A program made the position numbers and the translations under genes. From contig NZ_JACHWU010000001.1 of the NCBI RefSeq assembly GCF_014191605.1, positions 1,364,001 through 1,428,000 on the forward strand: a stretch of DNA of 64,000 bases, written 5' to 3'. This DNA comes from Prauserella isguenensis (lineage in GTDB: Bacteria > Actinomycetota > Actinomycetes > Mycobacteriales > Pseudonocardiaceae). Position 1 is the first letter of the stretch; each line of letters starts with the position of its first letter. The notes below the pieces were generated by a model. It ran no database searches and was not told where the DNA came from. It was given only the letters and a program-made list of their open reading frames with translations. This document shows positions 1 to 64,000 of the stretch, in pieces.

Positions 1-8
1 CTTGGCAC

Positions 9-1337
9 TCATGCGATGCTCCGTCCTCTCTCGTGGGATGCGGGCTCGGTGGCGGACAACGGGCGGCGCGAGGTCTCGGGCAGCGCCCACGCGGCGACCA
101 GCGCGAACAGTGAGGCGACCGCGAGGTAGTAGGCGGGAGCCAACGGGTCACCGGTGACCTCGATCAAGAAGGTCGCGAGGAACGGCGCTGTTCCGCCGAA
201 CAGCGCGTAGGCGAGGTTGTACGTGAGCGCCGAGGCCGTGTACCGCACGCGCGTCGGGAACAACTCGACGAGCAGGACGGCGGTGACGACGTTGCACGAC
301 ACGGCGCCCAGAGCCAATACCAGCTGCCCGAGGACCGCAGGCGCCAACCCACTGTTGCCTGCCAGCAGGAACGCCGGCATCACACCGACGACCAACAGAC
401 CCGAGGCGGCGAACATGGTCGCGCGCCTGCCGAACCGGTCGGAGAACAGACCGACGAGCGGGCACAACGCGGCCGCGAACATCAGCGCGAGCACGTTGGA
501 AAGCAAGGTCATGGAGGCGCTGTGTCCGGCCGTGACCTTGAGATACGTCGTCATGTACGTGGTGAACATGTAGAACGACAGCGCGGTGGTGCAGATGAAC
601 AGGCCGAGCTTCGCCATGGTGAGCCCGTGCGACCGCACAGCCTCCCGCAGCGGCGCGGACGCGACGGTGTCGTTGTCGGTGACCTGCTGGAAGTCCGGCG
701 TTTCGTCGAGCTTCTGCCGGATGTAGAAGCCACAGATGCCCAACGGGGCGGCGATGAGGAACGGGACGCGCCAGCCCCATTCGGTCATGGTGTCCGCGCC
801 GAGCCAGTTGCTGAACGCGAAGGACACGACGGCGGCGGTGCCGAATGCCGTGAAGGTACTCACGGGCAGGAAGCTGGAATACCACGCCCGTCTGCCGCGG
901 TGGCAGTGTTCGAGCACGAAGGCGCAGGCTCCGGCGTACTCGCCGCCGGTCGAGAATCCCTGGACGCAGCGGACGAGCACGAGCAAGATCGGTGCGATGA
1001 TGCCGATCGCGCTGTAGGTGGGCAAGAGTCCCAGAACGACGGTTGACCCGGCCATGAGAAGGACCGTGATGGCCAGCGTGCGTTTGCGGCCGATGCGGTC
1101 ACCCAACGCGCCGAAGTACGCGCCGCCGATGGGCCGCAGCGCGAAGGCCACGGCGAAGGCGGCGAAGGTCTGGAGCAGACCGGCGGTGGAGTCACCGCTC
1201 GGAAAGAAGTTGGCGGCGATCTCGGTAGCCAGGAAGCCGTAGAGCGCGAAGTCGAACCACTCGACGAAGTTTCCGATCGACGCTGCGCGGATGACCTTGC
1301 CGACTGTTCTCGTGTCAGGGACGTCGTTGCTTGTCAT
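9..1337 (-). CDS. MHS-family MFS metabolite:H+ symporter
   Basis: Membrane transporter of the major facilitator superfamily, most like the metabolite:H+ symporter (ProP/ShiA/KgtP) group. About 442 residues with roughly twelve hydrophobic segments. The N-terminal GNFVEWFDFALYGF and the loop motif GDRIGRKRT are typical of that group. I place the start at the ATG at 1337 because GGAAGG lies just upstream; a longer reading frame to 1427 adds only 30 hydrophilic residues that overlap the upstream gene. The upstream V4R-like gene ends at 1315, inside this gene, so the two are probably translationally coupled. Its stop codon overlaps an ATG at 12..10, so a third minus-strand gene probably begins there and leaves the window. 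Substrate unknown; a small organic acid, amino acid or betaine is a guess from the family. Confidence 0.85.
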   Translation of the reverse strand: MTSNDVPDTRTVGKVIRAASIGNFVEWFDFALYGFLATEIAANFFPSGDSTAGLLQTFAAFAVAFALRPIGGAYFGALGDRIGRKRTLAITVLLMAGSTVVLGLLPTYSAIGIIAPILLVLVRCVQGFSTGGEYAGACAFVLEHCHRGRRAWYSSFLPVSTFTAFGTAAVVSFAFSNWLGADTMTEWGWRVPFLIAAPLGICGFYIRQKLDETPDFQQVTDNDTVASAPLREAVRSHGLTMAKLGLFICTTALSFYMFTTYMTTYLKVTAGHSASMTLLSNVLALMFAAALCPLVGLFSDRFGRRATMFAASGLLVVGVMPAFLLAGNSGLAPAVLGQLVLALGAVSCNVVTAVLLVELFPTRVRYTASALTYNLAYALFGGTAPFLATFLIEVTGDPLAPAYYLAVASLFALVAAWALPETSRRPLSATEPASHERGRSIA

Positions 1338-1866
1338 GGCACCTTCCAGGTCCGTCGGTGGTGAACCGGCACTCGTCAGCGTTGACGCCGCACCGGTCCT
1401 CGTGGACGGGTGCGATGCCGGGTTCACCCGAGGCGTACTGCAGCGCGCCCTCGAACCACGCCTCGAACAGGTAACAGGCCCGGTCGACCGAACGGCTCGA
1501 GCCGTCGACGGGCAACAGGGCGGAATGCCGCACCCGCACGCTCAGGGCTCCTCGCGAGGGATCGAGGGTGTCGATCTCGAAACGGCCCCATCCACGACGG
1601 CTCAAGCGATCGAGGTAGTGCCGCACGATCGCGGCACCGGAAAGGCCCAGCCGCGCCGACTCGTGAGCGCACCAGTGGAATGCCGATCGCCGACCGGCGT
1701 CGCGGAACAGCAGGGCGGATTCGTCCCGGCCGAGCCGTTGCTCGACTGCGTCCATGTTGTTCACGAGCAGGTGCTGAGGAACCAGCACCATGGGCAGTCC
1801 GTCGACGCTCCACTTCCCGGTGTAGCGGTCGACCTCGACTGGAACCGGCAGTTCCTCATTTTGCAT
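1315..1866 (-). CDS. V4R / DUF5943-like domain protein
   Basis: A soluble protein of about 183 residues. It begins with a PVEVDRYTGKWSVDGLPM segment, has SAFHWCAHESARLGLSG in the middle, and ends with a Cys-rich stretch (EDRCGVNADEC). This pattern resembles the 4-vinyl-reductase-like (V4R)/DUF5943 proteins that accompany some catabolic operons; I assign no reaction. The ATG at 1866 is preferred over the in-frame TTG at 1881 because a good promoter (TTGACC, 16-nt spacer, TATTAT) ends six bases before the ATG, which implies a leaderless mRNA. The end overlaps the transporter start by 23 bases, so the two form an operon. The divergent GntR regulator probably controls both. Confidence 0.7.
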   Translation of the reverse strand: MQNEELPVPVEVDRYTGKWSVDGLPMVLVPQHLLVNNMDAVEQRLGRDESALLFRDAGRRSAFHWCAHESARLGLSGAAIVRHYLDRLSRRGWGRFEIDTLDPSRGALSVRVRHSALLPVDGSSRSVDRACYLFEAWFEGALQYASGEPGIAPVHEDRCGVNADECRFTTDGPGRCHDKQRRP

Positions 1867-1872
1867 GCAGAG

Positions 1873-1900
1873 ATAATACAAAGTGACGGCAGTGGGTCAA
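1873..1900 (-). promoter_or_regulatory. Promoter of the V4R-transporter operon (leaderless)
   Basis: On the minus strand, TTGACC (1900-1895), a 16-nt spacer and TATTAT (1878-1873) form a near-consensus vegetative promoter. The expected transcription start falls on the A of the ATG at 1866. It lies in the short gap between the operon and the divergent GntR gene, so a regulator bound there could affect both. Confidence 0.65.
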
Positions 1901-1913
1901 GGGCACGAAATCG

Positions 1914-2708
1914 ATGTGCCAGGATGGTTACGTGGGACGGCGGCAGCGAACACAAATGGAACGGGCGTACACCGAGATCAAGGCTCGGTACATGACTCTG
2001 CGCCTCGCGCCCGGCGAGTGGGTCGACGACGTGCAGCTCAGTCAGGAGCTGGGACTCAGCCGTACCCCGGCTCGCGAAGCGCTGTTCCTACTCGCCTCCG
2101 AGGGCCTGATCCAGGCCCACCCCGGCGGTGGATTCATCGTGCGGCCGATGGACATCTCCGGCATCAGCAACTTCTTCGAAGCCAACATCGTCACGGCGAA
2201 GGCGATCGCTCAGCTGGTCGCCAACCGGGTGACCTCCGCCGAGATCGCCGAGTTGCGTGAAGCGGACGCCCTCGTCAACGACGCGATCCGGCGAAGGTCC
2301 GCGCCGGACATCGCCGAATCCAACGCCGCCCTGCACAACCTCGAAGCGCGCATCGCGCGCAACGAGTACCTCGCCGTGCTCGCCGCGCGCATCCACGACG
2401 AGGGGCAACGGCTGGGATACCTGGCGTTCGGAGGTACGGAGGACTGGAATTCTCATCACCTCGACGACCACTTCGCGCGGGTGAGTCATGATCACTCCAC
2501 GCTCATCGACGCCTACGAGAACCGAGATCCCGGAACCGCCGAGAAGATCGCCGTCGGCCACGTTCGGCTCTTCCGCGAACGTATCCTCGCCTACATCGCC
2601 TCCAGCGGCACCGACGAGCTGGACCTTTCCGGCGACCTGATGACCTCGGCCCGGCTCGATGTCGCCGACGAACGAGAGGCGGTCAACGACGCCGGGAACA
2701 CCGTGTGA
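1914..2708 (+). CDS. GntR-family (FCD) transcriptional regulator
   Basis: DNA-binding regulator of about 264 residues. The N-terminal winged helix contains SQELGLSRTPAREALFLLASEGLI, the usual GntR recognition helix, followed by GGGFIVRPMD. The C-terminal all-helical half (about residues 85-230), with conserved His residues in NSHHLDDHFARVSHDHS, fits an FCD ligand/metal-binding domain. The ATG at 1914 has no clear ribosome site; an in-frame GTG at 1932 with AGGAT upstream is an equally good start. It is divergent from the V4R-transporter operon with only about 50 bases between them, so it is probably the local regulator. Effector unknown. Confidence 0.85.
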   Translation: MCQDGYVGRRQRTQMERAYTEIKARYMTLRLAPGEWVDDVQLSQELGLSRTPAREALFLLASEGLIQAHPGGGFIVRPMDISGISNFFEANIVTAKAIAQLVANRVTSAEIAELREADALVNDAIRRRSAPDIAESNAALHNLEARIARNEYLAVLAARIHDEGQRLGYLAFGGTEDWNSHHLDDHFARVSHDHSTLIDAYENRDPGTAEKIAVGHVRLFRERILAYIASSGTDELDLSGDLMTSARLDVADEREAVNDAGNTV

Positions 2709-2787
2709 GGCGGTGCGTAGCGGAGGCGAACCTCAGCGAACCTTGAGGTGCGGTTGCCCGGCCCGCGTCTGCTGCCGGGTCGCACCG

Positions 2788-3627
2788 TCAGGCGTCGCCG
2801 TCGGACTCCTCGGGTGCGAGTCGCCAGAACGCCGACACCGGGCCGATCTTCGCGCCCATCGGGTAGGAGTGCTCCACGGCTTTGGTGACGAACGCCTTGG
2901 CGAACCGGGCCGCGTCGACCATCGACATGCCGCGCGCGAGTCCCGCCGTCAACGCCGACGCCATCGCATCGCCCGCGCCGTGGGTGTGCGGGGTGTCGTG
3001 TCGCGGGCCCGGCAGTTCGACGAACTCGGAGCCGTCGTAGAGCAGGTCGACGCATTCGCGGTCGTGCACCAGGTGGCCACTCTTGACCAGCACGTATCGC
3101 GGTCCGAGGTCGTGCAGCGCGAGCGCGGCGTCCCGCATCTGGGCCCGCCCGGTGACGTCCATGCCGGTCAGCAGGCGTACCTCGTCGAGGTTCGGCGTGA
3201 GCACCGTCGCGCGCGGCAGCAGGCGCTCACGTAGCGCGGTGAGTCCGCCGTCGTCGAACAGCGGGTGGCCGGTCATCGACGCCGCCACGGGGTCGACGAC
3301 GAACGGTACGCGGGCGTCGCGGCCGATGCCCGCGTCGTCGCAGGCGTCGGCGACCTCGTGGATGATCTCGGCCGACGCCAGCATGCCCGTCTTCGCGGCG
3401 TCGACGCCCATGTCCGCGGCCACGGCGGCGATCTGACCCGACACGACGCGTGCCGGGATATCGGCCCGGTCGTGGACGCCGAGCGTGTTCTGCACCGTCA
3501 CGGCCGTTACGGCGACGAGCCCGTGCACTCCGCAGGTCAGGAACGTGCGCAGGTCGGACTGCAGTCCCGCGGCCCCGCCGGAGTCGGAACCGGCGATCGT
3601 CAGCGCGGCAGGAGGTCGGGTGGTCAT
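2788..3627 (-). CDS. thiD: ThiD-like hydroxymethylpyrimidine (phosphate) kinase, copy 1
   Basis: Ribokinase-fold kinase of 279 residues, expected to phosphorylate HMP and HMP-P for thiamine synthesis. It starts MTTRPPAALTIAGSDSGG and keeps the substrate Gln in TVQNTLGV, VDPVAASM, TPNLDEVRLLTG and LVKSGH. The C-terminal catalytic loop reads HTHGAGDA, not the HGTGC loop of E. coli ThiD, so an Asp sits where the usual Cys is; the second copy shows the same change. The SD-like GGAGGG touches the ATG directly, an unusually short spacing. This copy stands alone, away from thiC, with AAGLQ in place of GAGIQ. It could act on pyridoxine-like substrates or in HMP salvage. Confidence 0.8.
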   Translation of the reverse strand: MTTRPPAALTIAGSDSGGAAGLQSDLRTFLTCGVHGLVAVTAVTVQNTLGVHDRADIPARVVSGQIAAVAADMGVDAAKTGMLASAEIIHEVADACDDAGIGRDARVPFVVDPVAASMTGHPLFDDGGLTALRERLLPRATVLTPNLDEVRLLTGMDVTGRAQMRDAALALHDLGPRYVLVKSGHLVHDRECVDLLYDGSEFVELPGPRHDTPHTHGAGDAMASALTAGLARGMSMVDAARFAKAFVTKAVEHSYPMGAKIGPVSAFWRLAPEESDGDA

Positions 3628-3781
3628 CCCTCCAGTGTCGCTGCTGCGCCGACGATCGGGCCAGTGGGCGTAGGGATGAACACAGCGTGAACGGCCGGTT
3701 CTTGCAGGTGATCGCGGTCGGTGCCGGCTCGTGGTCTGCGAGCACCACGACGATCGCGGAGACGCTGCAGACCCTGCCTGC

Positions 3782-3852
3782 GTTGCGCGCCGCCGTGGCG
3801 GGTTGATCGGCGCGCCGTCGCGGGTTGCGCGCCGCCGTGGCGGGTTGATCGG
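3782..3852. repeat. 29-bp direct repeat in the thiD1 / glycosidase gap
   Basis: The 394-base gap 3628-4021 between two divergent genes contains an exact 29-bp direct repeat (3782-3810 and 3824-3852, beginning GTTGCGCGCC and ending GGGTTGATCGG). A shorter related segment lies between them, so the period is 42 bp. No further gene was found in the gap; the promoters of both flanking genes should lie in it. Confidence 0.8.
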
Positions 3853-4021
3853 TGCGGAGGGGCCGCCGGGCGACCCGGCGCCGTGGGCGTCGCCGGACCG
3901 TTGGCAGAACTTTTCCGGTTCAGACCTCCGCCGGTCGTGAGCGCGTTCGTTCACCGGTGTTTCAGCGGGCGGTCCGACGACGATCACATGCTCGGTGTCG
4001 GGCGCTGCCAGCCTTCGTCGC

Positions 4022-5251
4022 ATGACCTCGACACGTCAGGTATCCCGCTCCCTCGCTTCCGCCTCCGCCGCGTGTGCGGTGCTGCTCGGTGGTGTCGCCG
4101 CGCCGCCGGCCGCGACGGCCTCGCCCGCCAACCCCGCCGAGTCGTCCGTGACGCTCGCTCCCGGCGTCACCCACCGGCCGTTCACGGTCGACACCGCCGC
4201 GGGCGCCGTCCGGGGCCACGTGCTCACCGTCGATGTGCGGAAGGCGCGGCTCGGCCTGCTGCACCCCGATGTCGTCGCAGAGCGGGCCGAGATTCCCGAC
4301 ATGGCGAACGCACAGGGCGCGCTCGCGGGCGTGAACGGCGACTTCTTCAACATCAGCGACTCGCACGAGGGCGTCGAGCCGACGGGATCGTCGGTCGGGC
4401 CCGCCATCGCGGGAGGCGACGCGCTCAAGGGCGCCGTGCCGGACGGGCAACGGTTCGGCCCCGCGTTGCCCGACGGCACGTCGACGCGTGACGTGTTCGG
4501 CGTGGGCGTCGACGGCACGGCGCGCGTGTCCACGCTCGACGTGACCGGCACGGTCCGCACCAACGGCGGCGCCTTCGACGTCGACGGCATGAACCAGTAC
4601 GCGCTGCCGGAGAACGGCGTCGGCGTGTACACCTCCGAATGGGGACCGATGAGCCGGGTGCGGCCGACCTGCGGCACCGACACGAACCGACAGGCACCGT
4701 GCAGCGACGAGACCGAGGAGGTGGTGGTGAAGCGCGGTGTCGTCGTGGCCGAACGGGACGAGCCCGGTGAGGGACGGATTCCGGCCGAGGCGACGGTGTT
4801 GGTGGGACGCGAGGACGGCGCCGCCGAACTGGAGGCGCTCGACGAGGGCGACCGGGTGCGGGTGCGCTCGGGTTTGGACGCCGACGAGCCCGCGCCGCCG
4901 TTCGCCTTCGCCGTCGGCGGGTTCCCGATCCTGCGTGACGGCGCACCCCTGGCCGGTCTCGACACCGGCGTGCTCGCCCCGCGGACGGCCGCCGGAGTCA
5001 GCGCCGACGGCCGCACCGCCTACCTGACGGTCGTGGACGGCCGGTCGGCCGAGAGCGCCGGCATGACGGTGGCCGAGCTCGCCGACCTGCTGCGGTCGTT
5101 CGGGGCGGTCGACGGCGTCAATCTGGACGGCGGCGGCTCGTCGACGTTCGTCACCCGCGAGCCCGGCGACGAGCGGGCGATCGTCCGCAACGTGCCCTCC
5201 GACGGCAAGCCCAGGGCGGTCGCCAACGGCGTGGGCGTGTTCGCCCGCTGA
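4022..5251 (+). CDS. Secreted phosphodiester glycosidase (NAGPA) domain protein
   Basis: Exported protein of about 409 residues. The N-terminus has a basic start, a hydrophobic Ala-rich core and an A-x-A-type cleavage region (PPAATASPA), so it is probably cleaved by signal peptidase I. The mature part has the NAGPA/DUF2233 pattern: GVNGDFFNI near the N-terminal third, FAVGGFPILRDG, and near the end VDGVNLDGGGSSTFV. Known members cleave N-acetylglucosamine phosphodiesters or related glycosidic linkages in cell envelopes; the substrate here is unknown. The start at 4022 lacks a good SD; an in-frame GTG at 3995 would add nine residues. It lies on the opposite strand between the two thiD copies and is probably functionally unrelated to them. 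Confidence 0.85.
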   Translation: MTSTRQVSRSLASASAACAVLLGGVAAPPAATASPANPAESSVTLAPGVTHRPFTVDTAAGAVRGHVLTVDVRKARLGLLHPDVVAERAEIPDMANAQGALAGVNGDFFNISDSHEGVEPTGSSVGPAIAGGDALKGAVPDGQRFGPALPDGTSTRDVFGVGVDGTARVSTLDVTGTVRTNGGAFDVDGMNQYALPENGVGVYTSEWGPMSRVRPTCGTDTNRQAPCSDETEEVVVKRGVVVAERDEPGEGRIPAEATVLVGREDGAAELEALDEGDRVRVRSGLDADEPAPPFAFAVGGFPILRDGAPLAGLDTGVLAPRTAAGVSADGRTAYLTVVDGRSAESAGMTVAELADLLRSFGAVDGVNLDGGGSSTFVTREPGDERAIVRNVPSDGKPRAVANGVGVFAR

Positions 5252-5325
5252 CCGGCACGCGCCCAGGAACCGCGACGCGGTCCCCGGGAGCCGCAGCACG
5301 GCCCCGGGGATCCGCAACACGGTCG

Positions 5326-7880
<2,555 letters not shown>

Positions 7881-7884
7881 TCAC

Positions 7885-7985
7885 TCCCTACGCTGGCATT
7901 ATCCAGTCAGGTTCGTGCGGTCGGCGACACCGGGTCGGCCCCAGTCGCCCTCTCAGCCCGCCAAGGCGCGAGCTCCCGCGTTCGA
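7885..7985 (-). promoter_or_regulatory. TPP riboswitch (THI element) of thiC-thiD
   Basis: Read on the minus strand, the leader contains GGGAGC, then GGGCTGAGAGGG, later GAACCTGA, then GGATAATGCCAGCGTAGGGA ending just before thiC. These are the invariant blocks of the TPP aptamer in the correct order and spacing. The last block carries the thiC ribosome site, so control is probably translational, lowering thiC-thiD expression when thiamine pyrophosphate is abundant. A palindrome CCATGC-CA-GCATGG (8006-8019) lies just upstream. Confidence 0.95.
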
Positions 7986-8134
7986 TGTACTTATTCCGTC
8001 AGTGACCATGCCAGCATGGGCCGCGACAAGCAACAGGCGGGCGCCCGCGAATTCCGTCGCGAACGCCCGCCCGGATGGGTGTCGACCGGAGAATCCCGCC
8101 GTGGAGGGCGGTTCCGGCGGGGAGTGTCCGGGTG

Positions 8135-8701
8135 TTACGGCTCCCTCGGGGGAAGCCAGCTGTTGCCCGCCGCCGTCCAATCGTTCTTCTTGAGCATCTT
8201 CTTCGCCGCGCGGGCGTACCTGCCCGTGAGCCGGTCGAGGTAGATGTAGCCGTCGAGGTGGTCGGTCTCGTGCTGCAGGCAACGGGCGAAGTATCCGGTG
8301 CCTTCGACCTCGACGGGCTTGCCGTCGGCGTCGAATCCGGTCACCTTCGCCCATGAAGCCCGTCCGGTCGGGTACGCCTCGCCCGGTACGGACAGGCAGC
8401 CTTCCCAGTCGTCGTCCGGGTCGGGCATCGTCTCCGGGATCTCGGAGGTCTCGAGCCTCGGGTTCACCACGACACCCTTGTGTCGCACGCCCTCGTCGTC
8501 GGGGCAGTCGTACACGAACAGGCGCAGGTCGAGGCCGATCTGGTTGGCCGCCAGTCCGACGCCCTCGGCCGCGTACATCGTCTCGAACATGTCGTCGACG
8601 AGTGCGGCCAGCTTGTCGTCGTACTCCGTCACCTCGCGAGTGGGGTTGTGCAGCACGGGGTCACCGGCGATGACGATGGGATGGATGCTCACCCGACCCA
8701 T
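8135..8701 (-). CDS. def: Peptide deformylase
   Basis: Metalloenzyme that removes the formyl group from nascent proteins. The 188-residue protein has all three signature motifs: [18 protein letters not shown] with the metal-binding Cys, and QHETDHLDG with the two metal-binding His and the catalytic Glu. The residues after the last motif form a short helical tail. No strong SD precedes the ATG at 8701. It is divergent from the DUF3263/LytR_C pair, the same arrangement as M. tuberculosis Rv0429c/Rv0430-Rv0431. Confidence 0.96.
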
Positions 8702-8820
8702 TGAAGCAGCGTCGCGGAGCGACTCATTGGGGGGTGGCGGTCGGGCGACGGGCGGGAAGACGGCGAAGCCGCTGATCGGGGGTGGTGGCCGGGTCGGAAC
8801 CGGCGACGGTGGGTGATGTC

Positions 8821-8859
8821 GCTGTGACGGGACGCTGTGACGGGACGCCGTGACGGGAC
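8821..8859. repeat. 13-bp tandem repeat x3 (def / DUF3263 gap)
   Basis: Three head-to-tail 13-bp units, GCTGTGACGGGAC twice and GCCGTGACGGGAC once, lie in the 262-base divergent gap between def and the DUF3263 gene. Their role is unknown. The rest of the gap shows only a small inverted repeat (ACCAC-TGAT-GGTGGT, near 8877) upstream of the DUF3263 start. Confidence 0.75.
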
Positions 8860-8963
8860 GCGCCGGGGCCGGGTTACACCACTGATGGTGGTCCTGCGTG
8901 ATCTAATGGCGCCTGCGGAAACCACATCCGTGTTATTCGCCGAGAACGCCTGCGAGGAGCCAC

Positions 8964-9302
8964 ATGGACGCCGCGGAGTCGACGGGGGACAACGGTACAT
9001 CGTCGTCGCCGATGGAGTCCTCACCGGCGGACAGCGCCGGAGCGGGCGACGGGCTCACGGAGCGTGAGCGCGAGGTGCTCGCGTTCGAGCGGCAGTGGTG
9101 GAAGTACGCGGGCGCGAAGGAGCAGGGCATCCGTGAGCTCTTCGCGATGTCGCCGACGCGTTACTACCAGATTCTGAATCGACTTATCGACAAACAGGAC
9201 GCCATGCGGGCCGACCCGATGCTGGTGAAGCGGCTTAGGAAGGCCCGCGCGTCCCGGCAGCGGGTGCGTGCGGCGCGCCGGTTGGGGATTGAGCTGTCAT
9301 GA
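8964..9302 (+). CDS. DUF3263 protein (Rv0430-like)
   Basis: Small protein of 112 residues. After a disordered acidic/Ser-rich start of about 30 residues, it has a compact helical domain, LTEREREVLAFERQWWKYAGAKEQGIRELFAMSPTRYYQ..LNRLID, characteristic of DUF3263, ending in a strongly basic tail. The fold suggests an HTH-like module, but no function is established here. GAGGAG precedes the ATG well. Its stop overlaps the next start (ATGA), so it is co-translated with the LytR_C protein, as Rv0430 is paired with Rv0431 in mycobacteria. Confidence 0.88.
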   Translation: MDAAESTGDNGTSSSPMESSPADSAGAGDGLTEREREVLAFERQWWKYAGAKEQGIRELFAMSPTRYYQILNRLIDKQDAMRADPMLVKRLRKARASRQRVRAARRLGIELS

Positions 9303-10051
9303 GCATTTTCGACGGTCTGTCCAGGCCCGTGCGCGCCGCCGGGCTCGGCCTGCTGGCGGTCGCGGTGATCGCGGCGGTGATCGGCGGAGTCACCCTGGTG
9401 ACGGGCGGCGACGACCCGAACCCTGCCGCGCAGGAGACGTCGGAGACGAACGCGCCCGGCAACGGCAACGGCAACGGCGGGCAGTCCGGTTCGCCGGACG
9501 CTCAGCAGCCGGATTCCGGGGACGGCTCGGGCGACGGCTCCGGTAACGGTGACGGTGACGGTAGCGGTGAGAACGGCAACGGCTCCGATGGCAACGGCTC
9601 CGGTAACGGTGACGGCTCCGGTAACGGCGGTGGCGACGGCGGAGACGGCGCCGACGGAGGCGGCGCCGGCGGGTCTGCGGACGGTTCCGGTAACGGTGGT
9701 GGCAACGGCGGCGGCAACGGCGGCACCGCTAACGGTGGCGAGAACCAGAAGGTGAACATCAAGTCCGTCCACGTGCGGGTGTACAACAACTCCACGATCC
9801 GCGGACTGGCGCGCACGGCCGCCGACGACCTGCGGGCGCAGGGCTGGAACGTCGTCGAGGAGTCGAACTACTCCGACGGCGTCATCCCGGAGAGCACCGC
9901 CTACTTCCGCCCCGGCACCGATGAGGAGCACGCGGCCCGTGCGCTCGCCTCGGACCTCGGCATCCAGTCCGCGAAGCGGTTCAACGGCATCCAGGACTCG
10001 AGCCCCGGCGTCATCGTGATCGTGACGAAGGACTACGCCCAGAACCGCTGA
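9299..10051 (+). CDS. Membrane-anchored LytR_C domain protein (VirR/Rv0431-like)
   Basis: Protein of 250 residues. One transmembrane helix at about residues 12-34 (AAGLGLLAVAVIAAVIGGVTL) is followed by a roughly 100-residue Gly/Asn/Ser/Asp low-complexity linker made of GNGDGSG-type repeats. The extracytoplasmic LytR_C domain follows (about residues 155-250: VRVYNNSTIRGLARTAADDLRAQGW to GVIVIVTKDY). The position after DUF3263 and near def matches Rv0431 (VirR), which influences membrane vesicle release and envelope integrity in M. tuberculosis; that role is inferred here. The start overlaps the DUF3263 stop. The linker is DNA-repetitive and probably varies in length between strains. Confidence 0.88.
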   Translation: MSIFDGLSRPVRAAGLGLLAVAVIAAVIGGVTLVTGGDDPNPAAQETSETNAPGNGNGNGGQSGSPDAQQPDSGDGSGDGSGNGDGDGSGENGNGSDGNGSGNGDGSGNGGGDGGDGADGGGAGGSADGSGNGGGNGGGNGGTANGGENQKVNIKSVHVRVYNNSTIRGLARTAADDLRAQGWNVVEESNYSDGVIPESTAYFRPGTDEEHAARALASDLGIQSAKRFNGIQDSSPGVIVIVTKDYAQNR

Positions 10052-10107
10052 GCCAGAACCGCTGACCCCCGGAACCCCCGACCCCTGGCACCGCTGACCC
10101 CCGGAAC
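10039..10107. repeat. Short duplications at the 3' end of the LytR_C gene
   Basis: CCAGAACCGCTGA, which includes the stop codon, is duplicated (10039-10051 and 10053-10065). A 17-bp segment, CCGCTGACCCCCGGAAC, occurs at 10059-10075 and 10091-10107. They fill the convergent gap before the AAA ATPase gene. No terminator hairpin with a T tract was seen. Confidence 0.7.
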
Positions 10108-10133
10108 TGCGCCGCGACGGATCGCGAGCCGTG

Positions 10134-12455
10134 TCACCGGTTGCCGGCGTACTCCTCCAGGTCGGCGAGCTGCTGCGGGTCGAGTGACGGGCGGACGACG
10201 CTGCGCGCCTTGTCGAGGTGCGCCGCGGTGACCTCCGTGGCCTCGAGTGATTCGCGCATCGCGGTCAGTGCGGCCTCGCGGATCAGGGCCGCGCAGTCGG
10301 CCGCCGAGTAACGTTCCAGGGCGGTGGCGAGCTCGTCGAGGTCGACGTCGTCGGCGAGCGGCGTGTTCTTGGCGGCCGAGCGCAGGATGTCCGCGCGGGC
10401 CTCCGCCGTCGGCGGCGGCACGTAGATCTGCCGCTCCAGCCTGCCGGGCCGGAGCAGCGCCGGGTCGACGAGCTCGGGCCGGTTCGTGGCGCCGAGGACG
10501 ACGACGTCGCGCAACGGTTCGACCCCGTCGAGCTCGGTCAGCAGCGCGGCGACGACCCGGTCGGCCACACCGGAGTCGCTGCCCTGGCCGCGGCGCGGCG
10601 CGAGTGCGTCGACCTCGTCGAGGAAGATCAGTGACGGTGCGGCCTCGGCGGCCCGGTGGAAGAGCTCACGCACGGAGCGTTCCGATTCGCCAACGAACTT
10701 GTCCATCAGCTCGGCACCCTTGACGGCGAACACGTTGAGCGCACCCTCTCCGGCGAGCGCGCGCACGAGGAACGTCTTGCCGTTGCCCGGCGGGCCGTAC
10801 AGCATCACGCCGCGGGGCGGTGCCACGCCGAGGCGTGCGAACGAGTCCGGGTAGCGCAGCGGCCACAGCACGGCTTCGGTGAGGGACTGTTTGATGTCGT
10901 CCATACCGCCGACGTCGTCGAGTGTCAGCCCGCCGGTGGCGAGGGTGTCCGATTCGGACATCGAGATCGGACGGACCGACGAGAGTGCGTCGACCAGGTC
11001 CTGCTGGGCGATGGTGGGCTCTGCGCCGCTCGCGATGTCGTCGTCGCGCTGGCGGAGCGCGCCGCGGACGGCCGCGTCGCGGCGTAGGGCCAGCAGGTCG
11101 GCGGCCACGAACCCGGGCGTGCGCTCGGCCACCGCCCCGAAATCCACATCGGACTCCACCGGGACGTCACGGAACAGAATGCGCAGCAGTTCGGTGCGCA
11201 CACCCGCATCCGGCTGGGAGAGGGTGAGTTCCCGGTCGAGCAGGTCGGTGGCCAGCAGGCGCGGGTCGACCGACTCAGGGTGTGCGGTTGTGGCGACGAG
11301 GGCGAATCCCGGTTCGCTGAGCGCGTGCCGGATCCGGTCGAGGAGCACGGTCGCGACGGGCGGTTGCTGATGGGCCGGAAGCAGCGCGTCGACGTCGGTG
11401 AGCAGCAGTACGCCCGAACCGTCGCCGGATGTGACGGTCTCGACGGCGCGGGCGAGGCGGTTCAGTGCGGCGTCGGGTTCGAGGACCGCGAGCGTCGGAG
11501 CGGCAAGGGTCACGACCCGGATCTTCTCGGCGTGGGCGACCGACCGTGCCAGCGTGGCCTTACCGACGCCTTCGGGTCCGGCGAGCAGGACGCCCAGTCG
11601 CGACGACGTGCCGAGCTTGGCGAGCAGTTCCGGCCGGTGGAAGGCGAGGTCGAACCACTCGGCGAGGGTGCGGGCTGCGGCGGAGTGGCCCGCGAGTTCG
11701 GACACCGGAACCGTGTCGGCGGTGGCGGACGGCTCGGTCACGGCGATCTCGGCGACGTCGGGCCCGGCCGCGGGCTCGGTGGCGGCCGAGGAGGCGGTAC
11801 CGGCGGGCGCCGACTGCAACGGGGTCGACTGTGCCTGCGCCGCGGCGCCCCGGGTGTCGGTGACCGTCTCCGTGGCGGGTGCGGTGTCGTCGCCGCGCCA
11901 GCGCACGACCGTGGACTGGCCGACCACGACGGGACCCGTCGACGGGTCGGTCGCGGTGACGGTGAGCAGTTCCGTCGTCCACGTCGCGCCGACGGTGCGG
12001 GACAGCGTGCCGCGGACCGCCGCCACGTCCGTTCCCGGCGGCGGCGACAGGTCCTGGGGGAGCAGCGACACGGCGTCGCCGACGGTCAGCACCTTGCCCG
12101 CAAGCGCGTGCCGCAGCGTCGTGGCGGTGACCGACATCGTGGCGAGCCGGGAACCGGACACCGTGACCGTCCGTGCGACGGTCACGGCGCACGGTGCGAC
12201 GACGACCTCGGAGCCTTCGGTGACGCCCAGGTTCGACATCGTGACGTCGTCGGCCAGCACGACCCCGGGGACGCCGTCGTCGGCAGGCGCGGCGAGTGCG
12301 GCGCTCGCGCGCGCGCCGGTGAGCCGCACCGCGTCCCAGGACCGCAGGCCGAGGGCGTCGAGCACCTCCGGGTGCAGGCGGACGACCCCACGACGTGAGT
12401 CGAGTGCGGACGGGGTGTGCCGGACGGTGAGCGTGAGCTGAGCGGAGGACGTCAC
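10134..12455 (-). CDS. CDC48/VCP-like two-domain AAA ATPase (Rv0435c-like)
   Basis: Protein of about 773 residues with a CDC48_N-like double-psi barrel (LTVRHTPSALDSRRGVVRLHPEVLDALGL) and two AAA modules. D2 (Walker A GPPGNGKT, Walker B LIFLDEVDAL, second region of homology ATNRPELVDPALLRPGRLERQ) is canonical. D1 is degenerate: its P-loop reads GPEGVGKAT, with Ala after the Lys, and its Walker B is LLTDVDAL, with Thr for Asp and Asp for Glu. D1 probably binds nucleotide poorly or is structural. Start uncertain: GTG at 12455 is preferred, but the frame is open to a GTG at 12488. Adjacent to pssA as in mycobacteria (Rv0435c-Rv0436c). The substrate is unknown; a protein-unfolding role is expected from the family. 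Confidence 0.88.
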   Translation of the reverse strand: MTSSAQLTLTVRHTPSALDSRRGVVRLHPEVLDALGLRSWDAVRLTGARASAALAAPADDGVPGVVLADDVTMSNLGVTEGSEVVVAPCAVTVARTVTVSGSRLATMSVTATTLRHALAGKVLTVGDAVSLLPQDLSPPPGTDVAAVRGTLSRTVGATWTTELLTVTATDPSTGPVVVGQSTVVRWRGDDTAPATETVTDTRGAAAQAQSTPLQSAPAGTASSAATEPAAGPDVAEIAVTEPSATADTVPVSELAGHSAAARTLAEWFDLAFHRPELLAKLGTSSRLGVLLAGPEGVGKATLARSVAHAEKIRVVTLAAPTLAVLEPDAALNRLARAVETVTSGDGSGVLLLTDVDALLPAHQQPPVATVLLDRIRHALSEPGFALVATTAHPESVDPRLLATDLLDRELTLSQPDAGVRTELLRILFRDVPVESDVDFGAVAERTPGFVAADLLALRRDAAVRGALRQRDDDIASGAEPTIAQQDLVDALSSVRPISMSESDTLATGGLTLDDVGGMDDIKQSLTEAVLWPLRYPDSFARLGVAPPRGVMLYGPPGNGKTFLVRALAGEGALNVFAVKGAELMDKFVGESERSVRELFHRAAEAAPSLIFLDEVDALAPRRGQGSDSGVADRVVAALLTELDGVEPLRDVVVLGATNRPELVDPALLRPGRLERQIYVPPPTAEARADILRSAAKNTPLADDVDLDELATALERYSAADCAALIREAALTAMRESLEATEVTAAHLDKARSVVRPSLDPQQLADLEEYAGNR

Positions 12456-12611
12456 AGCCGCCACTCTAGGAGGTGTGAACACAGCCACGCGCCGGCGTGT
12501 CCATGAGGGGTGGTGGTCGGGCCGGCGAGCGGGCGCCCCGAAACTTCCCCTCTCGCGCGACCGGAGCGTGCCGAGCGCGGCCGGAGCGTGGCAGCGGGTG
12601 GCCGCCTGCGG

Positions 12612-13592
12612 TCAGCGTTCGCGTTGGCGGAGGCCGATGCGGCGCCACCCACGCTTGCGGGACGAGGTCCGCGCCGGGTCGGCGGGCGGATACACCCGTG
12701 ACACGTGCGGGGTGGTGGGTCCGGTCCCGGACCCGTCCGAGCGCTGGACGGCCCGGCGCGCGGCACCGGCCACCTGGCGCAGTCTCGGCCTGCGCAGCCC
12801 CAGCCGTCGCTGTCCGCGCAGTCCTCTGCGCATCGCACGGCGCTCGCGTCCCGGCACGTCCCACGCCTCGGGGTGCGCGGCGAGCCAGTGGTATCGCCGC
12901 ACCGCGTACGGGATGTGGGCCAGGTACAGCACCAGCGCCGCCGCGAGCGCGATCAGCGGGTACTGGATGACCGCGGCCGCGAGCAGTCCGACGCCCACGA
13001 GCAGCGGCGCGACCGCCTTGGCGGGTGCGCGCAGCTTCTTCAGCGACAGCGTGGGGATGCGGCTGATCAGCAACGTCGCCGTGGCGACCGTCCACAGCCA
13101 CACCGCCGGCTGCGACGACCACCAGCCGGTGCCGAACTCGAGCGTGACGATCACCGGCAGCAGCGCCGTCAGCCCGCCCGCCGGAGCCGGCACGCCGACG
13201 AAGAACTCGTTCGCGAACGGTGGCTGGTCCTCGTCGAGCAGCGTGTTGAACCGGGCCAGCCGTAACACCATGCAGACGGCGAAGATCAACGCGACGACCC
13301 AGCCGAACCGGTCGTCGCCGGGCAGCCACACGTACAGCACCAGTGCGGGGGCGACGCCGAACGAGATCGCATCGGACAACGAGTCGAGCTCGGCGCCCAT
13401 CTTCGACGACGCGTCGAGCAGGCGGGCGATCCGCCCGTCGAGGCTGTCCAGGATCGCCGCAACGCCGATGGCGCCGATGGACAGCACGTAGTCGCCGGTC
13501 AGGGCGAACTGCACGGCGGAAAGGCCCGCGCACAGGGCGAGCACGGTGATGGCGTTCGGCAGCAGCCGGACGCCGGGAGTGGTCCGCGACAT
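12612..13592 (-). CDS. pssA: CDP-diacylglycerol-serine O-phosphatidyltransferase
   Basis: Integral membrane enzyme making phosphatidylserine from CDP-diacylglycerol and serine. The CDP-alcohol phosphotransferase motif DSLDGRIARLLDASSKMGAELDSLSD keeps the required DxxDG..AR...G...D...D residues, at about residue 49. Several hydrophobic segments follow. After the last one, at about residue 225, comes a roughly 100-residue very Arg-rich tail with no recognisable fold; this is longer than the catalytic domain needs. The ATG at 13592 is preceded by an in-frame GTG at 13595. It lies a few bases after psd, so psd-pssA are co-transcribed; their products act in sequence (PssA makes PS, Psd converts it to PE). 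Confidence 0.93.
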   Translation of the reverse strand: MSRTTPGVRLLPNAITVLALCAGLSAVQFALTGDYVLSIGAIGVAAILDSLDGRIARLLDASSKMGAELDSLSDAISFGVAPALVLYVWLPGDDRFGWVVALIFAVCMVLRLARFNTLLDEDQPPFANEFFVGVPAPAGGLTALLPVIVTLEFGTGWWSSQPAVWLWTVATATLLISRIPTLSLKKLRAPAKAVAPLLVGVGLLAAAVIQYPLIALAAALVLYLAHIPYAVRRYHWLAAHPEAWDVPGRERRAMRRGLRGQRRLGLRRPRLRQVAGAARRAVQRSDGSGTGPTTPHVSRVYPPADPARTSSRKRGWRRIGLRQRER

Positions 13593-13598
13593 CACGGG

Positions 13599-14354
13599 TC
13601 AGTCCCTCGCAGCGGGGGCGGTTTCGGCGATGGCGGTTTCGCCGCCGATGGTGCGCTGGCCCTCGCGGACGAGGACGCGGCTGTCCGGCGGCAGGTAGGT
13701 GTCGACCCGGGAACCGAAGCGGATCAGCCCGTAGGTCGTCCCGACGTCGTGGCGCTCGCCCTCGGCGACCTGGCACACGATGCGCCGCGCGACCAGCCCG
13801 GCGATCTGCGTGACCACCACCTCCCGGCCCGCGTCGGTGCGCAGCAGCAGCGAGTTGCGCTCGTTGTCCTCGCTGGCCTTGTCCAGGTCGGCGGACAGGA
13901 ACTTGCCCGGCCGGTAGGCCGCGCGTTCCACGGTGCCGCTGACGGGCATGCGCTGCACGTGGACGTCGAACATCGAGAGGAACACGCTCACGCGGGTGCG
14001 CGGCTGGTCGGGCAGGCCGAGCTCGGCGGGCGGCACGGCGTCGGAGACCAGCGACACGGTGCCGTCCGCGGCGGCGACGACGAGGTCCTCGCGTTGCGGC
14101 GGCACCCGGTGCGGTTCGCGGAAGAACGCCGCCGTCGCGAGCGTGCCCAGCCCGGCGATGACACCGAGGCCCGCCGACACCTTGCGCAAGGCGAGCGTCG
14201 CGGCGAGACCGCCGAGCACGAACGGTCTGCCGGCCGGATGCATCGGCGGCAGCGTTTCCCTGGTGAGCGCCGCGGCGTGGCCCAGTGCTCCGGAGATCTT
14301 GGAGGCCCCGGAAGCCTGGTCAGCCGTGGACGCCGGTATGCCGTCGGAAGCCAT
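13599..14354 (-). CDS. psd: Phosphatidylserine decarboxylase (short form)
   Basis: Pyruvoyl-dependent enzyme converting phosphatidylserine to phosphatidylethanolamine. About 251 residues, a little longer than the typical short-form Psd. Visible features are FFREPHRVPP, SVFLSMFDVHVQRMPVSG with the His typical of the family, and the self-cleavage site in LIRFGSRVDTYLP, where Gly-Ser is cut to leave the pyruvoyl group. The ATG at 14354 has GGAA upstream; an in-frame frame extends further but overlaps moeA-proximal sequence. Downstream of moeA in the same direction and directly upstream of pssA, as in M. tuberculosis (Rv0438c-Rv0437c-Rv0436c). Confidence 0.92.
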   Translation of the reverse strand: MASDGIPASTADQASGASKISGALGHAAALTRETLPPMHPAGRPFVLGGLAATLALRKVSAGLGVIAGLGTLATAAFFREPHRVPPQREDLVVAAADGTVSLVSDAVPPAELGLPDQPRTRVSVFLSMFDVHVQRMPVSGTVERAAYRPGKFLSADLDKASEDNERNSLLLRTDAGREVVVTQIAGLVARRIVCQVAEGERHDVGTTYGLIRFGSRVDTYLPPDSRVLVREGQRTIGGETAIAETAPAARD

Positions 14355-14443
14355 GTGTGCCGTCGTTCCGTTCGCGTAGGTGAACCTCGAACGCGACCAC
14401 GCTACTCCGCTCGGGTAGCGCTCCGGTGGCCGCCTCACCTCCG

Positions 14444-15658
14444 TCAGAGCAGCATCACATCCACCTCGGAGTCCGCGGGCGCCTCGGTGGTGTCCTCGTC
14501 GAGCACGATCAGGCAGTTGGCCTGCGACAGCGCTGCGAGCAGGTGCGAGGCCGGGCCGCCGCGCGGGCCGACCACACCCGTCACGTCCCCGTCCGGGTGC
14601 GAGTAGAAGCCGCGGCGGAACTGGCGTTTGCCCCGCGGCGAGGTGAGCGTCTCGAGCAGTCGCGCGCGCATCACGGTGCGGTCGGGATCGGCGTGGCCGA
14701 GCGAGGAGAGGAGCGCGGGCCGCAGGAACGCCTCGAACGACACCAGCACGCTCACCGGGTTGCCGGGCAGCGTGACGACGGGGACGCCGTCCCACGTGCC
14801 GCACCCCTGGGGGCCGCCGGGCTGCATGGCGACCTTCGTGAACGTCACACCCGCCCCGGTCAGCGTGTCCTTGACGACCTCGTAGGCGCCCGCGCTGACA
14901 CCGCCGGAGGTGACGACGAGGTCGACGTCGGCGAGCCACGGTTCGATGGCCGCGCGGAAGCTGTCGACGTCGTCGGCGACGCTGCGGACCGTGTGCACCT
15001 CGCACCCCAGTGCCCGCAGTGCCGCGCCGAGCATGACGCTGTTGGACTCGTAGATCCGGCCGTGGACGAGCGGTTCCGGGGGGAGCACCAGCTCCGTGCC
15101 GGTCGACACCACGAGCACCCGCGGCGGCACGAACACCGCGAGGGTGTCCCTGCCGACGGCCGAGGCGAGGCCCAGCTGGGCGGGCCCGCACAGGGTGCCC
15201 GCCTCGAGCGCGACGGTCCCCACCGCGACGTCCTCACCGGTGCGGCGCACGTGGGCGCCCGGCGCCGACTCGGCGTGGATCCGTACGCGCGACGTGCCGC
15301 CGTCGGTGCGTTCGACCATCACCACGGCGTCGGCGCCCTCGGGCATGGGGGCGCCGGTCATGATGCGGTGGGCGGTACCGGGCGGCAGTGCGGGTACGTC
15401 GGTGAGGCCCGCGGGGATGTCGGTCCCGACGCTCAGCTCGACGGGTGCGTCCTCGCTCGCGCCCGCGACCTCGTCGGAGCGCACGGCATAGCCGTCCATC
15501 GCGGAGTTGTCGAACGGCGGCAGCGACACGGTCGCCGCGACGTCCTCGGCCAGTATCAGTCCGGCGCACTCGGTGACGGGCCTGCTCACCGCGGGCCTCC
15601 TGCCCAGCAGTTCGGTCACGTGTGCGCGGTGTTCGTCGACGGAGATCACGCCGGTCAT
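14444..15658 (-). CDS. moeA: Molybdopterin molybdenumtransferase MoeA
   Basis: Cytosolic enzyme that inserts molybdate into adenylylated molybdopterin. The 404 residues cover all family domains: PPFDNSAMDGYAV, IPAG, RIMTGAPMPEGADAVVMVE, then the MogA-like domain with VVSTGTEL, GRIYESNS, VVTSGGVSAGAYEVVKD, MQPGGPQG and TLPGNPVSVLVSFE, and a C-terminal beta domain. A GAGGAGG ribosome site touches the ATG at 15658; an in-frame GTG at 15649 is better spaced and may be the true start. Equivalent of moeA2 (Rv0438c) by position. It adds to the Moco genes at 49.9-54.7 kb. Confidence 0.94.
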   Translation of the reverse strand: MTGVISVDEHRAHVTELLGRRPAVSRPVTECAGLILAEDVAATVSLPPFDNSAMDGYAVRSDEVAGASEDAPVELSVGTDIPAGLTDVPALPPGTAHRIMTGAPMPEGADAVVMVERTDGGTSRVRIHAESAPGAHVRRTGEDVAVGTVALEAGTLCGPAQLGLASAVGRDTLAVFVPPRVLVVSTGTELVLPPEPLVHGRIYESNSVMLGAALRALGCEVHTVRSVADDVDSFRAAIEPWLADVDLVVTSGGVSAGAYEVVKDTLTGAGVTFTKVAMQPGGPQGCGTWDGVPVVTLPGNPVSVLVSFEAFLRPALLSSLGHADPDRTVMRARLLETLTSPRGKRQFRRGFYSHPDGDVTGVVGPRGGPASHLLAALSQANCLIVLDEDTTEAPADSEVDVMLL

Positions 15659-15743
15659 CCTCCTCGCCGATGGTGGCTGTGTCAGACTCTCCCCGCTCGG
15701 AGCCCACAGGGAGGCGGGCTTCGTGTCACCCAGGGGAGGTTTC

Positions 15744-16421
15744 GTGCAGGTACAGCTGCGGCATCAGCCGTCGTTCGCGGTCGGGCGCATCATGCTCGCC
15801 CCGGGCGAGCCCGTCCAGGTCGAAGCGGGCGCGATGGTCGCGACGAGTTACGGCGTGCAGGTGCAGGCGTCCACCCAGGGCGGCGTGATGAAGGGGCTCG
15901 GGCGAGCCGTGTTCGGCGGCGAGTCGATGTTCATCAGCACCTACACCGCGCCCCAGAACGGCGGCTGGGTCGACGTCGCGGCGTGCCTGCCCGGTGACCT
16001 GCAACTGATCAATCTCGACGGCCGGATGGGCTGGTGCATCACCCGCGGGTCGTGGATCGCCTCGGCCCACACCGTCAACCTGCAGACCCAGTGGGGCGGG
16101 TTCAAGAACCTGTTCGGCGGCGAGGGCGGCTTCCTGACGTACGCGGCGGGCCAGGGGCCGGTGCTCGTGTCGTGCTACGGCGCGCTCGAGGTCGTGAACC
16201 TGCAGCCGGGCGAGATGGTCACGATCGACTCCGGGCACGTGGTGGCCTACGCGGAGACGGTCCAGTCGCAGCTGCGCAAGATCTCCGGCGGCATGGTGCA
16301 GAGTGCCAAGAGCGGTGAGGGCCTGGTGTTCGACTTCGCAGGCCCCGGCCAGATCATGACCCAGACCCGGAACCCGTCGGCCCTCGCGGCGTGGGTCGTG
16401 CAGCAGGTGCCCGGACGGTAG
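15744..16421 (+). CDS. AIM24-family protein, copy 1
   Basis: Protein of about 225 residues of the AIM24/TIGR00266 family: a beta-rich barrel with repeated motifs QPSFAVGRIMLAPGEPVQVEAGAMVA, GGWVDVAACLPGDLQLINLDG, FGGEGGFLTYAAGQGPVLVSCYG and PGEMVTIDSGHVVAYAETV. There is no signal peptide or membrane segment. The biochemical role in bacteria is not established. The GTG at 15744 has a strong GGGGAGG site five bases upstream. The second copy follows four bases after its stop, so the two are co-expressed and may form a hetero-oligomer. Divergent from moeA. Confidence 0.88.
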   Translation: MQVQLRHQPSFAVGRIMLAPGEPVQVEAGAMVATSYGVQVQASTQGGVMKGLGRAVFGGESMFISTYTAPQNGGWVDVAACLPGDLQLINLDGRMGWCITRGSWIASAHTVNLQTQWGGFKNLFGGEGGFLTYAAGQGPVLVSCYGALEVVNLQPGEMVTIDSGHVVAYAETVQSQLRKISGGMVQSAKSGEGLVFDFAGPGQIMTQTRNPSALAAWVVQQVPGR

Positions 16422-16424
16422 GGC

Positions 16425-17018
16425 ATGGAGGTCCACACCCGGCACACGCCGACGTTCGGTGTCGCCCGCATCGTGCTCGCCGAGGGTGAGGCGGTGCAGG
16501 CCCCCGCGAAAGCGATCATGGCGAGCAGCTTCGGCGTGTCGGTCTCCCGGCCCGTGCGCGGTGAGCCGACGGTGCTGACCGCGCCGTCCGGCGGCGGCTG
16601 GGTCGACCTCGCCCCGGAGACGCCCGGCGACGTCTACCCGCTCGGCTTCGACGGGCGCAGCGGCTGGTGTGTCTCCACCGTGCCGGAGTCGAGAGTGCTG
16701 GCGCGGCCGGCGTCGATCCGCCGGGACGCGACGTGGCCCGGGTTGCAGCACCTGTTCGGCGGCGATCACGGGTTCCTCGAGCACTACGGCGGGGCGGGTT
16801 CGCTCGTGCTGAGCGCGAAGGGCCCGGTCGACCTGCTCAACCTCGAGGGGGGCGAGATGGTCACGGTGCGGCCCGCGTTCCTGGTCGCTTATCCGGACAC
16901 GATCCAGGTCCGGTTGCGGGCTGTCGATCCGGCGGGGCCACAGTCCGTGCGCACCGGGCAGGGGCTGGCTCTGGATTTCGCCGGTCCGGGTACGGTTCTG
17001 ATCCAGGCCAGACGCTGA
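16425..17018 (+). CDS. AIM24-family protein, copy 2 (divergent, shorter)
   Basis: Tandem paralogue of the preceding gene, 197 residues. It keeps [62 protein letters not shown] and [18 protein letters not shown] in the same order. It lacks the segment after the first repeat (GVMKGLGRAVFGGES in copy 1) and the C-terminal tail. The two have diverged well beyond a recent duplication. Function unknown; the direct junction implies a shared mRNA. Confidence 0.85.
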
Positions 17019-17021
17019 TTT

Positions 17022-17038
17022 TCCCCGTTTTCCGGGGA
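17022..17038 (+). terminator. Weak hairpin after the AIM24 pair
   Basis: TCCCCG-TTTTC-CGGGGA, a 6-bp stem, begins three bases after the second AIM24 stop codon. There is no T tract, so termination here is only possible, not demonstrated. The remaining 220 bases to the cold-shock gene look like a long 5' leader with an irregular promoter candidate (TTGCCG at 17171, TAGCGT at 17193). Confidence 0.35.
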
Positions 17039-17265
17039 GTTCGCCGCGCGGGTTCTTCACTTTTCAACGTTCGTCGTGGTCTATGTGGGTGAACCCGATT
17101 CTCGTGGGCGTCACTCACCGCGCACGTCGGGCGACGAGATGTCGGCGAACCCGTTACCGCAAATTGACCATTGCCGAGCCGTGTGATTCCGGTAGCGTGA
17201 TCGACGCTTGGAGCGCAGACAGGCTGTGCTCGGAGCGTTTTTCGGTTTGCTACAAGGAGGACGCC

Positions 17266-17472
17266 GTGGCAGTCGGCACGGTCAAATGGTTCAACGCGGA
17301 AAAGGGCTACGGCTTCATCGAGTCCCCGGAGGGGCCCGACGTTTTCGTGCATTACTCCGCGATTCAGGCAGAAGGATTCCGCACTCTCGACGAGGGTGAC
17401 CGGGTGGAGTTCGAGATCACCGCGGGGCGGGACGGCCGCAGTCAGGCTGCCGACGTCAAGAAGGTCTCGTAA
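17266..17472 (+). CDS. Cold-shock protein (CspA family)
   Basis: Single cold-shock domain of 68 residues that binds single-stranded RNA/DNA. RNP1 (KGYGFIE) and RNP2 (DVFVHYSAI) are both intact, after the usual [12 protein letters not shown] start. The true start is the GTG at 17266, preceded by a very strong AAGGAGG; the longer upstream frame has no such signal. The gene stands alone with a leader of more than 100 bases, common for genes whose mRNA structure responds to temperature, although no specific element was recognised. Confidence 0.95.
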
Positions 17473-17621
17473 CTCCCGTTTTTCTTCTCGACCGGGGATC
17501 CTCCGGCGCATCGCGCGGCGGTCCGTTCCCGGTTCGCCGGTTCTCGACAGTGGCGAGGCGGTGGCCGGGGCTTTCCGACACTTCGCGTCCGACCAGCGGT
17601 CCGACCGCTAGGCTGCGCGCT

Positions 17622-19421
17622 GTGTCAGGCGATGTGTCGGGGGACCTCACCGGTCGGCAGCTGGGCAACTACCGCATCGACGGTGTGCTCGGCCGCGGCG
17701 GCATGAGCGTGCTCTACGAGGCCACGGACGTGCGCCTCGGTCGCCGCGTCGCGTTGAAGATCATCGGCGATGACACGGGCGCGGACCCCGAGTTCCGTGA
17801 CCGGTTCGTGGACGAGGCCCGCAACACGTCGGCCGTCGACCACGCCAACATCGTGCCGCTGTACGACTTCGGCGAACTCGACGGGCTGCTCTACATCGCC
17901 ATGCGCTACGTCGACGGCGCCGACCTCGCCGGTCTCGGCGGCGACGGCCCCATGGACCCGGCGCGGGCCGTCGGCCTGCTCGATCAGGTCGCCGACGCCC
18001 TTGACACCCTGCACCGGGACGGGCTCGTGCACCTCGACGTCAAGCCCGCGAACGTGCTCGTCACGAGCAGACAGCGGGCGCGTGACCGTCTCGAACACGT
18101 CTACCTCGCCGACTTCGGCCTCACAGAACGCGGCGCCGCCACGCGAACGTCCCGCGGCGGCGACTTCCTCGGCTCGCCCACCTACGCAGCGCCGGAACAC
18201 CTCCGCGGCGAACAGCTCGACGGCCGCACCGACCAGTACGCGCTCGCCTGCATGCTCTACTCCTGCCTGGCGGGCAGGCCGCCGTTCACCGGCGACGTGC
18301 AGACCGTCATCGCGGGCCACCTGAACCGCGAACCGCCGGCGCTGTCCCGCGCCGTGCCGAGCCTCGGTGACCGCATCGACAACGTCGTGCGCAGGGGTAT
18401 GGCGAAGCGGCCCGGAGAGCGCTACACCTGCTGTGTCGAGCTGATCGCCGCCGCGCGCGAGGCACTGGCGGGTGAGACCCCGGGCGCGGGTGCCGGGGCG
18501 GGTGGAACTGGGGCGGGCGGTGCCGCAGCTGGTGCCGTCGCCGGTGGAGCCGCGGCGGACGGGATGAACGGACTCCCCGCAGGCAACGGCCGGGCGTCCG
18601 GGACTCCGATCACCGAACAGGTCACCGCCCGACAGGCTGCGACCCCGCCGTCCGGAGTCGACCACGGGGCGATTCGGGAACAGGGCGTTCTCGGGGAAGC
18701 GGGCGGTCTCCGAGACGGTGGCCACGGAGCCGGAGCGTCCCGGCACGCGGTTGCGTCCCAGAATGCGTCGCCGGGCAGTACGGCGGTACGGCAGAACACG
18801 GCTTCGCGACAGGGAGAGGGAGGCCTGGTGCATCCTCAGCAGCCGGGACAGCCCGGTCCGTACGGACCGCAGGGAGGACAGCCGGGCCCCGGTGGGCCGG
18901 GACGGCCGGGTCCGTACGGCCCCGGCGGGCCCGGACAGCCGCCCCACGGAACTCCGCCGCCGGGCAACCCGGCGCAGAACCCGCCTCCCGGAATGGGCAG
19001 GCCGCCGCAGGGCGGCCGGCCCGGCTTCGGCACCCCGCCGCCCGGAATGCCCGCGGGCGGCCCGCCACCCGGAGGTTTTCCGCCTCCCGGCCCCGGCGGC
19101 CCCGGTGGTCCGGGTGGCCCCGGTGGCCCCGGCGGCCCCGGTGGCCCCGGTGGGCAGGGCGGCGGCAGGAGTGGCGGCGGCAAGTGGTGGCTGTGGGCAG
19201 GGCTCGCCGTCGTCGTGATCGCCGGCGTCGTGGTGGCGATCGTCCTGCTGACCGGTGGGGACGACGAGAGCGAGGGCGGCGGCTCCGGCGGCGACCCGGG
19301 CACGTCGAGTTCGGTGCCGGAGATCCCGGTCGGCCCCGGCGGTTCGCAGACCGCGCCGACCGGCGAGGCCTCGTCGGGGCAAGCTCCGCCGAAGTCCATT
19401 CCGGTGGAGCCCGAGAACTGA
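17622..19421 (+). CDS. PknB-type membrane Ser/Thr protein kinase, non-RD
   Basis: About 599 residues. The kinase domain spans roughly residues 12-290: P-loop LGRGGMSVLYEA, catalytic Lys in VALKII, catalytic loop LVHLDVKPANVL, DFGLTE, and APE in YAAPEHL. The Arg before the catalytic Asp is replaced by Leu, making it a non-RD kinase. It is followed by a Gly/Ala/Pro-rich cytoplasmic region ending in a collagen-like (GGP)n tract near nt 19090-19160, one transmembrane helix (about residues 523-546) and a short external tail of about 55 residues with no PASTA repeats. The GTG at 17622 sits seven bases after TAGGCT, suggesting a leaderless mRNA; a GTG at 17634 is an alternative. Convergent with the epimerase gene 13 bases away. 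Confidence 0.9.
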   Translation: MSGDVSGDLTGRQLGNYRIDGVLGRGGMSVLYEATDVRLGRRVALKIIGDDTGADPEFRDRFVDEARNTSAVDHANIVPLYDFGELDGLLYIAMRYVDGADLAGLGGDGPMDPARAVGLLDQVADALDTLHRDGLVHLDVKPANVLVTSRQRARDRLEHVYLADFGLTERGAATRTSRGGDFLGSPTYAAPEHLRGEQLDGRTDQYALACMLYSCLAGRPPFTGDVQTVIAGHLNREPPALSRAVPSLGDRIDNVVRRGMAKRPGERYTCCVELIAAAREALAGETPGAGAGAGGTGAGGAAAGAVAGGAAADGMNGLPAGNGRASGTPITEQVTARQAATPPSGVDHGAIREQGVLGEAGGLRDGGHGAGASRHAVASQNASPGSTAVRQNTASRQGEGGLVHPQQPGQPGPYGPQGGQPGPGGPGRPGPYGPGGPGQPPHGTPPPGNPAQNPPPGMGRPPQGGRPGFGTPPPGMPAGGPPPGGFPPPGPGGPGGPGGPGGPGGPGGPGGQGGGRSGGGKWWLWAGLAVVVIAGVVVAIVLLTGGDDESEGGGSGGDPGTSSSVPEIPVGPGGSQTAPTGEASSGQAPPKSIPVEPEN

Positions 19422-19433
19422 GTCCGTGGCAGT

Positions 19434-20411
19434 TCAGGTCGTGTACACGCCCGTCGGTTCCGGGTGGTAGCCCTTGGCGCCGACGGCGCGGGCGGTCGGG
19501 CTGCGCGCCGTTCCGGTGGTGCCGGCCAGTTCGACGGCGGCGCGGATGTCGTAGCGAGGCCGCCAGCCGAGCCCCGTGAGCGCGCGTTCGTTCGAGTAGA
19601 CGCGGTCGAGTGTGGGCAGCATCCGCCAGCCCCACTCCTCGTACCGCTCGGCCACGTCCGGCAGCACGCGGGCGAACACCGCCGGGGCGTCGGTGGCGAG
19701 CTCGGCGGTGTCGGCCCGCGTGAACGGCGTCGTGGCGCTGATGATGAACCGGTCGAATCCCAGCTCCGGTGCGCGGTGGGCTGCGAGAAGGTGCGCGTCG
19801 ACGACGTCCTCGAGGTCGACGCGACGGTAGGCGTACTCGTTGACCTTGAGATTCGTGTCGTCGAAGGCGTTCCGCACGTCGCCTCGGTCGTCACCCTCGG
19901 GGAAGAACCGCGACGTGCGCAGTACAACCACGGGCAGGTCCAGCTCGCGGGCCAGCAGTTCGCACAGGTCCTCGGCGGCGATCTTCGTGGCACCGTAGAC
20001 GTTGCGCACCACGGGACGGACGTCCTCGGTGATCCACGCCGCGGGTTCGCCCGGTGCGGGGGTGAGTGCGCGGCCGAACGCGCTCGTGCTGCTGGTGAAC
20101 ACCACACTCCGGACTCCGGCCGCGGCGGCCTCCTCGAGGACCGTCAGCGTGCCGGTGACGTTGACGTCCACGAAGTCCTGCCGCGTGTGCGACCCGACGT
20201 GCGGCTTGTGGAGGGTCGCGGTGTGCAGGACGCGGGTGACCCCGTCGAGGGCTCGGCGCACGACGTCGCGGTCGGTGATCGAGCCGGGGACGCTCGTGAA
20301 CGGCGAGTCGAGGATGTCGAGGCCGACGACGTCGTCGCCGCGTGCGCGCAGGCTGCGCACGACGGCCTCGCCGAGGTGGCCCGCGCTGCCGGTGACCAGG
20401 TATCGCTCCAT
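19434..20411 (-). CDS. NAD-dependent epimerase/dehydratase family protein
   Basis: Extended short-chain dehydrogenase/reductase of 325 residues. The N-terminal Rossmann motif TGSAGHLGEAV binds NAD(P). FTSSTSAFG supplies the catalytic Ser/Thr region, and YGATK is the catalytic Tyr-x3-Lys pair. Similar proteins act on nucleotide sugars or related substrates, but no substrate can be named. It occupies the place of the reductase gene Rv0439c between moeA2 and groEL2 in M. tuberculosis, although that protein may belong to a different SDR subtype. Divergent from groEL. Confidence 0.85.
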   Translation of the reverse strand: MERYLVTGSAGHLGEAVVRSLRARGDDVVGLDILDSPFTSVPGSITDRDVVRRALDGVTRVLHTATLHKPHVGSHTRQDFVDVNVTGTLTVLEEAAAAGVRSVVFTSSTSAFGRALTPAPGEPAAWITEDVRPVVRNVYGATKIAAEDLCELLARELDLPVVVLRTSRFFPEGDDRGDVRNAFDDTNLKVNEYAYRRVDLEDVVDAHLLAAHRAPELGFDRFIISATTPFTRADTAELATDAPAVFARVLPDVAERYEEWGWRMLPTLDRVYSNERALTGLGWRPRYDIRAAVELAGTTGTARSPTARAVGAKGYHPEPTGVYTT

Positions 20412-20507
20412 ACGCGGGATCGAAGCGTTTCTGGTACGACCGTGTCAATCTGTTTCGGGGAATGAGGCTCCGGGTCGGCGCGGAGGAGTGTCGGGGGACC
20501 CCCTTTC

Positions 20508-20533
20508 TTGCACTCTCACCCGGAGAGTGCTAA
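20508..20533 (+). promoter_or_regulatory. CIRCE element 1 (HrcA operator) of groEL
   Basis: TTGCACTC, nine bases, GAGTGCTAA: one mismatch in the left arm from the consensus TTAGCACTC-N9-GAGTGCTAA. It is the distal of two CIRCE boxes upstream of groEL and should bind the HrcA repressor. Confidence 0.9.
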
Positions 20534-20541
20534 ACACGAGA

Positions 20542-20568
20542 TTGGCACTCGGCACCGTCGAGTGCTAG
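20542..20568 (+). promoter_or_regulatory. CIRCE element 2 (HrcA operator) of groEL
   Basis: TTGGCACTC, nine bases, GAGTGCTAG, eight bases after the first box. Its left arm contains TTGGCA, which could serve as a -35 with a weak -10 at about 20565, so repressor binding would block the promoter directly. About 130 bases of leader follow before groEL. Confidence 0.88.
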
Positions 20569-20669
20569 GTAGCCGGTCGCCGACCGGCGCCTGAAGGTCG
20601 GGACGGTGAGGCCACGTCCGGGAGATCCCGGGCTGGTCGTCCGTCGCGGGCACCGAGCCTGGCCTGTGA

Positions 20670-22334
<1,665 letters not shown>

Positions 22335-22350
22335 TTCAGGCCTGAAGCCA

Positions 22351-22390
22351 CAACGAGCCCCGGGAGCACCCAGTGCCCCGGGGCTCGTTG
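22351..22390 (+). terminator. Hairpin terminator after groEL
   Basis: A perfect 14-bp inverted repeat (CAACGAGCCCCGGG, 12-base loop, CCCGGGGCTCGTTG) starts 17 bases after the groEL stop. No long T run follows, as is usual in high-GC actinomycetes. Confidence 0.8.
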
Positions 22391-22409
22391 TATCTGCCCC
22401 CGGACGCGC

Positions 22410-22461
22410 GTGTTGCGCGCTCGCGGGGCCGTGTTGCGCGCTCGCGGGGCCGTGTTGCGCC
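22410..22461. repeat. 21-bp tandem repeat x2.5 downstream of groEL
   Basis: Two exact head-to-tail copies of a 21-bp unit (starting GTGTTGCGCG, ending CGGGGCC; 22410-22430 and 22431-22451) and a partial third copy. They lie between the groEL terminator and the CoxL-like gene. No gene was found in this 290-base interval. Confidence 0.8.
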
Positions 22462-22626
22462 CGCCCGTCTTCGGACCGCCACCTCATCGACGGGCTGTCC
22501 GCGGCTGTGGCGATGGGCCCGGACCGGTTGGGGACTGCACCACTGCTTCCGCTGTTCGGGGGATGGGCGCGCTGCCGGATCGTGATCCCTAGGCATGATC
22601 AACGCCACGGGGTTAGTGTCGGTCAC

Positions 22627-25005
22627 ATGCCTGGATCTGTGCTCGGAACCGAGGTGCGGCGGGTCGAGGACCCCGAGCTGCTGCGCGGAGAAGCCACCTA
22701 CGTCGACAATCTGCCGATCCCGGGCGCCGCGCACATCGCGTTCGTGCGCTCGCCGTTCGCCCACGCCGAGATCACGGGTATCGACACCGGCGAAGCCGAA
22801 CAGGCCGACGGGGTACTGGCGGTCTACACGGCCGCGGACCTCGACCTGTCGCCGGTGCGCCAGCTGATGGTCGTCAACCCCGACTGCGTGCGCATGCCGT
22901 TGGCGAGCGAGCGGGTGCGGTTCGTGGGCGACGCCGTCGCCGCCGTGGTGGCGGAGACGGCCGCGGCCGCGGCCGATGCCGTGGAACTGGTGGACGTCGA
23001 CTACGAGCCACTGCCCGTCGTCGCCGATCCGGAGGACGCGCTCGCCGACGACGCGCCGCTCCAGTTCCCGGATCTGGGGTCGAACATCGCGGCGGGCGAA
23101 CGGGACGAGGCGGGCGCGGACATCCTCGCGGACGCCGACGTCGTGGCGCGCGCGAGGATCGAGAACCAGCGCGTGGCGGTCGTGCCGATGGAGGGCAACG
23201 CGATCGCCGTCGAACCGGGTGGTGGGTATCTCGGTGGTGACTACGACCTGACGATCCACGTGTCGACCCAGATGCCGCACGTGGCGTGGCAGGTCGCGGC
23301 CAAGCAGTTCGGCATGGACGCCGACCGGATCCACCTGGTCACCCCGCACGTCGGCGGCGCATTCGGCGGCAAGATCGGCATGATCGCCGAACACCAGGTC
23401 GTCATCGCCGCGGTGCTGCGACTGGATAGGCCCGTGAAGTGGGTGGAGACCCGCTCGGAGAACCTGCAGGCGATGCCGCACAGCCGCGCCCAGGTGCAGT
23501 ACGCCGAGCTGGGCCTGAAATCGGACGGCACGATCACCGGGCTGCACTGCAACGTCATCGGTGACTGCGGCGCCTACGCGGGCTTCGGCGGCGGGTTCGC
23601 GCTCGGCCCCACACGCCTGATGTCGCAGGGTGTGTACCGCATCCCGAAGATCAGCTTCGGTTCCATCGCGGCGCTGACCAACACGACGCCGACCGGTGCA
23701 TTCCGCGGCGCGGGCAGGCCGGAGGCGGCGGCCATGCTGGAGCGGATCATCGACGTGGGCGCCGCGGAGCTCGGGATGGACCCGGTCGAGCTGCGCCGCA
23801 AGAACTTCCTGCAGCCCGACCAGTTCCCGTACGAGACGCTCGTCGGGGCCACGTACGACTCGGGCGACTACGACCTGCCGCTGCGCGAGGCGCTGCGGGC
23901 CGCCGACTACGACGAGCTGCGCAAGGAACAGCAGCGTCGTGTCGACGCGGGCGAGACGACGCTGCTCGGGATCGGGGTGAGCACGTACGTCGAGATCACC
24001 GGCGGGGGCACCAGTGAGTTCGCCGCGGTTGAGATGGCCGACGACGGGCGCGCCACGATCAAGGTCGGCACCTCTGGGCACGGCCAGGGCCACCCGACGT
24101 CGTTCTCGATGCTCGCCTCCGACGCGCTCGGTATCCCGTTGGAGCGGATCGACTTCCTCCAATCGGACACGGCACAGGTCCCGCGTGGTGGCGGTACCGG
24201 CGGCTCGCGGTCGTTGCAGATCGGTGGCAGCGCCGTCAGGGAGGCCAGCGAACTGCTCGTCGAGAAGGCCAAGGAGCTGGCGGCCACGAAGCTCGAAGCG
24301 GCCGTCGAGGACATCGAGGTCACGGGCGACGGCGGACTCGGGGTGCTGGGCGTGCCGAGTGCGACCGTCAGCTGGGCCGAGCTGGCAACCTACGCGGCCG
24401 AGAACGGCACCACCCTCGCCGCCGACACCGATTTCACGCCGGACGGTGCCTCCTTCCCCTTCGGGGCGCACGTGTCGGTGGTCGATGTCGACACGGAGAC
24501 CGGAAAGGTGACGCCGACGCGGCACATCGCCGTCGACGACTGCGGGCGCGTGCTCAACCCGTTGCTGGTGCGCGGGCAGCAGCACGGCGGTGCGGTGCAG
24601 GGCATCTCGCAGGCGCTCTGGGAGCACTACACCTACGACGAGGACGGAAACCCGTCCACCGGCACGCTCGCCGACTACCTCGTGCCGTCGGCGATGGAGG
24701 TGCCGATGCTCGAGGCGTCGAACACCGAGACCGATTCGCCGCTGAACCCGCTGGGTGCCAAGGGCATCGGTGAATCGGCGACGATCGGCTCCACCCCCGC
24801 CGTGCAGAACGCCGTGGTCGATGCCGTCAAGCACCTCGGTGTGCGGCACATCGACATGCCGCTCACACCGCAGCGGGTGTGGCAGGCGATCCGTGAGGCG
24901 CAGAACGGCGCGCCCGCCGACCCGTGGCGTGATCCACCCGAGGCGTTCGCGACGCTGCCCGTCCGAGAGGGCCCCGATCCGTACGCCGACGAGGCTGCCG
25001 TCTGA
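22627..25005 (+). CDS. CoxL-like (form II) molybdopterin-binding oxidoreductase subunit
   Basis: Large molybdenum-cytosine-dinucleotide-type subunit of the xanthine oxidase family, 792 residues. It has the N-terminal a/b hammerhead (RRVEDPELLRGEATYVDNL) and Moco-binding segments HVGGAFGGK, GAFRGAGRPE, GTSGHGQGH and RGGGTGGSRS. The catalytic Glu lies in LGAKGIGESAT. The active-site loop is AFRGAGR, the form-II pattern, not the AYRCSFR of true CO dehydrogenase (form I), so CO oxidation should not be assumed. No FAD (CoxM) or 2Fe-2S (CoxS) subunit gene lies nearby, although these normally flank it. The ATG at 22627 lies seven bases after TAGTGT, suggesting leaderless translation. Confidence 0.9.
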   Translation: MPGSVLGTEVRRVEDPELLRGEATYVDNLPIPGAAHIAFVRSPFAHAEITGIDTGEAEQADGVLAVYTAADLDLSPVRQLMVVNPDCVRMPLASERVRFVGDAVAAVVAETAAAAADAVELVDVDYEPLPVVADPEDALADDAPLQFPDLGSNIAAGERDEAGADILADADVVARARIENQRVAVVPMEGNAIAVEPGGGYLGGDYDLTIHVSTQMPHVAWQVAAKQFGMDADRIHLVTPHVGGAFGGKIGMIAEHQVVIAAVLRLDRPVKWVETRSENLQAMPHSRAQVQYAELGLKSDGTITGLHCNVIGDCGAYAGFGGGFALGPTRLMSQGVYRIPKISFGSIAALTNTTPTGAFRGAGRPEAAAMLERIIDVGAAELGMDPVELRRKNFLQPDQFPYETLVGATYDSGDYDLPLREALRAADYDELRKEQQRRVDAGETTLLGIGVSTYVEITGGGTSEFAAVEMADDGRATIKVGTSGHGQGHPTSFSMLASDALGIPLERIDFLQSDTAQVPRGGGTGGSRSLQIGGSAVREASELLVEKAKELAATKLEAAVEDIEVTGDGGLGVLGVPSATVSWAELATYAAENGTTLAADTDFTPDGASFPFGAHVSVVDVDTETGKVTPTRHIAVDDCGRVLNPLLVRGQQHGGAVQGISQALWEHYTYDEDGNPSTGTLADYLVPSAMEVPMLEASNTETDSPLNPLGAKGIGESATIGSTPAVQNAVVDAVKHLGVRHIDMPLTPQRVWQAIREAQNGAPADPWRDPPEAFATLPVREGPDPYADEAAV

Positions 25006-25107
25006 CGGGAGCGTCCGCCTCCGGAGTGCCCGGTGCCGCCCGCGGTCCTGCGAACCTCCGACTCGCCGGCGCCGGGTTCGGCGGGGCGGCGGATCGGGGG
25101 CAGCGGG

Positions 25108-26082
25108 TCAGCGGATCGCGCCGACCCGGCAGAGGCGGTCCTGCCACCAGCGCGTGGTTTCCGGGTCGGCCGAGTGAGCGGCCAGCAGGTCCGGCTCCGG
25201 GGCGGTGCGCGGCACCGGAAGCCGACCGGCCACGGGTGACAGCGGCGAGCTCGTCACGTCAGCGGTGAGCAGACTCGCGGTGCCGAGCCCGCAGGCGAAC
25301 TCGAGCTCGGGCAACGCACCGGCGAGCGCGAGCCCCGCGGCGAGGCCGATGCTGCTGTCGACCGCCGACGACACCACGCACGGCAGGCCGCACGCCTCGG
25401 CCACGTCGAGTGCCCGGCGCACACCTCCCAGCGGGGCGACCTTCACCACCGCCACGTCGGCGGCACCGGCCACGGCCACGCGCAGCGGGTCCTCGGCACG
25501 CCGGATCGACTCGTCCGCTGCTATCCGCACGTCCACCTTCCGCCGGACCTCGGCGAGCTCGGGCACCGAGGGACACGGCTGTTCGGCGTACTCCAACCCG
25601 CCCGCCGCCCGGTCCAGCTCGCCGAGTGCACGGACTGCTGTGTCGACGTCCCACGCGGCGTTCGCGTCCACGCGCACCGCCCCGCGTGGTCCCAGCGCGT
25701 CGCGTACCGCTTCGAGCCGGGCGCAGTCGTCGGCGAGCGTCGACCGCGGGTCGGCGACCTTCACCTTCGCCGTGCGGCAGCCCGACGACGAGACCAGTTC
25801 GTGAGCGTGGTCCGGCGCGACCACCGGCACTGTCGTGTTGACCTCGATCGAGTCCCGGACCGGCTCGGGCCAGCCGACCCGGCTCGCCTCGACCGCAGCT
25901 GCGAGCCACGAAGCCGATTCGGTGTCGTCGTAGTCGCGGAACGGGCTGAACTCGCCCCATCCCGCAGGTCCGCGCAGCAGCACACCTTCGCGCACCGTGA
26001 TTCCCCGGAACCGGTTCCGCAGGGGGAGCGCGAACACACCGGACGCGTCGACCCCGTTCCCCTTGTCGCTCACACGAACCAT
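25108..26082 (-). CDS. menC: o-Succinylbenzoate synthase
   Basis: Enolase-superfamily enzyme of menaquinone synthesis that dehydrates SHCHC to o-succinylbenzoate. It has 324 residues. The catalytic Lys is in TAKVKVAD, the metal ligands are in VDANAAW, EQPCP and ADES, and the second Lys is in VVKVAPLGG. The ATG at 26082 is chosen because the longer upstream frame overlaps the divergent PfpI promoter region and is not conserved-looking; the SD is weak. No other men gene lies in the window. The 74-base divergent gap holds both promoters. Confidence 0.9.
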   Translation of the reverse strand: MVRVSDKGNGVDASGVFALPLRNRFRGITVREGVLLRGPAGWGEFSPFRDYDDTESASWLAAAVEASRVGWPEPVRDSIEVNTTVPVVAPDHAHELVSSSGCRTAKVKVADPRSTLADDCARLEAVRDALGPRGAVRVDANAAWDVDTAVRALGELDRAAGGLEYAEQPCPSVPELAEVRRKVDVRIAADESIRRAEDPLRVAVAGAADVAVVKVAPLGGVRRALDVAEACGLPCVVSSAVDSSIGLAAGLALAGALPELEFACGLGTASLLTADVTSSPLSPVAGRLPVPRTAPEPDLLAAHSADPETTRWWQDRLCRVGAIR

Positions 26083-26155
26083 TGTCCGACGGAGTTTCGC
26101 GGGTCGGCCGGGCCGGGTACGCGCGGACCGAACCGACACGAGAGGAGTGGTGACC

Positions 26156-26728
26156 GTGACAGGCAGGCTCAGTGGCCGTCGAGTGGCCTTCCTGGTGGCG
26201 CCCGAGGGCGTTGAACAGGTCGAGCTGACCAGGCCGTGGAAGGCGGTGCAGGACGCCGAGGGTCTGCCCGAGCTGATCTCGTTCGAGTACGGCGACGTGC
26301 AGGCCTTCAACCACCTGGACAAGGCCGATGTGTTCCGTGCCGACAAGCCGGTCTCGGAGGCCTCGGTGGACGACTACGTCGGCCTCGTGCTGCCGGGCGG
26401 CGTGGCGAATCCCGATCTGCTTCGCACCGACCCGGCCTCGGTTCGGTTCGTGGGCTCGTTCTTCGACGCGGACAAACCCGTCGCGGCGATCTGCCACGCG
26501 CCCTGGACGCTCGCCGAGGCGGGCGTGATCCGGGGCAGGCGGCTCACGTCGTACCCGAGCCTCCAGACGGACCTGCGCAACGCAGGCGCCGAATGGGTGG
26601 ACGAAGAGGTTGTGATCGACGGGCGGCTGGTGACCAGCCGCAATCCGGACGATCTTCCCGCGTTCTGCGAGAAGATGGTCGAACAGCTGGCCCAGCAGGC
26701 GGACCAGGGTCACACCGCACCGGCGTGA
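26156..26728 (+). CDS. DJ-1/PfpI family protein
   Basis: Protein of 190 residues with the class-I glutamine-amidotransferase-like fold. The nucleophile elbow is AICHAPW with the reactive Cys followed by His; VLPGGVANPDLLR is the preceding conserved loop. Family members include deglycase/protease-like PfpI and stress proteins such as YhbO, and the exact activity is uncertain. The GTG at 26156 is eight bases from GAGAGGAG; a GTG at 26150 is too close to it. It stands alone, divergent from menC. Confidence 0.88.
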   Translation: MTGRLSGRRVAFLVAPEGVEQVELTRPWKAVQDAEGLPELISFEYGDVQAFNHLDKADVFRADKPVSEASVDDYVGLVLPGGVANPDLLRTDPASVRFVGSFFDADKPVAAICHAPWTLAEAGVIRGRRLTSYPSLQTDLRNAGAEWVDEEVVIDGRLVTSRNPDDLPAFCEKMVEQLAQQADQGHTAPA

Positions 26729-26877
26729 CCGCGTGGCGCCCGGGTTCGTGTCGTGTCCCAGTCGTGGGCGTCCGCGGCGTAACCCCGGGCGTTCGCAGAG
26801 TCGGCGTTCCGGGCGTCCGGCTCCGAGCCGGCCGCCCGGGAGCCGGCGTTCCAGGAGACCGGATCGCAGGAGGCTGG

Positions 26878-27843
26878 CTACGAAGACTCGCGTTCGGCGG
26901 ATGAACCGCCGCCGTCCGCGTTCGGCGGTGTGACCTCGACGCCCGCCCTGCGCGCCAGTCGTATCGCGTCGTCGGGTGCCTTCACCTTCTGGTCGTTGTC
27001 GAAGTAGACGAACACGTCGCGGGCCCGTCTCGGTGCGGCGCTCGCGACTGTGCGGTCCGAACGCGGTGACTTCCCGGCCCGCCACGCCAGCACCTTCTCG
27101 GCCCAGCCATCGAGTTCCGTGTCGGGGTAGCCGCCTGCGTACAGCTGCTCCCAGCCGTGCAGTCGCACGTAGACGAAGTCCGCCGTGACGTCCTCCAGCT
27201 GCGGCCATTCGTCCGCGGCGTCGGCGGCGACGAGGCCGATCTCGTGCTCGCGCAGGAGCTGCACGGCCTCGGCCGTGGCGAAGCTCGGGTGTCGTACCTC
27301 GAGGGCGTGGCGGAGCGGTCGATCCGTTTCCACGCTCGTCCGGGGCTCGAAACGCACCGTGTGGTGGTCGCGGGCCAGGCGTGCCGCTGCGCCCGTGCTG
27401 CGGGGGAGGTGCCGGAAGAAGTCCGCCAGCAGGTCCGGGTCGAACTGCAGGGTCGGCGGCAGCTGCCACAGCAAGGGGCCCAGCTTGTGTTCGAGGGCGG
27501 TCACCCCGGAGGCGAAGAAGTTGGCGAGCGGTTCGGTGACCTCGCGCAGCCGCTTCATGTGCGTGATGAAGCGGCCGCCCTTCACCGCGAACACGAAGTC
27601 GTCGGGCACCTGCTCGAACCACGCGCGGTACCGCTCGGGCCGCTGGAGCGAGTAGAACGAGCCGTTGATCTCGACGGACCCCATGCGGTTCGCCAGGTAC
27701 TCGAGTTCGCGGCGCTGCGGCAGGCCCGGCGGGTAGAACCTTCCCCGCCAGGGCGGATAGACCCAACCCGACGTGCCGATCCGCACGGCCGGCGCGTCGC
27801 CCCCGCGCCGGGGACCGTCTCGTACTGCCGTGAGTGGCGGCAC
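26878..27843 (-). CDS. DUF72 family protein
   Basis: Soluble protein of about 321 residues with the DUF72 TIM-barrel-like pattern: RIGTSGWVYPPWRGRFYP at the start, SVEINGSFYSLQRPE, FVFAVKGGRFITHMKRL, LGPLLWQLPP, LEVRHPSF, YVRLHGW, and near the end VFVYFDNDQK. A nuclease-like or metal-dependent activity has been suggested for some members, but none is established here. The GTG at 27843 is the longest option and may be a few codons too long. It runs in the same direction as the DUF4253 gene 28 bases upstream, so they may share a transcript. Confidence 0.86.
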   Translation of the reverse strand: MPPLTAVRDGPRRGGDAPAVRIGTSGWVYPPWRGRFYPPGLPQRRELEYLANRMGSVEINGSFYSLQRPERYRAWFEQVPDDFVFAVKGGRFITHMKRLREVTEPLANFFASGVTALEHKLGPLLWQLPPTLQFDPDLLADFFRHLPRSTGAAARLARDHHTVRFEPRTSVETDRPLRHALEVRHPSFATAEAVQLLREHEIGLVAADAADEWPQLEDVTADFVYVRLHGWEQLYAGGYPDTELDGWAEKVLAWRAGKSPRSDRTVASAAPRRARDVFVYFDNDQKVKAPDDAIRLARRAGVEVTPPNADGGGSSAERESS

Positions 27844-27871
27844 CCATGTCCCCAGGCTGCCACCGTGGCCC

Positions 27872-28675
27872 TCACTCCCACCAGAACGTCCACAGCCGGT
27901 CGCCGACCAGGCCGCCCGCCACGCCGCTGAGCGTGTCCGGCTGGGCGGTGAACTGGTCGAGGCAGAACGCGCGGTGCTCGGCCGCGAGTAGCTCCGCGCG
28001 GTGGCGGGTCTTCGGTGGTGCCGCGACCGACAGTGTCATCTCGTCGTAGCCGAGGCGGATCAGCGTCGCACCGAACCGGTCCTCCCAGCTGCGCAGCACC
28101 GTCGACACCAGCTCCGCGCGGTCGGTGGTGCGGAGCATGCCCTGCCAGCCCAGCGCCGCGGGCACGTCGGCGGGCCGGGCGGCCTCGGTGATGCCGAGCC
28201 GGTGGCCGCCGCCCGCGACCAGGCGGGAACCGGTGTTGCCGGCCTCGGCCAGCGGGTCCGACTTGCGCGGGGACCGCCGCGCGAGCCCGGGGAACTCGGC
28301 ACCGAACGGTTCCAGGCACGTGCCGTCGCAGCAGGGCCCGCGCCACCAGGAGCGGAGCACGTCGCCGGGGTCCTCGCGGCCGACGACGTCATCGCTGGGC
28401 GCGTCCCAGGGCCGGTCGTCGATCCAGTCCTGCCCGGCCGCCTCGAACCGCGGGTCGTGGGGGATCAGGACCGGCCAGCGGCCCGTGCGCGGAAACGCCG
28501 CCACGCAGGCCAGGTACAGCGCGGGGTCGGTGATCGGATCGTCGGACACCCACAGCGCCTGGTGCATACGCCCCGGCGGCAGGGTGAGGTCGGCTGTGCG
28601 GTCATCGGTGCGGGCGTTGCCGTGCGTCTCGGTGCCGTGAGTCTCGGTGCTGTTCGTGGTCGCCGATGTGAACAT
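27872..28675 (-). CDS. DUF4253 domain protein
   Basis: Soluble protein of 267 residues. The N-terminal half is unusual (RWPVLIPHDPRFEAAGQDWIDDRPW; two nearby Cys in GPCCDGTCLEPFG). The C-terminal third carries DUF4253 features: ATLIRLGYDEMTLSVAAPP and a helical AEHRAFCLDQFTA segment. No function is known. The ATG at 28675 follows TAGCGT by exactly seven bases, which fits a leaderless mRNA better than the longer frame to 28699. Eight residues near the start repeat as TETHGTETHG. First gene of a possible pair with DUF72. Confidence 0.78.
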   Translation of the reverse strand: MFTSATTNSTETHGTETHGNARTDDRTADLTLPPGRMHQALWVSDDPITDPALYLACVAAFPRTGRWPVLIPHDPRFEAAGQDWIDDRPWDAPSDDVVGREDPGDVLRSWWRGPCCDGTCLEPFGAEFPGLARRSPRKSDPLAEAGNTGSRLVAGGGHRLGITEAARPADVPAALGWQGMLRTTDRAELVSTVLRSWEDRFGATLIRLGYDEMTLSVAAPPKTRHRAELLAAEHRAFCLDQFTAQPDTLSGVAGGLVGDRLWTFWWE

Positions 28676-28810
28676 GACCCGAACGCTAGTTCGACCCACC
28701 GACAGTTCCGGCCCGAGTGTCGACCCGAGCGCTTCGGCGTCACTCGAACGGATGATCGAGTGATCCGCCCGCCGTGGGTCGGCGCTCGGGCCGGGTGGAG
28801 CGACGCCGAC

Positions 28811-30457
28811 CTACAGCGGGCGCAGCAGGTCGTCGGAGTCGATGATGCGGTAGGCGTAGCCCTGCTCGGCGAGGAACCGCTGCCGGTGCGCGGCGTAGTC
28901 GGTGTCGACCGTGTCGCGTGCGACCACCGAGTAGAAGTGGGCCTGCCTGCCGTCCTCCTTCGGGCGCAGCAGCCTGCCGAGGCGCTGGGCCTCCTCCTGG
29001 CGGGAACCGAACGTGCCCGACACCTGGATCGCCACCGAGGCCTCCGGCAGGTCGATCGAGAAGTTCGCGACCTTCGACACCACGAGCTTCGTGATCTCGC
29101 CGCGCCGGAACCGGTCGAACAGCGCCTCGCGCTCCTTGTTCTTCGTCGACCCCTGGATCACCGGTGCGTCGATGGCCTCGCCCAGCTCCTCGAGCTGGTC
29201 CAGGTAGGCGCCGATGACCAGCGTGGGCTGGTCCTCGTGCGCGTCGACGATGTTCTTGATGACGGCCGTCTTCGTGTGTGCCGTCGAGGCGAGCCGGTAG
29301 CGCTCCTCGGCGTCGGCGGTCGCGTACGCCAGCCGTTCCCCTTCGGTGAGCGTCACGCGGACCTCGATGCAGTCCGCGGGTGCGATCCACCCCTGTGCCT
29401 CGATGTCGCGCCACGGCACGTCGAAGCGCTTCGGCCCGATCAGCGAGAACACGTCACCCTCGCGGCCGTCCTCGCGCACCAGCGTCGCGGTGAGCCCGAG
29501 GCGACGGCGGGACTGCAGGTCGGCGGTCATTCGGAACACGGGCGCGGGCAGCAGGTGCACCTCGTCGTAGACGACGAGGCCCCAGTCGCGGGAGTCGAAC
29601 AGTTCGAGGTGCTTGTACTCGCCCTTCGACTTGCGGGTGATGACCTGGTAGGTAGCGATCGTGACCGGGCGGATCTCCTTCTTCTCGCCCGAGTACTCGC
29701 CGATCTCGTCCTCGGTCAGCGACGTCCGCGCGACGAGCTCGCGCTTCCACTGCCTGCCCGCGACCGTGTTGGTGACCAGGATCAGCGTCGTGGCCTGCGC
29801 CTGCGCCATCGCGGCCGCCCCGACCAGGGTCTTACCCGCGCCGCACGGCAGTACGACCACGCCGGAGCCGCCCGCCCAGAACGAGTCGGCCGCCTGCTGC
29901 TGGTACTCGCGCAGCGACCAGTCGTCCTCCTCGAGGGACATCGGGTGCGCCTCGCCGTCGACGTAGCCTGCGAGGTCCTCGGCGGGCCAGCCCACCTTGA
30001 GCAGGGCCTGCTTGAGACGGCCACGTTCCGACGGGTGGACGGCGACCGTGTCCTCGTCGACCTGCATGCCCAGCATCGGCTTGATCTTCTTGCTGCGCTG
30101 GACCTCGGCGAGCACGGCGCGGTCCGTCGTGGTCATCACGAGGCCGTGTGCCGGGTGGTTGTGGATCTGCAGCCTGCCGAACCGGCCCATCGTGTCGACG
30201 ATGTCGATCAACAACGGCTGCGGCACGGGGAAACGGGAGTAGGTGGTGAGCGCGTCGACCACCTGCTCGGCGTCGTGACCCGCGGCGCGTGCGTTCCACA
30301 GCGCCAGCGGGGTGATGCGGTAGGTGTGCACGTGTTCGGGGGCGCGTTCCAGTTCGGCGAACGGCGCGATCGCGATCCGCGCGTCACCCGCCTGCTCGTG
30401 GTCGATCTCGAGCAGCACGGTCTTGTCCGACTGGACGATCAGGGGGCCATCACTCAC
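28811..30457 (-). CDS. xpb: DNA repair helicase XPB (Ercc3)
   Basis: Superfamily-2 3'-5' helicase of 548 residues, closely resembling M. tuberculosis XPB (Rv0861c) throughout. The N-terminal domain SDGPLIVQSDKTVLLEIDHE to RAPEHVHTYRITPLALWNARAAGHDA is nearly the mycobacterial sequence. The motor has motif I GVVVLPCGAGKTLVGAAAMA, motif II YDEVHLLP, motif III GLTATLVREDGREGD, and motif VI QEEAQRLGRLLRPK. Expected role: DNA unwinding or remodelling in repair. The GTG at 30457 fits the known N-terminus; GGGAG lies just before it. In mycobacteria the next gene upstream is the Rv0862c helicase-like gene; here the two are separated by about 15 kb. Confidence 0.96.
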   Translation of the reverse strand: MSDGPLIVQSDKTVLLEIDHEQAGDARIAIAPFAELERAPEHVHTYRITPLALWNARAAGHDAEQVVDALTTYSRFPVPQPLLIDIVDTMGRFGRLQIHNHPAHGLVMTTTDRAVLAEVQRSKKIKPMLGMQVDEDTVAVHPSERGRLKQALLKVGWPAEDLAGYVDGEAHPMSLEEDDWSLREYQQQAADSFWAGGSGVVVLPCGAGKTLVGAAAMAQAQATTLILVTNTVAGRQWKRELVARTSLTEDEIGEYSGEKKEIRPVTIATYQVITRKSKGEYKHLELFDSRDWGLVVYDEVHLLPAPVFRMTADLQSRRRLGLTATLVREDGREGDVFSLIGPKRFDVPWRDIEAQGWIAPADCIEVRVTLTEGERLAYATADAEERYRLASTAHTKTAVIKNIVDAHEDQPTLVIGAYLDQLEELGEAIDAPVIQGSTKNKEREALFDRFRRGEITKLVVSKVANFSIDLPEASVAIQVSGTFGSRQEEAQRLGRLLRPKEDGRQAHFYSVVARDTVDTDYAAHRQRFLAEQGYAYRIIDSDDLLRPL

Positions 30458-30646
30458 GTCTCCCTTTATACGTTCCTCTTCGGCGAGGTTGGGCCGTCCG
30501 GTGGGCAGGCCGCCCTCGTACTGGAACCTGACAGGGGGACGCAATACCATCGCCGGGCGTAACGTCGGCCATTGCCGGAGGGGACCGCGGTTCACCCGGT
30601 GTGGCTACGATCCGAGTGTCTTTCGCGTTGATATGAAGGAAGTCCG

Positions 30647-33600
30647 TTGCCCCGTCGCAGCCAGGCCCCCAGGGACGAAGCGGCGGACATCCAACGGTCC
30701 GGTGGCCGCTGGCGGTTGCGCAACTGGCGGCTGAGGACACGGCTGCTCGCCGCTCTCCTCGTGCCGATACTGGCGATGTTGGGTTTCGCCGGGCTGCGCG
30801 TCGAGTCGAACCTCTCGGAGGCGGGCGATTTCGCGGCGGCGACCGAGCGCGTCCGGGTCGACGACACCGTCGCGAACCTGGTCCACGAACTGCAGCGGGA
30901 GCGCGACCTGACCGTCCGGTACGTCGCCGGGGGACGGCAGGGACGGCCCGTAGAGGTGCTCGGCCAGCGGGAACGGGTCGACACCGCCAGGGGCGACTTC
31001 GAGAAGACGCTCACCGCGGCCCGGCCCGAGCTGCCGGACGAGGCGGTCGAGGACTTCCGGCAGTGGGAACGCGGGCTCGAGGGGCTCGCCGACGCGCGCT
31101 ACGCCGGTCAGCACTCGCAGCAGTCGGCTGGGCAGGTGCTGGCGGCTTACAACGAGTTCGTCGCCGGGCTGCTCGACCTCGGCGGTCAGGCGTCGGTCGA
31201 CACCGCGGACCGCGAACTGGCACGCACGTACCTGGCCGCGGGTGCGGTCGCGCGGGTGAAGGACGCGCTGTCGATCCGCCGGGCGCTCGTGGCCCAGGCG
31301 CTCGCCTCGGGAGCGGCGCCGCCGGAGCTGATGCGCGGGCTCGCGGGTGCGGACGTGCAGGTCGCGGACGCGAGGAACAACTACGCCAAGTTCGCGACGC
31401 CTGCCCAGCAGCGGTTGCTCGACGACGAACTGAACCCGCGCGTCGAGGCTACGTCCGGAGTCGTCACCGCGGTGCTCAACGGCGACCCGGCGGCGGACCC
31501 GGCCGGGTGGGATCGGCAGGCCACGCAGGCGGTCGACGCGGCGAAGCGTGCGGAGGACGCGCTGCGCGACGACGTGCGCGATCGGTCGACGACCCTGGCC
31601 TCGGAAGCACGGTCGGACGCACTGATCGACGGTGCCGTGATCCTCGGCGTGCTGCTGCTCGCGGGCCTGCTCGCGGTCGCCATCACGCGGTCCCTGCTGC
31701 GTCCGCTGCGCACGCTGCGCAACAGCGCGCTCGACGTCGCCCACTACCGGTTGCCCGAGGCGGTCAAGGGCATCCTGGCCGACCCGGACCCGCGGCCGGA
31801 GGACGCGCACCGCCGGTGCGTCGAACCGGTCCGCGTGTACAGCCGGGAGGAGCTCGGCCAGGTCGCACGGGCTTTCGACGCCGTCCACGGCCAGGCCGTC
31901 CGGCTGGCGGGTGAGCAGGCGATGCTGCGCGAGAACGTCAACTCGATGTTCGTGAACCTCTCCCGGCGCAGCCAGGACCTCGTCGAGCGGCAGCTGACGG
32001 TGCTGGACCGCATGGAGGAACACGAACAGGACCCCGACGTCCTCGGCGGCCTGTTCGAACTCGACCACCTCGCGACGCGCATGCGCCGCAACAGCGAGAA
32101 CCTGCTCGTGCTGGCCGGCCAGGACGTGGGGAGGCCGTTGCCGGGCGCCGTCGCGGCCGAGGAGATCATCGGCGCGGCACTGTCGGAAGTCGAGCACTAC
32201 CAGCGCATCAGCGTGGCCGCGACGCCGCAGATCGGGGTCAGGGGCGAGATCGTCGGCGACCTGGTGCACGTGATCTCCGAACTGTTCGAGAACGCCACCG
32301 ACTACTCGCCGGACGAGTCGCCCGTGTCGGTCGTCAGCGCCGTCACGCAGGACGGCGAGTGGCGGATCGACATCACCGATCGCGGTGCGGGCATGCCCGA
32401 GGCGGAGATCCAGCGGGCGAACACGCGGCTGGCCGAGGTACCGGACGTCGACGTCGAAGTGTCCCGGCGCATGGGCCTGTACGTCGTCGCGCGCCTGGCT
32501 CGGCAGCACGACATCCGAGTGTGGCTGTCGGCCGCGGATCTGATGGGCCTGACCGCGACCGTTCTCGTGCCCTCCGCGCTCGTGCGGCGGGCGGATGCCT
32601 CACCCCAGGAGTCGCCGGTCGCGCTCGAGGAGCCGGCGGAGCAGCACCAGGCGCAGCAGCAGGGCCGGTCGTCGTCGGTGGTGTTCCGGCCGGAGCCGCC
32701 GCGCCGTCCCGCGACCGCGCTGCCGTCGGAACCCGAACCGTCCGAGCCGCTCGCACCCGCGGACGAGCCCGCCGACGGCCCGGCGAGCGCGCCCGTGGCC
32801 CCGCGGGGTTCCGGACAGCCGCCCCCGCGCGAGTCCGTCGCCGAACTGTTCGCCGATCCGTACGCCGACGCGGACACGTTCGGCAAGCCGGTCGACGTGC
32901 CGGATCCGGGGCCGCTCCCCGAACCGGCCGTCACCGCTGAACCGGCCGCCACCGCGGAGCCGGCCGTCACCGGGGACTCCGGCGGCACCGCGGAGCCGGC
33001 AGCGCTGCAGGAGCAGGACGCTTCGGGGGCGGAGGAACCCGCGCCCGTGTTGCCACGGCGCAGGCCTGCGGTCTCGGAGATCCTGGGCGACGACCACGCC
33101 GGCGCCACCGGCGACAGGAACCGCCCCGACGATGTCGTCGCGCCCGCGGGGCCGGGCGTCGCCGATCGGGCCGGCGAAGCCGGGACCGCACCCGTCGAGG
33201 TTGCGGCAGGCGAATACGCGCAGGCACACGGCAACCTGCCGGGAGCCGACCGCGTGGACGGCGCCGCCGGTGCGGTACAGCCCGCGGCGCCGTGGCGGCC
33301 GGTGCGGCGTCCCGGTGCGGCGCCCACCGCTGACGATTCGCTCACCGAGGAGATCCCCCGCGTCGCGGGTGGCTCGGAGACCGGGCGTGCCGCGGCGTTC
33401 GGTACCCGTGAGGCGGACTGGGACGAGGGCAGCGGTGCCGCCTCGACAGCGGCCCGGCTGCCGGCTCCGGAGTCGGCCGCCGAGGTCACCGACGGACTGA
33501 CCGCACCCGTGCCCACGGTCGGTGCGGTCCCGGTCGAGGCGGAACCGGACGGCCGACCCGCCGACGCAGTTGACGGCGCCGCGGCGGAACACGCGCCTGC

Positions 33601-34396
33601 GCCGGGTGCGCACACTCCCGCCGAACGGCCCGCAGGCGACGGTTCGGCGGCGGGGCTGGCGGCGCGGCCGCACCGCGAACCGGAGCTCGAGCCCGCCGAA
33701 CAGACCGACGTGTCGGCGTTGGGCCCGGGGCCGACCTGGCCGATGCGCGACGGCGACGAACCCGCCGCGGCACCCACACCGCACTCCCTGCCGCAGCCCG
33801 AGGCCCCGGCCGGTCCCGACACGTCCGCGGACGACGGGTCCGGCGACGAGCCCACCGATCGGATGGCCGTCTACCGGCGCCTCATGACGCGGTGGTTCGA
33901 GCCGGACGGGGATCCACACGACTGGCTCCTCGACTCCACGGGCGAGGACGGTTCCGCGCGTAGCGTCATCGCCGGCCAGGCCGGTGCGACGTCCCACGAC
34001 TCCGGACCGCACGGTCGCTCCCGCAACGGTGCCGGCGCCGACGGTCCGGGGACACACGGTTCTGGGACGAACGGTGCGGGTCGGGGCGTTCCCGGCCACG
34101 CGGGTGCCGCTCCTGGTGGTTCCCACAGCGGACTAGACCACGACGGACTCGACCACAGCGGTGCCGACCACAGTGGCGCCGATCACGGCGGACTCGACCA
34201 CAGCGGTGCCGTGCCGGCGGGTTCGGCGGCCGCTCGTCCCACCGGCGACGGCGGTGACCGCAACGGGCGCGACGCCGACGGCGTGCAGCGGCGAGCGCCC
34301 GCGTTCATCGACAGGTCGCCCGAGGCGATTCGCGAACGGATGTCGGGACTGCAGCGGGCCACGGCACGCGCCAGGCACGCCCGCACCCACCGCTGA
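30647..34396 (+). CDS. NIT-domain sensor histidine kinase, CvnA-like (orphan)
   Basis: Membrane kinase of 1249 residues. The first TM (about residues 31-50, LLAALLVPILAMLGFAGL) is followed by a nitrate/nitrite-sensing-type (NIT) helical domain to about residue 320, a second TM (about 328-350), HAMP, a phospho-acceptor helix (ELDHLATRMRRNSENLLVL) and a HATPase (ISELFENATDYSPDE, DRGAGMPE, RMGLYVVARLA). A disordered 600-residue tail follows, rich in Pro/Ala/Glu, with an HSGLDHDGLDHSGADHSG-type repeat. Near the end are RMAVYRRLMTRWF and RSPEAIRERM, shared with the conservon kinase. TTG start at 30647, five to six bases from AAGGAAG. It has no cvnB, C or D partner of its own. It lies divergent from xpb. 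Confidence 0.88.
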   Translation: MPRRSQAPRDEAADIQRSGGRWRLRNWRLRTRLLAALLVPILAMLGFAGLRVESNLSEAGDFAAATERVRVDDTVANLVHELQRERDLTVRYVAGGRQGRPVEVLGQRERVDTARGDFEKTLTAARPELPDEAVEDFRQWERGLEGLADARYAGQHSQQSAGQVLAAYNEFVAGLLDLGGQASVDTADRELARTYLAAGAVARVKDALSIRRALVAQALASGAAPPELMRGLAGADVQVADARNNYAKFATPAQQRLLDDELNPRVEATSGVVTAVLNGDPAADPAGWDRQATQAVDAAKRAEDALRDDVRDRSTTLASEARSDALIDGAVILGVLLLAGLLAVAITRSLLRPLRTLRNSALDVAHYRLPEAVKGILADPDPRPEDAHRRCVEPVRVYSREELGQVARAFDAVHGQAVRLAGEQAMLRENVNSMFVNLSRRSQDLVERQLTVLDRMEEHEQDPDVLGGLFELDHLATRMRRNSENLLVLAGQDVGRPLPGAVAAEEIIGAALSEVEHYQRISVAATPQIGVRGEIVGDLVHVISELFENATDYSPDESPVSVVSAVTQDGEWRIDITDRGAGMPEAEIQRANTRLAEVPDVDVEVSRRMGLYVVARLARQHDIRVWLSAADLMGLTATVLVPSALVRRADASPQESPVALEEPAEQHQAQQQGRSSSVVFRPEPPRRPATALPSEPEPSEPLAPADEPADGPASAPVAPRGSGQPPPRESVAELFADPYADADTFGKPVDVPDPGPLPEPAVTAEPAATAEPAVTGDSGGTAEPAALQEQDASGAEEPAPVLPRRRPAVSEILGDDHAGATGDRNRPDDVVAPAGPGVADRAGEAGTAPVEVAAGEYAQAHGNLPGADRVDGAAGAVQPAAPWRPVRRPGAAPTADDSLTEEIPRVAGGSETGRAAAFGTREADWDEGSGAASTAARLPAPESAAEVTDGLTAPVPTVGAVPVEAEPDGRPADAVDGAAAEHAPAPGAHTPAERPAGDGSAAGLAARPHREPELEPAEQTDVSALGPGPTWPMRDGDEPAAAPTPHSLPQPEAPAGPDTSADDGSGDEPTDRMAVYRRLMTRWFEPDGDPHDWLLDSTGEDGSARSVIAGQAGATSHDSGPHGRSRNGAGADGPGTHGSGTNGAGRGVPGHAGAAPGGSHSGLDHDGLDHSGADHSGADHGGLDHSGAVPAGSAAARPTGDGGDRNGRDADGVQRRAPAFIDRSPEAIRERMSGLQRATARARHARTHR

Positions 34397-34435
34397 GCGG
34401 ACGCTCCCGCCCACCGGCGCGGGAGCGTCAGGCGC

Positions 34436-35374
34436 TCAGCTCCGCGCCGTGGCCGTCTCGTCGGACGATTCGGCGGTCCCGTGGGTCTCCGTGAATCGGT
34501 CCGAACCCGCACCGGAACCCGCGTCCGTCCGGGCGCCCGCAGCGTCCCCGGACTCGCCCGCTGCATGCGCCGCGTCCGTCGTGTCCGCTTCGCCGGTGCG
34601 CTGCACCTGCGGGCTCTGCAACAGCCGGGCCACCTCGCTGCGCAGGGAGACGAACTGCTCGGACTCGCGGGTGGTGATCTGGTCGCGGTCGGCGGGCAGA
34701 GCGATGTCCAGGTCCGCCACGATCGCCGCGGGCGACTTCGACAGCACCAGCACGCGGTCGGCGAGGTAGACGCTCTCGTCGATGTCGTGGGTGACCAGCA
34801 GGATCGTGCTGCCCAGTTCGCGCTGCACCCGGCGCGTCAGATCCTCCAGCTCACCGCGGGTCTGGGCGTCCACCGACGCGAAGGGTTCGTCCATCAGCAG
34901 CAGCGCGGGCCTGCTGACCAGCGCCCGCGCGATGGACACGCGCTGCTGCATGCCACCGGAGAGCTGCCACGGGTATTTCTTACCGACGCCGGACAGGCCC
35001 ACCGACTCGAGGACCTCCTCGGCGCGGCGCTTCCGATCGGCTTTCGGCACCTTCTGCCAGCGCAGCGGGAACTCGACGTTCTTCGCCACGGTCAGCCAAG
35101 GGAACAGCGAACGGCTGTAGTCCTGGAACACCACGGCGAGGTCGTCGGGTACGCCCGACACCTCGTCGCCGTGCAGCCGGACCGAACCACCCGTCGCGGG
35201 GATGAGGCCGGAGATGCAGCGCAGCAGGGTCGACTTGCCGCAACCGGACGGGCCGACGATGCACGCCAGCTGTCCGGACTCGATGGTGAACGTCAGGTCC
35301 CGCACGGCGACATGCGCGCGCTCACCCTGGCCGTACTGGTGGGTGAGGCCGGAAACCTCGAGCATGGTCGACAC
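34436..35374 (-). CDS. ABC importer ATPase (SsuB/TauB/NrtD type)
   Basis: ATP-binding subunit of an SsuABC/NMT1-type importer, 312 residues. Walker A VGPSGCGKST, Q-loop VVFQDYSRSLFPWLTV, signature QLSGGMQQRVSIARAL, Walker B ALLLMDEPFASVD and H-loop LVTHDIDES are intact. After residue 250 there is a 60-residue low-complexity tail (Ala/Gly/Asp/Glu/Thr) not needed for the fold. The GTG at 35374 is preceded by AGGAGG with a six-base spacer. Last gene of the operon SBP-permease-permease-ATPase (38052 down to 34436). Substrate unknown: nitrate, sulfonate, taurine and pyrimidine systems share this architecture. Confidence 0.9.
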   Translation of the reverse strand: MSTMLEVSGLTHQYGQGERAHVAVRDLTFTIESGQLACIVGPSGCGKSTLLRCISGLIPATGGSVRLHGDEVSGVPDDLAVVFQDYSRSLFPWLTVAKNVEFPLRWQKVPKADRKRRAEEVLESVGLSGVGKKYPWQLSGGMQQRVSIARALVSRPALLLMDEPFASVDAQTRGELEDLTRRVQRELGSTILLVTHDIDESVYLADRVLVLSKSPAAIVADLDIALPADRDQITTRESEQFVSLRSEVARLLQSPQVQRTGEADTTDAAHAAGESGDAAGARTDAGSGAGSDRFTETHGTAESSDETATARS

Positions 35375-35432
35375 GGTCAGCCTCCTACGGGCGCGTCACA
35401 GGTCGGTGTCACGGGACGGACGTCGTGGGCGT

Positions 35433-36251
35433 TCACGCGTCGTCCTCGCGGGCGGGCTGCCAGCCGAGCACGAGCCGCTCGACCGCCAGCAGAGCGCTGT
35501 TGAGTGCGTAGCCGAGCGCACCGAGCAGCAGCACCCAGAACCACATCTCGGTGTACTGGACGGTCGACTGCGTCGTGGAGATGCGCAGGCCGATGCCGCT
35601 GCCGCCGACGATCTCGGCCACCACCATGAGCAGGATGGCGATCGACAGGCTCAGCCGCAGTCCGGCGAAGATCTTCGGCATCGCCGCGGGTAGCACGATC
35701 ATGCCGAGCCAGTACCGCCGCGGGGTGCCGAGCGAGCGCGCGGTGTCGATCTTGACCTGGTCGACCGAGCGCACGCCGTCGACCGTGTTCAGCACGATCG
35801 GCCACAGCGTCGAGAACACGATCGCCGCGATCTCCATCTGCTTGCCGATGCCGAACATCACCATGAAGGCGGGCATCAGCGTCACGGGCGGGACGGAACG
35901 CAGGAACGAGATCAGCGTTCCGCAGTAGTCCATCGCCCAGCGGGATCGCCCGAGTGCGGTGCCGAGCGCGACGCCGAGTGCCGCGGAGAAGGCCCACGCG
36001 CCGAGGGCGGTCGCGAGGCTCGGCAGCACGATGTCGAACACGGCGTCGCCCAGCATCAGCCGCCAGGCCGGGCCGGACAGCAGGATGTCGGCACCGGTGC
36101 CGAGGATCGCCGTCATCCGCGGGAAGTAGACGGTGTCCGCGCCGAGGGCGATCAGCTCCCAGGCCGACAGCGCCAGGGCGAACACGAGCCAGGTCACCGC
36201 GGCCGAGCCGAGGATGCGTCCGCGCTTGGCGGCGACCGTCGGGGCGCTCAT
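35433..36251 (-). CDS. ABC importer permease 2 (SsuC/TauC type)
   Basis: Inner-membrane permease of 272 residues with about six hydrophobic segments. The BPD_transp_1 EAA loop is visible as ARSLGTPRRYWLGMIVLPAAMPKIFAGLRLSL. FLRSVPPVTLMPAFMVMFGIG is the typical segment before it. The ATG overlaps the stop of the first permease by four bases (ATGA). The two permeases are only distantly alike and probably form a heterodimer. Confidence 0.9.
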   Translation of the reverse strand: MSAPTVAAKRGRILGSAAVTWLVFALALSAWELIALGADTVYFPRMTAILGTGADILLSGPAWRLMLGDAVFDIVLPSLATALGAWAFSAALGVALGTALGRSRWAMDYCGTLISFLRSVPPVTLMPAFMVMFGIGKQMEIAAIVFSTLWPIVLNTVDGVRSVDQVKIDTARSLGTPRRYWLGMIVLPAAMPKIFAGLRLSLSIAILLMVVAEIVGGSGIGLRISTTQSTVQYTEMWFWVLLLGALGYALNSALLAVERLVLGWQPAREDDA

Positions 36252-37018
36252 CGTGTGGCCCTTTCCTCGGTGTCGGCCCAGCGGAACAGCTTCCTGCCGC
36301 CGCCGACGAGCGCGGAGTTGATCGCCCAGCCGGCCAGGCCCGCGAGCACGGTGCCCGCCATGACCTGATCGAGGTGGCCGTTGTTCATACCGCCTTCGAG
36401 GATGTACCGGCCGAGCCCGATCTCCGACGCCGCGATGTACTCGACGCTGATGACCGCGATCAGTGCGATGGACGCCGCCACGCGGACACCGGTGAAGATG
36501 AACGGCGCGGCGTGGGGCAAAGCCACCCAGGTGAGTGACTGCCTTCGGTTGGCTCCTGCGGCTCTGGCGGAGTCGAGCAGGACGGGGTCGATCTCACCGA
36601 AGGCGTAGATCGTGTTGAACAGGATCGGCCACATCGCCGCGTACACGGCGAGCGTGATCTTGGCGTCGGGGCCGCTGCCGATGGTCACCATGACCAGCGG
36701 GACCAGGGCGACGGCGGGGATCGGACGGAGGAACTCGATGAGCGCCCGGCTGGCCGACTGCACCGCAGGCACGCTGCCCAGGAGCAGCCCGGCGGGCACG
36801 CCGACGGCGATGGCGACGCCGAGCGAGATCAGCCAGGCCAGCAGGGTCGCGATGACGGCGAGCAGGAACTCCTGCTGCCCCAGCAGGGTCACGAAGGTCG
36901 TGGCGACCTCGCTGGCGGGAGGAACCCAGTAGTCCGGCAGCACACCGGCCTGCACGGCGATCTCCCAGAGAAGGAAGAACCCGAGCAGGCCGGTGAGACC
37001 TTTGGCGAATGTGCGCAC
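36248..37018 (-). CDS. ABC importer permease 1 (SsuC/TauC type)
   Basis: Inner-membrane permease of 256 residues. Six or so hydrophobic stretches; the cytoplasmic coupling loop is ARAAGANRRQSLTWVALPHAAPFIFTGVRVAAS, preceded by LRPIPAVALVPLVMVTIGSG. The start is the GTG at 37018, six bases after the substrate-binding protein stop and with no SD, so its translation probably depends on ribosomes ending at 37024. The much longer open frame to 37543 is the shadow of the upstream gene. Confidence 0.9.
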   Translation of the reverse strand: MRTFAKGLTGLLGFFLLWEIAVQAGVLPDYWVPPASEVATTFVTLLGQQEFLLAVIATLLAWLISLGVAIAVGVPAGLLLGSVPAVQSASRALIEFLRPIPAVALVPLVMVTIGSGPDAKITLAVYAAMWPILFNTIYAFGEIDPVLLDSARAAGANRRQSLTWVALPHAAPFIFTGVRVAASIALIAVISVEYIAASEIGLGRYILEGGMNNGHLDQVMAGTVLAGLAGWAINSALVGGGRKLFRWADTEERATR

Positions 37019-37023
37019 GCCGG

Positions 37024-38052
37024 TTACTTGGCCGAGTCGTCCCCGCCGGTGTCCGGCGGGACGATCATGTCCTTGACGTCGATCTTCTCGTTGATGGCGC
37101 CGCGGTCGACCATGAGGTCGGGGACCCGCTGGATGCGTTCGGGGTCGAGGCTGCTCTCGAAGGTCAGCAGCGTCGTCATCGGCGCGATGTCCTCGGGCAG
37201 GCCGATGTCCTTGACGAGGATCGGGTCGATGACCTTGGTGCGATCGGCGGTCTCCGCCTCGTTGCTGGCCTTGACCATGGCGCGCTGGAACGCGGCGACC
37301 GTCTTCGGGTTCTCCTCGGCGAAGCCGGCGGTGGTGCCGTAGCCGGCCATCGGCAGGTCCTTCAGTGGCCCGGTCATCGGGTCCCACCGCGACTCGGCGC
37401 CGATCTGCTGCTGGTTCATGGCGATGAACGGGTCCGGGAAGAAGGCGGCGTCGATGCTCTTGCCGAGGCCCTTCGCCGTGGTGCTGAATCCGGCGGGCTT
37501 CCAGTTGACCTTGTCGAGATCGACGTCGTTGGCCTCGGCCCACGCCTTGGTGAGGATGTCGGCCAGGGTGTCGGGCGGGGTCACGCCGACCGTCTTGCCC
37601 TCGAGGTCCTTCGGCTCCTCGAGCGGCGAGTTCTTCGGGACCATGATCGCGTTGGACTTCGGCGCCGCGGACGAGGCGTCGGCGATCAGTTTGAGGTCCA
37701 TGTCGCCGGCGGCCTGGTGCGAGAAGAAGCCGGTGTAACCCGAATAGATGATGTCGACCTCGCCCGAGTTGAGCTTGTTGAAGCCCTTGTCGGCGCTGTC
37801 GACCTTGATCGGGTTGACCTTGAGGCCCTCGTCGGCGAAGTAGCCCTCCTTGCGGGCGAGGTGGAACGCGGCGAGGTCGATCGTGCCCTGGATCGAGACG
37901 TTGATCTTCGACTTCTCGACCTGGGAGTTGCCGCCGTCCTCGTCATCCGAACCGCCGAGCAGACCGCAGCCACTGATGGAGGCGAACACGGCGAGGCCGG
38001 CGGTGAGCGCGGCGAGACGCCGACCGCCCGCGCGGCGTAGTGATGGGCGCAA
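37024..38052 (-). CDS. ABC importer substrate-binding lipoprotein (NMT1/SsuA-like)
   Basis: Lipid-anchored binding protein of 342 residues. The N-terminus has RR, a hydrophobic core and the lipobox SISGC, followed by a short flexible DDEDGG linker. The mature domain is of the NMT1/THI5 and SsuA fold: INVSIQGTIDLAAFHLARKEGYFADEGLKV, GEVDIIYSGYTG, DLEGKTVGVTPPDT, AAFFPDPFIAMN. Ligand not predictable; family ligands include sulfonates, nitrate, pyrimidine precursors and taurine. The start is the TTG at 38052, which has GAGGAG five bases upstream; the longer frame to 38154 lacks a ribosome site. It is the first gene of the operon and lies between two NIT kinases. Confidence 0.88.
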   Translation of the reverse strand: MRPSLRRAGGRRLAALTAGLAVFASISGCGLLGGSDDEDGGNSQVEKSKINVSIQGTIDLAAFHLARKEGYFADEGLKVNPIKVDSADKGFNKLNSGEVDIIYSGYTGFFSHQAAGDMDLKLIADASSAAPKSNAIMVPKNSPLEEPKDLEGKTVGVTPPDTLADILTKAWAEANDVDLDKVNWKPAGFSTTAKGLGKSIDAAFFPDPFIAMNQQQIGAESRWDPMTGPLKDLPMAGYGTTAGFAEENPKTVAAFQRAMVKASNEAETADRTKVIDPILVKDIGLPEDIAPMTTLLTFESSLDPERIQRVPDLMVDRGAINEKIDVKDMIVPPDTGGDDSAK

Positions 38053-38711
38053 GGCAACTCCTCGTGGGACTAGATAATGGTGTGGGGTGACCACATGGCG
38101 CAGGCCTGCGAGGATCGCTGGTCTGCACCGGGCGCACCGACGATGCGCGTCCACTGTATTAACCCGGCAAAGCGATCACAACGGGTGCTCAATACGAATG
38201 ACTGGGTGTTGGATATCACCCTCCCGGCACTGAGTTGGATTATGAAAGACTACTGAACGTGTTCCCGGAGTTCGGGTTATAGGGCAGAGAAGTGAACACT
38301 GAGTAACCGGATGGTGGGTTTCGCCCTGTTCTAACCTGAGAGGGTTACGTGCTAACAGGTCGTTCGCTACTCTCTGCCTCTGCCCACCCGGGAATCGGGT
38401 TGCACGCTCACTGAAATGAGTGTCGGTCGGCGACGAGGGATCGAAGATCCCGCGACGGGGGGAAGGCCGTTGAGGGGTAGACGACGATGCGTCGAGTCGA
38501 GCTGCAGCACTCATCCGGTAGGCGTACGTACTGAGCGGGTGCACCCGCGAGGCGTCGGAGCGGGACGCTCCGGCGCGGCGGTCGGTCGCCACCGCCGTCG
38601 CTGGTGCACCGGGTCCCCGGGCCGGCAGGTCCTGGTCGGGACGGCAAATCGGCAGGAGCCGTAGGAAATCGGCGGGAGCCGTAGGGCTCGAACTTTGGGA
38701 GTGTGCTCGTA
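38053..38711. other. Divergent intergenic control region, ABC importer / cvnA
   Basis: A 660-base gap, visibly AT-richer than its surroundings from about 38150 to 38400. It must hold the promoters for the importer (TAATAC-like box on the minus strand near 38160) and for cvnA. Possible RNA structure: GGCAGAGA (38283-38290) with TCTCTGCC (38371-38378), enclosing GTAACC (38303-38308) with GGTTAC (38343-38348); TAACC-TGAGAG-GGTTA (38332-38347) would compete with the inner stem. Other hairpins: GGGATC-GAA-GATCCC near 38440, a 14-bp palindrome GCGGGTGCACCCGC (38535-38548), and CGGAGC-GGGAC-GCTCCG (38556-38572). No gene was found. Confidence 0.5.
38645..38684. repeat. 20-bp tandem repeat just upstream of cvnA
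   Basis: Two adjacent 20-bp units beginning AAATCGGC and ending GAGCCGTAGG, differing at one base. Each contains a GGC-N4-GCC hyphenated palindrome. The array ends about 27 bases before the cvnA start, so it is likely to lie in the 5' leader or operator. Confidence 0.75.
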
Positions 38712-41700
38712 GTGCTCGACGAGAAGGCGGAGGGAGGGCAGGCCGGCGGCGACGGCCCGGACGGCCCGACCGCCGAGGCGACTGCCTCCCCGTCGGCCGC
38801 CGGCAGCGCCGGCAGCGGCGGTTCCGGACGCGGTCTGCGTAACTGGCGGCTGCGGTCCAAGCTCGCCCTGATCCTGATCATTCCCACGGTCACCGCGCTC
38901 GTGCTCGCGGGCCTGCGCGTGTACGAGTCCCTCGACCGGGCGGGTCAGCTCGAGCAGACCGCCGACCAGGTGCAGCTCGCCGACCAGATCAGCGACGTCG
39001 TCCACCAGCTCCAGATCGAGCGCGAGCACGCGGTGCTCAAGCTCGGCGCGGGCCCCGGCGACGCCGAACGGACGAACCTGTTCAACGCCCAGGTGCAACA
39101 GGTCGACACCGCGGTGGGACGCCTGAACGCTCTGGCGGAGGACCTCGCCGTCGACGACCCTGCGATGCAGGCGCGCTACGAGGCGGGCGTGAACCGGCTC
39201 GGCGTGCTCGACTCCATGCGCCAGGCCGTCGCCGAGGGCGCGATGACCCCGCGCACCCTGCTCGACCAGTACACGCTGCTCATCACGGGACTGGTCCAGC
39301 TCGACCGAGAGGTCACGACCGCGATCAGCGATCGCGACATGCTCCGCGACAGCAACGCGATCCACGCGCTGTCGGAGACCAAGGAGAACATCTCCCTCGA
39401 AGGCGCCATCGTCGCGCTCGCAGCACAGCAGAACGACTTCCCGCGGTACATGCTCGAGGACGCCAAGGACGCCATGGCCAGTGGCGAGTCGGCGTCCGAG
39501 GACTTCAACGCCTACGCCTCGCTGCAGCAGCGGCAGTACTTCACCGACACCGTGTCCGCCCCGGAGATCGACCGCAGGCAGATGCAGCGGGACCAGGCCT
39601 TCGCGCGCGTCGAGAACGGTGAACCGCCGCAGATCAACCAGCAAGAGTTCGTCAACGACCTCGCCGTCACGCGTGACAACTACCGAGAGGCCGAGTCCGG
39701 GCTGCTGAGCGACCTGGAGGAGCAGTCGAGCGCCCTCGCGGGCGACACGACGTTCGCCGCCTGGCGTGACGCCGCCATCGTGGCCGTCGCCCTGATCGCC
39801 GCGCTGGCACTGATGCTCTACGTGTCGCGCTCGATGCTGGCGCCGCTGCGGACGCTGCGGGAGAACGCACTGGAGGTGGCGTACGTCCGGCTGCCGGAGA
39901 CCGTGCGCCGCATCCTCGCCGATCCGAACCCGATGGAGGCGTCCCGCAAGGGCATCAGCCCGGTGCCGGTCGATACCAAGGAGGAGATCGGCGAAGTCGC
40001 CCGGTCGTTCGACGTGGTGCACGAACGCGCAGTCCGCATGGCCGCCGAGCAGGCGCTCCTGCGTGAGAACGTCAACGGCATCTTCGTCAACCTCTCGCGC
40101 CGCAGTCAGCGGCTCGTGGAACGCCAGCTCGGCGTGATCGACAGCCTCGAATCCGACGAGCAGGACCCGGACCAGCTGTCGCATCTGTTCGAGCTCGACC
40201 ACCTCGCGACGCGGCTCCGCCGCAACGGCGAGAGCCTGCTGGTGCTCTCGGGTGCGGGCCTGTCGAAGTCCATGGCCAAGCCCGTGCCCGCTGCCGATGT
40301 CGTCGGTGCCTCGGTGTCGGAGATCGAGCAGTACGCCCGCGTCGAGGTCGGCAGCGTGCCGGAGGCCGCGGTGCACGGCCGTGCCGTCAACGACCTGGTA
40401 CACCTGCTGGCCGAACTGCTCGACAACGCGACGTACTTCTCCGAGCCGGACACGAAGATCAGCGTGCGGGCCGCCGTGACGCGCAAGCGTTCGCTCGCCA
40501 TCCAGATCACCGACCGCGGTGTGGGCATGAGCGAGGAGCAGCTCGCCGAGGCCAACGAGCGGCTCGCCGACCCGCCGGACCTGGACGTGTCCGTGACCCG
40601 GCGCATGGGCCTGTACGTGGTCGCGCGCCTGGCCCAGCGACACGGTATCGACGTCCGTCTCCGTGAGAACGAGGACATCGAGGGCGGTGTGGTCGCCCGG
40701 GTCGTCGTGCCGCGGGAACTGCTCACGGACGCGCCCGGTGGTCCGCAGGGAATCGCAGCTGCGGTGGGTGGTCAGCACAACGGTTCGTACGCGGGTGTGC
40801 CCGCGGCGGCGGAACTGCCGATGCGGCGGCTCGACCACACCGACGAGCCCGTCGCCGGTTCCGCTGCCCGGCCGACCAGCGCGTTCGAACCAGCACAGTC
40901 GTTCGACGACCGGTGGCCGAGTGCCGAGGACGTCCCGGAGGACGCCTCCGAACTCGACTACCTGTCCGGGGCCCCGCAGGGCGCCGACTCGGCGACCACC
41001 GTCATGCCCGCGGCGAGCCCGTCCACGGGCGGCGAGGACCAGCAGGGGCTGACCCCGCTCGACCAGCCGATCAGCCTCGACGACCTGGTCGGCGGTCCGA
41101 ACAAGGCTGCCGGTCCGTTCGTCAGTCCGGAGGAACGGGAACCGGACGCGCTGCCGAAGCGCACCCCCGGGGAGACGACCGGCTCCGTCCGGCCCTCCTG
41201 GCCACCGCAGCAGCCCGCGGGCGGCAACGGCGATGGCAACGGCAACGGCGATGGCAACGGCAACGGCACCGGCAACGGCAGGCTGGACACGACAGGCGAG
41301 GCCGCGCCCGGTGCCGGTACGGTGCCGGAGGACAACCCGCTCGCGCTGCCGCAACGGGAGCCGCGCTACGTGTCTCCGGAAACGGCGGCCGGTCCCGGAA
41401 CGTCGCAGGGGGCGGCCGGCAACGGGACCACGGGCGCCGCAGATGCCGCAGCCGCGGCAGGTGGGGCACAGTCCGGAACCGAGAGTGCGGCGCTGGAGGA
41501 AGAAGCGCCGACGAAGCGGCTGCCGATCTACCAGTCGGTGCTGTCGCGCTGGTTCAGCGAGGAAGACGAGAATGTGCCGGAGGCAGGGGCCGGCGACCAG
41601 ACCAGCGACGTCGCGGATGCAGACACCGCACGCGCCGGGGATTCCTCCGGTGGCGCCTCCGCCGGAGGAGTACAGGAGGACTGGCGGAGCGTGTCGGACA

Positions 41701-42059
41701 CCGGTTGGGAAGCGGCACAGTCGCTGCTCGAGCCGAAGGGCGAGGAGATCACGACAGCGGGCCTGCCCAAGCGGGTGCCGAACGCGTACCTCGTGCCGGG
41801 CTCGGTCACGGAGGCGAGTGACGCGACCCCCGCCCCCAGCGCGGCTGCGGAGACCGCCCCGGCGGCCCCGCCCGTCGCGACGGAGAAGCCCGCCGTGTCG
41901 CGGTCGGCCGAGGCCGCCCGAAACCGCATGGCCTCGTTCCAGCGCGGCTTCACCAGCGGCAGGCATGCACTGAAAGAACAACCGGATCAAACAGGCACAC
42001 AGTCCGAGGCCGAGTCGAACGGTTCGACCGACAACGGCGTTCACGGGGCGAAGGAGTAA
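38712..42059 (+). CDS. cvnA: Conservon sensor histidine kinase CvnA (NIT domain)
   Basis: Membrane kinase of about 1115 residues, first gene of a cvnA-B-C-D-like conservon. TM1 KLALILIIPTVTALVLAGL (about residues 50-70), an extracytoplasmic NIT helical domain to about residue 350, TM2 AAIVAVALIAALALMLYV, HAMP (LRTLRENALEVA), an acceptor helix ELDHLATRLRRNGESLLVL and a HATPase (LAELLDNATYFSEPD, DRGVGMSEEQ, RMGLYVVARLA). The long disordered tail has a GNGDGNGNG tract and ends with KRLPIYQSVLSRWF, LPKRVPNA and RSAEAARNRM. I prefer the GTG at 38712 (ten bases from GGGAG) over 38703. Expected to signal to the GTPase CvnD with CvnB and CvnC, as proposed for Streptomyces conservons. Confidence 0.92.
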   Translation: MLDEKAEGGQAGGDGPDGPTAEATASPSAAGSAGSGGSGRGLRNWRLRSKLALILIIPTVTALVLAGLRVYESLDRAGQLEQTADQVQLADQISDVVHQLQIEREHAVLKLGAGPGDAERTNLFNAQVQQVDTAVGRLNALAEDLAVDDPAMQARYEAGVNRLGVLDSMRQAVAEGAMTPRTLLDQYTLLITGLVQLDREVTTAISDRDMLRDSNAIHALSETKENISLEGAIVALAAQQNDFPRYMLEDAKDAMASGESASEDFNAYASLQQRQYFTDTVSAPEIDRRQMQRDQAFARVENGEPPQINQQEFVNDLAVTRDNYREAESGLLSDLEEQSSALAGDTTFAAWRDAAIVAVALIAALALMLYVSRSMLAPLRTLRENALEVAYVRLPETVRRILADPNPMEASRKGISPVPVDTKEEIGEVARSFDVVHERAVRMAAEQALLRENVNGIFVNLSRRSQRLVERQLGVIDSLESDEQDPDQLSHLFELDHLATRLRRNGESLLVLSGAGLSKSMAKPVPAADVVGASVSEIEQYARVEVGSVPEAAVHGRAVNDLVHLLAELLDNATYFSEPDTKISVRAAVTRKRSLAIQITDRGVGMSEEQLAEANERLADPPDLDVSVTRRMGLYVVARLAQRHGIDVRLRENEDIEGGVVARVVVPRELLTDAPGGPQGIAAAVGGQHNGSYAGVPAAAELPMRRLDHTDEPVAGSAARPTSAFEPAQSFDDRWPSAEDVPEDASELDYLSGAPQGADSATTVMPAASPSTGGEDQQGLTPLDQPISLDDLVGGPNKAAGPFVSPEEREPDALPKRTPGETTGSVRPSWPPQQPAGGNGDGNGNGDGNGNGTGNGRLDTTGEAAPGAGTVPEDNPLALPQREPRYVSPETAAGPGTSQGAAGNGTTGAADAAAAAGGAQSGTESAALEEEAPTKRLPIYQSVLSRWFSEEDENVPEAGAGDQTSDVADADTARAGDSSGGASAGGVQEDWRSVSDTGWEAAQSLLEPKGEEITTAGLPKRVPNAYLVPGSVTEASDATPAPSAAAETAPAAPPVATEKPAVSRSAEAARNRMASFQRGFTSGRHALKEQPDQTGTQSEAESNGSTDNGVHGAKE

Positions 42060-42062
42060 GAG

Positions 42063-42521
42063 TTGACACGCGCTGGTTCGATGCAGCCGGGTACGCCCCG
42101 GCAGGGCAATTCCGGCCAGGCCGGGAGCTTCGCCTGGCTCATCACCGACTTCGTGCACCGGGTCCCCGGCGTCGCACATTCCGTGGTCGTGTCCGCGGAC
42201 GGGCTGCTGCTGGCCTCCTCGAAGGGCCTGCCGAAGGACCGTGCCGACCAACTCGCCGCGGTTGCGTCCGGACTGACGTCCCTGGCACGCGGTGCCGCCC
42301 AGGTCTTCGAGGGCGGCCCGGTGGCCCAGACGGTCGTCGAGATGGCCAACGGTTTCCTGTTCCTGATGTCGGTCTCCGACGGCTCCTGCCTCGCCGTGCT
42401 CGGTGCGCCGGACAGTGACATCGGCCTGGTCGTGTACGAGATGACGTTGCTGGTCGACCGCGTCGGCCAGCAGATGACCCCGGAACTGCGAGCCCAGCTG
42501 CAGGGAAGCACCCGCCGGTGA
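42063..42521 (+). CDS. cvnB: Roadblock/LC7 protein CvnB
   Basis: Small cytosolic protein of 152 residues with a roadblock/LC7 domain ([49 protein letters not shown], then [32 protein letters not shown]). Roadblock proteins bind and modulate small Ras-like GTPases, so CvnD is the expected partner. The start is a TTG at 42063, eight bases after AAGGAG and four bases after the cvnA stop, giving tight coupling. The second copy in this conservon (44485) is very similar. Confidence 0.92.
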
Positions 42522-42599
42522 GCTCACCGTCACCAGGACTTGGCGCGAGGCTGCCGATGATGTATCCACCGACAGTGAGCACACACTGAGGAGACCGCC

Positions 42600-43514
42600 G
42601 TGGATTCCGGGCACTCACGAGGTGATCGACGGTGGGACCGGGGGCAACAACCCCGCCCGCCGGACGAGCAGGACGGTCGCGCCGACGAGGCGTGGCGGCC
42701 GATCAGACCAAGCAAGCGGGTGGACCGCGGCAGCGACTGGCTGTACCCCTCCGACGAGGAAGCGGGCGATCCCGCCGACTTCAGCGTGTCCGAGTACCGG
42801 GAACGGCTGTTGGGTGGCCCCGGCTCGGAGCTCTACGGCTCGCACGACGTACCGCACCGCGACAGCGGCCCGCCCGAACGCGAGCACCCGGATTTCAGCA
42901 GCGGCTACCACGTCCCGTACGCGGAGAACTCTCTGAGCGGACCAAACGAGTTCGCCCGCGACTTCGACCGCTACGATGACGACTTCGGTCGCGGCCCCGC
43001 CGACACCGGCGAGTGGCGTACCGGCGACTTCGGCACCGGACGGTTCCCGCCCGTCGACGACGGGTTCCGCCCGTCGCCCGTACCCCGCCAGTCGTCGGGC
43101 GACACGTTCGGACCGCAGCGGATCGACCTGGGAGGCTCCGGACCGGTGCCCGAGGAAACACCGTCCGAGAGCTCCGGACTGGTCCGGCCGTACTTCCGGA
43201 CGAAAGGCCGCACCCGGCCGAGCCAGGACCTCGCCATCGAGACACTGATCTCGACGTCCGAGCGGGGCAGGCGGCTCGACGGGGTGCGCGTGCCGGAACA
43301 CAAGCACATCTGCGGGCTCTGCCTCGACACCAGGTCGGTCGCCGAGGTGGCCGCCCTGCTGAAGATGCCGCTCGGCGTGGTGCGGGTTCTGGTAGGTGAC
43401 GTTGCCGGTCTGGGCCTGGTGCTGGTGCACTCCCCGAACACGAACACCATGGTGGGCGACCGGCCCAGTATCGAATTCATGGAAAGGGTTCTCAGTGGCC
43501 TTCGGCGAATTTGA
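42600..43514 (+). CDS. cvnC: DUF742 protein CvnC
   Basis: Protein of 304 residues: a long charged, disordered N-terminal part (residues 1-190, many Asp/Arg/Pro/Gly) and a C-terminal DUF742 winged-helix-like domain beginning LVRPYFRTKGRTRPSQDLAIETLIS and including HKHICGLCLDTRSVAEVAALLKMPLGVVRVLVGDV. A CxxC pair (ICGLC) lies at the start of the helical part; the second conservon copy has ICDLC. Usual CvnC proteins are mostly just the DUF742 domain, so this N-terminal extension is long. GTG start with GAGGAG six bases before. The end overlaps cvnD by 20 bases. Confidence 0.9.
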   Translation: MDSGHSRGDRRWDRGQQPRPPDEQDGRADEAWRPIRPSKRVDRGSDWLYPSDEEAGDPADFSVSEYRERLLGGPGSELYGSHDVPHRDSGPPEREHPDFSSGYHVPYAENSLSGPNEFARDFDRYDDDFGRGPADTGEWRTGDFGTGRFPPVDDGFRPSPVPRQSSGDTFGPQRIDLGGSGPVPEETPSESSGLVRPYFRTKGRTRPSQDLAIETLISTSERGRRLDGVRVPEHKHICGLCLDTRSVAEVAALLKMPLGVVRVLVGDVAGLGLVLVHSPNTNTMVGDRPSIEFMERVLSGLRRI

Positions 43515-44103
43515 TTCCGACACAGCTGCGCCTGCCGCTGGGGGACCCACGTCCTCGACGAAGATCGTGGTCGCGGGTGGTTTCGGCGTCGGAAAGACGA
43601 CCCTGGTCGGTGCGGTGTCGGAGATCGACCCGCTGACGACCGAGGCGTCGATGACCGAGGCGAGCGTGTCGGTGGACGATCTGTCCGCGACGCCGCAGAA
43701 GGCGACCACCACGGTCGCCATGGACTTCGGCCGGATCTCGCTGGACTCGGACCTCGTGCTGTACGTCTTCGGCACGCCGGGCCAGCACCGGTTCTGGTTC
43801 ATGTGGGACGACCTGGCGAAGGGCGCCATCGGCGCGGTCGTCCTCGTCGACACGCGGCGGTTGGCGGACGCGTTCCCGTCGATCGACTTCTTCGAGAACC
43901 GCAAGTTGCCGTACATCGTGGCCATCAACTGCTTCGACCGGCTGCTGCACCACTCGATCGAAGACGTCCGGCACGCGCTGACGATCTCGCCGTCCGTGCC
44001 GATCATGGCCTGTGACGCGCGGCAGCGGGACTCCGCCAAACAGGTGCTCATCTCCGTCGTGCAGCACGCCATCGCCCACGACTCCGCCCTCCAGGCCGGT
44101 TGA
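43495..44103 (+). CDS. cvnD: Ras-like GTPase CvnD
   Basis: Small GTPase of 202 residues. G1 is GGFGVGKTTL, the switch region ATTTVAMDFGRI, G3 FGTPGQHRFWFMW, and G4 INCFD, in which the usual NKxD is NCFD. It belongs to the bacterial ATP/GTP-binding family that pairs with roadblock proteins. The GTG at 43495 is the start because GGAAAGG lies seven bases before it; the gene begins inside cvnC. It should be the output or switch component of the conservon. The following 380 bases (44104-44484) separate it from a second B-C pair. Confidence 0.92.
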   Translation: MAFGEFDSDTAAPAAGGPTSSTKIVVAGGFGVGKTTLVGAVSEIDPLTTEASMTEASVSVDDLSATPQKATTTVAMDFGRISLDSDLVLYVFGTPGQHRFWFMWDDLAKGAIGAVVLVDTRRLADAFPSIDFFENRKLPYIVAINCFDRLLHHSIEDVRHALTISPSVPIMACDARQRDSAKQVLISVVQHAIAHDSALQAG

Positions 44104-44484
44104 CGGGAAAAGTCATACGGGCTGTGTGGCGGTGCGGGTAGCAGAACCTCAGGCTCACCCGCCTGGCCGGCCACGCCCCATGGAGCGCTTCGCCGGCTGG
44201 GTTCGCGCATCCCGTCGTCGTAGCACCAGGTCGTCGTAGCACCCCGTCGTCGCTGTCCTCGCCCGAGACGCGCGGAGAACCTGCGGCGCTGGACGCTGGC
44301 GGCCGATGGGAAGTGACGTGGTCACTGCCGGCTACGCGGTGACGTGCGCTGTTGCGTGCGCCGTGCGGCGCGGTGTGCCGCCGCTCAGGTGAAACCGCGT
44401 GTAGCCGGGGCCTCGAGGTCGAACCCCGTGCGGGCGCCTAATAGTCTGAGGCCCGGGCCGATGTGCGCGTGCGAAGGAGGGACA
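44104..44484. other. Gap between cvnD and second cvnB, with short direct repeats
   Basis: A 380-base stretch with no supported gene. A 14-bp direct repeat, GTCGTCGTAGCACC, occurs at 44214-44227 and 44230-44243, with a partial third copy at 44246. Open frames here lack ribosome sites and show no recognisable protein. It probably contains a separate promoter for the B'C' pair. Confidence 0.55.
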
Positions 44485-44895
44485 GTGACCGATCCCGGGA
44501 CCCGCGGCGACGTCGGCGGTCTCCTCACCGACTTCGTGCGCCGGGTCTCCGGTGCCGCCCACACGGTCGTGGTGTCCGCCGACGGGATGCTGCTGTCGGC
44601 GTCCGACGGACTGCCGCGGGACCGGGCCGACCAGCTGTCGGCGGTCGCGTCGGGCCTGGTGTCACTGACGCACGGCGCGGCGGAGTCGTTCAACGGCGGC
44701 CGCGTCAACCAGACTGTCGTCGAGATGGATCGCGGTTACCTGTTCCTCATGTCGGTCGGCGAAGGCTCGTGCCTGGCGGCACTGGCGGCCCCGTCGGCCG
44801 ACATCGGCGTGCTCGCCTACGAGATGGCGGTGCTGGCCGATCGGTTGGGCCAGGACGGCGGCGCCGCGCTGCGCAGCGGTGGTGAGGCGCGGTGA
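44485..44895 (+). CDS. cvnB: Second roadblock/LC7 protein (CvnB')
   Basis: Roadblock/LC7 protein of 136 residues, paralogous to the one at 42063: GGLLTDFVRRVSGAAHTVVVSADGMLLSASDGLPRDRADQLSAVASGL, then RGYLFLMSVGEGSCLAALAAPSADIGVLAYEM. The GTG at 44485 has AAGGAGGG four bases before it, a stronger site than that of the first copy. Its stop overlaps the next start (GTGA). No extra CvnA or CvnD accompanies it, so it may use the CvnD at 43495 or serve the orphan kinase at 30647. Confidence 0.92.
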   Translation: MTDPGTRGDVGGLLTDFVRRVSGAAHTVVVSADGMLLSASDGLPRDRADQLSAVASGLVSLTHGAAESFNGGRVNQTVVEMDRGYLFLMSVGEGSCLAALAAPSADIGVLAYEMAVLADRLGQDGGAALRSGGEAR

Positions 44896-45704
44896 CTCCG
44901 GCGCGCGAGTGGGACCCGTCGGACTGGGACGCGCTGCACGAGGGCGGGGACCGGGAGTACGACGCCCCGGACCGATTCGACCTGGGCAGCCTGCCGCGGC
45001 AGCCCGCGCCAGGGCGGCCACCGGCGGGCCAGCACCCGCCCGGCAGGCACTCCGCCGAGCGGTTCCCGCCTCCGCCGCAGCCGGGGCACTCCCGGAACGA
45101 GCACCAGTTCCCGCCCGCACCGTCGCCGTACCAGCCGCCGGCGTCGGAGCCGTTTTCGGCGGACCAGCCGCCTTCCGAGGCGTTCCCACCGGAATCACGG
45201 CCGCCCGCGCCGCGGCGGAGCTCGTCGTCGCCGTCGTTCCCGCCCGCCTCCCGAGGCGGGGCGCAGAGCGGACACAGCGCATCCGGACAAGGCGCATCCG
45301 GACACAGCGCATCCGGATATGGCGGGGCGGCGGAGCCGGCGGAACCGCGACGGATGCACCGGTCGCTGGTGCGGCCGTACGCGCGCACGGGCGGACGCGT
45401 CGCGCCCGCGACGGACCTCCAGCTCGAGTCCCTCGTGTCGGCCTACGACGTCGCGGGCGCCACCGCGTCCGGAGCCGTGGCCTCCACCGTGCAGCGGTTC
45501 ATCTGTGACCTGTGCACGGAGGAGATCAAGTCGATCGCCGAGATCGCCGCGTACGCGCGGCTGCCGTTGGGCGTGGTGAAGGTGATCGTCTCCGACCTGG
45601 CCGACGCCGGAGCCGTGTCGATCCAGCGGCCCGGCAGGGTGACCGGTGATCGTTCCTCCCAGGCCTTCATGGAACGCATCCTGGAAGGTCTCAAAGCCCT
45701 GTAA
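44892..45704 (+). CDS. cvnC: Second DUF742 protein (CvnC')
   Basis: DUF742 protein of 270 residues. The N-terminal 150 residues are Pro/Ser/Gly-rich and include a (GHSAS)(GQGAS)(GHSAS)GYG repeat encoded by 15-bp units at 45270-45314. The C-terminal domain has SLVRPYARTGGRVAPATDLQLESLVS and FICDLCTEEIKSIAEIAAYARLPLGVVKVIVSDL. Like the first copy it has a CxxC at the same place. It overlaps the upstream roadblock gene by four bases, so the two are made together. Convergent with the helicase-like gene. Confidence 0.9.
   Translation: MTPAREWDPSDWDALHEGGDREYDAPDRFDLGSLPRQPAPGRPPAGQHPPGRHSAERFPPPPQPGHSRNEHQFPPAPSPYQPPASEPFSADQPPSEAFPPESRPPAPRRSSSSPSFPPASRGGAQSGHSASGQGASGHSASGYGGAAEPAEPRRMHRSLVRPYARTGGRVAPATDLQLESLVSAYDVAGATASGAVASTVQRFICDLCTEEIKSIAEIAAYARLPLGVVKVIVSDLADAGAVSIQRPGRVTGDRSSQAFMERILEGLKAL
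45270..45323 (+). repeat. 15-bp in-frame repeat inside the CvnC' gene
   Basis: Units GGACACAGCGCATCC, GGACAAGGCGCATCC, GGACACAGCGCATCC and a partial fourth lie head to tail. They encode GHSAS-type pentapeptides in the disordered part of CvnC', so changes in copy number would keep the reading frame. Confidence 0.85.
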
Positions 45705-45789
45705 CCCGCGTGTGCTGCGCCTGCCCGCCGCCCGGCCACGGCCCCAACGACACGCTGACGCGCGGCTGCCCGTTCGCGCGTGTTCTGGC

Positions 45790-48024
45790 TCAGGCCTCGA
45801 CGAGGGCCGCTGACGTGATCCGGTGCAGCGGGTAGCGCTCGTTGTCGGACCCTTCGAGGATGCCGCTGCCGACGCGCACCGGGGTGACGATGCGCTGCGT
45901 GGCCGTGCCGTGGGAGTCGACGAACCCGATCCATACCTCGCGCTGTTCGCGCGTGGCCTGGGCCAGCAGCGCCATGGTGGCGGAGGTGTCCGCCCCGCCA
46001 CCCGCGGGCAGCCGGACGGTCGTGCCTCGCCGCGTCGTCGCCGCGCGATCGCCCGCGCGGATGTGCGTGAGCACGGCCGAGACCTGCTCCTCGCTGATCG
46101 GCGCCGGCGCGTGGGCGGTGCGCTGGCTGGGCCGGTTCCTGGCCGGAATCCGACGTCCGCTGGGACGCAGATCCAGGATCCGCCCGTCGGGGCCCTCGGC
46201 GGCGGGCGTGAACCCGGCGCCGCGCAGCGCGTCGAGCACCTCGGCCAGCGGAAACGGGCTGACGAGCACGGTCGGCGCGATCCGCCGCAGCTCGTGGTCG
46301 CGTGCCACGGAGTGCGCCATCACCTCGGCGATGAGCACCTCGTCATCGCAGCGCAGGAACGATGCGGCGGCGCCGCCGCGGAGCCGGCCGTGCCTGCGGG
46401 CGACGTCGTCGATCAGGTACGTCAATCCCTGCGGAACGAGTGTCGCCGAGCGGGTGCGGAACAGTTCGTGCAGGTCGTCGGCCGTGCGGCCGGTGTCGAG
46501 CGCCCGCCGGACGGAGCCCTCGGTGACGCGGTAGACCGTCGCGTGGCCTGCCGATTCGACGTCGGCGACGGCGTTGATCGCCGTGGCCAGGTCCGCCTCG
46601 AGCGGGCCGGGGGCCACGACGGTCAGGTCGGCCTGGACGAGGACCTCGTCGACCGGTCTCGGCATCGCGTCGGCCATGGCGCTCGCCGCGGTGTGCGCGT
46701 CGTCGTCGAGCAGGGCCGCCGCGGCGGAGGTGATGGCGCCGAGCGCCACCATGCCGAGCGCGGCGCCCTCGGACATCGTCGCGCGGGCGATCTCGTCGCG
46801 CAGCCGTCCGCCCTTGCGCGGTGCGTGCCAGGCGAGGTAGGCGACGAGCTCGTCGACGCTCTTCACACCCGCGCCGCCCGACAACTCCGACAGTGTGCTC
46901 AGGACCCGCCTGCGCAGCATCGGCGCGTTCGGCCTGCGCAGTTCCTCGGACAACGCGGCCAGCGCCTTGTCCTTCTCGTCCCGCTGTCCGGCCAGGCCCG
47001 GCAGCCGAGGCAGGTCCAGCCATGCCTGGGCGAGCGTCATCCACCGGATCGCTGGCGGCGACGACAACCACGAGTCGGTCAGCGTGGTCGGCACCCATGC
47101 GGGCGTGGCGTCGTCGCTCGCCGCGACCAGGCCCGCACCGGCGACGAGCTCGGCGAGCAGCGCCAACCGGGTCTCGTCGACGTCCACCTCGCGTGCCAGC
47201 CGCTTGATCTCCCGTACGCCGAGCCCGCCCGACTTCAGTACCGGCGACGGCGTGTCGGACCATGTGCGCAGCAAGGCCTCGGCGTGGCGCAGCAGCTCCA
47301 TCGCCTCGCCCGCACCCGCCTCATCCACTGTGGACTGGCCGTGCGGATGGACGGGCAGTTCCGGTTCGGCGAGCTCGCCCTCCCGGTGGATCGCCCCGCC
47401 GCGCAGGGCCAGCCCGAGCTCGCGGGGCAGTTCGACGGTCGATTCGTCGCGGCGGACCAGCAGGCCGCGCGCGAGCAGCTTCTGCACCGGCGTCTCGGCC
47501 CGTGACAGCGGGACGTCGGCCGCGGCGTCACGGGTACGGCCGATCGGCGGGCCCGCGGACAGCTTCCGCAGCAGCGCGCGCTCGTCGTCGCCGAGATCCA
47601 GCGTGTCGAACTCGGTATCGGCCAACGAGGGCACCGAATCGCCGAGGCCCGCCGGGAACGGGCCGAACGTCTCCCGTGCGCCGGGCGGGATCTGAATCTC
47701 GCCGGTCTCGGGATCGTCCCACGCCAACGCGAGCTCGAACAGGCCTGCCGGCGCGGGCTCGTCGCCCAACAACTCGGCCAGTCGCTCCGGGGTGACCGGT
47801 TCGGTGTCGGCGCCGGCGACGACGAGCCCCTCGTAGGTGGCCAGCGTGGCCGAGTCGAGCTGCTCACAGGCCCTCGCTATGGACCCCGGCGTGCCCGCTC
47901 GGGTCGCGAGGACGGTGGAATCGGACGGCGGCGGCGTCGCCAGGTCCCGGCGAGCGCGCAGCAACGAGGCCATTCGGTCGTCCGGCAGCGAGCGCAACCA
48001 GTCCGCGAGAGCGAGGGCGGGCAT
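45790..48024 (-). CDS. XPB/Ssl2-associated helicase-like domain protein (Rv0862c-like)
   Basis: Large soluble protein of about 744 residues. It resembles the actinobacterial helicase-associated/XPB N-terminal-like family typified by Rv0862c. It begins MPALALADWLRSLPDDRMASLLRARRDLATPPPSD. In the C-terminal half are VLVQADLTVVAPGPLEADLATAINAVADVESAGHATVYRVTEGSVRRAL and a final WYL-like segment (VWIGFVDSHGTATQRIVTPVRVGSGILEG). No P-loop or DExx box is visible, so it is not a complete helicase. The ATG at 48024 is seven bases after TATCCT, suggesting a leaderless mRNA. In mycobacteria it sits next to XPB and is a likely partner; here 15 kb intervene. Confidence 0.88.
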   Translation of the reverse strand: MPALALADWLRSLPDDRMASLLRARRDLATPPPSDSTVLATRAGTPGSIARACEQLDSATLATYEGLVVAGADTEPVTPERLAELLGDEPAPAGLFELALAWDDPETGEIQIPPGARETFGPFPAGLGDSVPSLADTEFDTLDLGDDERALLRKLSAGPPIGRTRDAAADVPLSRAETPVQKLLARGLLVRRDESTVELPRELGLALRGGAIHREGELAEPELPVHPHGQSTVDEAGAGEAMELLRHAEALLRTWSDTPSPVLKSGGLGVREIKRLAREVDVDETRLALLAELVAGAGLVAASDDATPAWVPTTLTDSWLSSPPAIRWMTLAQAWLDLPRLPGLAGQRDEKDKALAALSEELRRPNAPMLRRRVLSTLSELSGGAGVKSVDELVAYLAWHAPRKGGRLRDEIARATMSEGAALGMVALGAITSAAAALLDDDAHTAASAMADAMPRPVDEVLVQADLTVVAPGPLEADLATAINAVADVESAGHATVYRVTEGSVRRALDTGRTADDLHELFRTRSATLVPQGLTYLIDDVARRHGRLRGGAAASFLRCDDEVLIAEVMAHSVARDHELRRIAPTVLVSPFPLAEVLDALRGAGFTPAAEGPDGRILDLRPSGRRIPARNRPSQRTAHAPAPISEEQVSAVLTHIRAGDRAATTRRGTTVRLPAGGGADTSATMALLAQATREQREVWIGFVDSHGTATQRIVTPVRVGSGILEGSDNERYPLHRITSAALVEA

Positions 48025-48137
48025 CGTGACCAGGATATCTCCCGGGTTCCGGCATCGGGCACACTGTGCTGGAGTCGAAAGGCCTGCGCTGTGCGCACGC
48101 GCGGGCACATCCGCGGACCGAGGCGATGGAGGACGAC

Positions 48138-48326
48138 GTGGCGAAGGCCAGCGAGCGGAAGAACGACCGGATCGACCCGGAATGGCCGGAGGTCGACGAC
48201 GGCCACCCCGTGTCGGAACTCGCCGCCGACCGGCAGGGCGCCCTCTCTCCTTTCGGGGACGTGTCGTTCCCGCTCGAGTCGGTGCCGTACGAGCACCCGC
48301 AGACCGAGATCAACAAGCGCGCCTGA
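48138..48326 (+). CDS. Small hypothetical protein (Rv0863 position)
   Basis: Short hydrophilic protein of 62 residues, AKASERKNDRIDPEWPEVDDGHP at the N-terminus and VPYEHPQTEINKRA at the end. No domain is recognised. The GTG at 48138 has an ideal GGAGG five bases upstream; the alternative ATG at 48126 does not. It lies between the helicase-like gene (divergent) and the malic enzyme gene, the position of the small gene Rv0863 in M. tuberculosis, which supports its being real. Confidence 0.7.
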   Translation: MAKASERKNDRIDPEWPEVDDGHPVSELAADRQGALSPFGDVSFPLESVPYEHPQTEINKRA

Positions 48327-48461
48327 CCCGGGCGTTCGCACTGCCGGTGAGCAGCGCGAAGTTACTGGTCAGTCACCCGGTCGGGGGCCGGTGACGCCCG
48401 CCACGCCGCTAGTGTTGACAGGCGAATCCTGCAGTTCCCTGACCACACGGGGGTAGTGACA

Positions 48462-49865
48462 ATGCCGGTTCCCGGCCCGGGTTATTCGATCACCGTTCGA
48501 GTCGACGCGCCGCCGTCGGCCAGCGCGGCCGGGGATCTGACGACCGCGGTGGGAAAGGTCGGCGGCGTGCTGACGGCGTTCGACGTCGTCGGGTCGGACG
48601 CCGAAGCCATCGTCGTCGACATCACGGCCAACGTCTCCTCCGCCGACCACGCGGAGGACATCACAACGGCGCTGAACGCGCTGCCGGGCGTCAAGGTGCG
48701 CAAGATCTCCGACCGCACGTTCCTCATGCACCTCGGCGGCAAGCTCGAGGTGAGCCCCAAGGTCGCGTTGAAGAACCGTGATGATCTCTCGCGTGCCTAC
48801 ACGCCGGGTGTCGCCCGTGTGTGCCAGGCGATCGCGGCCAACCCCGAGGACGCGCGCAGGCTGACGATCAAGCGCAACACCGTCGCGGTCGTCACCGACG
48901 GTTCGGCGGTCCTCGGACTGGGCAACATCGGGCCCGGTGCCGCACTTCCCGTCATGGAGGGAAAGGCGGCGCTGTTCAAGAAGTTCGCCGACGTCGACGC
49001 CTGGCCCGTGTGCCTGGACACGCAGGACACCGAGGAGATCATCCGCACGGTGAGCGCGCTGGCGCCGGTCTACGCGGGCATCAACCTCGAGGACATCGCC
49101 GCGCCCCGTTGTTTCGAGATCGAGGCCCGGCTGCGTGAGCAGCTCGACATCCCCGTTTTCCACGACGACCAGCACGGCACCGCCATCGTCGTGATGGCCG
49201 CGCTGCGCAACGCCCTCCGCGTGGTCGCGAAGAACATCGAGAACTGCCGGGTCGTCGTCAGCGGTGTCGGCGCGGCCGGCTCGGCGATCATCCGGCTCCT
49301 GTTGCGCAGGAACCCGGCCGACGTGATCGCGGTCGACATCGACGGCATCGTCCACACCGGACGCGAGAACATGGACCCCAACCTGCAGTGGGTCGCCGAG
49401 CACACCAATGCCGACGGCATGACCGGCAGCCTGCACGAGGCTCTCGCGGGCGCCGACGTGTTCATCGGGGTGTCGGCGCCGAACCTGTTCGGCGCCGAAC
49501 AGGTCGCCACGATGAACGACGACCCGGTCGTGTTCGCGCTCGCCAACCCGGACCCGGAGATCGATCCGATCGAGGCGCAGCAGCACGCCGCCGTAGTCGC
49601 CACGGGCCGCAGCGACTACCCGAACCAGATCAACAACGTGCTGGCGTTCCCGGGCGTGTTCCGCGGCCTGCTCGACGCCCACGCGCGCGACATCGACGAC
49701 GAGATGCTCCTCGCCGCCGCGAACGCCGTCGCCGATGTCGTCGACGACCGGCTCAACGCCTCGTTCATCGTGCCGAGCGTGTTCGACAACGCTGTCGCCC
49801 CCGCCGTCGCGGAAGCCGTCAAGTCCGCGGCGGTGCAGGCGACGGGGGGCAAGCAGGCGAAGTAG
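48462..49865 (+). CDS. NAD(P)-dependent malic enzyme with N-terminal ACT domain
   Basis: Cytosolic oxidative decarboxylase converting malate to pyruvate and CO2, 467 residues. An ACT-like domain of about 75 residues (ITVRVDAPPSASAAGDLTTAVGKVGGVL) precedes the catalytic part, suggesting allosteric control by an amino acid or similar ligand. Catalytic features: NRDDLSRAYTPGVARVC, TDGSAVLGLGNIGPGAALPVMEGK, NLEDIAAPRCFEIE, HDDQHGTAIVV (metal ligands), and the NAD-binding VVVSGVGAAGSAI. ATG at 48462, eight bases from GGGG. Not part of the M. tuberculosis version of this cluster. The moaC start lies just past its stop. Confidence 0.94.
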   Translation: MPVPGPGYSITVRVDAPPSASAAGDLTTAVGKVGGVLTAFDVVGSDAEAIVVDITANVSSADHAEDITTALNALPGVKVRKISDRTFLMHLGGKLEVSPKVALKNRDDLSRAYTPGVARVCQAIAANPEDARRLTIKRNTVAVVTDGSAVLGLGNIGPGAALPVMEGKAALFKKFADVDAWPVCLDTQDTEEIIRTVSALAPVYAGINLEDIAAPRCFEIEARLREQLDIPVFHDDQHGTAIVVMAALRNALRVVAKNIENCRVVVSGVGAAGSAIIRLLLRRNPADVIAVDIDGIVHTGRENMDPNLQWVAEHTNADGMTGSLHEALAGADVFIGVSAPNLFGAEQVATMNDDPVVFALANPDPEIDPIEAQQHAAVVATGRSDYPNQINNVLAFPGVFRGLLDAHARDIDDEMLLAAANAVADVVDDRLNASFIVPSVFDNAVAPAVAEAVKSAAVQATGGKQAK

Positions 49866-49875
49866 CCTCGACGGT

Positions 49876-50418
49876 GTGAGCCAGCCAGCGAGGGAACTCA
49901 GCCACGTCGACGAGTCCGGCAACGCCCGAATGGTCGACGTGTCCGCGAAGGACGTCACCGCCCGCACGGCCGTCGCCAGTGGCCGGATGCGTACGACCGC
50001 CGAGGTCATCGGATTGATCTCGGGAGGTGGGCTGCCGAAGGGCGACGCGCTGGCCACCGCCCGGATCGCGGGGGTGATGGGAGCCAAGAAGACGCCCGAA
50101 CTCATCCCGCTGTGCCACCAGATCGCGTTGACGAAGGTGGACGTGAGCTTCGAGCTCGAGGACACCGCGGTGCGCATCGAGGGAATGGCGCGCACGAGCG
50201 ACCGGACGGGCGTGGAGATGGAGGCGCTGACGGCGGTCACGGTCGCGGGGCTGGCGCTCCACGACATGATCAAGGCCGTCGACCCGGCCGCGACGCTCGA
50301 CGACGTCCGTCTCGAGACGAAGGACGGTGGCAAGACCGGCACGTGGAGCCGCGACGAGTACCTCCGCGGCGACCGGGCAGCGCAGGGTTCGGACGAGCAC
50401 GCGGGCGGTGAGCGATGA
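49876..50418 (+). CDS. moaC: Cyclic pyranopterin monophosphate synthase MoaC
   Basis: Second step of molybdenum cofactor synthesis, making cyclic pyranopterin monophosphate with MoaA. It has 180 residues. Diagnostic motifs are MVDVSAKDVTARTAVASGRM, KKTPELIPLCHQIALTKVDV, and GVEMEALTAVTVAGLALHDMIKAVD with the active-site Lys/Asp. The GTG at 49876 lies seven bases after TAGCCT, whose TAG is the stop codon of the malic enzyme gene; this would be a leaderless internal promoter. It overlaps mog-moaE by four bases (ATGA). Equivalent to moaC2 (Rv0864). Confidence 0.95.
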   Translation: MSQPARELSHVDESGNARMVDVSAKDVTARTAVASGRMRTTAEVIGLISGGGLPKGDALATARIAGVMGAKKTPELIPLCHQIALTKVDVSFELEDTAVRIEGMARTSDRTGVEMEALTAVTVAGLALHDMIKAVDPAATLDDVRLETKDGGKTGTWSRDEYLRGDRAAQGSDEHAGGER

Positions 50419-51350
50419 GCCGGGAGGCCAGGGTCGTCGTCGCGTCGAACCGTGCATCGACGGGCGTGTACGAGGACAGCACCGGTCCGCTGATCACGGC
50501 GTGGCTGACCTCCAGGGGGTACGCGGCGCCCGATCCGATCGTCGTCGGCGACGGCGCTCCGGTGGAACAGGCGCTGCGTGAGTGCCTGGCCGCGGGGGTC
50601 GATGTCGTCCTCACGACGGGCGGCACCGGCATCTCGCCGACCGACCGCACCCCGGAGGCGACCGCCGCCGTGCTGGACAGGGAGGTGCCGGGGCTCGCCG
50701 ACGCAGTGCGGGCCGCAGGGGCCGACGCCGTGCCCACGGCGAAGCTGTCACGCGGGCTCGCGGGCGTGGCGGGCAGGACGCTGATCGTGAATCTGCCCGG
50801 GTCGACCGGCGGGGTGAAGGACGGGCTCGGCGTGTTGGAGCCGGTGCTGGACCACGCGATCGACCAGCTGCAGGGCGGAGACCATGCGCGGGACGGCGGA
50901 TCCGGGGCCGGCGACGCCGGTGCTGCGGTGCGGATTCTGCGTGCCGACGTCACCGAGGACCCGTTGTCCGTCGACGAGCACGCCGAGCTGGTGGGCGACG
51001 ACGCGGCCGGGGCGGTGGTGACGTTCAGCGGCGTGGTGCGCGACCACGACGGCGGACGCACCGTGTCGTCCCTGTACTACGAGGGCCATCCTTCGGCGCC
51101 GTCGGTCGTGGCCGAGGTGGTCGCCGACGTGGCGAAGCGCCGTCGCGGAGTACGCGCGGTCGCTGTCAGCCACCGCATCGGATCCTTGGAGATCGGGGAC
51201 GTGGCTCTGGCGTGTGCCGTCGCCGCGGAGCATCGCGGCGAAGCGTTCGCGACGTGTTCGGACCTCGTCGACGAGGTCAAGGCGCGCCTGCCGGTGTGGA
51301 AGCACCAGTGGTTCACCGACGGCACGGACGAGTGGGTCAACAGCCCCTGA
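50415..51350 (+). CDS. MogA-MoaE fusion protein
   Basis: Bifunctional molybdenum cofactor protein of 311 residues. Residues 1-155 form a MogA-like molybdopterin adenylyltransferase: VVVASNRASTGVYEDSTGP, VVLTTGGTGISPTDRTPEAT, LSRGLAGVAGRTLIVNLPGSTGGVKD. After a short Gly/Asp/Ala linker, residues 168-311 form MoaE, the large subunit of molybdopterin synthase: VTFSGVVRDHDGGRTVSSLYYEGHPSA, HRIGSLEIGD, DEVKARLPVWKHQWF with the two conserved Lys. In M. tuberculosis these are separate genes (Rv0865, Rv0866). Overlaps moaC by four bases. Confidence 0.94.
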   Translation: MSREARVVVASNRASTGVYEDSTGPLITAWLTSRGYAAPDPIVVGDGAPVEQALRECLAAGVDVVLTTGGTGISPTDRTPEATAAVLDREVPGLADAVRAAGADAVPTAKLSRGLAGVAGRTLIVNLPGSTGGVKDGLGVLEPVLDHAIDQLQGGDHARDGGSGAGDAGAAVRILRADVTEDPLSVDEHAELVGDDAAGAVVTFSGVVRDHDGGRTVSSLYYEGHPSAPSVVAEVVADVAKRRRGVRAVAVSHRIGSLEIGDVALACAVAAEHRGEAFATCSDLVDEVKARLPVWKHQWFTDGTDEWVNSP

Positions 51351-51515
51351 CGGAACCGGCTGGTGGGCGCTCGGCCGGACAGCCGACCGGACCGACGTGG
51401 GCGTGCTCGGCCGAGGTTGCCGTCGGATGCGGTTGCGTCCTGGATTGCTCCGTCCGTGGGAGTGCGCCCGCTGACATTCGCATCAACCGGATTGCTCGAT
51501 AAGGTTTCCGACATG

Positions 51516-51556
51516 CGTAGGGCCCCACCGTCCGGGGGACACGGTGGGGCCCTACG
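51516..51556. terminator. Bidirectional hairpin terminator between mog-moaE and rpf
   Basis: A perfect 16-bp inverted repeat (CGTAGGGCCCCACCGT, nine-base loop, ACGGTGGGGCCCTACG) lies in the 275-base gap between two convergent genes. No T run on either side, so it is a GC-type hairpin that can serve both directions. The rest of the gap holds no recognised feature. Confidence 0.8.
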
Positions 51557-51625
51557 TTGCTGGGCGGAGCCGGCGTCCGACGCCGCTCAGCAACCGCGCC
51601 TTGCGGGAAGGTCGGAGTCAGTCGA

Positions 51626-52515
<890 letters not shown>

Positions 52516-52538
52516 CGCCGATCGGAAATTTTCGAGTA

Positions 52539-52554
52539 TGTGTGCTAAGTCACA
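52539..52554. promoter_or_regulatory. Crp/Cmr-like operator upstream of rpf
   Basis: TGTGT-GCTAAG-TCACA matches TGTGANNTANNTCACA with one mismatch and has the central TA. It lies just upstream of the rpf leader. M. tuberculosis rpfA is a known target of the Crp homologue Rv3676, so this site probably has the same role. Confidence 0.65.
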
Positions 52555-52620
52555 GTAACGACGTGCAACCTTCTGCGATGACGCCGTCATTGCAGGTCAG
52601 CCTGCCGTTATGGCGCCGTT

Positions 52621-53241
52621 TCCGTTCCGAGATCTTTTACTCTTCGTGAGGCTTGTGTCACGTGGTTTTGGCGCGAATGGACCGTTCGTGCAGGCCACTT
52701 CGCAGTGGTCCGAACCGGCGAATCGGACACTTGAGACGGTCGCGCGGGAGCCGGTTGCAGGACCGTGTTGCCGTAGTCGATCGGCCGCGTGGCGGCCCGG
52801 CGAACTCGGCGGTAACTCCAGGACGGTGAAGGTCCGGACCGGCGAGCCTCCGTCACCCGGGGTGATTCCGGACGGCGAGTGCGCCTCGTCCCGGCCGCGG
52901 GTCTGGAGTTGTGGCATCACGCTCGGTCCGGACAAACCACCCGAAGGAGTTGATTCGTTCGGTCCAAGCGCAGAGGTCCGGACGACCGGTTCGCCGAACG
53001 TGGGTCGGACCATCGACCGCGTCCCGGAGTCGGGGTACGTCGCGGTGAACGGCATGTGTCGACTGTGTGGCGCTGTGAGTGGCGCGCGACCGCGCTCGGT
53101 GGGGAAGGGCGCCGGACGGTGGAGTGCCGATCACAGCCCCACTCAGCGACGCTGAGTCCGGCGTTGCCACTGTGGGTCGGCGGTAGGCCCTGCCGCTGGG
53201 CCGACCCGGTTGTTCGTGCCGGTCGCCGCGCCCGACCCGTT
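52621..53241. other. Intergenic region between the rpf promoter and moaD
   Basis: About 620 bases with no supported gene. The open frames on both strands (for example 52610-53155 plus and 52597-53055 minus) show no recognisable family, no good ribosome site and shadow each other. At its left edge two adjacent hairpins (ATGACGCCGTCAT, 52578-52590, and GCAGG-TCAG-CCTGC, 52592-52605) flank the rpf promoter region. Confidence 0.5.
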
Positions 53242-53508
53242 TCAGCCGCCCGCGAACGGCGGCAGCACGTCGAGTTCCCCATCGGCGGGCAGCGGCCGGT
53301 CCGGGTCGCGCACGGCGACGCCGTCGACGAGGAAGCTCGCGGCGTCGAGGATCCGCGGCAGCGAACCGGGGTGGCGGGTGCGCAACGCCGCCATCGCGTC
53401 GGCCACCGTGGCACCGTCGGGCAGCTCGAGGGCCTCGGACTCGACTCCTGCGGCCGCGCGTGCGGACGCGAAGTACCGCACGCGCACTCTCGTCCCGGTA
53501 ACCGGCAC
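53242..53508 (-). CDS. moaD: Molybdopterin synthase small subunit MoaD
   Basis: Ubiquitin-like sulfur carrier of 88 residues, ending in the required Gly-Gly (LPPFAGG) that is thiocarboxylated. RVRYFASARAAAGVESEALELP, then TVADAMAALRTRHP and LVDGVAV, are typical. GTG start at 53508 with GGAGG eight bases upstream. Immediately downstream of moaA and probably coupled to it; partner of the MoaE half of the fusion at 50415. Corresponds to moaD2 (Rv0868c). Confidence 0.93.
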   Translation of the reverse strand: MPVTGTRVRVRYFASARAAAGVESEALELPDGATVADAMAALRTRHPGSLPRILDAASFLVDGVAVRDPDRPLPADGELDVLPPFAGG

Positions 53509-53512
53509 GCGC

Positions 53513-54655
53513 TCAGCCTCCGATCGAGCTCATCGGCCGGAGTGGCTGTGCGAACCCGGCCTCGTTGATCTCGTGTCCGGCGAGTTTGCCCCACATCGTG
53601 TCACGCCAGACGTTCGCGATGTCCTCGTCGCTCGCGCCACCGCGGAGCAGCATGCGCAGGTCCGTCTCGTCGTTGCTGAACAGGCAGGAGCGGACCGCGC
53701 CGTCCGCGGTCAGGCGGGTGCGCTCGCACGCGGCGCAGAACGGCCGCGTGACCGATGGGATCACGCCCACCTCGGCCGGGCCGCCGTCGACGAGCCAGCG
53801 TTCGGCCGGTGCACCGCCTCGTTCCGCCGGGCTGGGGGTGAGTGTGAACTCGGTCGAGAGCAGATCGAGGATCTCGGTCGCGGTGATCATGTTCGCCCGG
53901 TCCCAGCCGTGCTGAGCGTCGAGCGGCATCTGTTCGATGAACCGCAGGTGGTAGCCGTTCTCCAGCGCGAACCGCAGCAGCGACGTCGCCTCGTGGTCGT
54001 TCTCTCCCCGGATGAGGACGGCGTTGATCTTGACCGGTTCGAGGCCGGCCTCGCGGGCCGCGGCCAGGCCGTCGAGCACGTGGCGCAGCCGGTCGCGGCG
54101 GGTGATGCGCTCGAACGTCTCCGGGTTCACGGAGTCGAGCGAGACGTTGATGCGGTTCAGGCCCGCCTCGGCGAACGCTCCGGCGCGCTTGGCGAAGCCG
54201 ATGCCGTTCGTCGTCATCGACAGCCGCGGCCGTGGTTCGAGCGAGGTGATCCTCGCGACCAGCTCTTCGAGGTTCGGCCGCAGCAGCGGTTCGCCACCGG
54301 TGAGTCGGATGTCGGTCACGCCGAGCCTGCCGACGGCGATGTCCATGAGGCGGACGAGCTCGTCGTCGCTGAGGACCTGGTCGCCGGGCATCCACTCGAG
54401 ACCCTCGGCGGGCATGCAGTAGCTGCACCTCAGATTGCACTTGTCGGTCAGCGAGACGCGCAGGTCGGTGGCGACCCTGCCGAAGGTGTCGATCAACGCC
54501 GGGTTGTCCGGCCGTGGCGTCGTCGCGCCAGGGCCGGAGGAGCGCGCGCCGGGCACCGCCGGGGTGCCGAGGTTCACAGCGCTCCCCGTGTCGTTCCCGG
54601 TGCCGTTCCCGGTGCCGTGGCCTGTCGCGTGGCCTGCCGCCGATTCCGCTGCCAT
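53513..54655 (-). CDS. moaA: GTP 3',8-cyclase MoaA
   Basis: Radical-SAM enzyme starting molybdenum cofactor synthesis from GTP. It has 380 residues. The N-terminal cluster motif is CNLRCSYC and the C-terminal one FCAACERTRLTADGAVRSC, with the essential C-terminal Gly-Gly (SSIGG). Other conserved parts are DIRLTGGEPLLRP and NRINVSLDS. An N-terminal extension of about 50 residues, including a GHGTGNGTGN repeat, precedes the first conserved block and is not present in most MoaA proteins. Start uncertain among GTG 54661, GTG 54658 and ATG 54655 (TAGGGT lies eight bases before the ATG). Corresponds to moaA2 (Rv0869c). Confidence 0.93.
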   Translation of the reverse strand: MAAESAAGHATGHGTGNGTGNDTGSAVNLGTPAVPGARSSGPGATTPRPDNPALIDTFGRVATDLRVSLTDKCNLRCSYCMPAEGLEWMPGDQVLSDDELVRLMDIAVGRLGVTDIRLTGGEPLLRPNLEELVARITSLEPRPRLSMTTNGIGFAKRAGAFAEAGLNRINVSLDSVNPETFERITRRDRLRHVLDGLAAAREAGLEPVKINAVLIRGENDHEATSLLRFALENGYHLRFIEQMPLDAQHGWDRANMITATEILDLLSTEFTLTPSPAERGGAPAERWLVDGGPAEVGVIPSVTRPFCAACERTRLTADGAVRSCLFSNDETDLRMLLRGGASDEDIANVWRDTMWGKLAGHEINEAGFAQPLRPMSSIGG

Positions 54656-54772
54656 CACCACTCACCCTAGTGCCGGGGACCGACAGTGTGTGAGATCGCG
54701 AACGCACCGAATTGGTACCGGTTCGACGTCAGGCGATGGCCACACCGCAGATGCGGAGATAATCTTCGTTTC

Positions 54773-55204
54773 ATGACGCATTTTCGGTTCTCCGACGCGG
54801 CGCGGTTGCTGGGCGTCAGCGACGACACCGTCCGCAGGTGGGTGCGCGCGGGGCAGCTCGAGGCGGGCGAGGACGACGCGGGCCGCAAGGTGGTCGACGG
54901 CGCCGAGTTGGCGGCGTTCGCCAGGAGGCAGGCGGTGCGGTCGGCCGAGGAGGACCGGACGGCAGAGTCGGCCGATCCCAGCGAGATCGGCAGGTCGGCA
55001 CGGAACCGGTTCGTCGGCCTGGTCACCGAGGTCGTCGCGGACGGGGTCATGGCGCAGGTCGAGGTGCAGTGCGGCCCCCACCGCGTGGTGTCGCTGATGA
55101 GTGCGGAGGCGGTGCGGGAACTCGGCCTGAAACCGGGCGAGCTCGCGGTGACCGTGGTGAAGGCGACCCAGGTGATCGTCGAGACGCCGCGAGGTGTCCG
55201 ATGA
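54773..55204 (+). CDS. HTH-TOBE (molybdate-binding) regulator
   Basis: Protein of 143 residues. Residues 1-50 form a MerR/excisionase-like HTH (FRFSDAARLLGVSDDTVRRWVRAGQLEAG). Residues 75-140 form one TOBE/Mop domain (RNRFVGLVTEVVADGVMAQVEVQCGPHRVVSLMSAEAVRELGL), which in related proteins binds molybdate. It is a good candidate for sensing molybdate and regulating modABC or the divergent moaA-moaD, though this is inferred. ATG at 54773 lies seven bases after TAATCT, suggesting a leaderless mRNA. The stop overlaps the modA start (ATGA). Confidence 0.9.
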   Translation: MTHFRFSDAARLLGVSDDTVRRWVRAGQLEAGEDDAGRKVVDGAELAAFARRQAVRSAEEDRTAESADPSEIGRSARNRFVGLVTEVVADGVMAQVEVQCGPHRVVSLMSAEAVRELGLKPGELAVTVVKATQVIVETPRGVR

Positions 55205-55980
55205 GGCCGGCCGGGCGACAGGGCGTGCGGCGGGCCCTGCGCAGCAGGCGGGCCGGCGCGGTCGTGCTGGCCGCGGCGGTCGCCGTCGGCACCGTCGCCT
55301 GCGGCTCGGAGGGGCGGACGTTGAACGTGTTCGCTGCGGCCTCGCTCACCGAGCCGTTCGGCCTGCTGGAGAAGGCCTTCGAGCAGCGGCACCCGGACGT
55401 CGACGTGCGGCTCAACCTCGCGGGCTCGTCGACACTCGGCAGCCAGATCGCCGAGGGCGCGCCCGCGGACGTGTTCGCCTCGGCGGACGAGCAGACGATG
55501 GCCGACGTGGCAGCCGACATGGACGGCGAGCCGGAGCCGTTCGCGACCAACCGGCTGACGATCGCCGTGCCGCCCGGCAACCCGGCAGGCATCCAGAACT
55601 TCGAGGACCTGGAGCGAGGCGGCGCGACCGTCGTGGTGTGCCAGCCGCAGGTGCCGTGCGGGGCCGCGGCCCGGCAGGTCGCGAAACTGGCCGGGACGTC
55701 GCTGAGTCCGGCCAGCGAGGAACAGGACGTCAAGGACGTGCTCAACAAGGTCGTCACCCGCGAGGCCGACGCCGGGCTCGTGTACCGCACGGACGTGCAG
55801 GCGGCGGCACGGAAGGTCGAGGAGGTACGCATTCCGCAGGCGTCCCGCGCCGAGAACCGGTACCCGATCGCCGTCTCCGCCCGTGCCGCCGAGCCCGAGC
55901 TCGCCGCCGAGTTCCGGGACCTGGTTCTCGGCGACGAGGGGCGCCGGGTGCTCGGGGAGGCCGGTTTTGGCACGCCGTGA
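55201..55980 (+). CDS. modA: Molybdate ABC transporter substrate-binding lipoprotein ModA
   Basis: Binding protein of 259 residues for molybdate. Basic N-terminus, hydrophobic AVVLAAAVAVGTVAC with the Cys as lipid anchor, then the ModA fold: LNVFAAASLTEPF, VRLNLAGSSTLGSQIAEGAPADVFASAD, ATNRLTIAVPPGNP, VCQPQVPCG, GLVYRTDV. ATG overlaps the regulator stop by four bases, so HTH-TOBE, modA, modB and modC form one operon. The stop is followed by the 15-bp repeat array that precedes modB. Confidence 0.94.
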   Translation: MRPAGRQGVRRALRSRRAGAVVLAAAVAVGTVACGSEGRTLNVFAAASLTEPFGLLEKAFEQRHPDVDVRLNLAGSSTLGSQIAEGAPADVFASADEQTMADVAADMDGEPEPFATNRLTIAVPPGNPAGIQNFEDLERGGATVVVCQPQVPCGAAARQVAKLAGTSLSPASEEQDVKDVLNKVVTREADAGLVYRTDVQAAARKVEEVRIPQASRAENRYPIAVSARAAEPELAAEFRDLVLGDEGRRVLGEAGFGTP

Positions 55981-55993
55981 CGGCAGGCGCCGC

Positions 55994-56104
55994 GACGCCG
56001 TGCCCACCGACGCCGTGCCCACCGACGCCGTGCCCACCGACGCCGTGCCCACCGACGACGTGCCCACGGACGCCGTGCCCACCGAGGACGTGCCCACCGA
56101 CACC
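55994..56104 (+). repeat. 15-bp tandem repeat array at the modA-modB junction
   Basis: Seven head-to-tail 15-bp units and a degenerate eighth (unit GACGCCGTGCCCACC; 55994-56098 complete) start 14 bases after the modA stop. Each unit contains a GTG in the modB reading frame, and if translated they encode (D/E)(A/D)VPT pentapeptides. Units 1-4 are identical, the later ones vary by one to three bases. A 15-bp period means copy-number change would not shift the frame. Confidence 0.9.
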
Positions 56105-56926
56105 GTGACGTCCGGCGGTGGGCTGCGCTCGCGCAGGACACGCAACCGGAACCCGGGCCTACCGTGGGTGTTGTGGATCCCCGCGGGGCTCGCGCTCGCA
56201 CTGGTCGTGCTACCGGTCGTCGGCCTGCTCGTGCGGACCGACTACGCACGCCTGCCGGAGCTGCTGACGTCGTCCGCCGCCCTGAGCGCGCTGCGGTTGT
56301 CACTGGTCACTGCCTCCCTGTCGACGATCGCGTGCGTCGTGCTGGGCGTGCCGCTGGCCGTCGTGCTGGCGAGGGCGAGGGGCCGCGGCGTGCGGCTCGT
56401 GCGTGCCGTGGTGCTGCTGCCGCTGGTGCTGCCGCCCGTCGTGGGTGGCCTGGCGCTGCTGTACCTGCTCGGCCGCAACGGATTCCTCGGTTACCTGCTC
56501 GACGTCGTGGCTGGCGTGAGCGTGCCGTTCACGACGACGGCCGTGGTGATCGCACAGACGTTCGTGGCGATGCCGTTCCTCGTCGTCAGCCTCGAAGGGG
56601 CGCTGCGCGGGAGCGGGCAGCGCTACGAACTGGTCGCGGCCACCCTCGGCGCCCGCCCCTGGACCGTGTTCCGCCGCGTGACCGTGCCGTTGCTGTTACC
56701 CGCGCTCGGCTCCGGTGCCGTGCTGAGCTTCGCGCGGGCGTTGGGCGAGTTCGGTGCGACGATCACGTTCGCGGGCAGTTTGGAAGGAGTGACGCGGACG
56801 TTGCCGCTCGAGGTGTACGCGCAGGCGCAGGCCGACGTCGACAGCGCCGTGGCGTTGGCGTTGCTGCTGATCGTCGTCGCTGTCGTGGTGATCGCGGTGG
56901 CCAGGCCGAAGGCGTTCGACCGATGA
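56000..56926 (+). CDS. modB: Molybdate ABC transporter permease ModB
   Basis: Inner-membrane permease of up to 308 residues with about five to six hydrophobic stretches, the first from WVLWIPAGLALALVVLPVVGLLV. The permease loop and C-terminus GEFGATITFAGSLEGVTRTLPLEVYAQ are typical of ModB. The start is uncertain: the repeat array supplies in-frame GTG codons every 15 bases from 56000 to 56090, and GTG 56105 is another. I give the first after the modA stop. A start at 56105 would leave about 20 residues before the first TM and omit the VPTD repeats. Its stop overlaps modC (ATGA). Confidence 0.9.
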   Translation: MPTDAVPTDAVPTDAVPTDDVPTDAVPTEDVPTDTVTSGGGLRSRRTRNRNPGLPWVLWIPAGLALALVVLPVVGLLVRTDYARLPELLTSSAALSALRLSLVTASLSTIACVVLGVPLAVVLARARGRGVRLVRAVVLLPLVLPPVVGGLALLYLLGRNGFLGYLLDVVAGVSVPFTTTAVVIAQTFVAMPFLVVSLEGALRGSGQRYELVAATLGARPWTVFRRVTVPLLLPALGSGAVLSFARALGEFGATITFAGSLEGVTRTLPLEVYAQAQADVDSAVALALLLIVVAVVVIAVARPKAFDR

Positions 56927-58101
56927 GCCTGCACGTGGACGTGGCCGTGAGGCGCGGGCGGTTCACGCTGGACGTGGCGTTCGAGGTGCCGGCCGGCGGT
57001 GTGCTGGCGGTGCTCGGGCCCAACGGGTCCGGCAAGTCGACGCTGCTGCAGTGCCTGGCCGGACTGCTGGTACCCGGGCGCGGAACGGTGACGCTCGGTG
57101 GCCGGACCCTGACCAGCGTCCCGGGCGTGCAGGTGCCGGTCCACGACCGCGGTATCGGCCTGCTCGCCCAGGATCCGCTGCTGCTGCCGCACCTGACGGT
57201 CGTGGAGAACGTGGCGTTCGGCCCCCGGTCGCAGGGTGTCTCACGCGTGCGCGCACGCGCGCAGGCGCGCGCGTGGTTGAAGGAGGTCGATGCCGCCGGG
57301 TTCGCCCGCCGTAGGCCCGCGCAGCTGTCCGGTGGGCAGGCTCAGCGGGTCGCCGTCGCCCGCGCGCTGGCGGGCGGGCCGCGGGCACTGCTGCTCGACG
57401 AACCGCTGTCGGCGCTGGACGTCGACGCGTCGCCCGCTGTACGCGGACTGTTGCGGAGAGTCCTGCGGCGCAGTCACTCCCGCGACGGACACTCCGGTGA
57501 CGAGCTTTCCGGAACCGGGCGCGAGGTGACCGGCGGCGATCGCTGTGCCGTGCTCGTCACCCACGACCCGCTCGACGCGCTGGCCCTCGCCGATGACGTC
57601 GTGGTCCTCGACGCCGGGCGGATCGTCGAGCGCGGACCGGTGAAGGAGGTGCTGGCCGCGCCGCGCACGCCGTTCACGGCGCGGATCGCCGGCCTGAACC
57701 TCGTCTCCGGGCTGGCCGCCGACGGCGGTTTGCGCGCCACGGACGGACGGTTCGTCGCCGGCGTTCCCTCCGGCGACTGCGTGGCAGGCGAGCCGGCCGT
57801 CGCGGTGTTCGCCCCGGGCGCCGTCGCGGTACACCCGGCGGATGCGCCGCACACGGGCAGTCCGCGCAACGTCGTCGACGCGCGGGTGTCCTCACTCGAA
57901 CCGCACGGCGCCGTGATCAGCCTCCGCACCGCGGGTGAGGCAGGTGCCGAGGCTGGAATCGCCGCCGATCTGACGCCCGCCTCCGTCGCCGAGCTCGGAC
58001 TGGAACCGGGCTCGCCGGTGCGGCTGGAGGTGAAGGCCGCGGCGGTCGCCGTGCACCCCGCGGTGGAGTCGCCGTCGCCGTTCCCGGCCGCCGAGCCCTA
58101 A
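56923..58101 (+). CDS. modC: Molybdate ABC transporter ATPase ModC
   Basis: ATPase of 392 residues. Walker A GPNGSGKSTLL, Q-loop LAQDPLLLPHLT, signature QLSGGQAQRVAVARAL, Walker B ALLLDEPLSALD, H-loop LVTHDPLDAL. The C-terminal TOBE-type domain ends VRLEVKAAAVAVHP. Between Walker B and the H-loop there is an extra hydrophilic stretch, RSHSRDGHSGDELSGTGREV, that typical ModC lacks. The start overlaps the modB stop by four bases. The HAD gene follows ten bases after. Confidence 0.93.
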   Translation: MSLHVDVAVRRGRFTLDVAFEVPAGGVLAVLGPNGSGKSTLLQCLAGLLVPGRGTVTLGGRTLTSVPGVQVPVHDRGIGLLAQDPLLLPHLTVVENVAFGPRSQGVSRVRARAQARAWLKEVDAAGFARRRPAQLSGGQAQRVAVARALAGGPRALLLDEPLSALDVDASPAVRGLLRRVLRRSHSRDGHSGDELSGTGREVTGGDRCAVLVTHDPLDALALADDVVVLDAGRIVERGPVKEVLAAPRTPFTARIAGLNLVSGLAADGGLRATDGRFVAGVPSGDCVAGEPAVAVFAPGAVAVHPADAPHTGSPRNVVDARVSSLEPHGAVISLRTAGEAGAEAGIAADLTPASVAELGLEPGSPVRLEVKAAAVAVHPAVESPSPFPAAEP

Positions 58102-58110
58102 GGTGGGCGC

Positions 58111-58911
<801 letters not shown>

Positions 58912-58990
58912 CCTCCCGCCGCCGCGCCGTGAGTCCGGAGCCGGTGGAGGCAGTCGTCGTGGCGGGCGGAGGGCGTAAAGTCGAAGAGTG

Positions 58991-59791
58991 ATGGACGGGG
59001 ACATGTTCGTCGTCGGTGACGTGCACGGACACCGCGACGAACTGGCCGACGCACTGCGTGAGCGCGGCCTCATCGACGATGCCGACGACTGGTCGGGCGG
59101 TACCGCGACGCTGTGGTTCCTGGGGGATTTCGTCGACCGCGGGCCCGACGGCATCGGCGCCATCGAACTGGTCAGGGAGTTGCAACGCCAGGCCGCCGAC
59201 GTGGGCGGGCGCGTCGAGACGCTGCTCGGCAACCACGAGATCCTGCTGCTCGGTGTCCACCGGTTCGGCGACCGGGACGTGCCGTCCGATTTCGGTCCGC
59301 GGAGTTTCGCGCGTAGCTGGGAGATCAACGGTGGATGCCAGGCCGACCAGGACGGGCTGACCGACGAGCTCGTCGAATGGCTGGCGACGCGGCCGATGCT
59401 CGCGTGCGACGGCGACCACCTGCTGATGCACTCCGACACCCTGGAGTATCTCGAGTGGGGCTCGTCGATCGAGAAGATCAACGAAACGGTCCACGACGTG
59501 CTGGCGGGTGACGACCTGTCCCGGTGGTGGGATGTGTGGCGGCGGATGACCACGCGGTACGCGTTCCGCGGGCCGCACGGCCAGGACGCGGCCCGCGCCC
59601 TGCTCGACGAACTCGGCGGGGAACGGATCGTGCACGGCCACAGCGTGATCGCCGACCAGCTCGGCATCCACCCGGTCGACATCGAGCAGCCGTACCTGTA
59701 CGCGGGCGGGCGGGTCCTCGGCATCGACGCCGGCCTGTTCGCGGGCGGCCCCTGCCTCGTCGTCCCGTTGCCGTACGTGCCCGAGGACTGA
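58991..59791 (+). CDS. PPP-type metallophosphoesterase
   Basis: Calcineurin-like phosphoesterase of 266 residues. Metal-binding motifs GDVHGH, GDFVDRGP, GNHE, the His in LLMHSD and GHS are all present in the order of bacterial Ser/Thr phosphatases of the PrpE/PP1-like type. Substrate may be phosphoproteins or dinucleotides. The frame starts GTG ATG GAC; TAAAGT lies six bases before the GTG at 58988, so a leaderless start at 58988 is a strong alternative. About 80 bases separate it from the HAD gene. Confidence 0.88.
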   Translation: MDGDMFVVGDVHGHRDELADALRERGLIDDADDWSGGTATLWFLGDFVDRGPDGIGAIELVRELQRQAADVGGRVETLLGNHEILLLGVHRFGDRDVPSDFGPRSFARSWEINGGCQADQDGLTDELVEWLATRPMLACDGDHLLMHSDTLEYLEWGSSIEKINETVHDVLAGDDLSRWWDVWRRMTTRYAFRGPHGQDAARALLDELGGERIVHGHSVIADQLGIHPVDIEQPYLYAGGRVLGIDAGLFAGGPCLVVPLPYVPED

Positions 59792-59823
59792 TCACTGGGC
59801 CGACCGGGTGTAGGCGGTCGGTG

Positions 59824-59872
59824 CCCCACGGGCACCTCGGTGCCACTCAACGCCCCCCAGGTGCCCGTGGGG
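59824..59872. terminator. Hairpin terminator after the phosphoesterase gene
   Basis: A perfect 14-bp inverted repeat, CCCCACGGGCACCT and AGGTGCCCGTGGGG, with a 21-base loop, lies about 30 bases after the phosphoesterase stop. No T run follows. It precedes the independent promoter of the next gene. Confidence 0.75.
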
Positions 59873-59920
59873 TAATGAAGCCTGTTACGAGGCGTGGTCG
59901 GGATATTCACGCGGTCGTGG

Positions 59921-59949
59921 TTGGCGGGGTGGTCGAGGCCGCATAAGGT
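59921..59949 (+). promoter_or_regulatory. Promoter of the secreted EEP-hydrolase gene
   Basis: TTGGCG, a 17-base spacer and TAAGGT (59944-59949) make a good vegetative promoter on the plus strand. The predicted start leaves a 25-30 base leader with GGGAG before the ATG at 59985. Confidence 0.65.
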
Positions 59950-59984
59950 CCGGACCGATCGTCGTCGAAGCCCGGGAGTATCCG

Positions 59985-60851
59985 ATGAAGCGGACCGCCA
60001 CCGTCCTCGCCACCACGCTGTTCGCCGTGGGGCTCGCCGGTCCCGCGGCGTCGGCAGGGCCACCCTCGGGCGGACCGCCACCGGTCGAGATCACCGTCGC
60101 GTCGTACAACATCCACGCGGGCATCGGCGCGGACGGGGAGTTCGACATCGACCGCACCGCGAACGCCATCGCGGAAACCGGCGCCGACGTCGTCGCCCTG
60201 CAGGAGGTCGACCGACACTGGGGCGACCGCAGCGAATACCGTTCGGTGATCGGCGAACTCGCCCACGAGCTCGGCATGCATGCGCGGTTCGCGCCCATCT
60301 ACTCGTTCGACCCTCCGCAGGCCGGGGACCCGCGCCGCGAGTACGGCACCGCCGTGCTGTCGCGATTCCCGATCGCGGACTTCACCAACCACGAACTCAC
60401 GCGGTTGTCCACACAGGGCCCCGAAGCCGGGCCGCAGCCGATGCCGGGCTTCGCCGAGGTCGTCGTCCGGGCTCGCGGCACACTCGTCCACGTCTACTCG
60501 ACCCACCTCGACTACCGCGGCGACCCGTCGACCCGCGAGACCCAGGTGGCGGAGACGCTCGACATCCTCGCAGCCGACTCCGGCGCGCCGCGCGTGCTCC
60601 TGGGCGACTTCAACGCCGAACCCGCCGCACCGGAACTCGATCCACTGTGGACGGAGCTGACCGACGCATACGGCGAGGCGGGTACCGGCGAAGGCCCGAC
60701 GTACCCCGCGGAGGTTCCGGCGAAGCGCATCGACTACGCGGCCGTGTCCGAGGAGGTCGACGTGCTCGACGCGTACGTGCCCGACACGGACCTCGCCGCC
60801 ACGGCGTCGGACCACAGGGCCGTCGTGGCCGACGTGGAGGTGCCGCGCTGA
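59985..60851 (+). CDS. Secreted endonuclease/exonuclease/phosphatase-family hydrolase
   Basis: Exported protein of 288 residues. Signal peptide MKRTATVLATTLFAVGLAGPAASA. The EEP fold is seen in ASYNIHAGIG, LQEVDR, STHLDYRG, LGDFNAEP and near the end SDHRAVVADV, with the conserved Glu, Asp and His of the metal-dependent phosphodiesterase site. Substrate may be a phosphodiester such as nucleic acid, phospholipid or inositol phosphate. Strong own promoter and GGGAG site. Confidence 0.92.
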   Translation: MKRTATVLATTLFAVGLAGPAASAGPPSGGPPPVEITVASYNIHAGIGADGEFDIDRTANAIAETGADVVALQEVDRHWGDRSEYRSVIGELAHELGMHARFAPIYSFDPPQAGDPRREYGTAVLSRFPIADFTNHELTRLSTQGPEAGPQPMPGFAEVVVRARGTLVHVYSTHLDYRGDPSTRETQVAETLDILAADSGAPRVLLGDFNAEPAAPELDPLWTELTDAYGEAGTGEGPTYPAEVPAKRIDYAAVSEEVDVLDAYVPDTDLAATASDHRAVVADVEVPR

Positions 60852-60888
60852 CGGCGCCGCCGCCACCGTCACGCACGCGAGACGTCAC

Positions 60889-61260
60889 CTACGTCGGCAC
60901 GATCTCCCTTCCCAGCGGCACGAGCGCCACGGGAACGAGTTTGATGTTGGCGACGCCGAGCGGGATGCCGATGATCGTGACGCACAGCAGCAGGCCCGTG
61001 ACGAGGTGGCACAGCGCGATCCACCAGCCGGCGAGCAACAGCCACAGCACGTTGCCGATCAGCGACGGCACGCCGGCATCGCGGCGTTCGGTGATCGTGC
61101 GCCCGAACGGCCACAGCGCATATCGGGCGATACGCAGGGATGCGAGGCCGAACGGGATCGTCACGACCAGGATGCAGCACACGATGCCCGCGACCAGATA
61201 GCCGACCGCCAGCCAGAAGCCGGCGAACACGAGCCAGATCACGTTCAGCAAGAAGGTCAC
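60889..61260 (-). CDS. YccF-family membrane protein
   Basis: Small inner-membrane protein of 123 residues, two similar halves each with hydrophobic helices and the IPFG / IPLG loop motif (VVTIPFGLASLRIARYALWPFGR and IIGIPLGVANIKLVPVALVPLG). This internal repeat is the YccF (DUF307) hallmark. Function unknown. GTG start at 61260, no strong SD. Convergent with the EEP gene. Confidence 0.9.
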   Translation of the reverse strand: MTFLLNVIWLVFAGFWLAVGYLVAGIVCCILVVTIPFGLASLRIARYALWPFGRTITERRDAGVPSLIGNVLWLLLAGWWIALCHLVTGLLLCVTIIGIPLGVANIKLVPVALVPLGREIVPT

Positions 61261-61378
61261 CTCGCCAGTGTTCCGGAACCGGCCCTGCGTCGGCCACCCG
61301 CTGAGCGCCGGGTCTCACGCACCTCCCCGCCGGTCGGCCCGCTCCGGTCGGACCACCGGGCGATGCGACGTTCAGGGT

Positions 61379-61456
61379 GGCGACGGTCAGCGGTGCGATG
61401 GCCAGCGGCGACGGTCAGCGGCGACGGTCAGCGGTGTGACGGTCAGCGGTGCGACA
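61379..61456. repeat. Degenerate 13-15-bp tandem repeats after phzF
   Basis: Five or so head-to-tail copies of GGCGACGGTCAGC or GGTGTGACGGTCAGC-type units end directly at the PhzF-family stop codon, filling most of the gap to the YccF start. No other feature was seen in the gap 61261-61456. Confidence 0.7.
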
Positions 61457-62218
61457 TCAGGCGACGAGGGTGCCTTCGACGATCGTGACGGCGCTGCCGG
61501 AGAGGACGACGTCGTCCCCGTCGAGGCGGGCACCGACGATGCCGCCGCGCGGGGAGGCCTGTTCGCCGGTGAGCTCGCTGCGGCCGAGTCGCTGCGCCCA
61601 GTACGGCGCCAGTACGCAGTGCGCCGACCCGGTGACGGGATCCTCCGGAATGCCGATGGCCGGGGCGAACATGCGGCTGACGAAGTCGACGCCGGTTGCG
61701 TCGGACGGCGCGGTGACGATCACCGAATGCGCATGCAGGCCGGCCAGCGCGTCGAGGTCCGGTTCGCAGGCGCGCACGGCGGTGGTGTCGTCACTGACGA
61801 CCAGCAGGAATCCGGCACTACGCCGCACTTCGGTCACCGGCAGCGACGGCAGTGCGCGGGAGACGTCCACGTCGACGGTCTCGGTGGGCGGGTCGGCGGG
61901 GAAACGCATGTCGATGCCCGCGTCCGACCGGGTGCATCGCAGCTCACCGGAGGCCGTGGTGAACGTCTGCGAGCCGCCCAGCACGTGCGCCGCCGCCAAC
62001 GTCGCGTGTCCGCATAGCGACACCTCGGTCGTCGGCGTGAACCAGCGGAGCGGTTTCGGCTCCTGCGTGGTGACGACGAACGCCGTCTCGGCGTGCTTCA
62101 TCTCCGCGGCCACATGCTGCATCCAGTGCTCGTCGGCGGGCTCGCTGAGCAGCACGATCGCGGCGGGGTTTCCTCGGAAGGCGGTGTCGGTGAAGGCGTC
62201 GACGACGTAGAGGCGCAT
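61457..62218 (-). CDS. PhzF-family isomerase/epimerase-like protein
   Basis: Two-domain DAP-epimerase-fold protein of 253 residues. Typical parts: YVVDAFTDTAFRGNPAAIVLL, MKHAETAFV with the catalytic Glu, EVSLCGHATLAAAHVL, and GIPEDPVTGSAHCVLAPYW. PhzF itself isomerises a phenazine precursor, but no other phenazine genes are present, so a different isomerase role is likely. ATG at 62218 lies six bases after TACTGT (possible leaderless start); the longer frame to 62293 is not needed for the fold. Divergent from the acyl-CoA synthetase. Confidence 0.9.
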   Translation of the reverse strand: MRLYVVDAFTDTAFRGNPAAIVLLSEPADEHWMQHVAAEMKHAETAFVVTTQEPKPLRWFTPTTEVSLCGHATLAAAHVLGGSQTFTTASGELRCTRSDAGIDMRFPADPPTETVDVDVSRALPSLPVTEVRRSAGFLLVVSDDTTAVRACEPDLDALAGLHAHSVIVTAPSDATGVDFVSRMFAPAIGIPEDPVTGSAHCVLAPYWAQRLGRSELTGEQASPRGGIVGARLDGDDVVLSGSAVTIVEGTLVA

Positions 62219-62362
62219 GGCCACACAGTAGAACGCGCGGCCGGCGCCGCGGCCCGTCGTCGACTCCTGCCACTCGACCCCCTTGCGAGTCATGGCCTGC
62301 CGGCGCTCAGGTCCCTAGACTGACCGGCGGAAACGTCAATGCTGACGCCCGAGGAGCACACC

Positions 62363-64000
62363 ATGACTTCGCCCGCCACCGCGCCCGCCCTGCCCAGTTA
62401 CGCGTCCGGAACGTCGGACGTCCCGCTGCTCGGCGACACGATCGGCGACAACTTCGACCGGACGGTGGCGGCCCACGGGGATCGCGACGCGCTGGTCGAC
62501 CTGCCCTCGGGGCGGCGGTGGACGTATCGCGAGTTGCAGGCCGACGTCGATGCGCTGGCGCTCGGACTGCTCGCGAAGGGCGTGTCGAAGGGCGACCGGG
62601 TCGGTATCTGGGCACCGAACTGTCCGGAATGGACGTTGACGCAATACGCGACGGCCAAGATCGGTGCGGTCCTGGTCAACATAAACCCGGCATACCGCGC
62701 GCACGAGCTCGAGTACGTGCTCAACCAGTCGGGTATTCGCATGCTCGTCGCGGCGGAGAGCTTCAAGACCTCCGACTACGCCGCGATGATCGACGAGGTG
62801 CGCCCGCGTTGCGATGCGCTGTCGGATGTCGTGCTGCTGGGCCGTCCGGAGTGGACGGAACTGTTCGAATCGGGCGGTGACGCGGCGACACTCGCCGCCG
62901 TGTCGAAGGGACTGTCCGCCGACGACCCGATCAACATCCAGTACACGTCCGGCACGACGGGATTCCCCAAGGGTGCGACGCTGTCGCACCACAACATCCT
63001 CAACAACGGATTCTTCGTCGGCGAACTCTGCAACTACACCGAGCAGGACCGGATCTGCATCCCGGTGCCGTTCTACCACTGCTTCGGCATGGTGATGGGA
63101 AACCTCGCCGCGACGAGTCACGGTGCGTGCATGGTGATCCCGGCGCCGGGGTTCGACCCGAAGTCCTCGCTGCAGGCGGTGCAGGCCGAGCGCTGCACCT
63201 CCCTCTACGGCGTGCCGACGATGTTCATCGCCGAGCTCGCCGAGGACGATTTCGACGACTACGACCTGTCGACGTTGCGCACCGGCATCATGGCCGGCTC
63301 GCCGTGCCCGGTCGAGGTCATGAAACAGGTCATCGAGCGGATGGGCATGGCCGAGGTGTCGATCTGCTACGGCATGACCGAGACGTCACCGGTCTCCACG
63401 CAGACGCGGGCCGACGACACCATCGAACGTCGAGTGTCGACCGTGGGCCGGGTCGGTCCGCACCTCGAGGTGAAGGTCGTCGACCCGGCCACCGGCCTGA
63501 CCGTGCCACGCGGTGAACCCGGCGAGCTGTGCACCCGCGGTTACTCGGTGATGCTCGGCTACTGGAACCAGCCCGACAAGACCGCCGAGGCCATCGATTC
63601 GGCGCGGTGGATGCACACCGGCGACCTCGCCGTGATGGACGACGACGGCTACGTCAACATCACCGGCAGGATCAAGGACATGGTCATCCGCGGCGGCGAG
63701 AACATCTATCCCCGCGAGATCGAGGAGTTCCTCTACACCCACCCCGACATCCTCGACGCCCAGGTGATCGGCGTGCCCGACGCCAAGTACGGCGAGGAGC
63801 TCATGGCGTGGGTGCGGATGCGTGAGGGCGCGGAGCCGCTGACGGCCGAGTCGCTACGGGAGTTCTGCCAGGGCAAGTTGGCGCACTACAAGATTCCGCG
63901 CTACGTCCAGGTCGTCGACGACTTCCCCATGACGGTCACCGGGAAGGTGCGCAAGGTCGAGATGCGACAGCAGGCTGTCGAGCTGCTGGGCCTGAAGGAC
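62363..64000 (+). CDS. Fatty-acyl-CoA synthetase (AMP-binding), partial at window end
   Basis: Adenylate-forming ligase; 546 codons are visible with no stop, so the C-terminus is just outside the window. Motifs: P-loop-like [32 protein letters not shown]5 YGMTETSP, A7 [16 protein letters not shown]8 [21 protein letters not shown]10 [11 protein letters not shown] with the catalytic Lys. It acts by activating a carboxylic acid with ATP and transferring it to CoA; the pattern fits medium- to long-chain FadD-type enzymes, although exact chain length is unknown. ATG at 62363 has GAGGAG six bases upstream. Confidence 0.94.

Follow-up and report, generated by a model that had tools for sequence, protein, structure and literature searches.

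The window, i.e., the whole stretch of 64,000 nucleotides of Prauserella isguenensis DNA that we have analysed, carries modA, modB and a modC-like ATPase gene in a row on the forward strand (Table 1). Upstream of modA lie an HTH-TOBE gene and moaA (other strand). The names modA and modB, which had been proposed in an earlier note on this DNA, hold by NCBIfam: in addition to the ModA match, both ModB permease matches score above the curated cut-offs (TIGR01581, 241.9 versus 210.3 bits; TIGR02141, 208.2 versus 182.6 bits).

Table 1. Genes and features around the junction of modA and modB, with positions in the window.
Feature	Positions	Strand	Basis and remarks
modA, molybdate-binding protein	55201-55980	+	ATG start proposed; TGA stop 55978-55980; TIGR01256 113.5 bits versus cut-off 62.5
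Shine-Dalgarno-like GGGGAGG for modB, inside modA	55954-55960	+	Sequence; anti-Shine-Dalgarno duplex -10.8 kcal/mol
modB, permease, from the proposed TTG start	55967-56926	+	Overlaps modA by 14 nt; TTG in 7/7 genus genomes
Variable N-terminal tail of ModB, residues 1-66, before the first predicted helix	55967-56164	+	Structure prediction; length varies between species
Seven complete 15-bp units, in modB frame, encoding (D/E)(A/D)VPT repeats	55994-56098	+	Tandem Repeats Finder, translation, unit comparison
Degenerate eighth unit GACACCGTGACGTCC	56099-56113	+	Read from the sequence
modC-like ATPase gene	56923-58101	+	ABC_tran and TOBE domains; below the TIGR02142 (ModC) cut-off; ATGA overlap with modB

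The repeat array at the modA-modB junction

Behind the modA stop, an array of 15-bp units spans 55994-56113. Its seven complete units begin at 55994, 56009, 56024, 56039, 56054, 56069 and 56084; five of them are exact copies of GACGCCGTGCCCACC, and those at 56054 and 56084 carry two mismatches each. All eight units, including the degenerate one, contain a GTG in the modB frame (56000, 56015, 56030, 56045, 56060, 56075, 56090 and 56105).

Tandem Repeats Finder (TRF) places the array at 55993-56107 with period 15, 7.7 copies and a score of 195, the top of 44 rows in the window, whereas the best array score lies between 46 and 77 in 30 dinucleotide-preserving shuffles of the window. The head-to-tail copies are thus beyond chance, and the unit is a multiple of three within an open frame, since the modB frame is open from TTG 55967. 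Both are properties of a minisatellite. The array, with an in-frame GTG in every unit, is therefore as real as had been claimed, while its placing at the modA-modB junction stands in part: it does follow the modA stop, but it most likely lies within modB and not ahead of it. Further tandem arrays of period 15 are present in the window, among others at 9632-9672, 34150-34211, 45269-45317 and 61365-61455.

We have also considered the array as a dispersed repeat. This was rejected, as the junction (55950-56180), apart from matching itself, is matched only weakly elsewhere in the genome, at best with E = 2.9e-7 and 78% over 64 nt among the 40 of 205 first-look candidates that were scored. Three of the weak matches, L002-L004, are stretches with several open frames; L003 (1501-1584) is also repeat-rich, and one of its minus-strand open frames reads TDTGTTD-like units. 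A search of Rfam within 53400-58200 gave no match up to E = 1, that is, no known RNA element, and among the literature titles listed for the subject none is on a repeat in modB.

A putative modB start inside modA

The open modB frame reaches upstream beyond the array, and TTG 55967 sits inside the end of modA. Pairing energies were calculated with the anti-Shine-Dalgarno (anti-SD) sequence of the 16S tail as we take it to be, and 1000 random window positions served as background (1% quantile -9.9, 10% quantile -6.5, median -3.1 kcal/mol). The duplex at TTG 55967 (Table 1) falls under the 1% quantile. In addition, a TTG in this modA-overlapping position requires that the modA Phe codon is TTT, not TTC. 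TTT accounts for one of the eight Phe codons in modA, namely the one at the TTG site, for none of the nine in modB, and for two of 57 over seven window genes, a count that leaves out modC.

For the comparison at the genus level, seven genomes of Prauserella and kin were used, one per species and including the window species, and a modB match is found in every one of them. In all seven, a TTG keeps the same position with respect to the modA stop, with a frame that is open into modB, and this includes three genomes without such an array. The ribosome site ahead of the TTG reads GGGGAGG in just two genomes, that of the window and that of P. aidingensis, and GAAGG in the other five. On sequence grounds, modB most likely starts at TTG 55967, overlapping the end of modA, and minor internal initiation may take place at an array GTG. 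As the TTG start is upstream of the array, the latter is probably translated, in the N-terminal tail of ModB.

The modA-modB junctions have also been compared over the family. From 110 loci (L009-L118; 80 of at least 420 confirmed ones, plus 30 given for 285 matching of 297 genomes), 20 duplicates and L059, which is without modA, were removed, so that 89 distinct loci were left; because they come from related species, the counts are not independent. Among these listed loci, the distance from the modA stop to the modB core is 1 mod 3 in 74, 2 mod 3 in 14 and 0 mod 3 in one. A TTG 11 nt before the modA stop is found in 35 of the 74 frame-1 loci, versus one of the 15 others. The Phe codon goes along with the modB frame in the loci listed: TTT occurs in 36 frame-1 loci and one other, TTC in six and 11, respectively (Fisher p = 1.4e-6). 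With a looser definition, i.e., the last Phe codon at most 9 codons from the modA stop, the same loci give TTT in 50 and two, and TTC in 24 and 13 (p = 2.5e-4). In 13 of the 14 frame-2 loci listed, the modA stop is part of an ATGA or GTGA (the exception, L061, has ATAA), and this NTGA is an open in-frame modB start in 12. Over all 89 listed loci, an open in-frame NTG is present within the last 40 nt of modA in 69, and only 18 of these 69 overlapping starts reach an anti-SD energy of -6.5 kcal/mol. It is absent in the other 20, which indicates that other start arrangements exist.

Two main junction types can be distinguished, namely a TTG overlap of 14 or 17 nt and an NTGA overlap of 4 nt with modB in another frame (for example L032, L064 and L082 versus L009-L015). 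The window retains a GTGA at the modA stop as well; its GTG 55977 was considered as the modB start and rejected, being out of the modB frame. In nine Amycolatopsis loci (L035, L045, L050, L053, L068, L072, L085, L088 and L089), no ATG, GTG or TTG in the modB frame lies between the upstream stop and the beginning of the aligned modB core, and modB may use there a start within the core or a non-standard start codon.

The ModB tail and the role of the array

Translated from the TTG (as Met), ModB begins with MARRDGRRR, which is followed by the DAVPT-type repeats, an Arg-rich stretch and then the conserved part. With its DAVPT repeats in the open modB frame, the array does lengthen a repeat N-terminus, as had been supposed before. 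The structure model of ModB is poor overall (mean pLDDT 48.3), and only the lack of structure in the tail was taken from it. No secondary structure is predicted up to residue 66; pLDDT stays below 50 over residues 1-64, and at 34-39 per 10-residue block over residues 1-60. The tail is probably disordered and cytoplasmic. The solved relatives 3d31 and 2onk were considered as proteins lacking the N-terminal stretch and were set aside: their alignments start at P0001 residues 76 and 73 but at chain residues 51 and 36, respectively, so the lack of such a stretch in those proteins is not demonstrated.

The length of the tail varies between species. Measured from the TTG to the LPW motif, it amounts to 186 nt in the window, 180 nt in P. 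alba, 165 nt in P. salsuginis and 126 nt in P. aidingensis, and to 66 nt in Saccharomonospora sp. CUA-673, 57 nt in P. halophila and 51 nt in P. rugosa. The nearest sister is P. aidingensis, with 93.2% nucleotide identity over the modA and modB codons, and the comparison of unit numbers suggested in the earlier note gives 7.7 copies in the window versus 3.9 copies of a related unit in this species, with one genome per species (TRF score of the latter 76, not calibrated against chance). With scores that are likewise uncalibrated, P. salsuginis has 2.9 copies of a different 15-bp unit (score 72) plus an 18-bp row (score 45). The 15-bp unit of P. alba, in 2.3 copies (score 54), is different again, and P. 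halophila has only a 19-bp row of 1.9 copies (score 53). For P. rugosa and Saccharomonospora sp. CUA-673, TRF finds no tandem repeat row at the modB tail. In the tree, P. halophila, whose tail is short, falls together with P. salsuginis and P. alba (support 99), and this grouping implies that the tail length has changed more than once.

Overall, the array is very probably an in-frame minisatellite inside modB, located in a variable tail downstream of a conserved TTG start hidden in modA, and presumably mostly neutral. Ribosomes would start at TTG 55967 using its own Shine-Dalgarno match. Since this TTG overlaps the modA end and has such a match, the array would be read as (DAVPT)n in a flexible tail that precedes the first membrane helix and is probably on the cytoplasmic side, and the array GTGs would be ordinary valine codons. 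Units are presumably gained or lost by slippage or recombination. As the unit is 15 bp, such a gain or loss should change the tail length only, and this length would be largely neutral.

Another reading, also compatible with the TTG start, places the effect of the array in the mRNA: the C-rich array would pair with the G-rich modB ribosome-binding site, so that modB depends on modA translation and the unit number sets the tightness. We regard this as unlikely. With folding limits of 60 nt upstream and 90 nt downstream, opening the start region is calculated to take 11.0 kcal/mol when no unit is present and 19.2 kcal/mol with at least four units, and the native value is the second highest of 35 TTG loci under the same limits. 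About 14 of the 19 nt of the start region are predicted to be paired with units 1-3, and the native opening energy is reached by three of 150 random in-frame coding pieces. However, 13 of 100 codon-shuffled arrays reach it too, and when the downstream limit is extended to 150 nt, the array adds no more than 0.9 to 3.6 kcal/mol (18.3 to 19.2, 14.3 to 17.9 and 16.4 to 18.2 for 60, 30 and 100 nt upstream, respectively). Taken as a whole, the junction does not differ in folding from its shuffled versions (z -0.58), 57 of 200 of which equal or exceed it in stability, and opening energies in the six sister species are only 9.4-13.6 kcal/mol, including 11.1 in P. aidingensis with its approximately four units. 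Such pairing is therefore a weak lead from RNA folding, which depends on the fold limits and is not seen in the sister species. That a gain of a few in-frame units silenced stand-alone modB initiation and tied modB to modA translation, with a harmless tail for the protein, has accordingly a small chance of being right. If it were true, the repeat number would be a simple means to tune transporter stoichiometry.

It is very unlikely that the DAVPT tail has been selected for a protein function, e.g., partner binding or the setting of the transporter level, though a start at the TTG would allow this as well. Four of the seven genus genomes have long tails (126-186 nt between TTG and LPW), but the other three have short ones, and the tail sequence is poorly conserved: the unit is common to the window and P. 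aidingensis only, while P. salsuginis and P. alba differ.

The earlier note had raised the possibility that every array GTG is a usable start, the unit number tuning modB translation or yielding a ladder of ModB N-termini; this is highly improbable, for although each of the eight GTGs shares the modB frame and GTG 56000 begins 19 nt past the modA stop, a distance that still permitted coupled reinitiation in some of the work on E. coli (PMC12548453), no ribosome-binding site is recognisable ahead of them, with an anti-SD energy of 0 at four of the eight (56015-56060) and of -1.8 to -5.7 kcal/mol at the other four, which is within background (10% quantile -6.5), and the upstream TTG with its strong Shine-Dalgarno match is kept in all seven genus genomes, three of them lacking such an array. 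The neutral VNTR, which the same note had offered as the other option, is the better of the two. It had named as contrary evidence that related strains lack the array and that ModB starts at the equivalent of GTG 56105. Three of the six sister species are indeed without such an array, but the start of ModB seems to lie upstream of it, not at that GTG.

Comparison with known systems

The mycobacterial interspersed repetitive units (MIRUs) of PMC12548453 are described there as seemingly mobile elements, each with an ORF of its own that comes to be coupled at -4 nt spacing to the gene that follows. The array shares with them a location close to where two genes of the same direction meet, and an actinobacterial host. 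Unlike them, it consists of 15-bp units inside modB, and within the open modB frame no ORF of its own coupled at -4 nt is found.

The proposed modB start overlaps the modA end, as in the translationally coupled overlapping pairs treated in PMC12548453, and other family loci have the NTGA overlap that is common in such pairs. In the genus studied here, however, the proposed overlap is 14 nt through a TTG instead of 4 nt; according to that text, 14 nt is less favourable than 4 nt for coupling of the reinitiation type. The striking row of in-frame start-like codons is explainable by a start codon hidden in the preceding gene, and the locus offers an example of a site just past an overlapping start at which repeats are gained and lost while the frame is kept.

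Borg elements have been described as carrying in-frame tandem repeats within genes, which code for disordered segments of the proteins and are stated to be under strong selection (PMC9879509). The present array resembles them in that its unit is a multiple of three in a reading frame, that it varies between close relatives, and that it encodes a part of a membrane protein for which no structure is predicted; it differs in that it is a single short array and that its host gene is an ordinary transporter gene of a bacterium. The array is most likely a known kind of element, namely an in-frame minisatellite in a variable tail.
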